Shown: in pieces, positions 1-64,000 of the stretch
How the letters are laid out: the number at the start of each line of letters is the position of its first letter
How positions within the stretch are numbered: position 1 is the stretch's first letter
DNA from: Anaerolineales bacterium
GTDB lineage: Bacteria; Chloroflexota; Anaerolineae; Anaerolineales; UBA11579
Assembly (NCBI GenBank): GCA_021463845.1
Contig: JAJTXV010000001.1
Location: 710,174 to 774,173 of the forward strand
DNA length: 64,000 nt
Reading direction: 5' to 3'
Made by a program: the position numbers and the translations under genes
Notes under the pieces: model-generated
Told to the model about the DNA's origin: nothing
What the model saw: the letters and a program-made list of their open reading frames with translations, nothing else
Databases searched by the model: none

Positions 1-605
1 TCGTGCTTGTCCAGGAACTCACGCAGCGCCTTCAAGATCGCGGCGCGGGTCTTGAACACCTCGCGCACCTGCGGGTTAACCGCCAGGTCAGCATAGCGCT
101 GCCGGTACCGGGTCTCCGGGTCGGCCAGGGTGGCATGGCGCACCACTTCGCCGTCCACCACTTCGTCCTTGGCGGCCGGCAGCGGCGTGATCGCTTTGGC
201 AATCATGCGCAGCGCTTTGACATTCAGCGACACCTCGCCGGCCTTGGTGCGGAACACTTCACCCTGGGCTTCAACAAAGTCACCCAGGTCGTAGTGGTCT
301 TTAAAATGTTGCAGCGCCTCGGCGCCGAAGTCATCGGCGCGTAGGAACAGCTGCAGCGTTCCGTATCCGTCCTCAATGTGAGCGAAGGCCAGCTTGCCCA
401 TCAAGCGCATGGAGCGGATGCGCCCCACCACAGTGGCCGCCACCGCCTGCTCGCCACCGCCTTCAAAGGCGGCGATGGCCTCGGCGGTGGTGTGCGTGCG
501 CTCGACCCGCGGTGGGAACGGCTCGTGCCCCTGCCCGCGCAAGGCCTGCAGCTTGGCCAGGCGCAGGCGTTCGATCTGAGAATAGTGTTGGTCTTCACTC
601 ATCAT
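1..605 (-). CDS. lysS: lysyl-tRNA synthetase, N-terminal part (truncated by window edge)
   Basis: Minus-strand translation from ATG at 605 reads MMSEDQHYSQIERLRLAKLQALRAQGHEPFPPRVERTHTTAEAIAAFEGG...VVGRIRSMRLMGKLAFAHIEDGYGTLQLFLR..., typical of the LysRS OB-fold domain; open to the window edge. Confidence 0.9.
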   Translation of the reverse strand, partial: MMSEDQHYSQIERLRLAKLQALRGQGHEPFPPRVERTHTTAEAIAAFEGGGEQAVAATVVGRIRSMRLMGKLAFAHIEDGYGTLQLFLRADDFGAEALQHFKDHYDLGDFVEAQGEVFRTKAGEVSLNVKALRMIAKAITPLPAAKDEVVDGEVVRHATLADPETRYRQRYADLAVNPQVREVFKTRAAILKALREFLDKH

Positions 606-627
606 TGCTCCGCGATTAAAACATAAA

Positions 628-662
628 AAGAGGCCCGGGGCTGTGCGCCTCGGGCCTCTTTG
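628..662. terminator. intrinsic terminator between greA and lysS
   Basis: AAAAAGAGGCCCG...CGGGCCTCTTT inverted repeat with A/T tracts. Confidence 0.7.
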
Positions 663-675
663 TGTGTATGCTAGC

Positions 676-1149
676 TTACACAACCTTGGTGATCTTCACC
701 GAGAAGGAGCCAGAGGGCGCGTTGATATCCGCCTTATCGCCTTCCTTCTTGCCCAACAGAGCGCTGCCCAAGGGACTCTCATGGCTGATCTTGCCCTCGC
801 GCGGGTTGGCCTCGGCCGCGCCCACGATCATGTACTCCTCGGGCTTGCGGCGGCCCTGCTGGATGGTGACCTTGCTGCCGATCTCGACCGCGCCGCCCTT
901 CTTGCGGCCCTTGTTCTCGATCAGGGTCGCGTTGGCCAGCAGGATCTCCAGCTCTTTGATGCGGCCCTCTACAAAGGACTGCTCATTCTTGGCGGCCTCG
1001 AATTCAGGGTCCTCAACAAACTCACCCAGGCTGTTCTCGGCCGCTTCACGCAAACGCTCCGCAATTTCCTTGCGGCGCACATTGCGCAACGTGTCCAGTT
1101 CATCCTGCAGCTTCTTGAAGCCTTCTTTGGTCAAATACTCAGTAGACAT
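676..1149 (-). CDS. greA: transcription elongation factor GreA
   Basis: 157 aa, MSTEYLTKEGFKKLQDELDTLRNVRRKEIAERLREAAENSLGEFVEDPEFEAAKNEQ... classic GreA. Confidence 0.95.
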   Translation of the reverse strand: MSTEYLTKEGFKKLQDELDTLRNVRRKEIAERLREAAENSLGEFVEDPEFEAAKNEQSFVEGRIKELEILLANATLIENKGRKKGGAVEIGSKVTIQQGRRKPEEYMIVGAAEANPREGKISHESPLGSALLGKKEGDKADINAPSGSFSVKITKVV

Positions 1150-1362
1150 CTTTCCCTTTTGCTTGTTTGTGTCGCATCACTTTGAGCTGCGATCCACAAA
1201 AGTCTTCCTTAAACACATTTGCTGCAAGCAAGCTCTCTTCCAGCAAGACGCTCGCCAACAGCCTTAAGACTATAGCATATCCACTTCCAATTATCAAGAA
1301 CGAATGTTCTCTTAAGGATGGAGTAGTCATCCACGTACCGCGAGTGTTATTATCGGGCGGTT

Positions 1363-1728
1363 ATGGCCTTCAGTCAGAAAGACCCCGTCAAACGCCAGCG
1401 CCTGCGCTACATATTGGCCGGCATTGTGTTGCTGACCCTGCCGTGCTACCTGGCCGGCTATGTGGCCGCCAATATCCGCCTGAGCCTGACGCCCAGCCCC
1501 ACGGCCACCGCCACGGGCGAACCCAGCCTGACGCCCAGCCCCAGCCAGACGGCGACCTACACCACTACCGCTACCGAGACCAGCACCACCACTGTCACGC
1601 CCAGCCAAACCCCCACTTGGACGCAGACCTTTACGCCGTCCTCTACCATCACGCCGACCATCACGCCGTCACACACGCCGGTGCCGCCCACTGAAACGCC
1701 AACACCTAGCGAAACGCCAACCCCCTAA
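1363..1728 (+). CDS. single-pass membrane protein with Thr/Ser/Pro-rich extracellular tail
   Basis: 121 aa; N-terminal TM segment then SLTPSPTATATGEPSLTPSPSQTATYTTT... low-complexity tail. Confidence 0.6.
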   Translation: MAFSQKDPVKRQRLRYILAGIVLLTLPCYLAGYVAANIRLSLTPSPTATATGEPSLTPSPSQTATYTTTATETSTTTVTPSQTPTWTQTFTPSSTITPTITPSHTPVPPTETPTPSETPTP

Positions 1729-1747
1729 ACTGGATACAATCTAAATA

Positions 1748-3007
1748 ATGAATCATTTCCTCCGCAGGTTGCTACTCGCCCTGCTGGCGGTCTGCCTGGC
1801 TGGCTGCGCCAGCCTGACCGCCAGCCTGGTTCCCACCCCCACTGCCGGCACGCCCAACGTGGCCGTGGTCAGCACCGCCCAGCCCACCACCAGCAGCGAG
1901 CGCGCAATCACGCTGACCCTGTGGCTGCCGCCGCAGTTTGACCCCGGCAACGGCAGCCTGGCAGCCGGCATGCTGCAAACCCGCCTGGACGAGTTCACCG
2001 GCCAGCACCCGCAAGTACTGATCAACACCCGCATCAAGGATGAAGGCGGCGCAGGCGGCCTGCTCGAGTCGCTGGTGCGCGCTGAGCAAGCCGCCCCGCT
2101 GGCCCTGCCGGACGTGGTGCTGATGCCAGCCGGGCTGCTGCCGCAGGCGGCGGCCGCTGGCGTCCTGCACCCGCAGACCGCCCTAACAAACGAGCTGGAT
2201 GACAGCGATTGGTATCCCTTCGCAGTCCAGCTAGCCAGCGACGGTGAGGACCGCTACGGCCTGCCCTTCATGGCGGACGGGCTGGTGACCGCCCACCGCA
2301 GCACGGCAATATCGCAGGTGCCGCCCACCTGGGTGCGCCTGATGGATACGCGCATCGCCCTGGGCTTCGCCGCCGCAGACCCGCAGGCGCGCTTACCGCT
2401 TCTGCAGCTGCTATCGCTGCCGCCCCGCGATGGCAATCCGGTTCCTGAGCAGAACTTATTGGAGCTGTTTGACTTCTTTGCCACTGGGCAGGCTCGCAGC
2501 GTATTCCCGTTCTGGCTGACCCAGTACCAAAGCAACGAGCAGACCTGGCAAGCCTTCAACGAGGGCCGCCTGCCGATGGTGACCGCCTGGACCAGCCAGG
2601 TGTTCGCCAACCGCCAGACGGAGATCAGCGGCGCCCCTCTACCGACCCAGAACGGCCAGCCATTCACGCTAGTGCGCGGCTGGGTGTGGAGCGTGGCTAC
2701 TGAAAACACTGAGCGGGCCGCGCTCGCCAGCGAGCTGATCGCGTTCCTCTCCACGCCGGAGTTTCTGGCGCAGTACAGCGCCGCCGCTGGGCTGCTGCCA
2801 CCGCGGCCGAGTTCCTTGGCCGCTTGGGCGCCGGGCGCCAACCAGGCCCTCGCCAGCCAGCTGGTCAACAACGCCCAGCCCCTGCCCGATCAGGCCACCA
2901 CCGAGCGTTGGGGGGCAGCGCTCTCGCAAGCCGTGGTGGCGGTACTGAAGCAAGAGATGACCGCCGCCGAAGCTGCAGAGAGCGTGAGCGCGGCTTTCAC
3001 TGAGTAA
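1748..3007 (+). CDS. extracellular solute-binding lipoprotein (ABC sugar-type)
   Basis: 419 aa; lipobox LAVCLAGC; fold-like sequence of family 1 extracellular solute-binding proteins. Confidence 0.7.
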   Translation: MNHFLRRLLLALLAVCLAGCASLTASLVPTPTAGTPNVAVVSTAQPTTSSERAITLTLWLPPQFDPGNGSLAAGMLQTRLDEFTGQHPQVLINTRIKDEGGAGGLLESLVRAEQAAPLALPDVVLMPAGLLPQAAAAGVLHPQTALTNELDDSDWYPFAVQLASDGEDRYGLPFMADGLVTAHRSTAISQVPPTWVRLMDTRIALGFAAADPQARLPLLQLLSLPPRDGNPVPEQNLLELFDFFATGQARSVFPFWLTQYQSNEQTWQAFNEGRLPMVTAWTSQVFANRQTEISGAPLPTQNGQPFTLVRGWVWSVATENTERAALASELIAFLSTPEFLAQYSAAAGLLPPRPSSLAAWAPGANQALASQLVNNAQPLPDQATTERWGAALSQAVVAVLKQEMTAAEAAESVSAAFTE

Positions 3008-3082
3008 CTCACGCTCAGCAAGCTCTCATACCTAGTTAATTCTGCCTAGCACAGCAGTGATAAGATTCTCTTTGGTGTATTG

Positions 3083-4312
3083 ATGCCTAGCAAAGCAAAG
3101 TCCACGCCCGACCAAAACCCAGAGACCCAAGCCCCCCCTGAGATCGAGAGCCCCATAGCCGCCGAGGCCAAGCCCGCGGCCCGCTCTTTGCAGGAGCGGC
3201 TGCCCGCGCCCCTGCGGCGCTACTGGAAGATCGGCCTGATCGCCATCGTGGCGCTGGGCGTGGTGCTGCTGATGAACACGGTCGCCTCCGGCATGCAGGC
3301 TGGCCAGCAACAGGAGATGCGCTCCACCGCCATGGCCATGGCCCAGACCACGATTGACGCGGTGACCGGCGGCGAAGCAGGGGCGCTGATGCCATCCTAC
3401 GACAGCGCCATCGACTTCGGCCAGGGCATCAGCCGCCTGGCCTCGATGGATACCGTCATCCCCAGCCGCGCCCGCGTAGACATCATGCACCACACGGTGG
3501 AGCGCGGCGATACGCTATTCGGCATCGCTGACCTGTACGGCCTCAAGCCAGAGAGCATTCTGTGGTTCAACTTTGACACGCTGGAAGACAACCCCAGCGA
3601 GATCCAGCCTGGCTTGATCCTCAACATTCCGCCGGTGGACGGCATCCTGGTGACCTATCACGCCGGCGAGAGCTTGTACGCCATCGCCGAGAATGCCAGC
3701 TACACCACCACCGTCACGATCGACGACATCATCAACTGGCCCAGCAACAATCTGGACCCGTACGAGACCGACCCCAACAACCCCAACATCCCGGATGGCT
3801 TCCAGCTCATCATCCCCAATGGCTCGCGTGAATTGCGAGACTGGGGTCCGCCCGCCATCACGCGTCAGAACGCCGCCGTGGCGGCCTACTACGGCCCCGG
3901 TGCGTGTGGCGCCATCTATGAAGGCGCCATCGGCAACGGCACCTTCCGCTGGCCCACGGTGGCTACGTATCTCTCCGGCTTTGACTGGAACCCGCCCACC
4001 CACAACGGCATCGATATCGCTGGCGCCGAAGGCAACGCCATCTACGCCACCGATGGCGGCGTGGTGGTGTACGCGGGTTGGTCCAACTACGGCTACGGCA
4101 ATCTGGTAGTGATCGACCACGGCACCGGCTGGCAGTCTGCCTATGCCCACATGTTCAGCTACTCGGTCAGCTGTGGCCAAAGCGTGTCGCAAGGCACCAT
4201 GATCGGCGGCGTTGGCAACACGGGCAACTCCTCCGGCGCTCACTTGCACTTTGAGCTGACCAGCTCGCTGTATGGCAAGGTGAACCCGTGGGACTTCCTG
4301 TTCATCCCATAA
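3083..4312 (+). CDS. LysM-domain M23 family metallopeptidase, membrane anchored
   Basis: LysM-like HTVERGDTLFGIADLYGLKPESILWFN; M23 motifs HNGIDIAG, HGTGWQSAYAHM, GNTGNSSGAHLHFEL. Confidence 0.9.
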   Translation: MPSKAKSTPDQNPETQAPPEIESPIAAEAKPAARSLQERLPAPLRRYWKIGLIAIVALGVVLLMNTVASGMQAGQQQEMRSTAMAMAQTTIDAVTGGEAGALMPSYDSAIDFGQGISRLASMDTVIPSRARVDIMHHTVERGDTLFGIADLYGLKPESILWFNFDTLEDNPSEIQPGLILNIPPVDGILVTYHAGESLYAIAENASYTTTVTIDDIINWPSNNLDPYETDPNNPNIPDGFQLIIPNGSRELRDWGPPAITRQNAAVAAYYGPGACGAIYEGAIGNGTFRWPTVATYLSGFDWNPPTHNGIDIAGAEGNAIYATDGGVVVYAGWSNYGYGNLVVIDHGTGWQSAYAHMFSYSVSCGQSVSQGTMIGGVGNTGNSSGAHLHFELTSSLYGKVNPWDFLFIP

Positions 4313-4365
4313 ATTGAGAGATTTCTTGCCGAGAGGTTGGCGGAGTGCTATAATGCCGCTTCTTC

Positions 4366-4442
<77 letters not shown>

Positions 4443-4443
4443 T

Positions 4444-4472
4444 AAATCACCCGCCTGGGTGATTTTTCGTTA
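4444..4472 (+). terminator. hairpin terminator after tRNA-Val
   Basis: AAATCACCCGCCTGGGTGATTTTTCG. Confidence 0.7.
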
Positions 4473-4482
4473 AGAGGGATAC

Positions 4483-5337
4483 ATGCTGCGCGAGTACACC
4501 GCATCCGGACTCGAAGCCTTGCAGTTAGCCACCGCGCTGCTGCAACGCGCCCGCCTGGCCGACCCGCTGGTCGGCGTATGGGAAGCGGCCGATGTGCAGT
4601 GGGCTTGGCGCAGGCCGCGCCCCTCTGACGATGTAGAAAAGTTATTCTGGCTTGATGACGCCGGACCGGCGGCTGGCGTGCTGTTGACTACCCCCAATGA
4701 CGGCAGCTGGCAATGTGACCCGGTCATCGTGCCAGGCACGGGCCTTGACCCAGCCACCATTTGGCAGCGCGCCCTTGAGTACGCCGCAAAACACTCATCC
4801 AATTTTGCCATCCCAGTGAGTGACGATGACGCTGTGCTGCGCCAGTTGGCCCAGCAGTCCGGGCTCACCGCCGGCGAAAGCGACAGCACGGCCTGGCTGG
4901 CTGCTACGCAGCTGCCGCAGCAGCGCCAGCTGCGTGACAACTTCGTGCTCACTGACCGCGCCACAGCCAGCGGCCCACACCCCATGCAGTCTCGCGCTGG
5001 AGACCAGGTTGCCGAGCGGCTGGCGCAGTGTTCACTCTACGACCCTGCACTTGACCTGGCAGTGGAGACGCACAGCGGCGAAATAGCTGGCGTATCACTT
5101 TATTGGTTTGACCCAGTAACCAAGGTGGGGCTGGTGGAGCCGATGAGAGTGGAGGATAACTTCCAGCGTAAGGGCTTGGCGCGCGCCATGCTGTGCGAAG
5201 GTATCCGGCGCTTGGCCGCCAAAGGCGCCGAGCGTATCAAAGTTTCATATCAGACGGAGATTGCTGGCGCTCTCTATCAAGCCGTGGGCTTCCAGCCACA
5301 ATCCACAACCACTTGGTATCAAGCTTCGGCTAAATAG
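4483..5337 (+). CDS. GNAT family N-acetyltransferase
   Basis: 284 aa; C-terminal DNFQRKGLARAMLCEGIRRLAAKGAERIKV...A..LYQAVGFQP GNAT motif A/B. Confidence 0.8.
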   Translation: MLREYTASGLEALQLATALLQRARLADPLVGVWEAADVQWAWRRPRPSDDVEKLFWLDDAGPAAGVLLTTPNDGSWQCDPVIVPGTGLDPATIWQRALEYAAKHSSNFAIPVSDDDAVLRQLAQQSGLTAGESDSTAWLAATQLPQQRQLRDNFVLTDRATASGPHPMQSRAGDQVAERLAQCSLYDPALDLAVETHSGEIAGVSLYWFDPVTKVGLVEPMRVEDNFQRKGLARAMLCEGIRRLAAKGAERIKVSYQTEIAGALYQAVGFQPQSTTTWYQASAK

Positions 5338-5342
5338 ACGGC

Positions 5343-6605
5343 CTAGTCTTGCGCGGCCAGCACGCGCCAATACACGCCCTCGACCTCGGCCGCGGTGCGG
5401 CTCCACGAGTAGCGCACCGCCTCACTACGGGCAGCGCTGCCCATGCGTTCCAGCGCGCCAGCCTCGCCCAGCAGGGCCATGATGCGCCCCGCCAGCTGGG
5501 GCGCATCGCCTTCGCGCACGTGGTAGCCGGTCAGCCCATCCTGCACCAGGTAGCGCAGCCCGCCCACGCTGGAGGCGATCACCGGTCGCCCGCACGACAT
5601 GGCCTCCAGCGCCACCATGCCAAAGGACTCCGAATACGAGGGCATGACCAGCGCATCCGCGGCCGCATAGTACAGCGGCAGCGTGTCCTGGCTGCGGCTG
5701 CCCAGGAACTCCACCTGATCTTGCAGACCCAGCGCTCGCGTCACGGCCCGCAGGCGGGCCAGTTCGGTATCCAATGCATACTGGCTGCCCTCCAGGTCGC
5801 CGCCTACGATATGCACCTGCACTGGCAGGTCTGGCCTTTCATCTCGCACGAAGTGCAGGCTGCGGATCAGCGTATCGATGCCTTTCAACGCCTCGATGCG
5901 CCCCACGAACAGCAAATGGTGCTGGCCTTCAGTCCAGCCCAGCAGTTTGCGGGCGGCGGCCTTGTCTTGCGGCTGGAAGCGGGTCAGATCCACCCCGGGC
6001 GGGATCACACGCACCTTCTCGCTGCGCAGCTCGTACAGCCACTGCAGCTCCGCCCGCTCGGCGGGCGTAGCGGCCACCACGGCGTTGGCTGCGTGCATAG
6101 CCCGCAGCTCGCCACGGATGCGGGCCGCGCTCTCCTGCGCTCCCAGGGCAGCAATGCGGTTCTTGACCAGACCCAGGGTATGGAACATCAGCACCAGCGG
6201 CGTGTACCATTTCTTCTTCAGGTGCATGCCCACCAGACCAGACAGCCAATAGTGGGCATGCAGCATGTCGTATTGCAATCCTTCCTTTTGTACGAAGCTG
6301 CGCAAGCCGCTCTCGAACTCCGGCAGGTAGGCGGCCAGTTCGTGCACTGGGGCATCATCCAGCGGCCCAGCCGGCAGCGAGATCACGCGCGCCCCGTCGC
6401 CCAGCGGCTGCACATCCTGTGGGCCGCGCGTATACACATCCACCAGGTGGCCGCGGGCGGCCAGGCTGCGGCTGAGCTCGCCCACATATACGTTCATGCC
6501 GCCGCTCTTGGCGCTGCCCAAAGACGCCAGCGGGCTGGCGTGATAGGTCAGCATGGCAATGCGCAGCGGCTTGTGTGCTTTAATCGGAGTCATGGTTGCA
6601 AGCAA
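5343..6605 (-). CDS. family 4 glycosyltransferase (MshA/sucrose-phosphate-synthase-like)
   Basis: 420 aa; SGGMNVYVGELSRSLAARGHLVDVYTR, VIPPGVDLTRFQP, FVGRIEALKGIDTLI, PSYSESFGMVALEAMSCGRPVIASSVGGL. Confidence 0.9.
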   Translation of the reverse strand: MLATMTPIKAHKPLRIAMLTYHASPLASLGSAKSGGMNVYVGELSRSLAARGHLVDVYTRGPQDVQPLGDGARVISLPAGPLDDAPVHELAAYLPEFESGLRSFVQKEGLQYDMLHAHYWLSGLVGMHLKKKWYTPLVLMFHTLGLVKNRIAALGAQESAARIRGELRAMHAANAVVAATPAERAELQWLYELRSEKVRVIPPGVDLTRFQPQDKAAARKLLGWTEGQHHLLFVGRIEALKGIDTLIRSLHFVRDERPDLPVQVHIVGGDLEGSQYALDTELARLRAVTRALGLQDQVEFLGSRSQDTLPLYYAAADALVMPSYSESFGMVALEAMSCGRPVIASSVGGLRYLVQDGLTGYHVREGDAPQLAGRIMALLGEAGALERMGSAARSEAVRYSWSRTAAEVEGVYWRVLAAQD

Positions 6606-6690
6606 TTGTCGAGCAGTTATAATGCGCTTTCGTTCTTTAAAAATCGCTGGCGTTATCGAAGTGATTGAGCCGAATACGCCAAGCGCGCAT

Positions 6691-6763
6691 GGCCTTGCCT
6701 GCTTTTGGCAAGGCCAAACCCAAGCATATGTTGTTTGCCTGCGGCAAACAACATATGCTTGGG
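6691..6763. repeat. two consecutive perfect hairpins upstream of tRNA-Thr
   Basis: GGCCTTGCC-N7-GGCAAGGCC (6691-6715) and CCCAAGCATATGTTGTTTGCC-TGC-GGCAAACAACATATGCTTGGG (6719-6763, 21 bp arms). Confidence 0.9.
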
Positions 6764-6766
6764 TAC

Positions 6767-6839
6767 GCCACCGTAGCTCAGTTGGCAGAGCAGTCGCTTC
6801 GTAAGCGACGGGTCATGGGTTCGAGTCCCATCGGTGGCT
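6767..6839 (+). tRNA. tRNA-Thr (anticodon CGT)
   Basis: GCCACCG-TA-GCTC...GTCGC-TTCGTAA-GCGAC...ATGGG-TTCGAGT-CCCAT-CGGTGGC-T. Confidence 0.95.
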
Positions 6840-6840
6840 C

Positions 6841-7092
6841 TCAATACTCTTCCCCAGCAGCTGGCGCATCTCCGATCTTGTTTTCCATCCGTGCAATGAT
6901 GTGCTGGCGCACATCCATGTAGGCGTCGGCCAGTTCCAGCTTGTGGCGGCTGAATAGCATCGCCAACCCCAGCTTGTACCTGCGCTCCAGCCATAGCAGC
7001 GCGGCCTCCGGCTGCGTCTTGCCTTGCTGCATGGCGCGGTCCAACAGGCGCACGAATAGTTGGCGGTACACATCCTGATCGTAGGGTTTCAT
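6841..7092 (-). CDS. small hypothetical protein (83 aa)
   Basis: ORF MKPYDQDVYRQLFVRLLDRAMQQGKTQPEAALLWLERRYKLGLAML...; fills gap between tRNA and udk. Confidence 0.5.
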   Translation of the reverse strand: MKPYDQDVYRQLFVRLLDRAMQQGKTQPEAALLWLERRYKLGLAMLFSRHKLELADAYMDVRQHIIARMENKIGDAPAAGEEY

Positions 7093-7175
7093 GCTGTGGT
7101 GATTATCAACCAGTCAATCCAAAATCTCAAATCAGAAATCTACAATCACGCAGCCCATCCTTTATAATCACCTTC

Positions 7176-7817
7176 ATGCCCGTTCCTCTTGTAATCGGCG
7201 TGGCCGGCGGCTCCGGCTCCGGCAAAACTACCGTCGCCCAGGCCATCGTGCAGCGCGCCACCCCGGGCAGCGTGGCCTACATCCAGCACGACTCGTACTA
7301 CAAAGACCTCAGCCGGCTGGAGCCTGCCCAGCGCAAGACCACCAACTTTGACCACCCCAACTCGCTGGAAAGCGAGTTGATGGTGGAGCACATCCGCGCC
7401 CTCAAAGACGGCCACAGCGTGGAAGTGCCCAGCTACGACTTCACCAACCACACCCGCCGCACGGAGACTCAAACGGTGGAGCCCCGTCCCATCGTTTTGG
7501 TGGAGGGCATCCTGCTCTATGTTGAGCCCGATCTGCGCGAGATGTGCGACGTCAAGCTGTATGTGGATACTGACGCCGACCTGCGCTTCATCCGCCGCCT
7601 GCAGCGCGACATCAGCGAGCGCGGCCGCTCCACCGAGAGCGTGATCCAGCAGTACTTCGCCACGGTGCGCCCCATGCACCTGGAATTCGTAGAGCCTTCC
7701 AAGCGCTACGCCGACCTTATCATTCCGTATGGCGGCTTCAACAAAGTCGCCCTGGAATTTGTGCTGGCCCGCATTGAAGCGCGCCTGCGCGAATACAAGA
7801 AAGAACTTGCCAACTAG
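7176..7817 (+). CDS. udk: uridine kinase
   Basis: 213 aa; Walker [55 protein letters not shown]. Confidence 0.95.
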
Positions 7818-7836
7818 CCCGAAAGGAACTTTGCAC

Positions 7837-8343
7837 ATGTCCAAGCAATGGAACCAAGCCCCGGCGATGGAAATTGACCCCGCCAAGACCTACACCGCCA
7901 CTATCACCACTGACAAGGGCGATATGGTCATCAAGCTATTCGCCGCTGAGGTGCCCGCCACCGTAAACAACTTCGTCTTCCTGGCCCGCCAGGGTTATTA
8001 CGACGGCACCACTTTCCACCGCGTCATCGGCAACTTCATGGTCCAGGGCGGCGACCCGACCGGCAGCGGTATGGGCGGCCCCGGCTACAAGTTCGCCGAC
8101 GAGTTCCACCCCAGCCTGCGCCACAGCAAGCGCGGCATTCTCTCCATGGCCAACGCCGGGCCGAACACCAACGGCTCGCAGTTCTTCATCACTCACGGCC
8201 CCACCCCGCACCTCGACAACCGCCATGCCGTCTTCGGTGAGCTGATCGAGGGCGAGGATGTGCTGATGGCCATCCCCGAGCGTGACCCCAGCCGAGGCGG
8301 CCCGGCCGGCCAGCTGGTCTCCATCACCATCCAGGAGAGCTAA
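7837..8343 (+). CDS. peptidyl-prolyl cis-trans isomerase, cyclophilin type
   Basis: [59 protein letters not shown] 7837 preferred over ORF-track start. Confidence 0.93.
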
Positions 8344-8344
8344 C

Positions 8345-8896
8345 ATGGCGGCGCGCCCAGGCACTCTGAAGCTGTGGCGCGCCCTGGCGTTGGTGGCAGT
8401 GGTCGGCATTAGCCTGGCCATCTTCTTCCTGCCCAGTGAATACACTGACAAGTTACAGGCCCTGGGCTACCCGGGCCTGTTTCTTATTACGCTCATCTCA
8501 TATGCCACCGTGTTCCTGCCCGCCCCGGCCGCGCTGATCGTGTTCAGCATGGGCGCCCACCTGCCGCCGCTGGGCGTAGCCCTGGCGGCCGGCAGCGGCG
8601 CCGCCCTGGGTGAGCTGACCGGGTACCTGGCCGGCTTTAGCGGCCAGGCCGCCATCGAGAACACCGCCGCCTACCAACGTATGGTGGGCTGGATGCAGCG
8701 CAACGGCCCGTTGACCGTGTTCGCCCTGGCCGCCGTGCCCAACCCAGTTGTGGACCTCAGCGGCATTGCCGCCGGCGCGCTGCGCATGCCGCTGCCGCGC
8801 TTCCTGTTCTTCTGCTGGCTGGGCCAGGTACTTAAGATGTTTGTGTTTGCTTCCGCGGGCGCGGGTATGTTTAGGTTGCCGTATTTTTCGGAGTAA
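8345..8896 (+). CDS. small VTT/DedA-like integral membrane protein
   Basis: Multiple TM segments, GAALGELTGYLAGFSGQ and AAVPNPVVDLSGIAAGALRMP resemble SNARE-associated/VTT domain. Confidence 0.65.
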   Translation: MAARPGTLKLWRALALVAVVGISLAIFFLPSEYTDKLQALGYPGLFLITLISYATVFLPAPAALIVFSMGAHLPPLGVALAAGSGAALGELTGYLAGFSGQAAIENTAAYQRMVGWMQRNGPLTVFALAAVPNPVVDLSGIAAGALRMPLPRFLFFCWLGQVLKMFVFASAGAGMFRLPYFSE

Positions 8897-8947
8897 CCAC
8901 AGATGAACACAGATAAACACGGATAAATCTGCGTTCATCTGTGGTTA
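8894..8947. repeat. inverted repeat of the CACAGATGAACACAGATAAACACGG family
   Basis: 15-bp perfect arms TAACCACAGATGAAC / GTTCATCTGTGGTTA flanking a 24-nt loop. Confidence 0.85.
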
Positions 8948-8965
8948 AAAAAGAAGGAGCAAGCA

Positions 8966-10327
8966 ATGGTTGATTTCAAACAGGCAGACCAATATGTGAA
9001 CGACAATCTCGACGCCAGCCTGGACGAGCTCGCCGCGCTGTGCGCCGTGCCCAGCGTCGCCGCCCAGGGCATCGGCATCGACGAAGCCGTTGAAGTCGTA
9101 CAGGCCATGCTGGCCAAGCGTGGCTTCACCACTGAGGTGATGCAGACTGGCGGCGCGCCGGTGGTGTATGCCGAGCGCAAAGGCCGCAATACCAGCAAGA
9201 CGCTGCTCTTCTACAACCATTACGACGTCCAGCCCGCCGAGCCGCTGGAGCTGTGGCACACCCCGCCCTTCGAGGCGACCCGCAAGGACGGCAAGATGTA
9301 CGCACGCGGCGTCAGCGACGACAAGGGCCATTTCGCCAGCCGCCTGTTCGCGCTCGACAGCCTGCTGGCGCAAGATGGCGAGCTGCCCTGCAATATCAAG
9401 TTCGTCGTCGAAGGCGAGGAAGAGATCGGCAGCATCAACATGCCCGCTTTCGTCAAGAAGCACGCCAGCAAGCTGGCGGCGGACGCGTGCATCTGGGAAT
9501 TTGGCTACGTGGACGCCAACGACAAGCCCATCCAGTACATGGGCATGCGCGGCATCTGCTATGTCGAGATGACGGTCGAGCTGCTCAAGACCGATGTGCA
9601 CTCCGGCCTGGGCGGCTCCATCTTCCCCAACGCCGCTTGGCGGCTGGTCTGGGCACTCAACAGCCTCAAGGGGCCAGATGGCCGCATTCGCATCCCCGGC
9701 CACTACGACAAGGTCGTGCCACCCACGGAGCTTGACCGCCAGCTGGCCGCCGCCCTGCCCTACGAAGGCGATGACTATAAAGAGCGCTACGGCGTGAAGG
9801 AGTTCCTGCGCGGCACCGAGGGCAACCCGGATCTGGCCCTGCAAGAATTCCTCGAGCCCACCATGACCATCAGCGGCCTGACCGCTGGCTACCAGGGCCC
9901 CGGCACCAAAACCGTGCTGCCCGCCAAGGCCAGCGCCAAGATCGATTTCCGCCTGGTGCCGGACCAGACGCCCGAAGATGTGATGAAGGGTCTGCGCGCC
10001 TTCCTCGACGCCGAAGGCTTCACCGATGTACACGTGAAGGAGCTGGGCAGCGAGCCGCCCGGCCGCACCGACCCCAGCGATCCGTTCCTGAACATGGTGG
10101 TGGAAACCGCCGCTGAGGTGTATGGCGCGCCGATGACCCGCGTGCCGATGAGCGGCGGTTCCGGGCCAAACCATGCCTTCCTCCATTACCTCAAGTTGCC
10201 TGTGGTGACCGCCGGCCTAGGCTACCCGGGCGCCCTCGTGCACGCTCCCAACGAGAACATCCGCGAGGATCTGTACGTCAAGGCCACCCAGCACATCGCC
10301 CGCGTGGTCACCAAGTTTGCTGAATGA
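8966..10327 (+). CDS. M20 family dipeptidase
   Basis: 453 aa; LLFYNHYDVQPAEPLELWHTPPFEATRKDGKMYARGVSDDKGH, EGEEEIGS. Confidence 0.93.
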   Translation: MVDFKQADQYVNDNLDASLDELAALCAVPSVAAQGIGIDEAVEVVQAMLAKRGFTTEVMQTGGAPVVYAERKGRNTSKTLLFYNHYDVQPAEPLELWHTPPFEATRKDGKMYARGVSDDKGHFASRLFALDSLLAQDGELPCNIKFVVEGEEEIGSINMPAFVKKHASKLAADACIWEFGYVDANDKPIQYMGMRGICYVEMTVELLKTDVHSGLGGSIFPNAAWRLVWALNSLKGPDGRIRIPGHYDKVVPPTELDRQLAAALPYEGDDYKERYGVKEFLRGTEGNPDLALQEFLEPTMTISGLTAGYQGPGTKTVLPAKASAKIDFRLVPDQTPEDVMKGLRAFLDAEGFTDVHVKELGSEPPGRTDPSDPFLNMVVETAAEVYGAPMTRVPMSGGSGPNHAFLHYLKLPVVTAGLGYPGALVHAPNENIREDLYVKATQHIARVVTKFAE

Positions 10328-10677
10328 GCTGGCAAGAGTCCGTCCAGCACGAGCTCAACACGGCGGAGGCGGCCCGCGCCCGCGGCAACGAAGGCATGGC
10401 GCGAGTGTGCGCCCGCCGCGCCGCTGGCTGGGCCATCAAGGCTCATCTGGGTGAAGCCGGCATGAACCTCGACACCAACTCGGTCATCGAGCATTTCCGT
10501 CACATGCTGGCCCAGGACGAGACCCAGCCCGAGCTGCGCGCCCTCATCGTGCGCCTACGCATGCCCAAACTGCGCCCCAACCTAGCCGAGGACTCCTTCT
10601 TCCCCGAGGACATTGACCTGATCGCCGACGCCCGCCAGGTGATACGGCTGCTATTCCCCAGCGAGAATTTCAGCTAG
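10324..10677 (+). CDS. hypothetical protein (117 aa) translationally coupled to the M20 peptidase
   Basis: ATGA overlap with upstream gene; acidic/basic soluble protein. Confidence 0.7.
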   Translation: MSWQESVQHELNTAEAARARGNEGMARVCARRAAGWAIKAHLGEAGMNLDTNSVIEHFRHMLAQDETQPELRALIVRLRMPKLRPNLAEDSFFPEDIDLIADARQVIRLLFPSENFS

Positions 10678-10699
10678 CGCACTCCCGGCTGGCTATGCC

Positions 10700-11155
10700 T
10701 ACTGTCATTGCGGGAGTAGCTGGATATGGCATTTCATGCCATACCCAGCACGGACGAAGCAATCTGGTTTTGCTTTCATACAAAAAACAGATTGCTTCGC
10801 TACGCTCGTAATGACGGCGGGGCATAGCATGCCTCGCCCCCACCGAGCACCCGTCATTCCGACCGAGTGAAGCGAGGGAGGAATCCTTTAGGCCATAGCA
10901 AGACTCCTCTTGCCCTAAAGGATTCCTCGGCTCGCCAAACCTCAAAACAACCTTGAGCTATATACTCCGCCTCGGAATGACTACGCTGTTCTCCGCCCGG
11001 CCGCCTACATCAATTCAATTTTCATTCCGAGCGCAGCAGCCGAAGGCTAGGAATCCGTACTGGGCAGCTTTATCCACCCACACATCTGCAGCACGCCAAA
11101 CTCATCCTCAACGGATTCCTCCTCGTCGCATTGCGGCTTATTCGCAATGACAATT
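10700..11155. repeat. cluster of GTCATTGCGAG/GAAGCAATC and GTCATTCCGAGCG/GAGGAATCC family repeats
   Basis: Inverted repeats GTCATTCCG...AGGAATCCTTTAGG...CCTAAAGGATTCCT...CGGAATGAC and GAAGCAATCTGG...CAGATTGCTTCG. Confidence 0.8.
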
Positions 11156-11178
11156 GCACGCAAAAAAAATAGAGCTGC

Positions 11179-11541
11179 TTACGCAGCTCTCTTTTTTGTC
11201 TTCAGCTTACCCTGCGGTTTACTCGCCGCCTTGTCTGGCGCCGGGTTGGCGCCCGCCTTGCGGCCGCGCCGCCCGGTCAGCAGGTTCGCCACCGAGCGCA
11301 CCACGGTGAAGAAGAACACCAGCACACCCGCTATCGCCCCGCCGATCAGCAGCACCAGCTCCAGCGTGGTCAGGCTGGCCTTGGCCAGCGGGCCTTCTTT
11401 GCGCACCAGCCGCTTACGCAGATCCGATGTGAACGAAGGGCGCGCATCCACAGGCTTGAAGACGGATTCCAGCATGTCTTCGACTGAATCCAGTTCGCGC
11501 TGCACCTTCTTGCGTTCCCATGGCCAAATAATTCCACTCAT
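11179..11541 (-). CDS. single-TM protein downstream of ECF sigma factor (possible anti-sigma/partner)
   Basis: 120 aa; one TM helix, basic C-terminal tail KAASKPQGKLKTKKRAA; 3 nt downstream of sigma factor. Confidence 0.6.
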   Translation of the reverse strand: MSGIIWPWERKKVQRELDSVEDMLESVFKPVDARPSFTSDLRKRLVRKEGPLAKASLTTLELVLLIGGAIAGVLVFFFTVVRSVANLLTGRRGRKAGANPAPDKAASKPQGKLKTKKRAA

Positions 11542-11544
11542 CGC

Positions 11545-12168
11545 CTATTCCTCGTCCGGCAGCTGGCCAAAATCTTCCAGCGAGAACTGGCCGGATGTAT
11601 CCTTACGGATCTCCTCACGCAGCGAAAGCAGCGTGCGGTGATACAAGCTCTTGATCGCCCCTTCGGTGCGATCCATGATCTGCCCGATCTCAGCGTTGGA
11701 CATGTGCTGAGTGAATTTCAAGATCAGCAGCTGTTGGCGCTCCTCGGGCAGATTGCGGATGAGCTTCATCAGCGCATTCTGCTCCTCAGTCTCCATCAGC
11801 ACGCTTTCCGGGTACTCCTCGCTCTTGCTGGCCCGATAGCCGTCCTCCAGCTCCACTTCCTGCCGGCGGCTGCTGTCGCGGTGCCAGTTGGCCACCAGGT
11901 TGTGCGCAATGCGGTACAACCAGGCCGAGAACGGCACGCCGCGATCGGTATAGCTGGTAATGTGCCGCATGGCTCGGAAGAAGACCCGCGAGGTCAGATC
12001 CTCTGCGTCCTGCGTGCTGCCGGTGCGATAGTAGATGTAGTTGTAGATCCGCCCGGCATATTTGTCATACAGCATGCCGAACGCGTCACTATCGCCCTGG
12101 GTGGCCTTGGCGAGGATCTTCTCGTCAGTCCACTCAGCCACGCGTGCGCCTTTCCAGAGCAGCGTCAA
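11545..12168 (-). CDS. ECF RNA polymerase sigma factor
   Basis: AFGMLYDKYAGRIYNYIYYRTGSTQDAEDLTSRVFFRAMRHI...LPEERQQLLILKFTQHMSNAEIGQIMDRTEGAIKSLYHRTLLSLREE; start uncertain. Confidence 0.9.
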   Translation of the reverse strand: MTLLWKGARVAEWTDEKILAKATQGDSDAFGMLYDKYAGRIYNYIYYRTGSTQDAEDLTSRVFFRAMRHITSYTDRGVPFSAWLYRIAHNLVANWHRDSSRRQEVELEDGYRASKSEEYPESVLMETEEQNALMKLIRNLPEERQQLLILKFTQHMSNAEIGQIMDRTEGAIKSLYHRTLLSLREEIRKDTSGQFSLEDFGQLPDEE

Positions 12169-12262
12169 TTAAATTAACCCAGATGATTGCAGAAGGTTGC
12201 ATGTCTTTCAAAGTGGGAAACGTACTGAATAAAGCCAGTATAACATGCGCACTTTAGCAATA

Positions 12263-12295
12263 AAAAAGACCCGCCGTTGGCGGGTCTTTTTTTGT
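12263..12295. terminator. intrinsic terminator
   Basis: AAAAAAGACCCGCCGTTGGCGGGTCTTTTTTTG. Confidence 0.85.
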
Positions 12296-12306
12296 CTGCA
12301 GTATGC

Positions 12307-13386
12307 CTAGCGGCGCGTGCTCTTCTTCACTGCAGCCCGCTTGCGCGGGGCCGCCAGCGCCGGCGGTTGCGCCTGTGGCGCAACCACGGCTGCAGGCGTG
12401 CCAGGGTAATCCTGCCCGCCGAAGCGGGTCAGCACCGTAGCGCCCAAACCAGCCAGGCCAACCACTACGCCCAGCAGCCAACCCAGGCACGGCACCCAGC
12501 CCACCGCGCCAGTGGCGAAGGTCAGAGTGAAAGTGCCCAGCAGAGCCTGCAGCGCCGGCGACCAGACCGCCTTGAAGGCGTCGGCCATGCGGCGGCCAAC
12601 TTCCAGGCCCAGGCTGATCCAGCCAAAGGCCCAGGCCGTCACCAGCAGAAAAGGCAGCAGCACGGCCACGGGGATGAAGATCAGCGTGATGCTCAGCATC
12701 ACAATAGCCGCCGCCACCGCCAGCACGGTCAGCAGGCCAACGCCGGCCGCCATGGGCGGCTGTGCGATCAGCACATCCGCCACCTTGCGCATGTGGCGCT
12801 CCATGAACAGCACCAACAGCAAGGCCACTGTGGCCATCGCCACCGAGCGGAACAGCATCCACACGAACTCGGCCCATACCCCGCGGCCGACCTCACGGAT
12901 GATGGTCTGCGGCTGCGGCATGGTCGTGTTGCCAAAATCGCGCATGCCGTTGTCACGCATCCACTCGCCATCACCCCACGGGAACTGGACATCGTTGACG
13001 GTGCTGCCGCGCACGATGGCGCTGGGCGAGATCTGCGCCATGCCGGTCGGCACAACCAGGTCACCGTTCACCACTGCGCCAGCAGCCAGGGTGGCTCCGC
13101 CACCTACCACCACCAGGTCGCCGTCAATGCTGCCAGCAATGTCGGCATCGCCGCCGATCACGGCCACCTGGCCGCTCACCTGGGAGTCTTTCTCCATCGT
13201 CAGGCTGCCGCCCAGCACCACCAGGTCGCCATCCAGCGTGCGGCCGGCCTGCAGGGTGAAGTCACGCCCGAGCACAATCTCATCAAAGGCCGGCAGGTCC
13301 ACCGGGGCGGCAAAGGCCACACCCGGCAGCGCCAACACGGCCACAGCAGCCAGCAACAGGGCTGCAAACCATTTAGAACGCATCAT
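12307..13386 (-). CDS. membrane protein with bactofilin-like (polymer-forming) N-terminal repeats
   Basis: Signal peptide; repeated LDGDLVVLGGSLTMEKDSQVSGQVAVIGGDADIAGSIDGDLVVVGGGATL hexapeptide-type pattern; ~5 TM helices; basic tail RKRAAVKKSTRR. Confidence 0.75.
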   Translation of the reverse strand: MMRSKWFAALLLAAVAVLALPGVAFAAPVDLPAFDEIVLGRDFTLQAGRTLDGDLVVLGGSLTMEKDSQVSGQVAVIGGDADIAGSIDGDLVVVGGGATLAAGAVVNGDLVVPTGMAQISPSAIVRGSTVNDVQFPWGDGEWMRDNGMRDFGNTTMPQPQTIIREVGRGVWAEFVWMLFRSVAMATVALLLVLFMERHMRKVADVLIAQPPMAAGVGLLTVLAVAAAIVMLSITLIFIPVAVLLPFLLVTAWAFGWISLGLEVGRRMADAFKAVWSPALQALLGTFTLTFATGAVGWVPCLGWLLGVVVGLAGLGATVLTRFGGQDYPGTPAAVVAPQAQPPALAAPRKRAAVKKSTRR

Positions 13387-13838
13387 TTTGTCTCCTTACG
13401 CATAGTACGATCCAGCAACAGCACGGTCAGCACCAGGGCTGCCAGTGCGCTGGTATTCATCACGATCCATACAACGCTGGGCACCTCAGCCAGGAAGTTG
13501 CTCAGGGTGGTCACCAGCACGCGGCTGGCCACGGCCAGCGCGCTAAGGTAGCCCACAGCATCCGCCAGCAGGCCGCCCGGCTGCAGCTCGCCCAGCGGCG
13601 GCAGCAGCGCCAGCAGCAGCACGAACAGTGCGAACGTCAACAGGGCCGAGGCTGCCAGCAGCCCGGCCGCCTGGGCGCGTGACACCTGCGGCGTCAGCGC
13701 CCCGTCAGCGCGCCAGCGCGCCTGCCAGCGACGGGCAAAGCCCGCCCGCGGCGCCACCATCTCGGCTGAGCGCAGGCGCTCTTCGAGCGCGGCCCAGCTG
13801 GGTGGCAAAGTCTCAGTTTCGTACGGCGGCTTGTTCAT
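13383..13838 (-). CDS. putative anti-sigma factor / membrane partner (151 aa)
   Basis: Overlaps sigma gene by 26 nt and next gene by 4 nt; N-terminal cytosolic region plus 3 TM helices. Confidence 0.6.
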   Translation of the reverse strand: MNKPPYETETLPPSWAALEERLRSAEMVAPRAGFARRWQARWRADGALTPQVSRAQAAGLLAASALLTFALFVLLLALLPPLGELQPGGLLADAVGYLSALAVASRVLVTTLSNFLAEVPSVVWIVMNTSALAALVLTVLLLDRTMRKETK

Positions 13839-14406
13839 GCTTACTCCTTGTTACTTTGTGCTGCTGGCTTCGTTCCCACGCATCCGCCAGGCTGCGGCGG
13901 GCGCGGTGCAAGCGACTCTTGAGCGCACTCTCGCTGAGGGAAAGCTGCGCAGCGATCTCCTCATACGAGTGCTCATGCCAGTAGTACAGGATGATGGCCG
14001 CCCGGTCACGTGGGTCCAGGCGAGCCAGCAAGGCCTGCACTTCGTCCTGCGTTTCGCGCTGCACCAACCGCGCGGCTGGCCCGGCGCTCTTGTCGCCCAG
14101 GCTGGCCTCGGGCGACTCATCCAGCGAGATCGTGTTGAGCCGCGCCCGCCGGTGCTGGTCGATGCAGTAGTTGGCGGCGATGCTTAGCAGCCAGCTGGCG
14201 AACTTGCGCTTGGGGTCATAGCGGCCGATGGCCCGGAAGGCGCGTAGGAACGCTTCCTGCGCGGCGTCCTCCGCATCCTGGGTGTTGCCCAGCATGCGGT
14301 AGCACAAGTTGTGTACTGGTGTTGCATACAGCTCCACCAGTTGTGAAAAGGCCTGCGCATCGCCCTGCTGGGCCAGGCGCAGCCATTTCTGTTCATCAGG
14401 CTGCAA
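13813..14406 (-). CDS. ECF RNA polymerase sigma factor
   Basis: DAEDAAQEAFLRAFRAIGRYDPKRKFASWLLSIAANYCIDQHRR...SYEEIAAQLSLSESALKSRLHRARRSLA; TTG start. Confidence 0.93.
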   Translation of the reverse strand: MQPDEQKWLRLAQQGDAQAFSQLVELYATPVHNLCYRMLGNTQDAEDAAQEAFLRAFRAIGRYDPKRKFASWLLSIAANYCIDQHRRARLNTISLDESPEASLGDKSAGPAARLVQRETQDEVQALLARLDPRDRAAIILYYWHEHSYEEIAAQLSLSESALKSRLHRARRSLADAWERSQQHKVTRSKHEQAAVRN

Positions 14407-14496
14407 TGGATCTCCTCACTGTTCGCTTGCACCATGTTATACGCTTCGGCCTGGGTTTGGTTTCAGGAATTGCGTAATTCCGGGCAACTTTGTGCG

Positions 14497-14524
14497 TTGA
14501 CAAGCATACAGAAGTCCTTATAAT
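14497..14524 (+). promoter_or_regulatory. sigma70-type promoter for PAS-UbiA gene
   Basis: TTGACA-16 bp-TATAAT. Confidence 0.7.
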
Positions 14525-14574
14525 TGTGATGAAACGCACAAGCAGATTCTTTCGCTAACCGCTAGGAGACTGTT

Positions 14575-15876
14575 ATGGCAAAAACCCTCGCAAAATCCGT
14601 GATCACCTGTGACATGGAAGGCCGCATCGAAACCTTCGGTGACGGCTCCGAAAAGATGTTCGGCTACACCAAAGAAGAGATCATCGGCAAGAAGCGCGTG
14701 TCGCTGTTCTCGCCCGGCAAAGTGGTGCTGGAGCATGTGCCCACCTGGCTTGCCACCGCCTCGACCAAAGGCGAATACGTGGGCCGCACGGTCTTCGTGC
14801 GCAAGAACGGTGAGCTGTTCTCGGCTGACATTCGCATCACCCCCACCTTCAAAGACGGCGTGCAAAACGGCTTCTGCGGCGTGACCGAAGAGATCGACGT
14901 GCCGGTCAAAGAGGCGATGCCCAACATCAGCCTGATGACCAAGATCTTCACCTGGCTGGTCATCACCCGCGCTCCGTTCCTCACCGCGGTGATCGTGCCG
15001 ATCCTGATCGGCGCGGCCTGGGTGGCAACCAACAACATCGTTACGCCCTTCCCCACCGGCAAATTCTTCCTGGCTCTGTTCGCAGGCATCTTCCTGCACG
15101 TGGCCGCCAACACCTTCAACGATTACTTTGACTGGACCAGCGGCACCGACCCCGCCAACAATGATTACTTCCTGCCCTACTCCGGCGGCAGCCGCTCGAT
15201 CGAGCTCGGCCTGGTGAACGAGAAGACCCTGCTCACCGTGGGCACCATCGCCCTGCTGCTCTCCTCCGTGATGGGCCTGCTGCTGGCGCTGCAAAGCGGC
15301 TGGGGCCTGCTGGCCTTCGGCCTGGTTGGCGCGTTCTTCGCCTTCTTCTACACCGCGCCGCCGCTGCGCCTGGCCGCCCGTAAGGGCCTGGGCGAGCTGG
15401 CCGTGGGCCTGAGCTTCGGCCCGCTGGCCGTGGCTGGCACGGTGTACGCCCTCACCGGCCGCGTCACCCTGGCCGATTTCCTGGTGGGCGTGCCCATCGG
15501 CCTGCTGACCATCGCCATCCTGTGGATCAACCAGTTCCCCGACGAAGAGTCGGACAAGGCGACTGGCAAAGAGAACCTGGTGGTGGTGCTGGGTAAAGAC
15601 CGCGCCCGCTACGGCTACATTCTGCTACTGGTAGCCGCCTTCGGTTTGGCCATCTACTGGACCCTGGTGAGCGGCCTGTTCCCCATCGGCGCCCTGCTGA
15701 TCCTCATCGCCGCCCCACTTGCCATTCAGACCAGCCGCATCATCCTGCGTGAGTACCGCGAGCGCAGCCTGGTGCGCGCCAACGCCACCACCATTCAGCT
15801 GCACGCCATCGCCGGTCTGCTGATGGCAGCAGGCATCTTCTGGAGCGATTCGCTGGCCCGTTTGCTGGGTCTGTAA
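14575..15876 (+). CDS. PAS domain - UbiA-family prenyltransferase (MenA-like) fusion
   Basis: N-term PAS: VITCDMEGRIETFGDGSEKMFGYTKEEIIGKKRVSLFSP...FVRKNGELFSADIRITPTFKDG; C-term UbiA: NTFNDYFDWTSGTDPAN, INQFPDEESDKATGKENLVV, multiple TM helices. Confidence 0.9.
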   Translation: MAKTLAKSVITCDMEGRIETFGDGSEKMFGYTKEEIIGKKRVSLFSPGKVVLEHVPTWLATASTKGEYVGRTVFVRKNGELFSADIRITPTFKDGVQNGFCGVTEEIDVPVKEAMPNISLMTKIFTWLVITRAPFLTAVIVPILIGAAWVATNNIVTPFPTGKFFLALFAGIFLHVAANTFNDYFDWTSGTDPANNDYFLPYSGGSRSIELGLVNEKTLLTVGTIALLLSSVMGLLLALQSGWGLLAFGLVGAFFAFFYTAPPLRLAARKGLGELAVGLSFGPLAVAGTVYALTGRVTLADFLVGVPIGLLTIAILWINQFPDEESDKATGKENLVVVLGKDRARYGYILLLVAAFGLAIYWTLVSGLFPIGALLILIAAPLAIQTSRIILREYRERSLVRANATTIQLHAIAGLLMAAGIFWSDSLARLLGL

Positions 15877-15895
15877 GCGCTGTACTCAACTTCAA

Positions 15896-15926
15896 AAAAG
15901 AGCCGCCCAATGGGCGGCTCTTTTGA
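15896..15926. terminator. intrinsic terminator
   Basis: AAAAAAGAGCCGCCCAATGGGCGGCTCTTTTGA. Confidence 0.85.
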
Positions 15927-15935
15927 TATCAGCAC

Positions 15936-15974
15936 TTGACAAATAAACAATACACATGTAATATTTTTATTACA
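15936..15974 (+). promoter_or_regulatory. promoter with operator-like palindrome over the -10 box
   Basis: TTGACA-17-TAATAT; TGTAATA-TTTT-TATTACA palindrome 15957-15974. Confidence 0.8.
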
Positions 15975-15997
15975 CATACCCAACTGGAGAGAGAAAA

Positions 15998-16201
15998 ATG
16001 TTCGAAACCACCCCCTACCTGTTCATAATGATCGTTGCCGTTGTAGCCATCACCTTCGTTTTCATTTCCACGGTGCTCAGAGGAAAGTCGCGCGAGAATT
16101 CGGCTGATGTGCAGGCCACTCTGACCGAGATCAACGAAGGCGTTCAGGAGCTACGCGGCAAAGTGGCTGAGATCGAGAAGATGCTGCGCGAGGTTGAATA
16201 G
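15998..16201 (+). CDS. small TM + coiled-coil protein (67 aa)
   Basis: One TM helix then heptad-rich VQATLTEINEGVQELRGKVAEIEKMLREVE. Confidence 0.7.
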   Translation: MFETTPYLFIMIVAVVAITFVFISTVLRGKSRENSADVQATLTEINEGVQELRGKVAEIEKMLREVE

Positions 16202-16234
16202 CCTCGCACAGCCCCATGCCAAGAGACTGACGCA

Positions 16235-16549
16235 ATGAGCAGCCCCCAGAACCTCAAGCATGATCTGCCGCTCGTTCTGGCCGCGCTGGATAACCCGCAC
16301 CGCCTGCGCATCATCGCAGCCCTGCGCGGCAAGAACAACTATGTCAGCCAGCTGGCGCGCGATCTCAACCTCAGCCGTCCCCTGCTGATCATGCACCTAA
16401 AAAAGCTGGAGGACGCTGGACTGATATCCAGCGAGTTGGAAGTGTCAGCAGACGGCAAGGCGATGCGCTTTTACCAGCTGAACGCGTTCGAGATCCGCCT
16501 GACGCCGGACGAGATTGCAAAAGCCGCCGCCAGGCTGCCTAAGGACTAG
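16235..16549 (+). CDS. ArsR-like winged-helix regulator (104 aa)
   Basis: LDNPHRLRIIAALRGKNNYVSQLARDLNLSRPLLIMHLKKLEDAGLISSELEVSADGKAMRFYQL. Confidence 0.85.
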   Translation: MSSPQNLKHDLPLVLAALDNPHRLRIIAALRGKNNYVSQLARDLNLSRPLLIMHLKKLEDAGLISSELEVSADGKAMRFYQLNAFEIRLTPDEIAKAAARLPKD

Positions 16550-16558
16550 GCCGCACAA

Positions 16559-16589
16559 AAAAGAGCACGGCGAACGCCGTGCTCTTTTT
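16559..16589. terminator. intrinsic terminator (copy 1)
   Basis: AAAAGAGCACGGCGAACGCCGTGCTCTTTTT. Confidence 0.9.
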
Positions 16590-16596
16590 TTGCCTC

Positions 16597-16627
16597 TTGA
16601 CATTGACGTTACGTCATAGCTTATCCT
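16597..16627 (+). promoter_or_regulatory. MerR-type promoter with 19-bp spacer and palindrome
   Basis: TTGACA-19 bp-TATCCT with TGACGT-T-ACGTCA centred in the spacer. Confidence 0.85.
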
Positions 16628-16634
16628 TTCGGCC

Positions 16635-17426
16635 ATGGACGCCAAGACGTACACCGTGAAGCAACTGGCGGAACTCGCCGGAGTAACCGCGCGCACCTTG
16701 CGCCACTACGACCGCATAGGCCTGCTGAAACCAGCAAGCATAGGCGAGAACAGCTATCGCCACTACGACGAGCACAGCGTGCTGCGCCTGCAACAGATCT
16801 TGTTCTTCCGCGAACTGGGATTCGAGCTGGACAGGGTCAAAGCCATTCTGGACCAGCCCAATTTTGATCTGGTGAGCGCGTTACAGACCCATCGCTTCCG
16901 GCTGCAAGCCAAGCAGTTGCATATGCAGCGCTTGATCCGCACTGTGGATGCCACAATCATGCACTTGGTTGGAGAAGTAAATATGAGCGAAGAGAAAATG
17001 TTCGAAGGCTTTGATGCAGAGAAGCAGCAAGAATACGAAAAGCAGGCCATTGAGAATTGGGGGGATGGCGCCAAAGACAGTATCAAGCTGTGGAACAGTT
17101 ACAGTACAGAACAGCAGGAGGGCATCCTGGCCGAGGGTGGCAAGATCTACCAGACTATCGCTGACCAGATGAAGTTCGGCCCACACAGCCCAGAGATACA
17201 AGCCAGCCTGGCGCAATGGCACGAACACCTGCGTAACTTCTACGAACCAACTTTCGATATCCTGCGCGGCCTGGGCGACACATACAACGAGCATGCGGAT
17301 TTCAAGGCCACCTTCACCGCCATCCATCCAGACCTGCCCGCATTTCTCCAGCAAGCGATTAATCACTATGTGGACATACTCGAAACCGAGTGGCTAGAGC
17401 GCGAGTTAGGGATTCTCAAAGAATGA
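16635..17426 (+). CDS. MerR-family regulator with TipAS-type ligand domain
   Basis: TYTVKQLAELAGVTARTLRHYDRIGLLKPASIGENSYRHYDEHSVLRLQQILFFRELGFELDRVKAIL; C-terminal AEGGKIYQTIADQM...FYEPTFDILRGLGDTYNEHADFKATFTAIHPDLPAFLQQAINHYVD. Confidence 0.92.
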   Translation: MDAKTYTVKQLAELAGVTARTLRHYDRIGLLKPASIGENSYRHYDEHSVLRLQQILFFRELGFELDRVKAILDQPNFDLVSALQTHRFRLQAKQLHMQRLIRTVDATIMHLVGEVNMSEEKMFEGFDAEKQQEYEKQAIENWGDGAKDSIKLWNSYSTEQQEGILAEGGKIYQTIADQMKFGPHSPEIQASLAQWHEHLRNFYEPTFDILRGLGDTYNEHADFKATFTAIHPDLPAFLQQAINHYVDILETEWLERELGILKE

Positions 17427-18295
17427 GCACCACCCAGCCCCACAGCTCTCTCGCCGGCGCGGCGACGGACGCAGTCCACCGTCAAGCGCTGTTTGAAGTG
17501 GAGACTCCGCAGCGCAAGCTGGCCGATCTAGTCCTGGATGAGGATACCCTAGCGCATATCCGCGCCTTGCTCACCAAGATCCGCCACCACCGGCTGCTGT
17601 ATGAAGAGTTCGGCCTACGTGAGATCGACCCCTACGGTGGACGCACCGCGATCAACTTCTACGGGCCGCCGGGCACGGGCAAGAGCATGGCAGCCGAATC
17701 AATTGCGGGTGAGCTCGGCATGGGCATCATCCGCGCCAACTATGCCGAGATCGAGTCGAAATTTGTAGGCGAGACGCCTAAGAACATCAAGGCTGCTTTT
17801 GCCAAAGCAGAAGACGCCAACGCGGTACTCTTCTTCGATGAGGCTGATTCCATCCTAGGCAAACGGTTAAGCAGCATTACTCAAAGCACAGATCATGCGG
17901 TCAATGTAAGCCGCTCCGTAATGCTGTTGGAGCTGGATCATTTCTCCGGCGTCGTCGTCTTCGCCACCAACCTGGCTTCCAACTATGATGCCGCCTTCAC
18001 ACGCCGCATTCTTGGCCATATAGCCATGCCGCTGCCCGATGAAGCCGCGCGGCTGCGGCTTTGGCGGCGCCATATCCCCAACCGGCTGCCAGTGCAGCTT
18101 ACGGAAGGCGACTGGTCTCGGCTGGTAGCCACAACCGAGGGTCTAGCGGGCGGCGACATCCTCAGCGCCGTGCTGTACGCCGCCTCGCTGGCTGTGGAGA
18201 GACACGGTGCACTGGCAATCGTAAACTTGGACGACTTTCTGATGGCTGTGAAGGCAGGAAAACAAGCGAAGCGGGAAGTCGGAAAAGCAGGCTAA
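17423..18295 (+). CDS. AAA+ ATPase (classical, SpoVK/p97-like single AAA)
   Basis: Walker A NFYGPPGTGKSMAAE, Walker B AVLFFDEADSILGKR, VVFATNLASNYDAAFTRRI; ATGA overlap with MerR gene. Confidence 0.9.
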   Translation: MSTTQPHSSLAGAATDAVHRQALFEVETPQRKLADLVLDEDTLAHIRALLTKIRHHRLLYEEFGLREIDPYGGRTAINFYGPPGTGKSMAAESIAGELGMGIIRANYAEIESKFVGETPKNIKAAFAKAEDANAVLFFDEADSILGKRLSSITQSTDHAVNVSRSVMLLELDHFSGVVVFATNLASNYDAAFTRRILGHIAMPLPDEAARLRLWRRHIPNRLPVQLTEGDWSRLVATTEGLAGGDILSAVLYAASLAVERHGALAIVNLDDFLMAVKAGKQAKREVGKAG

Positions 18296-18296
18296 C

Positions 18297-18327
18297 AAAA
18301 GAGCACGGCGAACGCCGTGCTCTTTTT
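18297..18327. terminator. intrinsic terminator (copy 2, identical to 16559-16589)
   Basis: AAAAGAGCACGGCGAACGCCGTGCTCTTTTT. Confidence 0.9.
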
Positions 18328-18348
18328 GTCTACTCGAACTGCGACCAG

Positions 18349-18810
18349 TTACTTACCCAACTCCACATCCCCATAGGTCCAGAAGCGGTTCACAAAAAAA
18401 TTCCAGAACAGCACAATGCCGATGGCCCCACCCAACGCCAGATTGTGCGACACCGAGTATAGGCTGAGCCCGAACGGCATCTGGCGGCCAACCAACAGGC
18501 GATCGAACAGGTTCGCCAGGCCATTGAAGATCGGCGTGCGGATCAGCAGGCCGGCCAGGTTCACCAGGCCGTACTGCGCCAGCTGCGTGGTCCACGGCTT
18601 GGAGCGCGAATCTTTATAGGTCCATTTGCGGTTCAGAATGAAGTTGCTGGTGACCGCCGCCAGGAAGGAGCCTGCCTGGCTCAGCAGCGGCAGCACATGC
18701 AGCACATTCAACATTACGTTGAAGACCGCAAAATCCACCAAGGCGCCGATCGCGCCTACAGTGGAAAAGCGCGCGAAGCGCTTGATCTCACGCCGTTTGC
18801 TGCGCACCAT
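18349..18810 (-). CDS. GtrA family membrane protein
   Basis: FARFSTVGAIGALVDFAVFNVMLNVL...AGSFLAAVTSNFILNRKWTYKDS...NFFVNRFWTYGD. Confidence 0.9.
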   Translation of the reverse strand: MVRSKRREIKRFARFSTVGAIGALVDFAVFNVMLNVLHVLPLLSQAGSFLAAVTSNFILNRKWTYKDSRSKPWTTQLAQYGLVNLAGLLIRTPIFNGLANLFDRLLVGRQMPFGLSLYSVSHNLALGGAIGIVLFWNFFVNRFWTYGDVELGK

Positions 18811-19769
18811 TACTGCAACCCCAGCTCTTCACGAAAATACTGGATGGTCTTGCCAAGCCCGTCCCGCAGCGAGATGGTCGGCCCCCACTGCAACCACTCG
18901 CGCGCCCGGGTGATGTCCGGCTGGCGGCGCAGCGGGTCGCCCGCCAGGAACTGCTTCTCCTGATAGACCAGCCCGGCCTTCTTGCCGACAAGGCCATCGA
19001 TCTCTTTGGCGAACTGTTCGATGGTGATCTCGTCCGGGTTGCCAATGTTGACCGGCTCGTGAATATCCGAGATCAGCAAGCGGTAGATGCCCTCGATCAG
19101 GTCATCCACATAGCAGAAGCTGCGCGTCTGCTGCCCGTCTCCGTAGATGGTGAGCTGCTCGCCGCGCAAGGCCTGCTGGATGAAGTTGGCCACGGCGCGG
19201 CCATCATCCACATGCATACGCGGGCCGTAGGTATTGAAGATGCGCACGATGCAGGTGTTGACCTTGTGGAAGCGGTGATACGCCATCGTCAGCGCCTCAG
19301 CGAAGCGCTTGGCCTCGTCGTACACCGAGCGCTCGCCGATCGGGTCCACGTGGCCCCAGTAGCTTTCTTTTTGCGGGTGCTCAAGCGGGTCACCGTAGAT
19401 CTCGCTGGTGGAAGCCAGCATAAAGCGGGCCTTGTTGGCAAATGCCACGCCCAGCGTATTGTGCGTTCCGAGCGCGCCGGCCTTCATGGTCTGAATGGGC
19501 AGATTGGGATAGCCGATGGGCGAATTGGGGTTGGGGCTGGCCGGCGAAGCAAAGTGCATGACCGCGTCCAGCTTGCCCGGCACAGAGATATAGTTCGAAA
19601 CATCGTGCCTGATGAAGAGAAAGCGCTCATTAGTGCTCAGGTGAGCCAGGTTCTCCGGCTTGCCGGTGACAAAATTGTCCATGCCCACCACTTCGTGCCC
19701 CTCAGCCAGCAGGCGGTCACACAAATGCGAGCCCAAAAAGCCCGCAGCGCCAGTTACCAATATTCGCAT
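18810..19769 (-). CDS. NAD-dependent epimerase/dehydratase (UDP-glucuronate decarboxylase-like)
   Basis: [82 protein letters not shown]. Confidence 0.92.
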
Positions 19770-19833
19770 GTACGCTCTCTTTTAAGTTTGGAGTGCTGCT
19801 AACAGCTTCTCATTTTAACACGCTGTGAAATCA

Positions 19834-20020
19834 TCCACAGATGAACACAGATACGGGAACATCTGCCGCAGATAAACGCAGATGAAACACAGATACTTCA
19901 CGCTAAATCACTACGAAAAAAAGGAGACCATTAACGAAAGCTCACAGCATATTGTTTGTTTTCGTGCCTTGTGGTTAGGGTTTGATTTTCATCTGCGTGT
20001 ATCTGCGTTTATCTGCGGCA
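19834..20020. repeat. decayed MITE-like inverted repeat of the ATCTGCGTTTATCTGCGG family
   Basis: 20-bp perfect arms TGCCGCAGATAAACGCAGAT (19864-19883) / ATCTGCGTTTATCTGCGGCA (20001-20020). Confidence 0.8.
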
Positions 20021-20023
20021 AAG

Positions 20024-21586
20024 CTACTCCCAGTCCACCGCGCCCACCAGGCCATCGCCGGTCAGCTGGCGCGCCTCGCCCGTCAGCACGTTCACGATCC
20101 ACAGGTTGCCCTGGTACACGAACGCCAGCATGCTGCCAGCCTCGGCGCTCGGCGACCAGGCCAGACGCTGCGGCTGCAGGCCGGCCGCGCCCTGCGGCGG
20201 AAACAGCGCCATGCTGTTTCCGCTCTCTGGCGCCAGCACCATCAGCTCATAGCTGCTGATGTCGCTCTGGGTGGGCGTGAAGGCCCGCAGGTACGCCACC
20301 TGCCCGCCGCCGGGCTCCGGCGCCGGGTTGGCAAACATGCCCACATTTTGCGCCAGGCGACGCAGCTCGCCGCCCGGCTGCAGCGCCACCAGGTCAAATA
20401 ATTGCGAGCGCTGCTGCGTCTCCACTCCGCTCTGCTCGGCATGCTCCACCGTATACAGCCAGCCATCATCACCCCACGCCAGGGTCGGCATCCAGGCCCA
20501 ATCGCTGTTGGTCTGGTATGGGGTCAGCGACAGCCAGGTCTCCAGGCGGTCCGTGTCAATGTTTGCGCCGCCGACTGCATCCGGCCGGGTGAAGGCCAGC
20601 GTCTCGCCGTCCGCGCTCCAGGCGAAGCTGCTGCCCCACCAGCTATACAGGCTGTCGGTGCGCCGCACCGGCAGCCCCGAACGCGGCTCGGTCACTTCAC
20701 CGCCGGGCGTAAAGTTGATGAACTGCAAGTCATTGTTGGCGGCCCAGCCCGGCGGGTTAAGGCTGGGCTCCACGGTCGAATAGGCGATCTGCGTGCCGCT
20801 GCCAGAGGTCCAACCCGCGTAGTGCACCACATTGCTTACACCAAGCTCGATCATCCGCAGGTCATTCAGGCTGACCACCCACAGGCTATTGATCTGGCCT
20901 TCCTCCTCGCTGGCCCGCGAGAACAGCAGCCAATCCCCATCCGGCGAGAGTTCAAAGATGCGCCCGTCGAGGTCACCGCTGGTGACCAGCGGCTGGCGCG
21001 AGCCGGTGTTGTCCTCCAGCAGCCAGGCGTTGCCGCCTGCCAGGAAGGCCAGCCGGCCCGGGATACTGACCGAGCTGAATGGCGACTGCGCCCCGATCAT
21101 GACGATCTCTTCGACCGGCGCAGTGATGACTTGCGAGCGCACCACCGTGCGCGAGACCAGCTCGCCATCGTCATACAACAAGCGATAGGTGACTTCTTCC
21201 AGCCCGTTGACGCCGTTCTGGATCAGGCGCTGCTCGCCTACCGCCAGGGCTTCGTTCTGCAAGGTGAGCGAGACGAACGGCAGCGGCCGCTCTTCCACTT
21301 CGTAGGCTTCTTCCACCCGCACCACGCGCACCTCGTCGCCGTCGGCCAGCTGCGCCAGGCTGTGCGGGTCGCTGCGGTCCAGCGGCCCGAGCGTGACGCC
21401 GGCGGCCTGCAGCGCGTCGGTGACGCGGCTGCCCGCTGCCACGCTGACGGCGCGGCTCTCGCCATCCGCCGTGACCTGCACGGTGATCTGAGCCGCGGAC
21501 GCGGCCGGGCTGCAGGCCGCCAAGGCCAACAGCAGGCTCAACAATGGGGCGTATAAGGCCCGCTGGTATAATGCGCGCTTGCTCAT
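20024..21586 (-). CDS. lipoprotein with DUF348/G5-like N-terminus and TolB/WD40-like C-terminal repeats
   Basis: Lipobox LLLALAACSP; ITVQVTADGESRAVSVAAGSRVTDALQAAGVTLGPLDR...EEVTYRLLYDDGELVSRTVVRSQVITAPVEEIVMIGA (G5-like), then LSPDGDWLLFSR-type repeats; start reset to 21586. Confidence 0.75.
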   Translation of the reverse strand: MSKRALYQRALYAPLLSLLLALAACSPAASAAQITVQVTADGESRAVSVAAGSRVTDALQAAGVTLGPLDRSDPHSLAQLADGDEVRVVRVEEAYEVEERPLPFVSLTLQNEALAVGEQRLIQNGVNGLEEVTYRLLYDDGELVSRTVVRSQVITAPVEEIVMIGAQSPFSSVSIPGRLAFLAGGNAWLLEDNTGSRQPLVTSGDLDGRIFELSPDGDWLLFSRASEEEGQINSLWVVSLNDLRMIELGVSNVVHYAGWTSGSGTQIAYSTVEPSLNPPGWAANNDLQFINFTPGGEVTEPRSGLPVRRTDSLYSWWGSSFAWSADGETLAFTRPDAVGGANIDTDRLETWLSLTPYQTNSDWAWMPTLAWGDDGWLYTVEHAEQSGVETQQRSQLFDLVALQPGGELRRLAQNVGMFANPAPEPGGGQVAYLRAFTPTQSDISSYELMVLAPESGNSMALFPPQGAAGLQPQRLAWSPSAEAGSMLAFVYQGNLWIVNVLTGEARQLTGDGLVGAVDWE

Positions 21587-21607
21587 GAAAGGTAGAGAAA
21601 ATATAGC

Positions 21608-22195
21608 ATGGCGGCAAAAAAAGCATCGGAAACAGCAAGCGAAGAAAAACTCTCCCTTGAAGCGCGCATTGAAGCGCTGCTCTTCGTTGCCCCAGGCCTG
21701 GTGGCCGTGAACCAATTGGCCACCGCGCTGGATGTGCCCGCCAAGCAAGTTGAGTCTGCTCTGCCTGCCGTCGAAGAAGCCTTCGCCACCCGCGGCATCC
21801 GCCTGCAGCGCTACCGCGGCGAGCTGCGCCTCATCAGCGCGCCGGAAGCCGCGCCGCTGGTCGAGCGCTTCCTGCACCTCGAGGCCACCACCCGCCTCAG
21901 CGCCGCCGCCCTGGAGTGCCTCGCCATCGTGGCTTACCAGCAGCCCATCACCCGCCCGCAGATCGATTCAGTGCGCGGTGTCAACAGCGATAGCTCGATC
22001 CGCTCGCTGCTGACCCACGGCCTGGTGGAAGAAGCCGGTCGCGCCGATGGCCCCGGCCGCCCGATCCTGTACTCCACCACCTCCGAATTCCTGCAGCATT
22101 TTGGCCTGAGCAAGATCGAAGATCTGCCCAAGCTGAATCTGGAAAATCTGGCTTCACAAACCCAATTGCCAAGCCTGCCAGACCTTAAAGCCTGA
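21608..22195 (+). CDS. scpB: segregation and condensation protein B
   Basis: LEARIEALLFVAPGLVAVNQLATAL...CLAIVAYQQPITRPQIDSVRGVNSDSSIRSLLTHGLVEEAGRADGPGRPILYSTTSEFLQHFGL. Confidence 0.95.
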   Translation: MAAKKASETASEEKLSLEARIEALLFVAPGLVAVNQLATALDVPAKQVESALPAVEEAFATRGIRLQRYRGELRLISAPEAAPLVERFLHLEATTRLSAAALECLAIVAYQQPITRPQIDSVRGVNSDSSIRSLLTHGLVEEAGRADGPGRPILYSTTSEFLQHFGLSKIEDLPKLNLENLASQTQLPSLPDLKA

Positions 22196-22388
22196 AACTG
22201 GCCTCAAAAAGCCCGTAAAACGCGTCACCAACTCTGATCTTTGGGGTTGATTCATTTTCGCTTTACCCCTTATAATTTCATTCTCCATTCTGGCGTTTAG
22301 TATACGAAATACCTACGCAGGTACTGACGTACTACTAAATGGGCCTATCCAGGCCAGTCATACCAAATCTTGTAAGGAGAAAAGATTT

Positions 22389-23501
22389 ATGACCAAGAAG
22401 CTGTACCCTGTTTTGGGTCTGCTGCTGGCCACCGCGGTGCTCCTCGCCGCCTGTGGCGGTAGCCCCGCCCCTGCCACCGGTGAAGCCCCGGTCGTCGAGC
22501 AGCCCACCGCTGCTCCCGCCGAGATCATCTTCACCACCCCCTCTGGCTACGGTGTAACCCTGGAAGCCGTGCAGTCCCGCGGCAACCTCATCTGCGGTGT
22601 TAACTCGCAGGTGCCTGGTTTCGGTTACGTTGATGCCGACGGCAACTTCTCCGGTGTGGACGTGGACTACTGCCGCGCGCTGGCCGCCGCCATCTTTGGC
22701 GATGCCACCGCGGTTGAGTTCCGCCCCGTCACCGCTGCCGAGCGCTTCACCGCTCTGCAGTCCGGCGAAATTGACGTGCTGAGCCGCAACACCACTTGGA
22801 GCACCCTGCGTGACACCGAGCTGGGCGGCAACTTCGTTCACACCACCTTCTATGATGGTCAGGGCCTCATGGTCCGCGAAGACAGCGGCATCACTGACAT
22901 CGCCGGCCTCGACGGCGGTACGATCTGCGTGCAGACCGGTACCACCACCGAGCTGAACCTGGCTGACGTCTTCGCCGCCGCCGGCGTGTCCTACACCCCG
23001 GCCGTCTTCGAAGATGCCGATGGCACCTTCGCCGCTTACGCTGAGGGCCGCTGTGACGCCGTCACCACCGACAAGTCCGGCTTAGTTTCCCGCCGCACGG
23101 TGCTGGCTGACCCGGATGCTCACGTGATCCTGGATGTCACCATGTCCAAGGAGCCCCTGGGCCCCATGGTTCGCCACGGTGATGACCAGTGGTTCGACAT
23201 TGCGCAGTGGACCGTGTTCGCTCTGATCTCCGCTGAGGAGTTCGGCGTCACCTCCGCCAATGTTGACAGCATGATGACCAGCTCCAACCCCGAAGTCCTG
23301 CGTATGCTGGGCGCCGAGGGTGAGTTGGGCGCTGCCCTGGGCCTGAGCGCTGACTGGGCGTACAACGTCATCAGCCAGGTCGGCAACTACGAAGAGGTCT
23401 ACAACCGCAGCCTGGGTCCGGACACTCCGACCTACATCCCCCGCGGTCTGAACAGCCTCTACACCGAAGGCGGTCTGCTCTACGCTCCGCCCTTCCGCTA
23501 G
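22389..23501 (+). CDS. aapJ: general L-amino acid ABC transporter substrate-binding lipoprotein (AapJ-like)
   Basis: LAACGGSPAP lipobox; LEAVQSRGNLICGVNSQVPGFGYVDADGNFSGVDVDYCRALAAAIFGDATAVEFRPVTAAERFTALQSGEIDVLSRNTTWS. Confidence 0.93.
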   Translation: MTKKLYPVLGLLLATAVLLAACGGSPAPATGEAPVVEQPTAAPAEIIFTTPSGYGVTLEAVQSRGNLICGVNSQVPGFGYVDADGNFSGVDVDYCRALAAAIFGDATAVEFRPVTAAERFTALQSGEIDVLSRNTTWSTLRDTELGGNFVHTTFYDGQGLMVREDSGITDIAGLDGGTICVQTGTTTELNLADVFAAAGVSYTPAVFEDADGTFAAYAEGRCDAVTTDKSGLVSRRTVLADPDAHVILDVTMSKEPLGPMVRHGDDQWFDIAQWTVFALISAEEFGVTSANVDSMMTSSNPEVLRMLGAEGELGAALGLSADWAYNVISQVGNYEEVYNRSLGPDTPTYIPRGLNSLYTEGGLLYAPPFR

Positions 23502-23527
23502 ACCGGCTTACCTGTAACACGAACACG

Positions 23528-23559
23528 ATACGGGGGCGGGCACATGCCCGCCCCCGTAT
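23528..23559 (+). promoter_or_regulatory. intercistronic hairpin between aapJ and aapQ
   Basis: 14-bp perfect stem ATACGGGGGCGGGC-ACAT-GCCCGCCCCCGTAT. Confidence 0.85.
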
Positions 23560-23578
23560 TTGTAAGTAGGAGGAATGC

Positions 23579-24760
23579 ATGGCAAACGCCCCCAAAGCCC
23601 ATGCCAACCCGCCCTTCTGGAGAGACGAGCGGGTGCTCAGATTGCTGGCCCAGGTCGCCTTTGGCGCCGCAGTATTGATCTTTGGCTACTTTCTGATCCA
23701 GAACATGGTGAACGGCCTGCGCCAGCAGGGCACCACTCTGGGCATCGGCTTCCTGCAGAACACGGCCGGCTTTGACCTGGCCGAAACGCTCAACAACTAC
23801 ACGCGCAGCTCCCCATACTTTCACGCGTTCCTGGCCGGCTTGTACAACACCCTGCTGGTCAGTGCAATTGGCATTGTTTTGTCCACCATCCTCGGCATCA
23901 TTCTGGGCGTGGCGCGCCTCTCCAGCAATGTGCTGGTGCGCGGGCTGGCCACTGCCTACCTGGAGCTGATGCGCAACCTGTCTTTATTAGTATTCCTCAT
24001 CTTTTGGTATCTGGGCGTGTTCCTCAAACTACCCCTCGTAAAAGACGCGGTGATCTGGCCGGGCGACATCATTCTGACCAATCGCGGCATCGGCATTCCC
24101 TGGGGCATCCCCACCGAAACCTGGCCGGCTTTCAAGCTGTTCCTGTTCGGCGGCCTGGCCTTGGCAATTCTCATCATCGTCGCCTTCCACTTCCAGGGCA
24201 AGCGCACCGGCAAGGCCCCGCTGGCCATCGTGTGGGCGCCGCTGGCCTTTGCGGCCGTAGCCGCCGCCGGCTGGTTCTTGCAGCCCAGCGCCCCCCTCAG
24301 TCTCGATCTGCCCGCCGTGCAGGGCCTCAACATCCGCGGCGGCCGCATCTTTACGCCCGAGTTCATGGCGCTGGTGTCCGGCCTGGTGCTGTACACCGCC
24401 GCCTTCATCGGCGAGGTAGTGCGCGCCGGCATCCAGGCCGTTTCCAAAGGCCAGGTGGAAGCCGCCCGCGCCATCGGCCTGACCAGCTTCCAAACCCTGC
24501 GCCTGGTGGTCTTCCCCCAGGCTCTGCAAGTCATCATCCCCCCGCTGACCAGCCAGTACCTCAACCTCACCAAGAACTCCTCGCTGGCGATCGCCGTGGG
24601 CTACCCAGACCTGTTCTACGTATCCAACACCATCCTGAACCAGAGTGGCCGCGCTGTGGAGATGATCACCCTGGTGATGCTGACCTACTTGATGTTCAGC
24701 CTGATCACTTCGATCTTCATGAACTGGTACAACGCCCGCGTGCGTTTGGTGGAGCGCTAA
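23579..24760 (+). CDS. aapQ: amino acid ABC transporter permease (AapQ-like)
   Basis: VVRAGIQAVSKGQVEAARAIGLTSFQTLRLVVFPQALQVIIPPLTSQYLNLTKNSSLAIAVGY. Confidence 0.92.
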   Translation: MANAPKAHANPPFWRDERVLRLLAQVAFGAAVLIFGYFLIQNMVNGLRQQGTTLGIGFLQNTAGFDLAETLNNYTRSSPYFHAFLAGLYNTLLVSAIGIVLSTILGIILGVARLSSNVLVRGLATAYLELMRNLSLLVFLIFWYLGVFLKLPLVKDAVIWPGDIILTNRGIGIPWGIPTETWPAFKLFLFGGLALAILIIVAFHFQGKRTGKAPLAIVWAPLAFAAVAAAGWFLQPSAPLSLDLPAVQGLNIRGGRIFTPEFMALVSGLVLYTAAFIGEVVRAGIQAVSKGQVEAARAIGLTSFQTLRLVVFPQALQVIIPPLTSQYLNLTKNSSLAIAVGYPDLFYVSNTILNQSGRAVEMITLVMLTYLMFSLITSIFMNWYNARVRLVER

Positions 24761-25960
24761 ATGACCGCCAATACAACCGTCAAGCCGCCGCTGGCTGAAC
24801 GCCCGACCCTGCTGGGCTGGCTGCGCAAGAACCTGTTCAACTCCTGGGGCAACGCCATCCTCACTGTGGCGGCCGGCTGGCTGACCTTTGTCACCCTGCG
24901 CGGCTTGCTCACCTGGGTCTTCACCGAAGCCGACTGGACCGTGATCCAGACCAACCTGCGCCTGATCCTGTTGGGTCAGTACCCCATCGCCGAAGTCTGG
25001 CGCATCTGGGTTTCGATGCTGCTGCTAGCCTTCCTGATCGGTAACTCGCTCTCCATCTGGGGCAAGGGCAAGACCTCCACCCGCTTCACCGTCGGCCTGA
25101 TGGGCTTGCTGTTCGCCCTGGCCTTCGTGGTCAGCGGCCCCTCGCGCACCTGGCTGCTGGCCATGGGCGCGGTGTTGGGCGCCGGCTGGTGGCTGGCTCG
25201 CGGCGCAGGCAAGGCTATGCGCAACGTAGTGGGAATTGGCTGGGTGGTCTGGCCGCCCATCTTCATCCTGCTACTGCGCGGCTTCACCCCCGATGAAGGT
25301 TTCCTGCCTCTGGTAGGCACGAACCTGTGGGGCGGCCTGATGCTGACCTTCATGCTCACCATCGTGGGCATCGTGTTCTCGTTCCCCATCGGTGTGCTGC
25401 TGGCCCTCGGCCGCCAGTCAGACCTGCGCATCGTGCGCTGGTTCTGCATCACCTTTATCGAGGTGGTGCGCGGCGTGCCGCTCATCACCATCCTGTTCAT
25501 GGCCCAGCTCATGCTGCCGCTGTTCCTGCCCTCGGGCCTCACCATCGATCGTGTGCTGCGCGCCATGGTGGGCATCACGCTGTTCAGTGCCGCCTACCTG
25601 GCTGAAAATGTGCGCGGCGGCCTCCAGGCCATCCCCAAAGGCCAATACGAGGCCGCCTACGCCCTGGGCCTCAGCAACCCGCTGTCCATGGGCCTCATCA
25701 TCCTGCCCCAGGCCCTGCGCCTCATCATCCCCATCCTGGTCGGCCAATTCATCGCCCTGTTCAAGGACACGGCCCTGGTGGCCATCGTAGGCTTGTTCGA
25801 TCTGGTGGGCATTGCCCGCACAGTGCTGGCCCAGCCGGCCTTCCTGGGCACCCACCGCGAGGTCTACGCTTTCATTTCACTGCTGTACTGGGTGTTTAGC
25901 TACGCCATGTCCTACGTCAGTATCCGCCTGGAAGATTCGCTGGGCGTAGGCAAACGATAA
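24761..25960 (+). CDS. aapM: amino acid ABC transporter permease (AapM-like)
   Basis: FIEVVRGVPLITILFMAQLMLPLFLP...ENVRGGLQAIPKGQYEAAYALGLSNPLSMGLIILPQALRLIIPILVGQFI. Confidence 0.92.
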   Translation: MTANTTVKPPLAERPTLLGWLRKNLFNSWGNAILTVAAGWLTFVTLRGLLTWVFTEADWTVIQTNLRLILLGQYPIAEVWRIWVSMLLLAFLIGNSLSIWGKGKTSTRFTVGLMGLLFALAFVVSGPSRTWLLAMGAVLGAGWWLARGAGKAMRNVVGIGWVVWPPIFILLLRGFTPDEGFLPLVGTNLWGGLMLTFMLTIVGIVFSFPIGVLLALGRQSDLRIVRWFCITFIEVVRGVPLITILFMAQLMLPLFLPSGLTIDRVLRAMVGITLFSAAYLAENVRGGLQAIPKGQYEAAYALGLSNPLSMGLIILPQALRLIIPILVGQFIALFKDTALVAIVGLFDLVGIARTVLAQPAFLGTHREVYAFISLLYWVFSYAMSYVSIRLEDSLGVGKR

Positions 25961-25975
25961 GTTGCGAGGAGAACC

Positions 25976-26725
25976 ATGACCGCTGACAAAACCCCGATCA
26001 TCATCGCCAAGGATGTGCACAAATGGTTTGGCGACTTTCACGCCCTGCGCGGCGTGAGCATGGAAGTGAAGCAAGGTGAAGTGATCGTGATCTTCGGGCC
26101 GTCCGGCTCGGGCAAGTCCACCTTCATCCGCACCATCAACCATCTCGAAGAGCACCAGCAGGGTGACATCGTGGTGGACGGCATCGAGCTGAGCCACGAT
26201 GTGCGCAACATCGAGAAAATTCGCGAGGAGACCGGTATGGTCTTCCAGCAGTTCAATCTGTTTCCTCACCTCACCGTGCTGCAGAACATCAGCCTGGCCC
26301 CCATCTGGGTCAAAAAGTGGGACAAGCCGCGTGCTGAAGCCAAGGCTATGGAGCTTCTCAAACGGGTCGGCATCCCCGAGCAGGCCAACAAGTACCCCGG
26401 CCAGCTCTCCGGCGGCCAACAGCAGCGCGTCGCCATCGCCCGCGCCCTGGCCATGGAGCCCAAGATCATGCTCTTCGACGAGCCCACCAGCGCCCTGGAC
26501 CCCGAAATGATCAAGGAAGTGCTGGACGCCATGATCGAGCTGGCCAAGACCGGAATGACCATGCTGGTGGTCACCCACGAGATGGGCTTCGCCCGCGCCG
26601 TAGCCGACCGCATGTTTTTCTTCGACAAGGGTGAGATCGTGGAAAGCGGCACCCCCGACGAGATCTTCAAGGCTCCCAAAGAAGCCCGCACCAAGCTGTT
26701 CCTCTCGCAGATCCTGCATCACTAG
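25976..26725 (+). CDS. aapP: amino acid ABC transporter ATP-binding protein (AapP-like)
   Basis: Walker [13 protein letters not shown], signature [35 protein letters not shown]. Confidence 0.95.
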
Positions 26726-26777
26726 GAAGCGATCAGCTGTCAGCTTTCCGCCATCAGCTTTCAGCCATCAGCCAAGC

Positions 26778-26810
26778 AAAAAGAGCGCACGAAGTGCGCT
26801 CTTTTTTTTA
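26778..26810. terminator. intrinsic terminator after aap operon
   Basis: AAAAAGAGCGCACGAAGTGCGCTCTTTTTTTTA. Confidence 0.9.
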
Positions 26811-26821
26811 TGTGCAATGTG

Positions 26822-27232
26822 CATCCCGATCGCAGCGAAGCAATCTGGTTTACTTCCTGCCCTCTCCCTAAGGGAGAGGTGCGCTGTTAGCGCGGCGAGC
26901 GCAGCAAGCGGGTGAGGATCGCGCACTACACCGCAACCCACCCGTCATTCCGAGCGAAGCGAGGAATCCTTTAGGGCAAACAAAGTCAACTTAGCATGTC
27001 CTAAAGGATTCCTCCTCGCCGCTACGCGGCTCGTTCGGAATGACATGACCCTTGCACTCGTAAGGGCGCACTGCGGTGCGCCCCAACATCGTCATTGTCA
27101 GCGGAGTAAAGAATGCGCGCCGTCCTCCGTCTTTGCGAGGAGTGCGCAGCGGAGCTGCGCCCGACGAAGCAATCCCCAGGCCTTGCAAAATGGGCTTGGA
27201 GATTGCTTCGCTTCGCTCGCAATGACGGGTCG
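26822..27232. repeat. intergenic repeat cluster (GTCATTCCGAGCG and GAAGCAATC families)
   Basis: Includes 101-bp inverted element 26944-27044 closely matching 40021-40127. Confidence 0.85.
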
Positions 27233-27319
27233 GGGCAAGGCTCGGAGCAGGTAAGGCCCAAAATGAGCCCACCTTGACAACCCTTGCATCCCTAGAACAT
27301 ATGTGCGAACATACTCCTC

Positions 27320-28534
27320 ATGGATACGCTCCAAAAAATACGCGTCGTCGGGCGCGATATGCACCTCGAATCCGACAGCGAGAATGACCAGATCTGCGCC
27401 CCCGTGGTCGACGGCCGCCAGCTACCCGCCCGCCCCGTCGCCACCATCCCCATCAGCGAGGTCGCCCTGCCTGGCGGCCGCAAGATGAAAGTGGTCAAGA
27501 GCATGCTCACCACCGCCTGCGAGCGCAACTGCAACTACTGCCCATTCCGCGCCGGCCGCAGCAAAATGCAGCGCATCACCATCAAGCCCGACGAAATGGC
27601 CCAGGTCTCCTACCAGGCCTACCGCCAGCGTCTCGTCGAGGGCCTCTTCCTCAGCTCCGGCATCATCAAGGGCGGCGTCACCACCCAGGACAAGCTGATC
27701 GACACGGCCGAAATTCTGCGCAACAAGCTCAGCTTCCGCGGCTACCTGCACCTCAAGATCATGCCGGGGGCTGACCGTGACCAGGTGCGCCGCTCCATGC
27801 AGCTGGCCGACCGCATCTCGGTCAATCTCGAAGGCGCCAACGCCCAGCGTCTGGCCACCCTGGCGCCCATGAAGAAGTTCGCCGACGAGCTGCTCACTCC
27901 GCTCAAGTGGGCGCAGGAGATCCGCGCCAACGAGGCGCCCAGCTCCACCTGGAACGGGCGCTGGGCCAGCTCGGTCACCCAGTTCGTCGTGGGCGGCGCA
28001 GACGAGACCGATGTTGAGCTGGTCTCGACCTCCGAATACCTGTATCACGAGCTCAAACTCAAGCGCACCTACTACTCAGCCTTCTCGCCGATCATCGACA
28101 CCCCGCTGGAGAATCACCGCCCGGAGAATCCCTGGCGCGAACACCGCCTCTACCAGGCCTCCTTCCTGCTGCGTGACTACGGCTTCGCCATGGAGGAACT
28201 GCCCTTCAACCAAAGCGGCAACCTGCCACTCAACAAAGACCCCAAAACCGCCTGGGCCGAGCAGACCTTGCTGCACAAGCCGGTCGAGCTCAATACCGCC
28301 AGCCGTGAGCAGCTGCTGCTGGTGCCTGGCATCGGCCCCAAGAGTGCGGATGCGATCCTGCGCGCCCGCCGCCTGCATGCCATCACCAGCCTGGAGCAAC
28401 TCAAGCAGCTTGGCATCGTGCCCAAGCGCAGCGCACCGTTCGTGCTGCTCAACGGCCGCCAGCCCAGCTTCCAGCCGCGTTTGATGGACATGGCCGAGCC
28501 CACCCCGCAGCTGCGCCCGCGCTTCCCCGGTTAG
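27320..28534 (+). CDS. putative DNA modification/repair radical SAM protein with C-terminal helix-hairpin-helix
   Basis: CX3CX2C motif TTACERNCNYCPFRAGRS; HhH NTASREQLLLVPGIGPKSADAILRARRLHAITSLEQLKQLG; matches TIGR03916-type architecture from memory. Confidence 0.85.
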   Translation: MDTLQKIRVVGRDMHLESDSENDQICAPVVDGRQLPARPVATIPISEVALPGGRKMKVVKSMLTTACERNCNYCPFRAGRSKMQRITIKPDEMAQVSYQAYRQRLVEGLFLSSGIIKGGVTTQDKLIDTAEILRNKLSFRGYLHLKIMPGADRDQVRRSMQLADRISVNLEGANAQRLATLAPMKKFADELLTPLKWAQEIRANEAPSSTWNGRWASSVTQFVVGGADETDVELVSTSEYLYHELKLKRTYYSAFSPIIDTPLENHRPENPWREHRLYQASFLLRDYGFAMEELPFNQSGNLPLNKDPKTAWAEQTLLHKPVELNTASREQLLLVPGIGPKSADAILRARRLHAITSLEQLKQLGIVPKRSAPFVLLNGRQPSFQPRLMDMAEPTPQLRPRFPG

Positions 28535-28643
28535 CGATGCTGATTAAAATCAAGTGACTAAGAGGATTCGTAATTGGCAATTGGTAATTAAGTCTCTAAT
28601 CTCAAATCTCTGATCCTCTAATTACCAATTACTATTACCAACT

Positions 28644-29375
28644 ATGCCAGGCCGCTTCACCCTCACCGCCAGCCCAGACCTCATCCGGGACACTTTCCCC
28701 TGGCTCAATGTGCCAGCCCAGCTTGCCCCGCGCTACAACATCGCCCCCACCCAACCCGTCGCCGTCGTCCTCAACGATGGCAGCAACCAAGTAGACTTCG
28801 TCAACTGGGGCCTCATCCCCTCCTTCAGCAGCGGTGGCAAGATGACCTCGCTGCTCATCAACGCCCGCTCCGAAGGCATCACCCGCACGCCTGCCTTCCG
28901 CGGCCCCTTCCGTTACCGCCGCTGCATCGTGCTGGCGGATGGCATCTTCGAATGGGTCAAGTTCCCCCGCAAACGTGAGAAGGTGCCCTATTGGGTGCAC
29001 ATGAAATCACGCCGCCCGTTTGCGCTGGCCGGCGTGTGGGATAGCTGGCTCTCGATGGACGGCTCTGAGATCAAGACTTGCGCCACCATCACCTGCGAGC
29101 CCAACGCGCTGGTCAAGCAAATTCACCACCGCATGGGCGTCATCCTGCCCGCCGAGCACATCGCTGCCTGGCTGCAGCCCGGTGAAGCCACCGACCCCAA
29201 AGCCCTGCAAGCCCTGCTGCAGCCCTACCCGCCCGACGAGATGACCTATCACCAGGTCACCCCCATCGTCAGCAGCGCGGTCAACGATGTGCCCGAGTGC
29301 ATCGCCCCGCTGCCATTTGACCCGCCGCACGAAAAGATCCTGGAACAAAACTTTGGAGAGAAACGTGAACGTTGA
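28644..29375 (+). CDS. SRAP (HMCES/YedK-like) domain protein with Cys2 to Pro substitution
   Basis: MPGRFTL...RYNIAPTQPVAVV...NWGLIPSF...INARSEGI...RYRRCIVLADGIFEWVKFPRKREKVPYWVHM...IHHRMGVILP; normal family N-terminus is MCGR. Confidence 0.92.
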   Translation: MPGRFTLTASPDLIRDTFPWLNVPAQLAPRYNIAPTQPVAVVLNDGSNQVDFVNWGLIPSFSSGGKMTSLLINARSEGITRTPAFRGPFRYRRCIVLADGIFEWVKFPRKREKVPYWVHMKSRRPFALAGVWDSWLSMDGSEIKTCATITCEPNALVKQIHHRMGVILPAEHIAAWLQPGEATDPKALQALLQPYPPDEMTYHQVTPIVSSAVNDVPECIAPLPFDPPHEKILEQNFGEKRER

Positions 29376-29859
29376 AGCCTTCCGCACCTTGTATGACTAT
29401 CACATCAGCGAGAACCGCAAGATCTGGGAGCGCCACCTCGCCAACCTGCCCGAAGAGGTCTGGACCCAGCCGCTGGACTATTCCATGGGCTCGCTGCGCA
29501 CGCAGATCGCCCACCTGATCCGGGTTGACCACATCTGGTTCCTCGACCTCGGCGCGCCGATGCCCGAAGAAGAGATCGACGAAAAGAACCCCGGCAAAGA
29601 CCGCCCGGCCCTGCGCGCCTATTGGGATCAGGTGGAAGAGGCGATGCGCACGTATATCAACGGCCTTACCGAGGAAATATTGGCGAGCAAACCGCTGCAG
29701 GGTGAAGACGCCGGACTGGCCGTATGGCAAGTGCTGCTGCACGTCGCCAACCACGGCACAGACCACCGCGCCCAGATCCTGCGCGCCCTGCACGACGCAG
29801 GCGAGAAGACCGGCCCGCAAGACCTGGTCTTTTACCTCTACGACCAGCAGCAGAAATAG
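29365..29859 (+). CDS. DinB family protein
   Basis: GTG start overlapping SRAP stop by 11 nt with upstream GGAGAG; RTLYDYHISENRKIWERHLANLP...IAHLIRVDHIWF...LLHVANHGTDHRAQILRALHDAG. Confidence 0.88.
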   Translation: MNVEAFRTLYDYHISENRKIWERHLANLPEEVWTQPLDYSMGSLRTQIAHLIRVDHIWFLDLGAPMPEEEIDEKNPGKDRPALRAYWDQVEEAMRTYINGLTEEILASKPLQGEDAGLAVWQVLLHVANHGTDHRAQILRALHDAGEKTGPQDLVFYLYDQQQK

Positions 29860-29877
29860 CATGCTCTTAAGCCAGGC

Positions 29878-30210
29878 ATGCTGCGCCCACCACCCGTCAT
29901 TGCGAGCGCAGCGAAGCAATCCCCAAACCATTAGCCGTGCATCCCGAGCGCAGCGAGGGATCCTCATATACTGAACTGGCAACCAATGCTATGTTGCAAA
30001 TACGTTAGGGGCGCACCGCAGTGCGCCCACCTTTCCGTCATCCCGAGCGCAGCGAAGCAATCCCCAAGCCATTAGTCGTGCATCCCGAGCGCAGCGAGGG
30101 ATCCTCATGCACTCAACTGGCAACCAACGTCGTGCTACAAAAACGTAGGGGCGCAGCATGCTGCGCCCACCCTTCCGTCATTGCGAGCGTAGCGAAGCAA
30201 TCCCCAAGCC
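29878..30210. repeat. tandem ~140-bp repeat, about 2.3 copies
   Basis: Units begin at 29896, 30037 and 30177 with GTCATTGCGAGCG(C/T)AGCGAAGCAATCCCCAA... Confidence 0.88.
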
Positions 30211-30221
30211 AATTAAGCAAA

Positions 30222-30252
30222 AAGAGGCAGCCGATCGGCTGCCTCTTTTATC
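30222..30252. terminator. intrinsic terminator of valS
   Basis: AAAAAGAGGCAGCCGATCGGCTGCCTCTTTTA. Confidence 0.85.
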
Positions 30253-30256
30253 TCGT

Positions 30257-32992
<2,736 letters not shown>

Positions 32993-32999
32993 GCTTCTC

Positions 33000-33265
33000 C
33001 TTAAACAAAAACGCCCTCATGAATATGAGGACGGAAGGCGCTCCGCGGTACCACCTCGATTCCACGCTTGCATTGCACGCGCAGCTCTCTGTTCGCGTTA
33101 TCGGGCGAACCCGTGCTGGTCTAGTAAAGCCGTCCGGCTCGTTCTTCAGCAACCTGTCGCCGGGCGACCTTCTGCGGGTCCTGCTGCAAAGGCTCTCAGC
33201 AATGCGCCTTTGTTCCTGTCAGCGGTGGCCGCGTACTCTTCCCGGCAGGCGTATGAAACTAGACG
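33000..33265 (-). promoter_or_regulatory. T-box leader (tRNA-dependent transcription attenuator) of valS
   Basis: Reverse complement has AGGTGGTACCGCGG T-box antiterminator motif (33043-33056), GAAGAGTA and GCTGAGAG stem I motifs, terminator CGTCCTCAT-ATTC-ATGAGGGCG-TTTTTGTTT, valS ATG just downstream. Confidence 0.92.
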
Positions 33266-33386
33266 CATTATACAACACGCGCTTACCCTTCGCGGGCCGA
33301 CAAGATTGTGAAATACGCCACTTTCCTTGACTTGCCTCTGCCCGTGTGCTATCTTGCACCCGCTATCACAAACCGGAGGCACAGCA

Positions 33387-34244
33387 GTGCAACACGAGCG
33401 CATCGCAGAAAACGTCTATTTCTTTCAAAGTGAACTCTACGCCCAGGTCACCGCGGGCGTCATCACCGGCCCCGATATGGCCGTGGTCATCGACACCCTG
33501 GCCCTGCCCGAAGAGACCCGCCAGATGCGCCGTTTCATCGAACGAGAGCTGCGCGTACCCGTACGCTACGTCATCAACACCCACTACCATGCTGACCACA
33601 GCTGGGGCAACAGCCAGTTTCCCGAAGCGACGATCATCGGGCACACCAAGTGCCACGAGTTCCTGAACACCCGCGGCCGCGCCTCGCTGGAGGCTGAGAA
33701 GAAGGACAACACCGCCCTGCGCGAGGTTGAGATCGCCCTGCCCTCCGTGACCTTTGACGAAGGCCAGATGGACCTGCAGGTTGGGAAGAAGAACCTCAGC
33801 CTGTTTCCCTTCCCCGGCCACAGCGCCGACTCGATTGCCGTACTGGTGGAGGAAGACCGCATCCTGTTCTGCGGTGACACCTTCATGCCGCTGCCCGTGC
33901 TGTGGGATGGCGACGTCAATGACACGATGGCCTCACTCAAGAAGCTGCCCAAGCTGGGCCTCGAGAACCTGGTGCCCGGCCACGGCGAGATCGTGCTGCG
34001 CGGCGAGATCGACGCGGCCGTAAAGGGCAACCTGGACTACCTGAACAAGATCACCAAGGCCGTACGCGCCGCCGCCCGCCGCCGTTACCCGCTGGATGTG
34101 CTCGAAACAGTGCACGTGGAGGATTGCGGCAAGAGCCGCGTGCTGATCGCCGGCATGGCCGAGCAGCTGCACCAGCGCAACATGGTTGCGCTGTTCTACC
34201 AACTCTACGGCAAGCTACCCGAAGGCTCCGCAACCGACGACTAA
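33387..34244 (+). CDS. MBL-fold metallo-hydrolase
   Basis: TGPDMAVVIDTL, NTHYHADHSWGNSQFPEATIIGH, PFPGHSADSIAVLVEEDRILFCGD, PGHGEIV; GTG start with GGAGG RBS and TTGACT-17-TATCTT promoter. Confidence 0.93.
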   Translation: MQHERIAENVYFFQSELYAQVTAGVITGPDMAVVIDTLALPEETRQMRRFIERELRVPVRYVINTHYHADHSWGNSQFPEATIIGHTKCHEFLNTRGRASLEAEKKDNTALREVEIALPSVTFDEGQMDLQVGKKNLSLFPFPGHSADSIAVLVEEDRILFCGDTFMPLPVLWDGDVNDTMASLKKLPKLGLENLVPGHGEIVLRGEIDAAVKGNLDYLNKITKAVRAAARRRYPLDVLETVHVEDCGKSRVLIAGMAEQLHQRNMVALFYQLYGKLPEGSATDD

Positions 34245-34246
34245 CC

Positions 34247-34278
34247 AAAAGACCCATGCTGCGCATGGGGTCTTTTTA
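34247..34278. terminator. intrinsic terminator between convergent genes
   Basis: AAAAGACCCATGCTGCGCATGGGGTCTTTTTA. Confidence 0.8.
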
Positions 34279-34692
34279 TGTGGCCAGTTCCAGCTCGGCC
34301 ACCTGTCCATCATCAAGCATGAAAGCCCGGCAGGCCCACTCGCTGGCTGAATCCGGCGCCCAGATCAGGTGCGCCACGCCTGGGTAGCGCGCTTCGGCCA
34401 GATCCGTTTGCGATGGATGCGGCGGCCCGTTGGGATGCGAGTGGAAGATGGCCAGCAGTCGCCAGCCGCGCCGCTCGATCTCCATGAACGCCTCCAGCTG
34501 CTGGCGCGGCTGCAGGCTGTAATGGGTCGGGCTGGCTAACTCATTCTCGATCAGGAAGACGTGCACGCTCTCGCCCCCGTCCGCGGTCTCCAGGCCCGCG
34601 GCTACTAAGCCGCACGCTTCCAGCGGGCTGCAGGCGGCCACATGCGCCGCCATCTGTTGCATATGCTGCGGCGCGATGAGCAGGCGTTGCAT
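34276..34692 (-). CDS. JAMM/MPN (Mov34-PAD1) metalloprotease-like protein
   Basis: PLEACGL with catalytic Glu; FHSHPNGPPHPSQTD fits HxHx7Sx2D JAMM motif. Confidence 0.92.
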   Translation of the reverse strand: MQRLLIAPQHMQQMAAHVAACSPLEACGLVAAGLETADGGESVHVFLIENELASPTHYSLQPRQQLEAFMEIERRGWRLLAIFHSHPNGPPHPSQTDLAEARYPGVAHLIWAPDSASEWACRAFMLDDGQVAELELAT

Positions 34693-35501
34693 TACACCAG
34701 GACAGCCAGTACGAAGAATACGGCCAGCGCCACGGCGGGCTCACGCGCCGCAGTGCGCCAATCTTGCTCGGCGTTCAAATTGGCCATGAAGTTATTGAGC
34801 CCAAACAGCGCGCCCAGCAGCAGCAAACCATAGCCCAACGGCGAGACGGGCAAATAATGCAGCACCGCTGCCAGTTGCACAACCACAAAGGTCATGCCCA
34901 GCAGTTGCAGCGAATGCCAGGTCTCCACACTGCGCAGCAGGTTCAGCCGCGTGCCGGCCAGGAACGCGCCCAGCCCCACCGCCGGCAGCGCCAGGAACAG
35001 GCGCAGGCCCAGCCCGCGCACGCTAATGGCCAGCATCAGGAACAGGATCAGCGACAAGGTGCTCAATGCCATGCTCACCGCGCTGTACAGCCGGCCCTCT
35101 TCGGACACGCTGTTGTATTCGGCCAGCAGAATTGCTAGCAGCAGCAAAGCGCATACCAGAAAAGCGACCCACCAGCTGGTGGTGAAAGGCAGATTGCTCA
35201 ATACCAGCGCCAGCACCCAGGCGGTCATGGCCGGCAGCAACCAGTGGCTGTAGGTGGTGCGCTCGCCCAGGGCCGGATGATCGCGCAGCAGCCAGTCAGC
35301 CCCGGCCGCGGTCAGGCCGGCCACCAGCACCGCCAGCAGGGTGTTCAAGCCCAGCCGGATCGGCAGCAGCACGCCGATGAATTCCCAATTTAGCGTGATC
35401 GGCGGCACCTGCACAAAGCGCACGGCCACATAGGCCAACAGGATCACGGCCATCACGGCGCTCAGTCGTTCGCGGTTGGGCAACAAGCCGGCAGACAGCA
35501 T
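34692..35501 (-). CDS. integral membrane protein (269 aa)
   Basis: About 8 hydrophobic helices; ends at JAMM start (1-nt overlap). Confidence 0.7.
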   Translation of the reverse strand: MLSAGLLPNRERLSAVMAVILLAYVAVRFVQVPPITLNWEFIGVLLPIRLGLNTLLAVLVAGLTAAGADWLLRDHPALGERTTYSHWLLPAMTAWVLALVLSNLPFTTSWWVAFLVCALLLLAILLAEYNSVSEEGRLYSAVSMALSTLSLILFLMLAISVRGLGLRLFLALPAVGLGAFLAGTRLNLLRSVETWHSLQLLGMTFVVVQLAAVLHYLPVSPLGYGLLLLGALFGLNNFMANLNAEQDWRTAAREPAVALAVFFVLAVLV

Positions 35502-35562
35502 GCAGAAATTCTACTCTGCCGCCATGCGTTGAGCCGCATCAAGCTCGGATATACTCAACCGC

Positions 35563-36243
35563 ATGACTGGCGAAATGATGATGTTCCCCATTGGCACAGA
35601 CAAGCACGCGCCCGCCTACCTCAGCCTGCCGCCTGGCGGCAGCGGCCCGGCCGTGGTCATTATCCAGGAATGGTGGGGCCTCGTCGGCCACATCAAAGAC
35701 GTAGCCGACCGCCTGGCCGCCGAAGGCTTTGTGGTTCTGGCGCCCGACCTGTACCACGGGGCCTCCTCCACCGAGCCCGACGAGGCTCGCAAGCTGGCCA
35801 TGGCGCTCGACCGCCACCGCGCCATCGCCGAGATCACCGCCGCGGCAGACTACCTTCGCAATCTCACCAGCGTGGAACCCAAGAAAGTTGGCATCATGGG
35901 CTGGTGCATGGGCGGCGCTCTGGCGCTCTCGGCGGCCGCCCACAGCGGCGCCTTCGATGCGGTGGTGTGCTTCTACGGCCGCCCGCTCGAAGCCGGCGAC
36001 GCCGCCAAACTGCGCACCCCTACCCTGGGCATCTATGGCGAGCTGGACACAGGCATCCCACTAAGCCTGGTGCAGGCTTTTGACGCCGAGCTGGAGAAGG
36101 CCGGCACGCCGCACCACATCCACACCTACGCCGGGGCCGAACACGCCTTCTTCAACAATGACCGCCCCGAGGTCTACCACCCCGAAGCCTCGGCAGACGC
36201 CTGGCAGCGCACGCTGGCCTGGCTGCGCCAATACCTGGCCTAG
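35563..36243 (+). CDS. dienelactone hydrolase family protein
   Basis: AVVIIQEWWGLVGHIKDVADRLAAEGFVVLAPDLY, GIMGWCMGGALAL, YAGAEHAFFND. Confidence 0.95.
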   Translation: MTGEMMMFPIGTDKHAPAYLSLPPGGSGPAVVIIQEWWGLVGHIKDVADRLAAEGFVVLAPDLYHGASSTEPDEARKLAMALDRHRAIAEITAAADYLRNLTSVEPKKVGIMGWCMGGALALSAAAHSGAFDAVVCFYGRPLEAGDAAKLRTPTLGIYGELDTGIPLSLVQAFDAELEKAGTPHHIHTYAGAEHAFFNNDRPEVYHPEASADAWQRTLAWLRQYLA

Positions 36244-36245
36244 CC

Positions 36246-36608
36246 ATGAGCACGCCGCGGCAGCAGTTCGGCCGCTGGGGCGAGCAAGCCGCCGCCAGCT
36301 ACCTGCAAGCCCGCGGCTACACCCTGCTGGCCCACAACCTGCGCACGCCCCACGGCGAGATCGATCTGCTGATGAGCAAAGACGGCAGTCTTATCTTTGT
36401 AGAAGTCAAAACCCGGCGCAGCACTCAGTTCGGGCCGCCGGAGGGATCGGTCACGCGCACCAAGCAAGCCCATCTGATCGCCGCCGCTGAAGCCCACATG
36501 CAAAGCCAGCCCGCCGAGACCGACTGGCGTATTGATGTCATCGCGGTCTACCGCCAGCCCAGCGGCGAAATTGAGATCACCCACTTCGAGAATGCGGTCA
36601 GTGGCTGA
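36246..36608 (+). CDS. YraN family (UPF0102) nuclease-fold protein
   Basis: RQQFGRWGEQAAASYLQARGYTLLAHNLRTPHGEIDLLMSKDGSLIFVEVKTRRS. Confidence 0.93.
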   Translation: MSTPRQQFGRWGEQAAASYLQARGYTLLAHNLRTPHGEIDLLMSKDGSLIFVEVKTRRSTQFGPPEGSVTRTKQAHLIAAAEAHMQSQPAETDWRIDVIAVYRQPSGEIEITHFENAVSG

Positions 36609-37542
36609 GCCCAAGCCCCCGCTCATCGCCATTCTCGGCCCCACCGCGGTGGGCAAGACCGAGACCGCCATCGCCATCGCCGAGCGTTGGCATGGCGAGA
36701 TCGTCTCGGCCGATTCGCGCCTGCTCTACCGCGGCATGGATATTGGGACGGCCAAGCCCTCCGCCGCTGAGCTGGCCCGCGTGCCGCACCATCTCATTGA
36801 TATTGCCAATCCAGACGAGACGCTGAGCCTGGCCGTCTTCCAGCAGCAGGCTGCCGCGGCCATCGCCAGCATTCATGGGCGCGGAAAGTTACCGTTGCTG
36901 GTCGGAGGCACGGGGCAATACATCCAGGCCATTCTCGATGGCTGGGTGCCGCCGGCCCTGCCGCCCCAGCCCGCCCTGCGCGCTGCGCTGGAAGGCTGGG
37001 CCGAGCAGATCGGCGGGGATGGGCTGCATGCCCGCCTGGCGGTGCTCGACCCGGCCGCGGCAGCCAATATCGATCCGCGCAATGTGCGCCGCACCCTGCG
37101 TGCGCTGGAAGTTGTCTTCGCCACTGGGCGGCGCTTCAGCGCCCAGCGCGGGCAGGTGCCTTCGCCTTACCGCGTGCTCCGCCTCGGGCTCACCTGCCCG
37201 CGGACCGAGCTGTACGCCCGCATCGATGCCCGCATCGATGCCATGCTGGCCGCCGGCTGGCTGGACGAAGTCCGCCGCCTGCTGGCGGCAGGCTATTCGC
37301 CTTCGCTGCCCAGCCTCAGCGCCATTGGCTATGCGCAGTTGGCCGCCCATTTGCGCGGTGAACTCACGCTTGAACACGCCGTGGCCGAGATCAAGCGCCT
37401 GACGCGCAGTTTCGTGCGCCGCCAATACGCCTGGTTCAAACCGGCCGACCCTGCCATCCACTGGGTAGACCTCGGCGCCGCTGGTGCGCCGGAGGCTATA
37501 GACACTGCCATTCGTAATTTTCTCGATACACACAAGGTCTAA
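36601..37542 (+). CDS. miaA: tRNA dimethylallyltransferase
   Basis: AILGPTAVGKTETAIAIAERWHGEIVSADSRLLYRGMDIGTAKP; GTG start overlapping yraN stop. Confidence 0.95.
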   Translation: MAEPKPPLIAILGPTAVGKTETAIAIAERWHGEIVSADSRLLYRGMDIGTAKPSAAELARVPHHLIDIANPDETLSLAVFQQQAAAAIASIHGRGKLPLLVGGTGQYIQAILDGWVPPALPPQPALRAALEGWAEQIGGDGLHARLAVLDPAAAANIDPRNVRRTLRALEVVFATGRRFSAQRGQVPSPYRVLRLGLTCPRTELYARIDARIDAMLAAGWLDEVRRLLAAGYSPSLPSLSAIGYAQLAAHLRGELTLEHAVAEIKRLTRSFVRRQYAWFKPADPAIHWVDLGAAGAPEAIDTAIRNFLDTHKV

Positions 37543-37548
37543 TACGAT

Positions 37549-39264
37549 ATGCATACCAAACCCTGGCTCGAACACTACGACCCGCCCGTTCCGCACACGC
37601 TCGACTTCCCCGCCCTCACTGTGGTGGACATTTTGCAGCGAGCCGTGCGCGAGTATCCCAATAAGCCCTGCACCATCTTCCAGGGCGCAACGCTGACCTA
37701 CAAAGAAGTCGATGAGTTGAGCGACCGGCTGGCGGCGGGCCTGGCCGCCCTCGGCGTGCGCAAGGGCCAGCGCGTCGGCTTGTTCATCCCTAACACGCCG
37801 CAATTCGTCATCGCCTACTTCGCCATCCTGAAACTGGGCGCGGTCGTCGTCGCTACCGATCCGCTGTATACCCCGCGCGAGCTCGAATACCAGGTCAACG
37901 ACGCTGGCGTGGAGCTGATGGTCGTGATGACCAACAATTATGAGAAGGTCAAAGAAGTCCAGCCGCGCACCCGCATCCGCCAGGTGATCGCCACCAACAT
38001 CAAAGAATATCTGCCGCCAGTCAAAAAGCTGCTGTTTGGACTGCTGAAAGAAAAGAAGGCCGGCTTCCGCGTGCAGCTGCGCGACAACGATGTGTGGATG
38101 GGTGACCTCATCGCCGCCCACGCGCCCAGCCAGCGGCCGCAGGTGACCGTGGAGCCAGACGACACCGCCCTGCTCCAATACAGCGGCGGCACAACCGGCC
38201 GCTCCAAGGGCGTGGTGGCGGTGCACCGCGGCCTGGTGGCCAACACCGCCCAGATCGACGCCTGGAACCACGAGGGCCAGCAAGGCAACGAGATGGTGCT
38301 GCTGGCCATCCCGATGTACCATGCCTACGGCATGGTGGTGGGCATGCTCTACGGCATGTGGAAGGGCGGATCGCTGGTCATGATCCCTGACCCGCGCAAT
38401 GTGGGCGATGTGCTTGCCAATATCCAAAAATACAAAGCCACCACCTTCCCCGGCGTGCCGGCCATGTACAACGCCATCAACAATCACCCTGACGTGAAGG
38501 CTGGCAAGTACGACCTGAGCTCGATCCGCTTCTGCATCTCCGGTTCGGCCCCGCTGCTACGCGACACCAAGGAGCGCTTTGAAGCGCTCACCGGCGGCCA
38601 CCTGCTGGAAGGCTACGGCCTCTCCGAGACTCCGGTGGCCACCCACTGCAACCCGCTCACCGGGCTCAATAAGACCGGCTCGATCGGCATGCCGCTGCCC
38701 GGCGTGGACTGCCGCATCGTCAGCCTGCAGGACGCCGTGACCGTGCTGAAGCAGGGCGAGATCGGCGAGCTGGTCATCAACGGCCCGCAGGTGATGCGCG
38801 GCTACCACAACCTGCCCACCGAGACGATGGACGTGCTCAAGGAGGGCTGGCTCTACACTGGGGACATTGCCAGCATGGATGCCGACGGCTACTTTTACAT
38901 CATTGACCGCAAGAAGGAACTGGTGAAGGTGGGCGGCTACCAAGTCTGGCCGCGCGAGGTCGAGGAGGTGCTGCAGCAGCACCCCGCCGTGCGCGAAGTG
39001 GGCGCGGCCGGCCTGCCGGATGCCGAGAGCGGCGAAGCCATCCACGCCTGGGTGGTGCTGCACGAAGGCCCCTTGCTGTACGGCGACCAAACCGTGACCC
39101 CTGACGAGCTGCGCGCCTGGTGCAAGCAGCACCTCGCACCTTACAAGGTTCCGCGGGGTTTTACCTTCATCGACAAACTGCCCCGCACCAACGTCGGCAA
39201 GCTGCTGCGCCGCGAGTTGGTGCGTATGCATAGCATGCCTAAGCATCAGGAGCAAGCATCATGA
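37549..39264 (+). CDS. long-chain fatty-acid-CoA ligase
   Basis: LLQYSGGTTGRSKGVVAVH, YGLSETPVATHC, GWLYTGDIASMDADGYFYIIDRKKELVKVGGYQVWPREVEEVL. Confidence 0.94.
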   Translation: MHTKPWLEHYDPPVPHTLDFPALTVVDILQRAVREYPNKPCTIFQGATLTYKEVDELSDRLAAGLAALGVRKGQRVGLFIPNTPQFVIAYFAILKLGAVVVATDPLYTPRELEYQVNDAGVELMVVMTNNYEKVKEVQPRTRIRQVIATNIKEYLPPVKKLLFGLLKEKKAGFRVQLRDNDVWMGDLIAAHAPSQRPQVTVEPDDTALLQYSGGTTGRSKGVVAVHRGLVANTAQIDAWNHEGQQGNEMVLLAIPMYHAYGMVVGMLYGMWKGGSLVMIPDPRNVGDVLANIQKYKATTFPGVPAMYNAINNHPDVKAGKYDLSSIRFCISGSAPLLRDTKERFEALTGGHLLEGYGLSETPVATHCNPLTGLNKTGSIGMPLPGVDCRIVSLQDAVTVLKQGEIGELVINGPQVMRGYHNLPTETMDVLKEGWLYTGDIASMDADGYFYIIDRKKELVKVGGYQVWPREVEEVLQQHPAVREVGAAGLPDAESGEAIHAWVVLHEGPLLYGDQTVTPDELRAWCKQHLAPYKVPRGFTFIDKLPRTNVGKLLRRELVRMHSMPKHQEQAS

Positions 39265-39942
39265 GCAAACGAACGGTCGCCTTCTTCGATGTGGACGGCA
39301 CGCTGACCACCGAGCGCGTGTGGCGCGGCGTGCTGGACTATTACAAAGCCAAGGGCAAGCGCACTTGGACCCTGTTCCAGTACTGGGTCTATCACATGCC
39401 CCTGTATCTGCTGCACTCTGTGGGCCTGCTCTCGCAGAGCGCCTTCCGCACGCCCTGGGCCGCCCACCTGATGTGGTTCTTGCGCGGCGACACGCCCGAG
39501 CAGGCCGAGCCGGTATGGGATTGGGTCACCACCGAATATATGCAAGGACTGTGGCGCGCCCAGGGGTTGGACAAGATCATGGAGCACAAGGCCCAGGGCC
39601 ACCTGGTGGTGCTCGTCTCGGCCGGGCCGCAGCCGCTGGTCGAGCGCATGGGCCCGCGAGCTCGGCGCTGACATGGCCGTCGGCACCAAGCCGGCCGTGC
39701 ACAAGGGGCGCTACACCGGCGGAGTGGACGGCATGGTCTCGATCGATGAGAACAAAGCCTCCCTGGCCCGCGCCGCCCTGGCTGACCACAAGATCGATGT
39801 GGACTTTGCCGCCAGCTGGGCTTACGCCGATGGCAGCACGGATGTCGGCCTGCTGGAGATGGCCGGCCACCCGGTCGCCTTCTTCCCCGACGAGTTCCTC
39901 AAGCCCATCGCCCTCGAGCGCGGCTGGCCCGTAGTGGAGTAG
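39261..39942 (+). pseudogene. HAD-IB family hydrolase split by a +1 frameshift at ~39650-39652
   Basis: 39261-39671 MSKRTVAFFDVDGTLTTE...LVSAGPQPLVERMGPRARR*; continuation in next frame MAVGTKPAVHKGRYTGGVDG...YADGSTDVGLLEMAGHPVAF. Removing one G of ATGGGCCCGCGAG restores RMARELGADMAVGT. Confidence 0.85.
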
Positions 39943-39949
39943 AAATCGT

Positions 39950-40432
39950 GCATCCCGAGCGCAGCGAGGGATCCTCGCTGGCATAGGCTCCAAATTCAAG
40001 GTTTAGCCTACCGGCTGTTTGTCATTCCGAGCGTAGCGAGGAATCCTTTAGGGCACATAAGCTGAGGCCAATATTCCTATGACCTAAAGGATTCCTCCTC
40101 GCCGCTGCGCGGCTCGTTCGGAATGACACCGAATTCTGTGTGTCATTCCGAGCAGGTACTAAAGCCACCACCAGATCGCCGAAGCCCGACCAGCGAGGAA
40201 TCCGTATTCGCATATCTTCCAAATTCACTTTGCGCGCAGTTCAAACAGACAAGACGGCTACAAACAAGCGTCAAACGGATTCCTCACTTCGTTCGGAATG
40301 ACAATATGCGTATTACTTGTCATTGCGAGGATTGCGCTGCGCAGCAGCGCTGACGAAGCAATCCCCAAGCTGAATTACAAATCAAGTTGTAGGGATTGCT
40401 TCGTTCGCTCCACTCGCTCGCAATGACGGATA
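39950..40432. repeat. intergenic repeat cluster
   Basis: 107-bp element 40021-40127 (GTCATTCCGAGCGTAGCGAGGAATCCTTTAGG...CCTAAAGGATTCCTCCTCGCCGCTGCGCGGCTCGTTCGGAATGAC) plus GAAGCAATCCCC...GGGATTGCTTCG copies. Confidence 0.85.
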
Positions 40433-40441
40433 ACTCGAAAT

Positions 40442-40476
40442 AAAAAAGCGGGCTGCTACGCAGCCCGCTTTGCTTT
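40442..40476. terminator. intrinsic terminator of suf operon
   Basis: AAAAAAGCGGGCTGCTACGCAGCCCGCTTTGCTTT. Confidence 0.85.
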
Positions 40477-40492
40477 AGGTTCAAACTCTCTC

Positions 40493-40852
40493 CTACAGCG
40501 GCAGCCCCACTTCAACCATACCCTCACTCACACGTGTGGGATACGCCGGAATGTCCACCACCGCCGGCAGCGCCGTGGCCCGCCCGCTGCGCACGTCAAA
40601 ACGTGCGCCGTGGCGCGGGCACACCACCTCGTACTCTTCGATCTCGCCCTCCCCCAGCGGCCCATTGTCGTGCGAGCACAGGTCGGCGATGGCGAAATAC
40701 TCCCCGGCGATGTTGAACACCACCAGGTTGTACTCATCCACCGTCACGAAGAGGCGCTTGCCGTTCGGCAGCTCCTCTTCGCTGGCCACAGCCACAAAAT
40801 CAACTTCCTTGGGGCCAAGTGAGGTGAATACGAAGGTTCCTACGTCAGGCAT
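40493..40852 (-). CDS. Rieske [2Fe-2S] ferredoxin-like protein
   Basis: CSHDNGPLGEGEIEEYEVVCPRHGARFDVRSG Rieske motifs CxH / CxxH; start reset to 40852. Confidence 0.92.
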   Translation of the reverse strand: MPDVGTFVFTSLGPKEVDFVAVASEEELPNGKRLFVTVDEYNLVVFNIAGEYFAIADLCSHDNGPLGEGEIEEYEVVCPRHGARFDVRSGRATALPAVVDIPAYPTRVSEGMVEVGLPL

Positions 40853-40857
40853 GGGGG

Positions 40858-41262
40858 CTAGGACTCGGCCAACTCGTCGAGCGACATGACCTCGTCGAGG
40901 CCATACACGCCGCCCTTGAGCACCTTGAGCGAGAGCAGCGCGCACTTCAGGCGCACCGGCCCCAGCTCAATACCCAACAGGTCCAGAATGTCCTGCTTGG
41001 CCAGGGCGCGCACTTCGGCCACCGGCATGCCGGTGATCTTTTCCATCAGCAAGTCGGCTGAGGCCTGCGAGATCGAGCAGCCTTCGCCAGTGAACTTGGC
41101 TTCGGTGACGATGTCTTTGTCGTCCACGCGCAGGTCAATCCGAATATGGTCGCCGCATACCGGATTGTCGTCCTCGTATGAATGCGTATGCGGGTCCAGC
41201 GTGCCGCTGAAGCGCGGGTTCTGGTAACGGTCAATGATCAGTTCACGATAGAGATCGTCCAT
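40858..41262 (-). CDS. sufU: Fe-S cluster assembly scaffold SufU
   Basis: LYRELIIDRYQNPRFSG...NPVCGDHIRIDL...GEGCSISQASADLL...KCALLSLKVL. Confidence 0.95.
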   Translation of the reverse strand: MDDLYRELIIDRYQNPRFSGTLDPHTHSYEDDNPVCGDHIRIDLRVDDKDIVTEAKFTGEGCSISQASADLLMEKITGMPVAEVRALAKQDILDLLGIELGPVRLKCALLSLKVLKGGVYGLDEVMSLDELAES

Positions 41263-41263
41263 C

Positions 41264-42502
41264 TTATTTGAAGATCTCCTTTACTTGATATAGGGCTTCC
41301 ACCAGGGTATCGATCTCTTCCTTGGTGTTGTAGAGGTAAAAGCTGGCCCGCGTCGTGGCCGGCACGCTGAACTTCTCGTGCACCGGCATGGCGCAGTGGT
41401 GCCCGGCCCGCGTCGCCACGCCGTGGCGGTTCAAGATCTCCGCCACGTCGTGCGGGTGGGCGCCTTTCAGCGTGAAGGACGCGTTGGAGCTCTTGTGCTC
41501 GATGCCCGGGCCGAAGATCCACACGCCCGGCACTTCCTCGAGCCGCTCGAGAGCATACGCAGTCAGTTCGCGGTCATGGGCGGCGATCGCTTCCATGCCG
41601 ATCTCGTTCAAATAGTCCACCGCCGCGCCCAGGCCGATCACCTCGGCGATCGCCGGAGTGCCCGCCTCGAACTTGTGCGGCACGCCAGCCGTGCTGAACT
41701 CGCGCAGCTTGACGCGCTTGATCATGTCGCCGCCGCCCATGAAGGGCGGCATCGCCTCCAGCAAGGCTTCCTTGCCATACAGCACGCCCAGGCCCGTGGG
41801 GCCGAGCATCTTGTGGCTCGAGAACACCAGGAAGTCGATGTCGAGGGCACGTACATCCGTGGGCAGGTGCGGCACCGACTGGGCGCCGTCCACCATGGCC
41901 AGCGCGCCGGCCGCGTGGGCCGCCTTGACGATCTCAGCGATCGGCGTAATCGTGCCGAGCACGTTGCTCATGGCGGTGAAGCTCACCAGCTTGGGCTTCA
42001 GCTCCATCAGGCCGGGCAGCGCGCTCATGTCCAGCACGCCTTCTTCGGTCACGGGAATGAATTCCAAACGGATGCCGCGCTCAGCCGCCAGCATCTGCCA
42101 GGGCACCAGGTTGGCGTGATGCTCCATCTCGGTCAGCACCACCACGTCGCCGGCCTGCAGGTTGGCGCGGCCCCAGGTGAACGCCACCAGGTTGACCGCC
42201 TCGGTGGCATTGCGGGTGAACACGATCTCCTTGGCCTTGGCCGCATTGATGAACTTGGCTACCTTGCCACGCGCCCCTTCGTAATCCTCAGTGGCCTGCT
42301 CGGCCAGCTTGTGCACGCCGCGGTGAATATTGGCGTTCTCAGCGCGGTAGTACTGGTTCATGCGCTCGATCACCTGCACCGGCTTCTGGCTGGTGGCGCC
42401 TGAATCCAAGTACACCAGCTTGACGCCCGGCTTGACCTCCACATCCAGCACCGGGAAATCGGCACGGATGCGCTTGATGTCCATCGTATGCGTCTCGGCC
42501 AT
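41264..42502 (-). CDS. sufS: cysteine desulfurase SufS
   Basis: YLDSGATSQKPVQVIERM, EMEHHANLVPWQ, DGAQSVPHLPTDVRALDIDFLVFSSHKMLGPTGLGVLYGK, RAGHHCAMPVHEKF; start reset to 42502. Confidence 0.96.
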   Translation of the reverse strand: MAETHTMDIKRIRADFPVLDVEVKPGVKLVYLDSGATSQKPVQVIERMNQYYRAENANIHRGVHKLAEQATEDYEGARGKVAKFINAAKAKEIVFTRNATEAVNLVAFTWGRANLQAGDVVVLTEMEHHANLVPWQMLAAERGIRLEFIPVTEEGVLDMSALPGLMELKPKLVSFTAMSNVLGTITPIAEIVKAAHAAGALAMVDGAQSVPHLPTDVRALDIDFLVFSSHKMLGPTGLGVLYGKEALLEAMPPFMGGGDMIKRVKLREFSTAGVPHKFEAGTPAIAEVIGLGAAVDYLNEIGMEAIAAHDRELTAYALERLEEVPGVWIFGPGIEHKSSNASFTLKGAHPHDVAEILNRHGVATRAGHHCAMPVHEKFSVPATTRASFYLYNTKEEIDTLVEALYQVKEIFK

Positions 42503-42507
42503 ATACC

Positions 42508-42867
42508 CTACTTGCTCCTGGCCTTCGCTTTGGCCTTGGTTTTGGTCTTGGCCTTGGCTTTGGCGCGTGTAGCCGGGGCGGCTGCCCGCGGCTTGCTGCG
42601 GGTACGCTTGCGCGCCATGCGGATCTGCTGCGAGTTGGGCGGGCACCACAGCACGTGGTCCGGCACCATCCAGCCGTCGGTCAGGTACACCGGCTCGGCA
42701 AACTGCACCGCCACGATCTTGGGGTCCACCTGCACCACCACGCCCTCCAGCCAGCCGCGTACGCGGTTGCCCTTGGGGTCTTCGTGGTCGCAGTACACCT
42801 CCACGCGGTCGCCTACTTTATACAGATCATCCCGGTCAGGGGCGGTAGTGAAACGAAGTTCTGCCAT
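42508..42867 (-). CDS. SH3/Tudor-like small protein with Lys/Ala-rich C-terminal tail
   Basis: KVGDRVEVYCDHEDPKGNRVRGWLEGVVVQVDPKIVAVQF... tail TRAKAKAKTKTKAKAKARSK; inside suf operon. Confidence 0.7.
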   Translation of the reverse strand: MAELRFTTAPDRDDLYKVGDRVEVYCDHEDPKGNRVRGWLEGVVVQVDPKIVAVQFAEPVYLTDGWMVPDHVLWCPPNSQQIRMARKRTRSKPRAAAPATRAKAKAKTKTKAKAKARSK

Positions 42868-43013
42868 TCAACCTCCAAAAATCAGTGCGGAGTGAACAGT
42901 GAGTAGTAATCAGGAACCCAGAGATTCAAGATGCAAATCTCCAATCTCTGCTCTCCCGATCACTGCTCACTACTCACGTTCACTATCACAAGGTCCAATT
43001 TACTATCTTACAA

Positions 43014-44576
43014 CTACTTCATCTTCTGAACAATGGCCTGCTGGAAGCGCTGGCGCACGCCCTCAAAGGGAATTCGCTCCATGATCGGGTCGAAGAAGCC
43101 CTTCACGATCAGGCGGCGCGCCTCAACCGGCGGAATGCCACGGCTCAACAGGTAAAAGTACTCGTCAGGGTCGATCTTGCCCACGGTGGCGCCGTGCGTG
43201 CAGCGCACATCATCGGCCTGGATCTCCAAGCCGGGGATGCTGTCCGCCCGGGCCTGCTTGCTCAGCACCAGGTTGCGGTTGGCTTGGTAGCCGTCCGTGC
43301 GCTGGGCGCCGGGGGCCACATAGATCATCCCCTGCCACACCGAGCGGCTTTGCTCCTCCAGCGCGCCCTTGAACAGCAGGTCGCTGCTGGTGTGCGGCGC
43401 CAGGTGGTTCTGCTGGGTGTCGTGGTCCAGGTGCTGGTTGCCGTCAGTGAAATAGAAGCCTGACATGCGCCCTACACTGCCCTCACCCTCCAGGTTGATC
43501 TCGGAGAAGTTCTTGGTCAGGTGGCTGCCCAGAGCGCCAAAGATCCAATCCAGGTTGCCGTCTTTCTTTACACGGGCGCGCTCATGCGTAAAGTTCCACA
43601 TGTGCTCGCCCCACGATTGCAATTCTACGAAGCGCAGGTTGGCCCGCGAGCCCACATGCAGCTCGACGATGCCGGCGTGCATGCTCTGCTCGCCAATAGT
43701 GGGCGAAGCCGACTCGTGCACATAGGTCACCGATGCACCGTCCTCCACCCACACCAACACGTGCGAGAAGTACGCCAGGCCGGCGCCCGGCCCCCACAAC
43801 AGTGAGTGCAGCGGTTCGTCCACCTGCACGCCCTTGGGCACATACAGCAGCACGCCGCGCCCGGCCAGCGCACCCGCCATGGCGGCGAACTTGCCTTCGT
43901 CCGGCTTGACCACTTTGCCCAGCACCTTCTTGAGCAGCTCAGGGTGCTTGGCGGCCGCCGTGGCAAAGTCGGTGAACACAACGCCCTGCTTGGCGATCGC
44001 CTTGCTCAGCTGCACGCTGGTCTTGCCCGGGCCAAACACGATCTGCCCGCCGTGCCCCTTGCCCACCAGCGGCTTGAGCAAACGGGCCGGGATGCTGGGC
44101 AGCTTGTCGCGCGCCGCCTTGGCCAGCCCGTCCACAATTTGCAGGCTGCCGCGCTTCAGCTGGCGGATGTCGGTGCGCCGCCAAGCCTCGTCATTGGTGC
44201 TCGGCAGCGGCAGCTTCTCGAACTGGTTCCAGGCGCTCTTGCGGTAGCTGTGCAGAAAGGCAGCTTCCTTCACACCATTGGGGATCTGCTCCGCGTTGAA
44301 CGGGAAGCCGCTCTTGGTCTGCACCGCCGCGGCCCCGCCGCGCGTGATCACCCGCGGGGTCTGGCCGGCGCCGATCACTTCGGGCGCCGCCGAGCGCGTC
44401 ACGACGCGCTTCTTGGCAACCGCCTTGCTCTTGGCTGCGCCCTTCTTTTTGGCGACAGCCTTCGGCTTGCTTTTGGCAACCGTCTTGGCCTTCTTTACAG
44501 CCACTTTCTTTGTCGCAACTTTCTTCTTACGTACCACGGCCTTTTTAGGGCGCGCGCTTGTCTTCTTTTTAGCCAT
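43014..44576 (-). CDS. sufD: Fe-S assembly protein SufD with ~60-aa Lys/Ala-rich N-terminal extension
   Basis: MAKKKTSARPKKAVVRKKKVATKKVAVKKAKTVAKSKPKAVAKKKGAAKSKAVAKKRVVTR then SufD core NDEAWRRTDIRQL...EQSMHAGIVELHVGSRANLRFVELQSWG...ARRLIVKGFFDPIMERI. Confidence 0.94.
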   Translation of the reverse strand: MAKKKTSARPKKAVVRKKKVATKKVAVKKAKTVAKSKPKAVAKKKGAAKSKAVAKKRVVTRSAAPEVIGAGQTPRVITRGGAAAVQTKSGFPFNAEQIPNGVKEAAFLHSYRKSAWNQFEKLPLPSTNDEAWRRTDIRQLKRGSLQIVDGLAKAARDKLPSIPARLLKPLVGKGHGGQIVFGPGKTSVQLSKAIAKQGVVFTDFATAAAKHPELLKKVLGKVVKPDEGKFAAMAGALAGRGVLLYVPKGVQVDEPLHSLLWGPGAGLAYFSHVLVWVEDGASVTYVHESASPTIGEQSMHAGIVELHVGSRANLRFVELQSWGEHMWNFTHERARVKKDGNLDWIFGALGSHLTKNFSEINLEGEGSVGRMSGFYFTDGNQHLDHDTQQNHLAPHTSSDLLFKGALEEQSRSVWQGMIYVAPGAQRTDGYQANRNLVLSKQARADSIPGLEIQADDVRCTHGATVGKIDPDEYFYLLSRGIPPVEARRLIVKGFFDPIMERIPFEGVRQRFQQAIVQKMK

Positions 44577-44608
44577 ATTCTCTTTGCTTCTCACTTAACC
44601 CGACCGGC

Positions 44609-46042
44609 CTAGCCGATCGAGCCTTCCATCTGCAACTGGATCAAGCGATTCATCTCGATCGCATATTCCATCGGCAGCTCTTTCACCAACGGCTCAATGA
44701 AGCCGGAGACCACCATCGTGGCGGCTTCCTCTTCGGTCATGCCGCGGCTCATCAGGTAGAACAGCTGCTCCTCGCCCACCTTGGATACCGAAGCCTCGTG
44801 GCCGATGGTGACGTCTTCGGCGTCGATCTCGATGTACGGGTAGGTGTCCGAGCGCGACTGGTCGTCCAGCAGCAGCGCATCACACACCACGTTGCTCTTG
44901 GAGCCCTCAGCGCCGGGGTGCACCTTCAACAGACCGCGGTACGAAGCACGCCCGCCACTCTTGCTGATCGACTTGGACGTGATCTTGCTGGTGGTGTTGG
45001 GCACAAAGTGGATCACCTTGCCGCCCGTGTCCTGGTGCTGGTGGCCGCTGGCGAACGCCATCGAGAGGATCTCGCCATGCGCACCCTCGCCCAGCAGGTA
45101 GCACGAGGGATACTTCATCGTCAGCTTGCTGCCCAGGTTGGCGTCCACCCACTCCATGGTGGCGTTCTCGTGCACATGCGCACGCTGGGTCACCAGGTTG
45201 TACATGTTGTTTGACCAGTTCTGAATGGTCGTATAGCGGAAGCGGGCGTTCTTCTTGACAATGATCTCGATCACACCACTGTGGAACGAGTCGGTCGTGT
45301 ACACCGGGGCCGTGCAGCCTTCCACATAGTGCGCCTCAGCGCCCTCGTCCACAATGATCAGAGTGCGCTCGAACTGGCCCTGGTCAGCCTGGTTGACGCG
45401 GAAGTAGGCCTGCAGCGGCATCTCGACCTTGACACCCTTGGGGATGTAGACGAACGAGCCACCCGACCACACCGCCGAGTTGAGCGCCGAGAACTTGTTG
45501 TCCTCGATCGGGATGATAGTGCCAAAATACTCGCGGAACATCTCAGGGTGGTCTTTCAAACCCTGCTCGATGCTCTTGAACAGCACGCCCTGGTCTGCCA
45601 GGTGCTGCTGGATGTTGTGATACACCATCTCTGATTCGTACTGGGCGCCCACGCCCGCAAGAAACTTCTGCTCGGCCTCAGGGATGCCTAGACGCTCAAA
45701 GGTCTTCTTGATGTTCTCGGGCACATCGTCCCAGCTCTTGCCTTCAGCTTCGGCCGGCTTGCTGTAGAAGTAGATCTCGTCCAGGTTCAGCTTGTCCAGG
45801 TCACCGCCCCAGGTTGGCATCGGGCGCTGCGTAAAATGCTTGTACGCCTTCAGGCGGAAGTCAAGCATCCACTCCGGCTCTTCCTTCTTGGCGCTGATCT
45901 GGCGAACGATGTCTTCGTCCAGACCCTTGCGCGTGCGGAATACCGGCTGGACCTCATCTACAAAGCCATACTTATAGTCATCGATACCGGCCAACAGCTC
46001 GGCATCGTCTTTGGGTTTTTCAATAATGTCTTTTAGTGCCAT
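44609..46042 (-). CDS. sufB: Fe-S assembly protein SufB
   Basis: [68 protein letters not shown]. Confidence 0.97.
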
Positions 46043-46131
46043 GGTTACCTCATTTCAGTGAACAGTGAGTGGTGAACCGTGAACAGGAGATTGGAGACTA
46101 GAGATTTGAATCTCCAATCTCTAATCACGAA

Positions 46132-46911
46132 TTACTGCCCACTCGTCACTAGTTGGTGTGCTTCACGCACCCAGTCGTAGCCCTGCGCTTCCAGCTTCAG
46201 GGCCAGCTCCGGGCCACCCGTTTCCACAATGCGCCCGTCAAACATCACATGCACCACATCCGGGTTGATGTAGTTCAGCAGGCGCTGGTAGTGCGTGATC
46301 ACCAGGGCGCCGAAGTTCGGCCCGCGCAGCGCCTGCACGCCCTCGGCCACATTGCGCAATGCGTCAATATCCAGGCCGGAGTCGGTCTCGTCCAAAACGG
46401 CGAACTCAGGGTCGAGCGCGGCCATCTGCAGGATCTCGGCGCGCTTCTTCTCGCCGCCAGAGAAACCATCGTTGAGGTAACGGCCGGCGAAGCTGTGGTC
46501 CATCTTCAGCAGGTCCATCTTCTCTTTCATGAGGGTGCGGAACTCGGGGATGGGCATGCCCTTATCCTCGGGGTTCTTGGCCTTGCGGTGCGAGTTGAGC
46601 GCCGTGCGCAGGAAGTTGGCCACGCTCACGCCGGGGATCGCCACCGGGTACTGGAACGCCAGGAAAATGCCCAGATGAGAGCGCTGGTCCGGCTCCAGCT
46701 CAAGGATGTTCTGCCCCTTGAACCACACTTCGCCGCCAGTCACTTCATAGTTCGGGTGGCCCATCAGGGTGTAAGCCAGTGTGCTCTTGCCGCTGCCGTT
46801 GGGGCCCATCAGGGCGTGCACCTTGCCCTGCTCGATCGTCAGGTTGAGGCCTTTAAGGATCTCATTGCCAGCTACAGTGACGCGTAAATCGCGTATATCC
46901 AATTGAGACAT
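46132..46911 (-). CDS. sufC: Fe-S assembly ATPase SufC
   Basis: [86 protein letters not shown]. Confidence 0.97.
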
Positions 46912-46992
46912 GAACCGTACTTCTCCTAGAGAATGATTGTGAACGCCGCCTCAAACGAAGGCGCAAGTGTTCAACCAGGGTGATTTTCAGAG

Positions 46993-47048
46993 ATTATAGC
47001 AGGTTCATAGACTAGGGTCAATATTTATGAGGAAAATCTAAAATATTG
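46993..47048 (-). promoter_or_regulatory. suf operon promoter with palindromic operator-like element
   Basis: Minus-strand TTGACC-17-TATAAT; CAATATTT-N14-AAATATTG at 47019-47048. Confidence 0.82.
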
Positions 47049-47059
47049 TGCTGAATGCA

Positions 47060-47328
47060 TCGTCATTGCGAGGCGGCCGCACGCAGTGGGGCCGCCGAAG
47101 CAATCTGGGTTCAGCAAGTTTTACGCAAGGCTAGGTAAAAAAAAGCCCGCTATTTTGTCATTCCGACGAGGCCGCGGCCGAGCCGCTGAGCCTTCCAGCG
47201 GAAAGAATCCGTATCAGATAGTTTGTGCTCAAACACATCTACCGTCATTGCGAGACGGCAGCCGCATAAAAATGCGGCTGCTGTGTAAGGCCGCACGCGG
47301 TGCGGCCGCCGAAGCAATCTGGGTTTCC
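47060..47328. repeat. intergenic GTCATTGCGAG...GAAGCAATCTGGG repeats
   Basis: Two copies GTCATTGCGAG(G/A)CGGC...GCCGCCGAAGCAATCTGGGTTNNNC plus a TTGTCATTCCGACGAGGC copy. Confidence 0.75.
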
Positions 47329-47392
47329 GCCGGCCTCGGAAAAGAGCAATATCGTGATAGAGCGCCAGGAACCCAGGACATATAATCAAAAC

Positions 47393-48196
47393 ATGCAAGA
47401 ATGGTCCAGCTACAAGCACCACAGCAGCGTGAAAGTGGACCTGCTGCACGCCTATTTTTCCAAGCACAGTTATCCGCGCCACAGTCACGACTACTACGTG
47501 ATCGCCCTGGTGGAAGAGGGGCTGCAGTCATTCAGCCTGGGATCACAAAAGTTCATCACGCCCCCAGGTGGTTTTATATTCATCAATCCCGGCGAGAGCC
47601 ATACCGGCGAGCCGGCCGCCGTACGCGGTTTCCGTTACCGTGCCATGTACCCCACCGTCGAGCAGTTGCAAGGTATCGCCCAGGACCTGGGCCTCAGAGA
47701 CGGCCAGCCTCAGTTCACACAGCCGCGCCGCAACAATGCCGGCCTGGCAAGCATGTTCTCCCGCATGCATGCCTTGCTGATGTGCGCTGAGCCTGGGCTG
47801 GAGGCGGAGACAGCCTTCGTGGGCACGATGGCAGAGCTGCTACGCCTCTTTGGCGCCGTCCGGCCGCCGGCCGTCATGCCCGCCACGGTGCAAAAGGCGC
47901 TCGCCTATATTCACGAAAACTTCACCCACCCCATCACGCTCGACGAACTGGCCGCCGTAGAGTCGCTCAGCCGCTATCACTTCTTGCGCTCCTTCCGCAA
48001 CCAGTTGGGCATGCCACCGCACACATATATTGAAAACTGCCGCATTGCTGCCGCCCAGCGCCTCTTGGCCACCGGCCTGCCGCTGGCGCAGGTGGCCGCC
48101 GAAGTCGGCTTCAGCAGCCAAAGCCACTTCACGCGGCGCTTCCGCCAGACTCTTGGCGTAACCCCAGGGCGCTACGCCAGCCTCGTGCTGGCCTGA
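47393..48196 (+). CDS. AraC family transcriptional regulator with cupin-type sensor domain
   Basis: HSYPRHSHDYYVIALVEEGLQSF...PGESHTG; HTH ITLDELAAVESLSRYHFLRSFRNQLGMPPHTYIENCRIAAAQRLLATGLPLAQVAAEVGFSSQSHFTRRFRQTLGVTPGRY. Confidence 0.95.
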   Translation: MQEWSSYKHHSSVKVDLLHAYFSKHSYPRHSHDYYVIALVEEGLQSFSLGSQKFITPPGGFIFINPGESHTGEPAAVRGFRYRAMYPTVEQLQGIAQDLGLRDGQPQFTQPRRNNAGLASMFSRMHALLMCAEPGLEAETAFVGTMAELLRLFGAVRPPAVMPATVQKALAYIHENFTHPITLDELAAVESLSRYHFLRSFRNQLGMPPHTYIENCRIAAAQRLLATGLPLAQVAAEVGFSSQSHFTRRFRQTLGVTPGRYASLVLA

Positions 48197-48202
48197 GGCA
48201 TC

Positions 48203-48796
48203 ATGTTCAACTGGCTCCCCACTATCACATACGCCCTGGTGGCAAACTTCACTCCAGGGCCCAACAATATCACCAGCGCCGCCATGGGCGTGCTGTACGG
48301 CTACCGCCGCTCGCTGCCATTCCTGCTCGGGAATACGACGGGGTTTTATGTCGTGCTGCTTATTGCCGCGCGGGTGTCCAACACTCTCCTGACCGCCATC
48401 CCTGGCATTGAGCCTGTGCTGCGTTACATTGGCGCGGCCTACATCTTGTACCTGGCCTTCAACATCCTGAAAGCTACCTATGTTTTTGAAGACGAGGAAG
48501 CAAAGCCGATGAGCTTTTGGCAGGGGTTTGTTTTCCAGTTCCTCAATCCCAAAGTGATCATTTATGCCCTCACCCTCTTCACCACATTCCTGGCCTGGCT
48601 TGTCAACGACACCATCCAGCTGCTGCTTGTGCTGGTGCCACTTACCCTGAGCTGCTTCGCCGCCATTTCTACCTGGACCCTGTTTGGGACGCTGATCAAG
48701 CGCTACCTGGGCTATCCGCGCATTCGCCTGGCGGTCAATATCATCCTTGCGCTCATGCTGGTCTACTCTGCTGCAGATATGGTCGGCATCGTCTAA
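48203..48796 (+). CDS. LysE family translocator
   Basis: NFTPGPNNITSAAMGVLYGYRRSLPFLLGNTTGF...RYIGAAYILYLAFNIL. Confidence 0.9.
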   Translation: MFNWLPTITYALVANFTPGPNNITSAAMGVLYGYRRSLPFLLGNTTGFYVVLLIAARVSNTLLTAIPGIEPVLRYIGAAYILYLAFNILKATYVFEDEEAKPMSFWQGFVFQFLNPKVIIYALTLFTTFLAWLVNDTIQLLLVLVPLTLSCFAAISTWTLFGTLIKRYLGYPRIRLAVNIILALMLVYSAADMVGIV

Positions 48797-48954
48797 GGCG
48801 GGGTACCCCAATACCCCAACACCTTGACAAACGCCGCCCATCCCACCATCCCCACCAAAATATAGTTACACTAGCCATTAGAGGCAAAAAGTTTTAACTA
48901 TTAACTGCACCCCACCCCCACCATGATGATTATTAAAACTTTTGCGGAGGAAGT

Positions 48955-49440
48955 ATGAACGCCACGGTAGAGATCCAGCCCCAGGAAGTTAGCAACATGC
49001 TCGTCCAGCTCTTTGAGGAAACTTTCAACACCAGCCAGGGCATCTACCTGGACAAGAACAGCTCGCTACTCGCCACCCTTGACACCATCACCGCCGAAGA
49101 AGCCTCCATCCCCGTCGGCGGCAAATGCGCCTCCCTGGCCGCCCAGGTCGAGCATGTCGTTTTCTACATCGAATCCTTCGAGCGCTACGCCCTGCAGGGC
49201 GACGACACCCCGCCCGACTGGGGCCACATCTGGCGCACCGTCGAGAAGGTCACCCCGGAAGAATGGGAGGCCTCCAAAGCCAAGCTGCGCAGCACCTATG
49301 AGCGCATCAAGGGCCTCTTCGCCAAAAACCCCATGTGGAACCAGGACACCATCGGCGGCGCCCTCACCGTCATCATCCACTCCGCATACCACCTCGGCGA
49401 GATCCGCCAGGCCATGTGTGTTTTGAAAAATGATCAGTGA
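48955..49440 (+). CDS. DinB-like four-helix protein
   Basis: 161 aa; SLAAQVEHVVFYIESFERYALQG...TVIIHSAYHLGEIRQAMC His spacing like DinB. Confidence 0.75.
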   Translation: MNATVEIQPQEVSNMLVQLFEETFNTSQGIYLDKNSSLLATLDTITAEEASIPVGGKCASLAAQVEHVVFYIESFERYALQGDDTPPDWGHIWRTVEKVTPEEWEASKAKLRSTYERIKGLFAKNPMWNQDTIGGALTVIIHSAYHLGEIRQAMCVLKNDQ

Positions 49441-49518
49441 TTAGTGAAAGTGATCAGGAATCTCCAATCTCAGCTCTCCGGATCACCAATCACTGCTCAC
49501 TCCTCACGGGGCTTGATT

Positions 49519-49569
49519 TTTATGAGGAAAATCTAAAATATTGACGGCGCGATATGCGGGTGATATACT
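49519..49569 (+). promoter_or_regulatory. promoter of SufR-like gene carrying the element shared with suf operon
   Basis: TTTATGAGGAAAATCTAAAATATTG (49519-49543) overlapping TTGACG-17-TATACT. Confidence 0.82.
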
Positions 49570-49579
49570 GCCTTCAGTC

Positions 49580-50221
49580 ATGGGCAGTACACGCAACGCA
49601 GTCCTCAAATACTTGCTAAACCACCAGCGCAGCACGATCAACGAACTGGCCAAAGCCGTCAAGATCAGCCCTATCTCCGTGCGCCACCACATCGCGCGCC
49701 TCGAAGATGAAGGCCTGGTGGCCTCCACGGAAGAGCGCCACGGCGTGGGCCGCCCGCGCCGCGTCTACTACCTAACCGAAGCCGGCATGGAGCACTTCCC
49801 CGGCCGCACCATTCGCTTCACCAACCGCCTGCTCGACGAGCTGAAGGAAACCCTGCCCGCCGAGCAGTTCGCCGGGTTGCTGGCCGGCATGGGCGCCTCG
49901 GCGGCCGATGACCTGGCCGCCAAGGGCGACCTGGAGCAGATGAGCCTTGACGAGCGCCTCAAGCTGCTCAAAGCCTGGCTCACCAAAGAAGGCTTCAGCG
50001 TCCAGGTGCAGCGCAACGAACACGAACTCATCATCAAGGAAACCAGCTGCCCCTACTTCTATGTGGGCCAAACCCACGGCGAAGTCTGCAGCATTGATAA
50101 AGCCCTCATCGCCAAGGCCCTCTCCGCTGACCCGCAGCGCACATCCTGCCTGCTCAGCGGAGACAGCCACTGCACCTACACCATCCCGATGGCCGCCATC
50201 AAGCAGGCCATCACATCGTAA
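49580..50221 (+). CDS. SufR-like winged-helix regulator with C-terminal Cys cluster
   Basis: HTH RNAVLKYLLNHQRSTINELAKAVKISPISVRHHIARLEDEGLVAS; C-term ETSCPYFYVGQTHGEVCSIDKALIAKALSADPQRTSCLLSGDSHCTYTI. Confidence 0.85.
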   Translation: MGSTRNAVLKYLLNHQRSTINELAKAVKISPISVRHHIARLEDEGLVASTEERHGVGRPRRVYYLTEAGMEHFPGRTIRFTNRLLDELKETLPAEQFAGLLAGMGASAADDLAAKGDLEQMSLDERLKLLKAWLTKEGFSVQVQRNEHELIIKETSCPYFYVGQTHGEVCSIDKALIAKALSADPQRTSCLLSGDSHCTYTIPMAAIKQAITS

Positions 50222-50238
50222 GAACGGAGCCACACCCA

Positions 50239-50595
50239 ATGAGTCCTGTAGCCTCACAAGACCCCGCCAAGCAAGCCATCTGGGAAATTGAAAGCACCAA
50301 TCCCGACTTGGTCCCCGCCGTCGAAGCCGCCCTGCGTGAAGTCGTAGACCCTGAGATCGGCCTCAACGTCATCGAGCTGGGCCTGGTGCGCAACGTGGCC
50401 CTGCAGGACAACCAGGGCAAGGTCACCATGATCATGACCACGCCGTTCTGCCCCTACGCCCCGGCCCTGCTGGAGATGACCCGCAAGAAAGCCGCCGATG
50501 CCCTGCAGCGCGACACCACCATCATGATGGGCACCGAACTATGGGACCTGACTTACATGGAAGAGGGCGCCGGCGCAGACTGGGGCATCTTCTAA
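50239..50595 (+). CDS. MIP18/DUF59 family Fe-S assembly-associated protein
   Basis: VEAALREVVDPEIGLNVIELGLVRNVAL...VTMIMTTPFCPYAPALLEMTRKKA. Confidence 0.92.
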   Translation: MSPVASQDPAKQAIWEIESTNPDLVPAVEAALREVVDPEIGLNVIELGLVRNVALQDNQGKVTMIMTTPFCPYAPALLEMTRKKAADALQRDTTIMMGTELWDLTYMEEGAGADWGIF

Positions 50596-50601
50596 CAAAA
50601 C

Positions 50602-50634
50602 AAAAAAGACGGCGCTCGAGCGCCGTCTTTTTAT
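50602..50634. terminator. intrinsic terminator
   Basis: AAAAAAGACGGCGCTCGAGCGCCGTCTTTTTAT. Confidence 0.9.
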
Positions 50635-51641
50635 TGCTTAGGATGCTGGAGAAAAAACTCCAACATCATCTGATTGGCAGAAACATCTTGTGAAGGGGGA
50701 TCACCGATCAAACCATCTCGCCCGCCCGGCCAGGCATGCTGGCCATCAATGATCGTCACCTGCACCACAGCCGCGCTGCCATCGCAATCGGCATATGTCT
50801 CGATCAGCACATTGCCGCGGGCGCGCGTAGTGCTGCTTGGCAGCGGGTTGCAGCCGTTGGCCGCAACCCAAAACGCCAGCGAGTCCGCCACGGACAGGTC
50901 GATCCGCCCAGGCTCGATCGCCATCGGGCTCAAGCCGCCCTCATACAGCACATGCTGGTCGGCCATCCCGTTGAAGGCGATGACCGCCACCGGGCTGGCG
51001 GGCGCAGGCGGCGTGAACAACGCCGCCTCAGCTGACGCCTGCCCACCCACGCTGGCGGCCACAGGCGCAATGCCCGCCACCAGGTCAGCCAGCTCTGCGC
51101 CGGCGCGGTGCGCCATCATGCCTCCGTTTGACATGCCGGTGATGTATATGTGGGCCGGGTCTACGGCGTAATGAGCCACCATGGAGCCGATCAAGACGCG
51201 CAGCAGACCCACATCATCCACCGCGCTCTCCATGGCGTAACCGCAGCAGTGGCCGGCATTCCAGGTGAGCAAGGCGCTACCCAAACGGCCGCTGCCGTTT
51301 GGGTAGGCCACAATGAAGCCGTACTCATCGGCGTCCGCATCCATCCCAGTCGAGCGGCGCACCTGCTGCCCGCTGCCACCCCCGCCGTGCAGCACGATCA
51401 GCAGCGGCAGCTGCGTCTCTCCATCGTAGGCCGGCGGCAAGTGCAGCAGCACCTCGCGCCGGTCAGCGCCGTTCACGATCGTCAGCTCATAGTCCCCCGG
51501 CTGGGGCTGGCTGTCCTCGGGCTGTCCAGGCTGCACCACCGGCGAAGGCAGCATGGTGGCTGTGGGCTGGGCCGGTTGGGCAAAGTTACACGCCAGCGCA
51601 GCCAGCGCCAGGGCTGCCAGGATCCAAATGAACTTGCGCAT
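50631..51641 (-). CDS. PHB depolymerase/LpqC-type esterase lipoprotein
   Basis: Lipobox ALAALACNF; PLLIVLHGGGGSGQQVRRSTGMDADADEYGFIVAYPNG, YITGMSNGGMMAHRAGAEL; start reset to 51641. Confidence 0.88.
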   Translation of the reverse strand: MRKFIWILAALALAALACNFAQPAQPTATMLPSPVVQPGQPEDSQPQPGDYELTIVNGADRREVLLHLPPAYDGETQLPLLIVLHGGGGSGQQVRRSTGMDADADEYGFIVAYPNGSGRLGSALLTWNAGHCCGYAMESAVDDVGLLRVLIGSMVAHYAVDPAHIYITGMSNGGMMAHRAGAELADLVAGIAPVAASVGGQASAEAALFTPPAPASPVAVIAFNGMADQHVLYEGGLSPMAIEPGRIDLSVADSLAFWVAANGCNPLPSSTTRARGNVLIETYADCDGSAAVVQVTIIDGQHAWPGGRDGLIGDPPSQDVSANQMMLEFFLQHPKQ

Positions 51642-51740
51642 ACTAGAGTCTACGAAGAAACCACCAAAAGTGTTGCGGTCTGAAGCCAGAATGTGCAAGC
51701 CTGCGGACTGCGGCTGTTTCAGGTATAATCTCGCCCTGTT

Positions 51741-51815
<75 letters not shown>

Positions 51816-51853
51816 TAAAAAGACCGCAGAATTGCGGTCTTTTTGATTCTTAC

Positions 51854-51974
51854 GTTGCGGCTACGCCGCAACTAGTGGAGTTGCTTCGCAACTCCAGGCT
51901 TTCTGCGCCAAGTATCGTGGCCTTGCGGCTGGCGCCGCAACTAGTGGAGTTGTGCGTTGCGGCTACGCCGCAAC
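51854..51974. repeat. short hairpin/direct-repeat cluster downstream of tRNA-Pro
   Basis: GTTGCGGCTACGCCGCAAC x2 (51854-51872, 51956-51974); CGCCGCAACTAGTGGAGTTG x2 (51864-51883, 51933-51952). Confidence 0.85.
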
Positions 51975-52067
51975 GCAGGAACTTTTTACCCCTGTCCGCC
52001 GTTGTACCCAGAAGCGCTGGGAGTGCTAAAATCACTGTAGCGCGTCATTTTGATAGGGAGAACCGCT

Positions 52068-53240
52068 ATGTCCAAAACCGTCACCCGCATTCGTATTCTG
52101 GGCCTGCTGCTGGCCGCGGGCCTGCTGCTGGCCGCCTGCCGCGCCCCCTCGCCTGAGAGCCATGCCCCCACGCTGGATCTCAATGCTCTCTACACCCAGG
52201 TAGCCGGAACCCTGGTGGCCCAGGGGCAGCAGGCAGCTGCCACCAACACGCCGGCCGCCACCCAGACCCCCTTCGTGGTCACCGCCACCCCCACCGAAAC
52301 CCCGCTCCAGCCCGTGGCCACCAACACGCCTGTGCCCACCACCGTGGCCGCCACCAGCGTTCCCGTCGTGGGTTGCTACCAGGCCTACTTCGTGACTGAC
52401 GTCACCGTTCCCGACAATACGCAGATGAGCAAGGGCCAGAGCTTTACCAAGACCTGGCGCATCCGCAACAACGGCACCTGCACCTGGTCCAGCGATTTTG
52501 ACATCGTCTACACCTCCGGCACCAACCTGGCTTCCAGCAGCAGCATCGACATCCCTAAGGAAGTCAAGCCCGGCGAAACGGTGGATATTTCCATCGCCAT
52601 GACCGCCCCCAATAGCGATGGCACCTACCGCAGCAGTTGGGTGATCAAAGCCACCAACGGTTACACCTTCGGCGTCAACGGCCATGCCAACAGCGCCGGC
52701 GTGCCCTTCTTTGCCCTGATCCGCGTGGGCACAGCGAGCAGCGGCGTGCGCTACGACTTTGCGGCCAGCTATTGCTCGGCCAGCTGGTCGAGCAATGAAG
52801 CCGGCAGTCTGCCCTGCCCCGGCGCCAACAGCGGCACGCAAGGCTTCGTGATGGTGCTGCAAAACCCCCAGCTCGAGACCCGCGACGAGGATGAGCCTGC
52901 CATCTGGCCACGCCCCAACCACGCCAGCAACGGATTCATCCGCGGCGTCTATCCTGATTTCTCTGTACAAAGCGGCGATCGTTTCCGCACCCAGGTCGGC
53001 TGCCTCAAGAACAACCCCAACTGTCGCCTGCTGTTCACCTTCAGCTACATCCTCAACGGCACTGAGACGGTGCTAGGCACCTGGGACGAGAAGTTGGAAG
53101 GCCTGGCCAAGGATATCAACATCGACCTCTCCAGCCTGGCGGGCAAGACCGTGCGCTTTGTGCTGACGGTGAAGCCAAACAACACTGACTATGCACAGGC
53201 GAACGGCTTCTGGTTCGTGCCGCGCATCATCAAGCCCTAG
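52068..53240 (+). CDS. lipoprotein with NBR1-type Ig-like domain
   Basis: Lipobox GLLLAACRA; Thr/Pro linker; VTVPDNTQMSKGQSFTKTWRIRNNGTCTWSSDFDIVYTSG. Confidence 0.82.
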   Translation: MSKTVTRIRILGLLLAAGLLLAACRAPSPESHAPTLDLNALYTQVAGTLVAQGQQAAATNTPAATQTPFVVTATPTETPLQPVATNTPVPTTVAATSVPVVGCYQAYFVTDVTVPDNTQMSKGQSFTKTWRIRNNGTCTWSSDFDIVYTSGTNLASSSSIDIPKEVKPGETVDISIAMTAPNSDGTYRSSWVIKATNGYTFGVNGHANSAGVPFFALIRVGTASSGVRYDFAASYCSASWSSNEAGSLPCPGANSGTQGFVMVLQNPQLETRDEDEPAIWPRPNHASNGFIRGVYPDFSVQSGDRFRTQVGCLKNNPNCRLLFTFSYILNGTETVLGTWDEKLEGLAKDINIDLSSLAGKTVRFVLTVKPNNTDYAQANGFWFVPRIIKP

Positions 53241-53265
53241 GCTTGCAAGCTGACCGAGCAACAAG

Positions 53266-53298
53266 AGGCATCTGCGCTGAGCGCAGATGCCTCTTTAT
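53266..53298. terminator. intrinsic terminator
   Basis: AAGAGGCATCTGCGCTGAGCGCAGATGCCTCTTTA. Confidence 0.85.
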
Positions 53299-53381
53299 TT
53301 AAACCGGCGTGCAATGTACAATGACGCGCGATGTGAGCGAACTGCGCTCACGCAGATCCAGCACGTTGGAGGAGAAGAGAT

Positions 53382-53714
53382 ATGGCATCAGCAAAGTTTG
53401 TGATCGAGAAGGGCAAAGGCGGCTTCCGCTTCAACCTCATCAGCACCAATGGTGAGCCGATCCTGCACAGCGAGCGCTACAACACCAAAGACAGCGCCAA
53501 GCGCGGCATCAAGTCAGTCAAGAAACACGCCGGCAAGCTGGCCAACTACGTCGAAGCCAAGTCCAAGAACGGCAAGAGCTACTTCAACCTGCGCGCCGCC
53601 AACAACCGCATCATTGGCACCAGCGAGATGTACTCCTCGCCCGCCAAGTGCAAGGGCGGTATCGACGCGGTGAAGCGCGTCGCCGGTGGCGCCACCATCG
53701 AAGACAAGAGCTAG
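53382..53714 (+). CDS. YegP/DUF1508 family protein (tandem repeat)
   Basis: FVIEKGKGGFRFNLISTNGEPILHSERYNTKDSAKRGIKSVK...KNGKSYFNLRAANNRIIGTSEMYSSPAKCKGGIDAVK. Confidence 0.93.
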   Translation: MASAKFVIEKGKGGFRFNLISTNGEPILHSERYNTKDSAKRGIKSVKKHAGKLANYVEAKSKNGKSYFNLRAANNRIIGTSEMYSSPAKCKGGIDAVKRVAGGATIEDKS

Positions 53715-53840
53715 ACTAGATCGCGCAATTAGTCAAGAAAAAAAGACCGGGCAATCGCTTGTCCGGTCTTTTTGTTTATAGTAGCATTAATCACCTGCTC
53801 ATTTTGGCAGAGACTACAGGAAAGGAGGCTACTTTTTATT

Positions 53841-54011
53841 ATGAGACTCACTCCTCCCAAGCAATGGGTATTCTGGGCTGCACTCGTCCTCGCTGTTGTT
53901 GCTTTGCTGGGCGCGCTGGGCGTTCTCGCCTTCGCCGCTCCTTACGCCACCTGGCTGGCTTTCGCTGGCTGGGCGCTTCTGGCCGCTGGCAACGCCGTCA
54001 AGGGCTTCTAA
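53841..54011 (+). CDS. small two-TM membrane protein (56 aa)
   Basis: MRLTPPKQWVFWAALVLAVVALLGALGVLAFAAPYATWLAFAGWALLAAGNAVKGF; AAAGGAGG upstream. Confidence 0.7.
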   Translation: MRLTPPKQWVFWAALVLAVVALLGALGVLAFAAPYATWLAFAGWALLAAGNAVKGF

Positions 54012-54066
54012 GCACCAGAACCAACAAAAAAAGACGACCCGATGGGTCGTCTTTTTTTGTTGTCTA

Positions 54067-54837
54067 TTAGCGCACAGGCTCAGCGGCGATCGGGTTGCGC
54101 AGCTCGCCCAGCCCTTCAATGCTGGTGACGAGCTCGTCGCCGTCTTTCAGCGGGCCAACCCCGGCAGGCGTGCCGGTGAGGATCAGATCGCCAGGCTCCA
54201 GGGTCATGACGGAGGAGATATAGGCCAATAGCTGGCGTACCGAGAAGATCATGTCCCGCGTAGAGCCCATCTGGCGCAGCTCGCCGTTGACGGAGCAAGT
54301 CACCACCGCATCTGCCGGGTCAAAGTCAGTCTCGATCCAGGGACCAAAAGGACAAAAGGTATCGAAGCCCTTGCCACGCGTCCACTGGCCGTCACGCTTC
54401 TGCAAGTCGCGGGCGGTGATGTCATTGGCAATGGTGTAACCCAGAATATATTCATTGACCGTATCCGGCTCGATCCAGCGGCCGCGCTTGCCGATCACGA
54501 TGGCCAGCTCGGCCTCGTGCTCCGGCTGCTGGGTCTGCGGCGGCAGGATGATGGTTTCGCCGTGCGCCACTAATGATGAGGGCGGCTTGAGGAACAGCAT
54601 CGGCACCTCTGGCACCTCGTTGCCCAACTCTTTGGCGTGGTCCGCATAGTTGCGGCCCACGCAGATGATCTTGCTGGGCAGCGCCGGCGGCAGCAGCTTG
54701 AGGTCGGCCAGGGGGATAGTAGCCTCTGCCCGCTGGAAGGCTGCGTACGGGTCACCCTCGATCGGGCCAACCTTATCGCCCAGCACCCAGCCGTAGCGGG
54801 CCGTGCCGTCTTGCTGCAGATATCGAATGATGCGCAT
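54067..54837 (-). CDS. fumarylacetoacetate hydrolase family protein
   Basis: ICVGRNYADHAKELGNEVPEVPMLFLKPPSSL, HEAELAIVIGK, GYTIANDITARDLQ, GDLILTGTPAGVGPL. Confidence 0.95.
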   Translation of the reverse strand: MRIIRYLQQDGTARYGWVLGDKVGPIEGDPYAAFQRAEATIPLADLKLLPPALPSKIICVGRNYADHAKELGNEVPEVPMLFLKPPSSLVAHGETIILPPQTQQPEHEAELAIVIGKRGRWIEPDTVNEYILGYTIANDITARDLQKRDGQWTRGKGFDTFCPFGPWIETDFDPADAVVTCSVNGELRQMGSTRDMIFSVRQLLAYISSVMTLEPGDLILTGTPAGVGPLKDGDELVTSIEGLGELRNPIAAEPVR

Positions 54838-54846
54838 CAGTCTCCT

Positions 54847-55692
54847 CTAGTTTGCCCGCGCCAGGCGGCGCAGCAGTTTATCCGTCTTGGTTTGCACTTC
54901 TTTGTGGCGCTCGGCAAAACGCCAACGCAGCGCCTGGCCGAGTGCGTTCACCAGAGCAGCCATCACAAAGCTCACCGCCTGGTCACTCCCCTCTGGGCGC
55001 GGCACCTCCAGCACCACGTCCGCCTTGCGGGCGGCGTCGTACGAGGCGCCGCCCACCACCACGGTGGTGTGCAGCCCGCTGGCCTTGGCCTGGGCCACGG
55101 CCAGCGGCAGCAGTGGTGTGCTGTTGTACGCATCCAGCGCCATCAGCAGGTCGCCTTCGCTGGCCAGCGCCAGGCCGGCCGCCAGCCCCTGCTCCTCGAC
55201 CGGCAGGCTGTAGGCCAGCAGACCGATGGATTGCAGATGGCGCAGCAGATCGCTGGCCTGCGGGGCGGCGGCCGCATCGCTCATCACGAAGACGCGCTTG
55301 GCCTTGCCCAGCGCGCTAAGCAAACTCTCCAGCGGCGCGGCATCCAGCAGGCGGCGGGCGCGCTCAATCGCGTCAGCCAGCTCTTTGTAGGCACGGTCGG
55401 TCAGGCCGCGCAAGCTATCCGCTTTGGGCTCAATGTTCTGACGCAGCAGCAGCTCTTGCAGCACACGCGCCTTGATCTCGTCCTGCAAGGCCGGGAAGCC
55501 GGAGTAGTTCAGGGTCTGGGCGAAACGCACCACGGTGGCAGCATCCACATCCACCTCATGCGCAAGCTCAGAGGCGGTCAGCAAGGCGGCCTGCACGTAT
55601 GAATCTAATATATAATCTGCGAGCCTTTGAAAGCTTTTCGAAAGGCGCGGCCGCGCTTCTCTTATGCGGTCAGCATAGGTGCCTGGAGGCAT
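54847..55692 (-). CDS. MurR/RpiR family transcriptional regulator
   Basis: LSKSFQRLADYILDSYVQAALLTASELAHEVDVDAATVVRFAQTLNYSGFPALQDEI plus SIS-like domain; start reset to 55692. Confidence 0.93.
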   Translation of the reverse strand: MPPGTYADRIREARPRLSKSFQRLADYILDSYVQAALLTASELAHEVDVDAATVVRFAQTLNYSGFPALQDEIKARVLQELLLRQNIEPKADSLRGLTDRAYKELADAIERARRLLDAAPLESLLSALGKAKRVFVMSDAAAAPQASDLLRHLQSIGLLAYSLPVEEQGLAAGLALASEGDLLMALDAYNSTPLLPLAVAQAKASGLHTTVVVGGASYDAARKADVVLEVPRPEGSDQAVSFVMAALVNALGQALRWRFAERHKEVQTKTDKLLRRLARAN

Positions 55693-55775
55693 AAGGCAGA
55701 CTATAGCACAAAGTTTTTTGCAGGTATAATCATTTTTGCAATTTGGATTGCAGCCCATGAAGGGGTTTTAAGCCT

Positions 55776-55849
55776 GGGCGAGTAGCTCAGTTGGTTAGAG
55801 CGCCTCCCTTACAAGGAGGATGTCGTAGGTTCGAGTCCTATCTCGCCCA
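55776..55849 (+). tRNA. tRNA-Val (anticodon TAC)
   Basis: GGGCGAG-TA-GCTC...CCTCC-CTTACAA-GGAGG...GTAGG-TTCGAGT-CCTAT-CTCGCCC-A. Confidence 0.95.
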
Positions 55850-55945
55850 CTAAAACAGCGCCTGCGGCGCTGTTTTGCTTTCCGGGCCGGCGCCAGCCAG
55901 CCCGAAAGCAAGCCTCATTGTATAATCCCAGGCAAGCAGGGTCTT

Positions 55946-56158
55946 ATGGAGAAATGGGAGTATCTTGAGCTCAAGATCACCCACGGCGCGGTTGAGCTGG
56001 TGGACGGCGAACTGCTGCCCCCTGCCGATCCGCACAGCCCGGACCCTTACGACTACGTCAAAAGCATGATCGCGGATGGCTGGCAGCTGGTCACCCGCTC
56101 CGGCTCACTGAGCGGCGAATTCTCGGTAGTGCTCAAGCGCCCCCTCAACAGCGAATAG
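55946..56158 (+). CDS. small hypothetical protein (70 aa)
   Basis: MEKWEYLELKITHGAVELVDGELL...PYDYVKSMIADGWQLVTRSGSLSGEFSVVLKRP. Confidence 0.65.
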   Translation: MEKWEYLELKITHGAVELVDGELLPPADPHSPDPYDYVKSMIADGWQLVTRSGSLSGEFSVVLKRPLNSE

Positions 56159-56237
56159 CCCCTCACGGGACATTTTGACCGCCAAATTGGGACAAACGAC
56201 ACCTGCCCCACCTGCCCGCCTGCCGTATTCTAGGGTC

Positions 56238-56436
56238 AAAGAAACGTCGGAGCAGGTTCCAGCAGATCGCCGACACTAACGGTAATGGGACGGCCAGAAA
56301 ACAAGGCCGCAGCCGTTTGACAGTGTGGCCGGTGCGGTCACCAGAACAGGCGAAGCTGGTAGGCAAGTCAAACGCTCGGCCAGAGGCGAACTGGTCAGGC
56401 AATGACTTAGCCCTGATTGCTCCGGCGTTTTCTTTT
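56238..56436 (+). ncRNA. candidate structured non-coding RNA of unknown class
   Basis: Closing stem AAACGUCGGAGCA(242-254)/UGCUCCGGCGUUU(418-430) ending in UCUUUU; internal stems 273-282/313-326, 291-295/305-309, 340-344/356-360, 365-370/403-408, 378-383/391-396 (all +56000). Confidence 0.5.
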
Positions 56437-56479
56437 AATATCTAGCCACGAAGCGAAAGAGCGCTCTGGTTTTGTTTCG

Positions 56480-56944
56480 TTACTTCTTGGCCCGCTCTGA
56501 AGACTTGCGAGCATCCACGTACATTTCGAGCAGCCGTTCCTTGGAATTCATCGCCACGGCTTCACCGATCAGCTCCAGCGGCAAGTCTTCCAGCTTCTTG
56601 AAACGCACGCAGGATTTGCCAATATCCATCCGTTTGCCAGTGGCTTTATAGCGGTCCATGAACCACTTGGTGGTGGCAGGTTCGCTGTAGATATTGTTCA
56701 GGTAAACCGCCATATAGTTCTTCTGTGACGCCAAGGCGGCGATGCCCAAGGGTTGGCCGTTGTAAGTCTCCGGGAAGTCCTTAAGCGGGATGTAGTAGGT
56801 GATCATTCCGAAGGTCATTCCCTCTTCAAAGCCTTTGGGCAGATTAGCCTTGATGACCTTGCGCACCGCGCTGAGAGCCTTGCGCCGCTCTTCAGGCAGC
56901 TCCTTTAGATACTCTGTGACAGTTTTTGCCTTGCTGCTGACCAT
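56480..56944 (-). CDS. DUF1801 domain protein
   Basis: TVTEYLKELPEERRKALSAVRKVIKANLPKGFEEGMTFGMITYYIPLKDFPETYNGQPLGIAALASQKNYMAVYL. Confidence 0.88.
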   Translation of the reverse strand: MVSSKAKTVTEYLKELPEERRKALSAVRKVIKANLPKGFEEGMTFGMITYYIPLKDFPETYNGQPLGIAALASQKNYMAVYLNNIYSEPATTKWFMDRYKATGKRMDIGKSCVRFKKLEDLPLELIGEAVAMNSKERLLEMYVDARKSSERAKK

Positions 56945-57042
56945 GAACCCTCCGCTCGATATCTACTCAGCCTATCGCACTTGGAAGCCCTTCGTCAAGC
57001 GCTGATACAATTCGTTTGCTAACCCCCACCAAGACAAAGAAT

Positions 57043-60000
57043 ATGCCGACCAAAAAGACAAAATCTGCCCCCAAAGACTTCTTGTTTCGCGGCAGCCTGG
57101 CCCAGCTGGATCCGGCCGTGCACGAGCTCAACCAGCTCGAGGCCGAGCGCCAGTACCGTAAGCTGATCCTGATCGCCAGCGAGAGCACCGCCCCGCTGGC
57201 GGTGCGCGAGGCGCTGTCTTCCGCCTTTGGCAACCTGTACGCTGAGGGCTACCCTGACGAAGCCAGCCGCTGGATGAGCGAGGATGAGATCCTCGACCAC
57301 GAGGCACGCCTGGCGCACTATCGCCGCAACTCCGACCCGCGTTATTACAAAGGCGTGGAGTACGCCGACGCCATCGAGGCGCTGGCCCGTCGCCGCTGCG
57401 CCGAGGCCTTCGCCGCCAACGGCGTCACGGCGGACCAGATCTACGTCAACATCCAGGCTCTCTCCGGCGGCCCGGCCAACAACGCCGTGTATCACGCCCT
57501 GGTCAAACCGGGTGACACCGTGATGGGCATGAACCTGCTGCACGGCGGCCACCTTTCGCACGGCGCGCCGGTCAACCGCTCGGGTAAGTACTACAACATC
57601 GTCCATTATTCGGTAGATCCAGTGACCGAGCGCATCGACTATGACCAGGTGGAAGCGCTAGCCAAAGAGCACAAGCCCAAGATGATCATCGGCGGCTTCT
57701 CGTCCTACCCTTGGCCGGCCGATTGGGCGCGCCTGCGCCAGATCGCCGACGCGGTAGACGCGTACCTGCTGACCGATATTGCCCATGTGGCCGGTCTGGT
57801 GGCCGCCGGCGCCTACCCCTCCCCCATGGGCCATGCGCACGTCATCACCTCCACCACCCATAAGACGCTGAATGGCCCGCGCGGCGCCATCATCATGACC
57901 ACCGATAAGAAGCTGGCGGAGCTGATCGACCGGGCTGTGTTCCCCGGCGAGCAAGGCGGCCCACATGTGAACGTGTTTGGCGGGCTGGCGCTCACTTTCA
58001 AGATCGCCCAGAGCAAGGAATTCAAGCAGCTGCAGGCCCAGGTGGTCAAGAACGCCGTGGCGCTGACCGAGCAGTTGCAGAAGCGCGGCTTCCGCATCCC
58101 CTTCGGCGGCACGCAAAGCCATCTCACCAATGTGGACTGCAAAGTCGTGGTGGGGCCAGACGGCACCACCCTCTCCGGCGATATGGCCGCCCGTATTCTG
58201 GATATGGCCGGCATTGTGGTCAATCGCAATACCATCCCCGGTGACCGCGGCGCCATGAACCCGTCTGGCCTGCGCCTGGGCACGCCATGGATCACGCAGC
58301 GCGGCTTCAAGGAGAAGGAGAGCCGCCAGCTGGCCGACATCATCGCCGATGTGCTGCTGACCTGTGTGCCCTACCGTGACCGCAGCGAGACCAGCCTGAG
58401 CCAGCGCGCCAAGGTGGACTTTGCCGTGCTGGAGGATGCCAAGCTTCGCACCCGTGCCCTGGCCGAGAAGGCCGGCATAGATTTCAAGCCCACCGTGAGT
58501 GGCTATCCGCACTTCTACTATATAGTTGACAAGCCCAAGGCCAAAGGCGCCTGGGTAGGGATCGAAGTGCACGGCGAGCAGGCCACTGCCCTGCTGAACA
58601 TAGCCATCGCCAGCGACATTGAGACGCTTGGCAAGGCTTCCAGCTTCATCATGCACACGCCCAAGGGCGACGTGCACGGCAGCCTCAAAGCCCTGCCCAA
58701 GGGCGGCTACCTGCTGGGCGTGAAGCGCGCCCAGTTCGGGCTGGCGGCCACCTGGCTGCGCGCCCTCTCGGATGGCTATGTGAGCATCGACGCTACGGAC
58801 CCGCAGCGCAAGGCGCCGGGACCGGTGGCCGTACGCGAATCCAAACTCAAAGTGACTGCGCCGTCAGGCAAGGCCGCCGCAGCCGAGAAGCCGTTCTACT
58901 ACGGCATCGGCAGCTCCAAAGCCAAGGCGCTGCCCAAGTTCGATTGGCATGAACCCAGCGAGGCAGCCATCAAGCGCACCGCGCTCTACGATACGCATGT
59001 GGCCCTGGGCGCCAAGATGGTGCCGTTTGCCGGCTGGGATATGCCGCTGCGCTACAGCTCCGTGCGCGAGGAGCACGCCGCCGTGCGCACGGCCGCGGGC
59101 CTGTTCGATGTCACTCACATGGGCGTGTACGATGTGAGCGGGCCGCAGGCGGCCAGCTTCCTCGACTCGGTGTGCGGCAACGACATCACCAGCTTGCCGG
59201 TGGGCATGTCCATCTACACTCACTTCATGGATGCTGACGCCAATGTGCTCGACGACCTGATCGTGTACCGCATGGCTGAGCAGCACTACCTGGTGGTGGT
59301 CAACGCCGCCAATGATGACAAGAACTGGGCCTGGCTCACTGCCGTGCAGGCCGGCGCGGTGCTGGTGGACCCGCAGCAGCCCGGTGCGCTGGCCTTCGGC
59401 CGCGGCGCAAGGCTGCGCAACCTGCGCGCCGCCAGCAGCGGCAGGCAGCAGCGCGTAGACATTGCGCTGCAAGGCCCCAAGTCTCGCAAAGTTTTGCTGG
59501 CGCTGGGCGCTAGCGAAGCTGACAAGCGCACCATCCGCAAGCTCAAGCGCTTTGGCGTAGCCAAGATGAAGCTGGGCGGCTTTGACCTGATCCTTTCGCG
59601 TACGGGGTACACCGGCGAGCCGGTGTCGTTCGAGCTGTTCGTGCACCCTGACCAGGCCGTGGCGCTGTGGAACGTACTGCTGGCTGCCGGAGCCAAGCAT
59701 GGCCTCAAGCCGTGCGGGCTGGCAGCGCGTGACTCGCTGCGCATCGAAGCCGGCCTGCCGCTGTACGGTCATGAGCTGGCTGGGCCGCTCAACCTGGGCA
59801 TCGGCCACTCCGGCTTCCGCGCCTTCGTCAAGACGTCCAAGCCGTGGTTCATAGGGCGCAGCGCCTTCCTGGCCCAGGAGGAGGAGCGCAAGCGCGAAGT
59901 AGTGCGCTTCCGCCTGCCGCAGGGCGTGCGCATCGCCCACCAGGGCGACCCGGTGACCGATGCCGACGGCAAGCGCATCGGCGAAGTGACCAGCTGCTCG

Positions 60001-60159
60001 CTGGACAGCGAAGGCACGCTGACCGGCCAGGCGTTGGTCAACAAGAAATTCACCAAAGAGGGCAGCAAGATCATGGTCTACCAGGGCATGGCCGGCAAGG
60101 ACATCGCCGGCGCCACCCCCACCGAGGCCACGGTAGTGAGCCGCATGCTGGTGCGGTAG
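57043..60159 (+). CDS. serine hydroxymethyltransferase - aminomethyltransferase (GlyA-GcvT) fusion
   Basis: GlyA: LIASESTAPLAVREALSSAFGNLYAEGYP, TDIAHVAGLVAAGAYPSPMGHAHVITSTTHKTLNGPRGA; GcvT: ALYDTHVALGAKMVPFAGWDMPLRYSSVREEHAAVRTAAGLFDVTHMG, LSRTGYTGE, GLAARDSLRIEAGLPLYGHEL. Confidence 0.96.
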   Translation: MPTKKTKSAPKDFLFRGSLAQLDPAVHELNQLEAERQYRKLILIASESTAPLAVREALSSAFGNLYAEGYPDEASRWMSEDEILDHEARLAHYRRNSDPRYYKGVEYADAIEALARRRCAEAFAANGVTADQIYVNIQALSGGPANNAVYHALVKPGDTVMGMNLLHGGHLSHGAPVNRSGKYYNIVHYSVDPVTERIDYDQVEALAKEHKPKMIIGGFSSYPWPADWARLRQIADAVDAYLLTDIAHVAGLVAAGAYPSPMGHAHVITSTTHKTLNGPRGAIIMTTDKKLAELIDRAVFPGEQGGPHVNVFGGLALTFKIAQSKEFKQLQAQVVKNAVALTEQLQKRGFRIPFGGTQSHLTNVDCKVVVGPDGTTLSGDMAARILDMAGIVVNRNTIPGDRGAMNPSGLRLGTPWITQRGFKEKESRQLADIIADVLLTCVPYRDRSETSLSQRAKVDFAVLEDAKLRTRALAEKAGIDFKPTVSGYPHFYYIVDKPKAKGAWVGIEVHGEQATALLNIAIASDIETLGKASSFIMHTPKGDVHGSLKALPKGGYLLGVKRAQFGLAATWLRALSDGYVSIDATDPQRKAPGPVAVRESKLKVTAPSGKAAAAEKPFYYGIGSSKAKALPKFDWHEPSEAAIKRTALYDTHVALGAKMVPFAGWDMPLRYSSVREEHAAVRTAAGLFDVTHMGVYDVSGPQAASFLDSVCGNDITSLPVGMSIYTHFMDADANVLDDLIVYRMAEQHYLVVVNAANDDKNWAWLTAVQAGAVLVDPQQPGALAFGRGARLRNLRAASSGRQQRVDIALQGPKSRKVLLALGASEADKRTIRKLKRFGVAKMKLGGFDLILSRTGYTGEPVSFELFVHPDQAVALWNVLLAAGAKHGLKPCGLAARDSLRIEAGLPLYGHELAGPLNLGIGHSGFRAFVKTSKPWFIGRSAFLAQEEERKREVVRFRLPQGVRIAHQGDPVTDADGKRIGEVTSCSLDSEGTLTGQALVNKKFTKEGSKIMVYQGMAGKDIAGATPTEATVVSRMLVR

Positions 60160-60222
60160 CGCACCAGCATGCGCTAGTGCTCAGGTACGGTTAAGCTGAG
60201 CACAGTAATCTTGGAGTAACAC

Positions 60223-60263
60223 CCGGACGAGACGCGCCGTACCCGGTCACGACAAGACGACGC
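60223..60263 (+). promoter_or_regulatory. guanidine-III (ykkC-III) riboswitch
   Basis: CCGGACGAGACGCGCCGTACCCGGTCACGACAAGACGACGC, nearly identical to the known ykkC-III aptamer CCGGACGAGGUGCGCCGUACCCGGUCAGGACAAGACGGCGC (recalled); followed by 9-bp hairpin and GGAGG RBS. Confidence 0.95.
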
Positions 60264-60295
60264 AAACAAAATTCTGTTTTGTTTGGAGGTGTCTT

Positions 60296-60616
60296 GTGTC
60301 TGGAACCTGGATTGTTTTATTGTTGGCCGGCTTGTTTGAGGTGTGCTGGGCGGTAGCGCTGAAGTACACCCAGGGCTTTACCAAGCTATGGCCTAGCCTG
60401 TTCGCCGCCATCACCCTGGGGTTGAGCGTATACCTGCTCTCGGTAGCCACCCGGAGGCTTGAGCTCAGCGTAGCCTATGCGGTGTGGGTCGGTATCGGCA
60501 CGGTAGGCGCCAGCCTGCTGGGCATCATCCTCTTCAAAGAAGCCATTAACCCGTCCAAGCTGCTGTTCCTGGGGCTGCTGATCGCCAGTATCATCGGGCT
60601 CAAATACTCCGTGTAA
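60296..60616 (+). CDS. small multidrug resistance family guanidinium exporter (SugE/Gdx-like)
   Basis: 106 aa; GLFEVCWAVALKYTQGFTKLWPSLFAAITLGLSVYLLSVATRRLELSVAYAVWVGIGTVGASLLGIILFKE; GTG start; downstream of guanidine-III riboswitch. Confidence 0.94.
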   Translation: MSGTWIVLLLAGLFEVCWAVALKYTQGFTKLWPSLFAAITLGLSVYLLSVATRRLELSVAYAVWVGIGTVGASLLGIILFKEAINPSKLLFLGLLIASIIGLKYSV

Positions 60617-60635
60617 TTGTCTTGACACAAGCCGC

Positions 60636-60668
60636 CACGCCAAAACAGCGTGGCGGCTTTTTCGTTTT
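60636..60668. terminator. intrinsic terminator
   Basis: AAGCCGCCACGCCAAAACAGCGTGGCGGCTTTTTCGTTTT. Confidence 0.9.
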
Positions 60669-60676
60669 ATACTGCG

Positions 60677-62287
60677 ATGATGGCCACTCTAAGACGCCTG
60701 CCATGGTATGCGATCGCCACCACGCTGCTGCTGGCGGCCTGCCTGTACTACGGCTGGGCCTTCCTGCAGCGCACAAGCATTGATGTCGATGGCGAGGTGA
60801 TGCACGCCCTGTTCGACGATGCAATGATCTCGATGCAGTTCGCCAAGAACTTTGCCCGCGGCGAGGGCCTGGTGTGGAATGCAGGCGGCGCCCGTGTGGA
60901 AGGGTTCAGCAACCCGCTGTGGGTGCTGATCATGAGCGTCGTGCACCTGTTCCCGCTCAAGCTCACTGAAACCAGTTTCTACGTCAAGCTGATCAGCTTG
61001 GCCTGCCTGTTCACCAACCTGTTCATGGTCAAGGGTCTGGCAGAGCACTTCTCAAAGAATCGCCTGGTGCCGCTGGCCGCCATCTTCCTGACCGGCTTTT
61101 ACTATTCGCTCAATACTTGGAGCCTGCAAGGCATGGAAGTCGGCCTGCAGGCGCTGCTACTCAGCGCGGCGTTGCTGCTGGGGCTGCGCGCCCTGCAGCA
61201 AAACCGCTTCCAGCCCTGGATGTACGTGCTGTTCAGCCTGCTGATCCTGCTGCGCATGGATTCGGCCGCCCCCACACTGGCAGCGACCATGGCCTTTGCC
61301 TGGATCGATCCGAACCATCGCCGCAAGCATCTATTGTGGGGCGCGGCGGCCATCTTCGGCACGCTGCTGGCGTTGACCGCCTGGCGCTATGCCTATTACG
61401 GTGAGCTGCTGCCGAACACGTACTACCTCAAGCTTGGCTCAGGTTCCACTGTGCTGCGCATCAGCATTGGCCTGCGCCGCCTTTGGGACTTCGTATGGCT
61501 GGGCAATTGGACCTTGTTCGCCTTGGTGCTGCTGCTCCCGATCCTTGACCGCTCGAAAGCTTTGCTGCCGCTATATGCGGCCATCCTGGCCCAGGTGGCT
61601 TACAGTGTCTATGTCGGCGGCGATGCCTGGGAGCATGTGGGCGGAGCCAACCGCTTCATTGCGGCGGTGATGCCGCTGTTCTTCGTGCTGTATGCGCATA
61701 CGCTGGCCTTGCTGGCGGGGCTAGTGCTTTCACGCTTCACGCGCCGGCCAGCCTGGGCCGCGCCGCTCGCAAATCTCGTAGTGGCCCTATGGGTCGCGGT
61801 CAGCCTGTTCAACTTCAACGACTCTGTGCCCGAAAACGGCCTGGCCCGCTGGACCCTGGTGGCCAACCCCATCTTCACTGAAAGCTCAGAGCGCTACGCC
61901 CGGATGGGGATCCTGCTCGGCCAGATCACGGAACCCGAGGCCGTCATCGCCGTTGTCACCGCAGGCAACCTACCCTACTTCTCCGAGCGCACCAGCGTTG
62001 ACCTGCTGGGCAAGAATGACCCGGTCATCGCCCATTTGCCGGCGCGTATCAATTCCAGCCTGTTCCACCCTGCCGATTTCCGCCCGGGGCATAATAAGTG
62101 GGACTATGCCTATTCGATAGGCCAGCTCCAGCCGGATGTCGTAGCCCAGATCTGGGAAGATACAGAAGAGGAAGCCGCGCCCTATCTGGTCAATTACGAG
62201 AAATACATCATCGATGGGATCCCTTACTACTTCCGTGAAGACTCGCCGTATGTGCGCTGGGAGCTTCTGCCTGCGGATGGAAAGTAA
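60677..62287 (+). CDS. polytopic membrane glycosyltransferase-like protein (GT-C type)
   Basis: DDAMISMQFAKNFARGEGLVWNAGGARVEGFSNPLWVLIM, NTYYLKLGSG typical of GT-C/arabinofuranosyltransferase-like proteins; start ATG 60677 or 60680. Confidence 0.78.
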   Translation: MMATLRRLPWYAIATTLLLAACLYYGWAFLQRTSIDVDGEVMHALFDDAMISMQFAKNFARGEGLVWNAGGARVEGFSNPLWVLIMSVVHLFPLKLTETSFYVKLISLACLFTNLFMVKGLAEHFSKNRLVPLAAIFLTGFYYSLNTWSLQGMEVGLQALLLSAALLLGLRALQQNRFQPWMYVLFSLLILLRMDSAAPTLAATMAFAWIDPNHRRKHLLWGAAAIFGTLLALTAWRYAYYGELLPNTYYLKLGSGSTVLRISIGLRRLWDFVWLGNWTLFALVLLLPILDRSKALLPLYAAILAQVAYSVYVGGDAWEHVGGANRFIAAVMPLFFVLYAHTLALLAGLVLSRFTRRPAWAAPLANLVVALWVAVSLFNFNDSVPENGLARWTLVANPIFTESSERYARMGILLGQITEPEAVIAVVTAGNLPYFSERTSVDLLGKNDPVIAHLPARINSSLFHPADFRPGHNKWDYAYSIGQLQPDVVAQIWEDTEEEAAPYLVNYEKYIIDGIPYYFREDSPYVRWELLPADGK

Positions 62288-62294
62288 TAGCAGA

Positions 62295-63854
62295 ATGAAA
62301 AAGCCGAAACTTGCACTTTTGCTGCTACCGATCCTGCTGATAACACTGGCCTGCCGCTTCGGTGCGCCGCCGCCCAGCACTCCCACGGCTGAAGCCCAGC
62401 GCACACCAAGTGGCGGCAGCAGCAACTTTGGCGGCACGCAACCGGCGCCCCCATTCCAAGCCTGCCCCGTGCAGCTACCCAGTGTTGGCGCAGGCAGCAA
62501 CCCGCAGCTCGGTGCCGAAGGCCTGGGCGACCCGTATTATCCGCACCTGGGCAACGGCGGCTACGATGTGCAGCACTACCACATCGAACTCAATGTCGAC
62601 CTGGCCAGCCAGCACCTGGACGGAGCGGTGCGTATTGACGCCATCGCCACCCAGACCCTCAGCAGCTTCAATCTGGAGTTGGCTGGCATGCAGATCCACT
62701 CAGTAAGTGTGCAAAACAGCCCGGCTGAACACTCACGCATGGGCAATGAGCTCACCATTGAGCTGGCCCAGTTCATCCAGGCCGGCCAACCATTCGAAGT
62801 AGCGATCGAATACAGCGGCAGCCCCGGCGAGGGCATCGATTTCAGCGGGATGGAAGAGTTCGAGGTGGGCTGGGGCTGGTACCCGGATGGCGATGGCGCC
62901 TATGTGGCCGCCGAGCCAAGCGGCAACTCTACCTGGATGCCGGTGAACGAGCACCCCTCGGATAAGGCCACATACAGCTACGCCATCACCGTGGCGGAGC
63001 CGTACGTGGCGGCCGCCAACGGCGTGCTGCAAGACACGATCAGCCTTGGCGATGGCACACGCACCTTCATATGGAACTCGGCCTACCCGATGGCCAGTTA
63101 CCTGGCCACGGTGGGCATCGGCGAGTTCGATATCGAGACCAGCATTGGGCCGAACGGGCTGCCGATCCGCGATTACTTCGAACGCGACATTCCGCAGGAT
63201 GTGCGCGCTGACTTTGCCCGCACGGACGAAATGCTGGAGCTGTTCAACGAGCTAGTCGGCCCGTACCCGTTCGAGGTGACGGGCGTGATCGTGCATGATA
63301 TTGACTTCGGGTTTGCGCTGGAAACGCAGACGATGAGCGTCTTCGGCTCCGGCTTCACCGACGAATACGTGGTGGCGCACGAGCTGGCGCACCAGTGGTT
63401 CGGCAACAGCGTCGGCCTCACCTGCTGGCAGGACCTGTGGCTGAACGAAGGCTTCGCCACCTACTTGAGCGTACTATGGAACGAGCACGCCTACGGCGAA
63501 GATGCCCTGATAGATGAGATGGAGTGGTACTACTGGCAGGTGGCGCAGAGCGGGCCGTTCGCCTCGCCGCCCGGCAACCCAGGGCCGGATGACCTGTTCA
63601 ACTTTGGCGTGTACTACCGCGGGGCGCTGACCCTGCATGCACTGCGCGAGAGGGTCGGCGATGAGGTCTTCTTCGGCATCTTGCAGCGCTACTACGCCGA
63701 CTTCCGTGACAGCAACGCCACCACGGCGGATTTTGTAGCCATCGCCGAGCAGGTCAGCGGTCAAAGCTTGCAGGAGTTCTTTGACGCCTGGTTGTATGCG
63801 GCGGACGTGCCCGATATCCCCGAGATGGGCTTGTATCTCTCAGATTATCAGTAG
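62295..63854 (+). CDS. M1 family metallopeptidase lipoprotein
   Basis: Lipobox LLITLACRF; YVVAHELAHQWFGNSVGLTCWQDLWLNEGFATY (HEXXH-X18-E). Confidence 0.95.
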   Translation: MKKPKLALLLLPILLITLACRFGAPPPSTPTAEAQRTPSGGSSNFGGTQPAPPFQACPVQLPSVGAGSNPQLGAEGLGDPYYPHLGNGGYDVQHYHIELNVDLASQHLDGAVRIDAIATQTLSSFNLELAGMQIHSVSVQNSPAEHSRMGNELTIELAQFIQAGQPFEVAIEYSGSPGEGIDFSGMEEFEVGWGWYPDGDGAYVAAEPSGNSTWMPVNEHPSDKATYSYAITVAEPYVAAANGVLQDTISLGDGTRTFIWNSAYPMASYLATVGIGEFDIETSIGPNGLPIRDYFERDIPQDVRADFARTDEMLELFNELVGPYPFEVTGVIVHDIDFGFALETQTMSVFGSGFTDEYVVAHELAHQWFGNSVGLTCWQDLWLNEGFATYLSVLWNEHAYGEDALIDEMEWYYWQVAQSGPFASPPGNPGPDDLFNFGVYYRGALTLHALRERVGDEVFFGILQRYYADFRDSNATTADFVAIAEQVSGQSLQEFFDAWLYAADVPDIPEMGLYLSDYQ

Positions 63855-63865
63855 TGATTTTATGT

Positions 63866-63891
63866 AGGGGCGCAGCATGCTGCGCCCCTAG
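63866..63891. repeat. 26-nt perfect palindrome of the TAGGGGCGCAGCATGCTGCGCCCC family
   Basis: TAGGGGCGCAGCATGCTGCGCCCCTA; related to 30006-30030 and 30146-30170. Confidence 0.9.
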
Positions 63892-64000
63892 TGTTTCTGG
63901 TAGCGAATTAGGCCGAGTTTCAAGCAAAAACCAGATTACTTCGAGGCTATAAGCTGCATATTCATGCAACTTATAGCAGTCCTCGCAGTGACGGAGTCGC

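Follow-up and report, generated by a model that had tools for sequence, protein, structure and literature searches.

The SRAP gene of the window and its product

The window, the whole 64,000-nucleotide stretch of DNA analysed here, contains a gene of the SRAP family in which the codon for the catalytic cysteine is replaced by one for proline. It is flanked by two genes on the same strand. The features are as follows, with residue numbers of the window protein and of YedK.

27320 to 28534, plus strand: radical SAM protein with HhH, rSAM_link_UDG-like, upstream of the SRAP gene (TIGR03916, synteny)
28644 to 29375, plus strand: SRAP-family coding sequence of 243 amino acids, Pro2/Gly165 variant (open reading frame, PF02586, AlphaFold2, Foldseek)
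28647 to 28649, plus strand: codon 2, CCA, Pro2 (Cys2 in other SRAPs), the expected N-terminus after Met removal
28860 to 28862, plus strand: Asn73 (YedK Asn75), invariant in 180 SRAPs
28950 to 28952, plus strand: Glu103 (YedK Glu105, general acid/base), Glu in 11 of 11 Pro2 and 168 of 169 Cys2 proteins
29124 to 29126, plus strand: His161 (YedK His160), invariant in 180 SRAPs
29136 to 29138, plus strand: Gly165, codon GGC (YedK Pro164), the partner change; all 169 Cys2 SRAPs have Pro here
29365 to 29859, plus strand: DinB/YfiT-like protein, downstream, its GTG start overlapping the SRAP stop (PF05163, 78 bits; synteny)

The protein begins MPGRFTLT (codons ATG CCA GGC CGC). It matches the SRAP profile PF02586 with 209.4 bits over residues 1–211 (profile positions 1–213 of 214), where the gathering cut-off is 27.1 bits. 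The AlphaFold2 model has the SRAP fold (pLDDT 90, pTM 0.88). A Foldseek search of the PDB at E ≤ 0.001 gave 21 matches, all of them SRAP structures and among them the YedK C2A Schiff-base complex 8d2m; the top 12 (2f20, HMCES and YedK) had a probability of 1.00 and TM scores of 0.72–0.78 on the query. Its profile match, fold and Asn, Glu and His residues place the protein in the SRAP superfamily, and the preliminary description of this reading frame as a SRAP with proline replacing Cys2 is confirmed. It is the single SRAP detected in the genome (2.33 Mb, 96% complete), whose nearest public records are Anaerolineales MAGs with 93% protein identity, which puts it in the Chloroflexota.

Authenticity of the N-terminal proline

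An MPGR start might be produced by a wrongly assigned start codon, hiding a true MCGR, or by a sequencing error; both had been raised beforehand as ways in which the reading could fail. There is no in-frame ATG, GTG or TTG 5′ of the start in the window. In the relative G008 a stop codon directly precedes the ATG, and in G002, G004, G005, G007 and G014 one is found 4 to 10 codons 5′ of it. These stops exclude a hidden MCGR start. MPGR is common to all nine genomes of the genus that yielded the gene, including that of the window, and to G014 in a sister genus of the same family, and the proline codon varies synonymously between CCA, CCC and CCG. A sequencing error is therefore excluded as well. 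In all, ten genomes besides that of the window read MPGR by one or other of these codons, and the same proteins are marked by Gly165, which is distant from the start. We consider an artefact extremely unlikely.

In the family, Pro2 is fixed in the ten genomes that have this gene with its N-terminus complete. The SRAP of G012 lacks its N-terminus at a contig end; it carries HHRMG, and so is predicted to have Pro2. No SRAP was detected in two members of the genus, G001 and G006.

Active-site residues and a coupled change at position 165

We aligned 180 distinct SRAPs, comprising 169 Cys2 and 11 Pro2 proteins, and counted the YedK residue numbers from the alignment. Whether Pro2 proteins retain the catalytic residues had been raised as a question beforehand; Asn, Glu and His are present in all 11. 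The claim that the other expected SRAP signatures are intact holds in part. Asn73, Glu103, His161 and the IHHRM motif are kept, but the residue that follows IHHRM is Gly165 and not proline. This position, four after the catalytic histidine, is Pro in every Cys2 protein (169/169), as it is in human HMCES and E. coli YedK, and Gly in every Pro2 protein (11/11). Residues 2 and 165 thus covary perfectly, 169 C/P against 11 P/G, and neither a Pro2/Pro165 nor a Cys2/Gly165 protein was seen among the 180. We infer that the two residues are in contact. A Cys2 orthologue of the Pro2 protein of G543 (see below) is predicted to have the same secondary structure at residues 4–7 and in the loop after the histidine.

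Distribution of Pro2 and Gly165

Cys2 of SRAP proteins has been called invariant (PMC9436759) and absolutely conserved (PMC3765255), and no description of a natural Pro2 SRAP was found in the literature searched. Our survey of residue 2 covered Chloroflexota genomes and viral contigs. All other Chloroflexota SRAPs fetched begin MC. At the level of the phylum, 400 genomes were searched with a pattern of a start codon, a non-T codon 2 and GR...N(A/V)RxE, which matched the window and one other sequence whose frame does not spell a SRAP start. A search for Pro2 in 400 genomes of the order returned the known family and one further true case, G543, the remaining matches being due to chance. The G543 protein has both Pro2 and Gly165, and belongs to another Anaerolineales family.

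The Gly165 signature was also searched for without regard to residue 2. Among 396 genomes of the class (235 with a SRAP match) it was found in the window only, and in the family of G543 it was found in G543 only; there was none in the 38 genomes of family f14. In viral contigs the pattern used for Pro2 gave at least 120 matches with Cys2. Candidates for Pro2 (5 matches), Gly165 (10 matches) and Ala2 or Ser2 (5 matches) in these contigs were rejected, none being a real SRAP.

Two or more origins of the double change

Trees were built without alignment columns 1, 2 and 165. In a 40-row maximum-likelihood tree free of long branches, the Pro2 proteins of the window's family group in one clade with support 100/99. 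G543 falls elsewhere, nested among the Cys2 SRAPs of its own genus (support 100/97). A single origin of Pro2 occurs in no bootstrap tree of this set, and a single Pro2 clade is rejected in the AU test (p = 0.0063). The two Pro2 groups are also apart in a 97-row tree that includes long branches, where one clade is not rejected (p = 0.32). The G543 gene occupies the syntenic position of the Cys2 genes of its genus, and the genes next to it share 72% identity with their counterparts in G043 and G030.

Since the focused tree rejects a single origin, the double change of Cys2Pro and Pro165Gly arose at least twice. Going from TGC to CCN at codon 2 takes two base substitutions, as does going from CCN to GGN at codon 165, and each transition requires both steps. 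The occurrence of the same pair on two occasions points to a functional coupling of residues 2 and 165. Because the swap was accompanied each time by the same second mutation, we think it probable that the Pro2 SRAP has a re-designed active site that works, and that the gene is not broken.

Purifying selection

Loss of Cys2 could alternatively mark a loss of function, the gene being in decay or its product inactive. The catalytic thiol is indeed gone, and the two members of the genus without a detected SRAP would fit such a course. We estimated dN/dS by the NG86 method. Values are about 0.07–0.11 between close Pro2 proteins and 0.24 for the distant pair G000 and G010. G543 compared with its Cys2 orthologues gives 0.09–0.13, and the two orthologues compared with each other 0.07. 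There are no frameshifts or stops in the Pro2 SRAP genes. The gene is under strong purifying selection. These values, the invariant Asn, Glu and His and the identical coupled change in two lineages all stand against decay, which is very unlikely; together with the start and the codon variation, the dN/dS data make error, wrong start and decay alike improbable.

Proposed chemistry of the Pro2 protein

In YedK, Glu105 and His160 open the sugar of the abasic (AP) site; attack by the N-terminal amine yields a Schiff base, after which the thiol of Cys2 closes a thiazolidine (PMC9436759). YedK C2A makes no stable crosslink; it forms a borohydride-trappable imine through its N-terminal amine and has DNA lyase activity, the rate of which drops 25-fold if E105 is altered (PMC9436759). 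The window protein shares with YedK and HMCES the fold, the Pfam match, the Asn, Glu and His residues, the NARxE and FEW/YEW motifs and its size. It lacks two features of the thiazolidine crosslinkers. Cys2, which defines them, is absent from it and from its Pro2 relatives, and the proline after the HxR(M/R) motif (YedK Pro164) is replaced by Gly165. Without a thiol at Pro2 the thiazolidine cannot close, so this type of crosslink is not possible. In lacking the thiol the protein resembles the YedK mutants C2A (the mutant in 8d2m) and C2S, but these are laboratory mutants with a primary amine, whereas the window protein is a natural form with a secondary amine and a coupled second-site change.

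A secondary amine, that of the N-terminal proline, is the nucleophile of the Fpg/Nei enzymes, and Pro2 is indispensable to the AP lyase activity of mycobacterial Nei2 (PMC11323726). In these glycosylase/AP lyases the amine of the mature N-terminal proline acts upon the abasic sugar, and the same would be expected of the window protein from its sequence. On balance we favour the reading that the Pro2 SRAP is an abasic-site processor in which the nucleophile has switched from N-terminal cysteine to proline, with the coupled change Pro165Gly, and which operates by iminium chemistry. Removal of the initiator methionine, presumably by Met aminopeptidase, would expose Pro2. Glu103 and His161 would open the sugar of the abasic site as in YedK, and the secondary amine of Pro2 could then attack C1′ to give a cationic iminium. 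This adduct might either hydrolyse, giving reversible capping, or undergo β-elimination, giving AP-lyase cleavage as in Fpg/Nei. Gly165 might leave space for the pyrrolidine ring or offer a new backbone NH. As the other catalytic residues are kept and just the thiol is gone, an iminium followed by hydrolysis or β-elimination is the best-supported inference. The Fpg-like chemistry proposed in the preliminary description is thus supported indirectly, by the invariant acid/base residues, the purifying selection and the recurrent change of Cys2 to Pro with Pro165 to Gly; the imine and lyase activity of YedK C2A and the essential Pro2 of Nei2 are in keeping with it. For a form acting as a protease only, also suggested there, no support was found here.

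The likeness to Fpg/Nei has limits. The window protein has their N-terminal proline, but the glutamate that directly follows it in Fpg/Nei is absent, residue 3 being Gly, and this sequence difference might count against an iminium. No Fpg/Nei fold or domain (PF01149) was found in the protein, for which Pfam gave SRAP only, as did the fold search of the PDB at E ≤ 0.001. The folds are unrelated, and there is no reason to expect glycosylase activity. The protein may resemble Fpg/Nei at one chemical step, but is not a member of that group.

Other considerations speak against the iminium reading. In mycobacterial Nei2 the change P2C abolishes AP lyase activity (PMC11323726); by analogy, a swap of Pro and Cys at the N-terminus can simply kill an enzyme. 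The Nei2 mutant is an engineered mirror image of the present case, a Pro2 AP lyase changed to Cys2 and tried because of YedK (PMC11323726). That swap lost the lyase, whereas the natural swap in SRAP comes with Pro165Gly. In addition, Pro2 cannot donate the hydrogen bonds that the backbone of Cys2 gives to Asn73. Finally, a standard Fpg is found in genomes of the Pro2 genus, and another AP lyase is not obviously needed.

Pro2 might instead be unreactive, the protein having kept DNA binding and the ring-opening geometry so as to shield or mark AP sites or single-stranded DNA without a crosslink. The absence of the thiol, a possible mis-orientation of Pro2 and the retention of residues conserved throughout the family would all be compatible with this, and active-site mutations in YedK lower crosslinking without loss of DNA binding (PMC9436759). 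Yet a pure binder has no need of the acid/base glutamate and histidine, which are still invariant, and any small residue would serve at position 2, while proline was taken both times, and Gly165 both times. We therefore regard a non-covalent binder as unlikely, though it deserves to be weighed beside the iminium enzyme.

Gene neighbourhood and genome context

The radical SAM neighbour ends in HhH motifs, and its match to TIGR03916 is 278 bits, below the cut-off of 343.5. Its gene adjoins SRAP in all four of the nearest relatives and, in two further genomes of the family, a Cys2 SRAP gene. We rejected it as a Pro2-specific partner because it also flanks Cys2 SRAPs. The association with SRAP in close relatives does bear on the target of the protein. 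Pro2 might react with another aldehyde (3′-PUA ends, a modified base or a radical-SAM-linked product) in place of internal AP sites, and YedK also reacts with 3′-PUA ends (PMC9436759). Against this, Cys2 SRAPs of the family (L047 and L050) have the radical SAM gene beside them too; other genes intervene between it and SRAP in G003, G009 and G010, and it was not observed next to the SRAP genes of G014 and G543. A changed target seems distinctly improbable.

The DinB/YfiT-like gene was detected beside SRAP in three of the four nearest relatives. Interspersed, REP/MITE-like repeats with cores like CGTCATTGCGAGCGCAGCGAAGCAATC occur at 26819–27235 and 29865–30220. They are intergenic, lie in both orientations with 46-nt arms that are 89% complementary, and flank the radical SAM, SRAP and DinB genes. 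The gap between the radical SAM and SRAP genes is 109 bp, with a short A+T-rich inverted repeat (AATTGGTAATTA / TAATTACCAATT) at 28574–28632 and no obvious Shine-Dalgarno sequence. The corresponding gap measures 12 bp in G007 and some 465 bp in G008, and given these differences in length, insertions may have altered the expression of SRAP.

Pro2 and Cys2 SRAPs can coexist in one genome, while that of the window has the Pro2 form alone. G014 (L237) has a Pro2 SRAP at 8693–9364 and then a divergent Cys2 SRAP (MCTAID...) at 7956–8678, both on the minus strand, head to tail and 14 bp apart; this tandem suggests a division of labour. In G008 there is a second, very divergent Cys2 SRAP (MCFRF...) at 3403–4735 on the plus strand of L042.

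The genome of the window also contains Fpg. The idea that the Pro2 SRAP substitutes for a missing Fpg was rejected, as every Pro2 genome tested has Fpg, apart from G004, which is incomplete. There was likewise no consistent link with loss of uracil-DNA glycosylase. Eight of the nine Pro2-genus genomes tested have just the weaker UDG-family match, as does G001, which lacks SRAP; G004, G014 and G543 keep the stronger one. In G000 the weaker match lies at 62497–63054 of contig C15; most genomes of the genus keep it alone, out of two UDG-family (TIGR03914-like) matches that most other members of the family have.

Implications

The biology of the SRAP family rests on the stable thiazolidine crosslink of Cys2. 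Natural Pro2 forms with an apparently obligatory glycine pose the question of whether a protector of abasic sites can be turned into a lyase or a reversible trap by changing two residues. We put forward tentatively, as a real possibility short of a probability, that a DNA-crosslinking suicide protector of the SRAP fold has, on at least two occasions, given rise by way of Cys2Pro and Pro165Gly to an iminium enzyme that acts through its N-terminal proline, an AP lyase that has converged on Fpg/Nei. If true, an unrelated fold would have arrived at Fpg/Nei chemistry, and the Pro2 forms would help to tell crosslinking from lyase activity in studies of HMCES.
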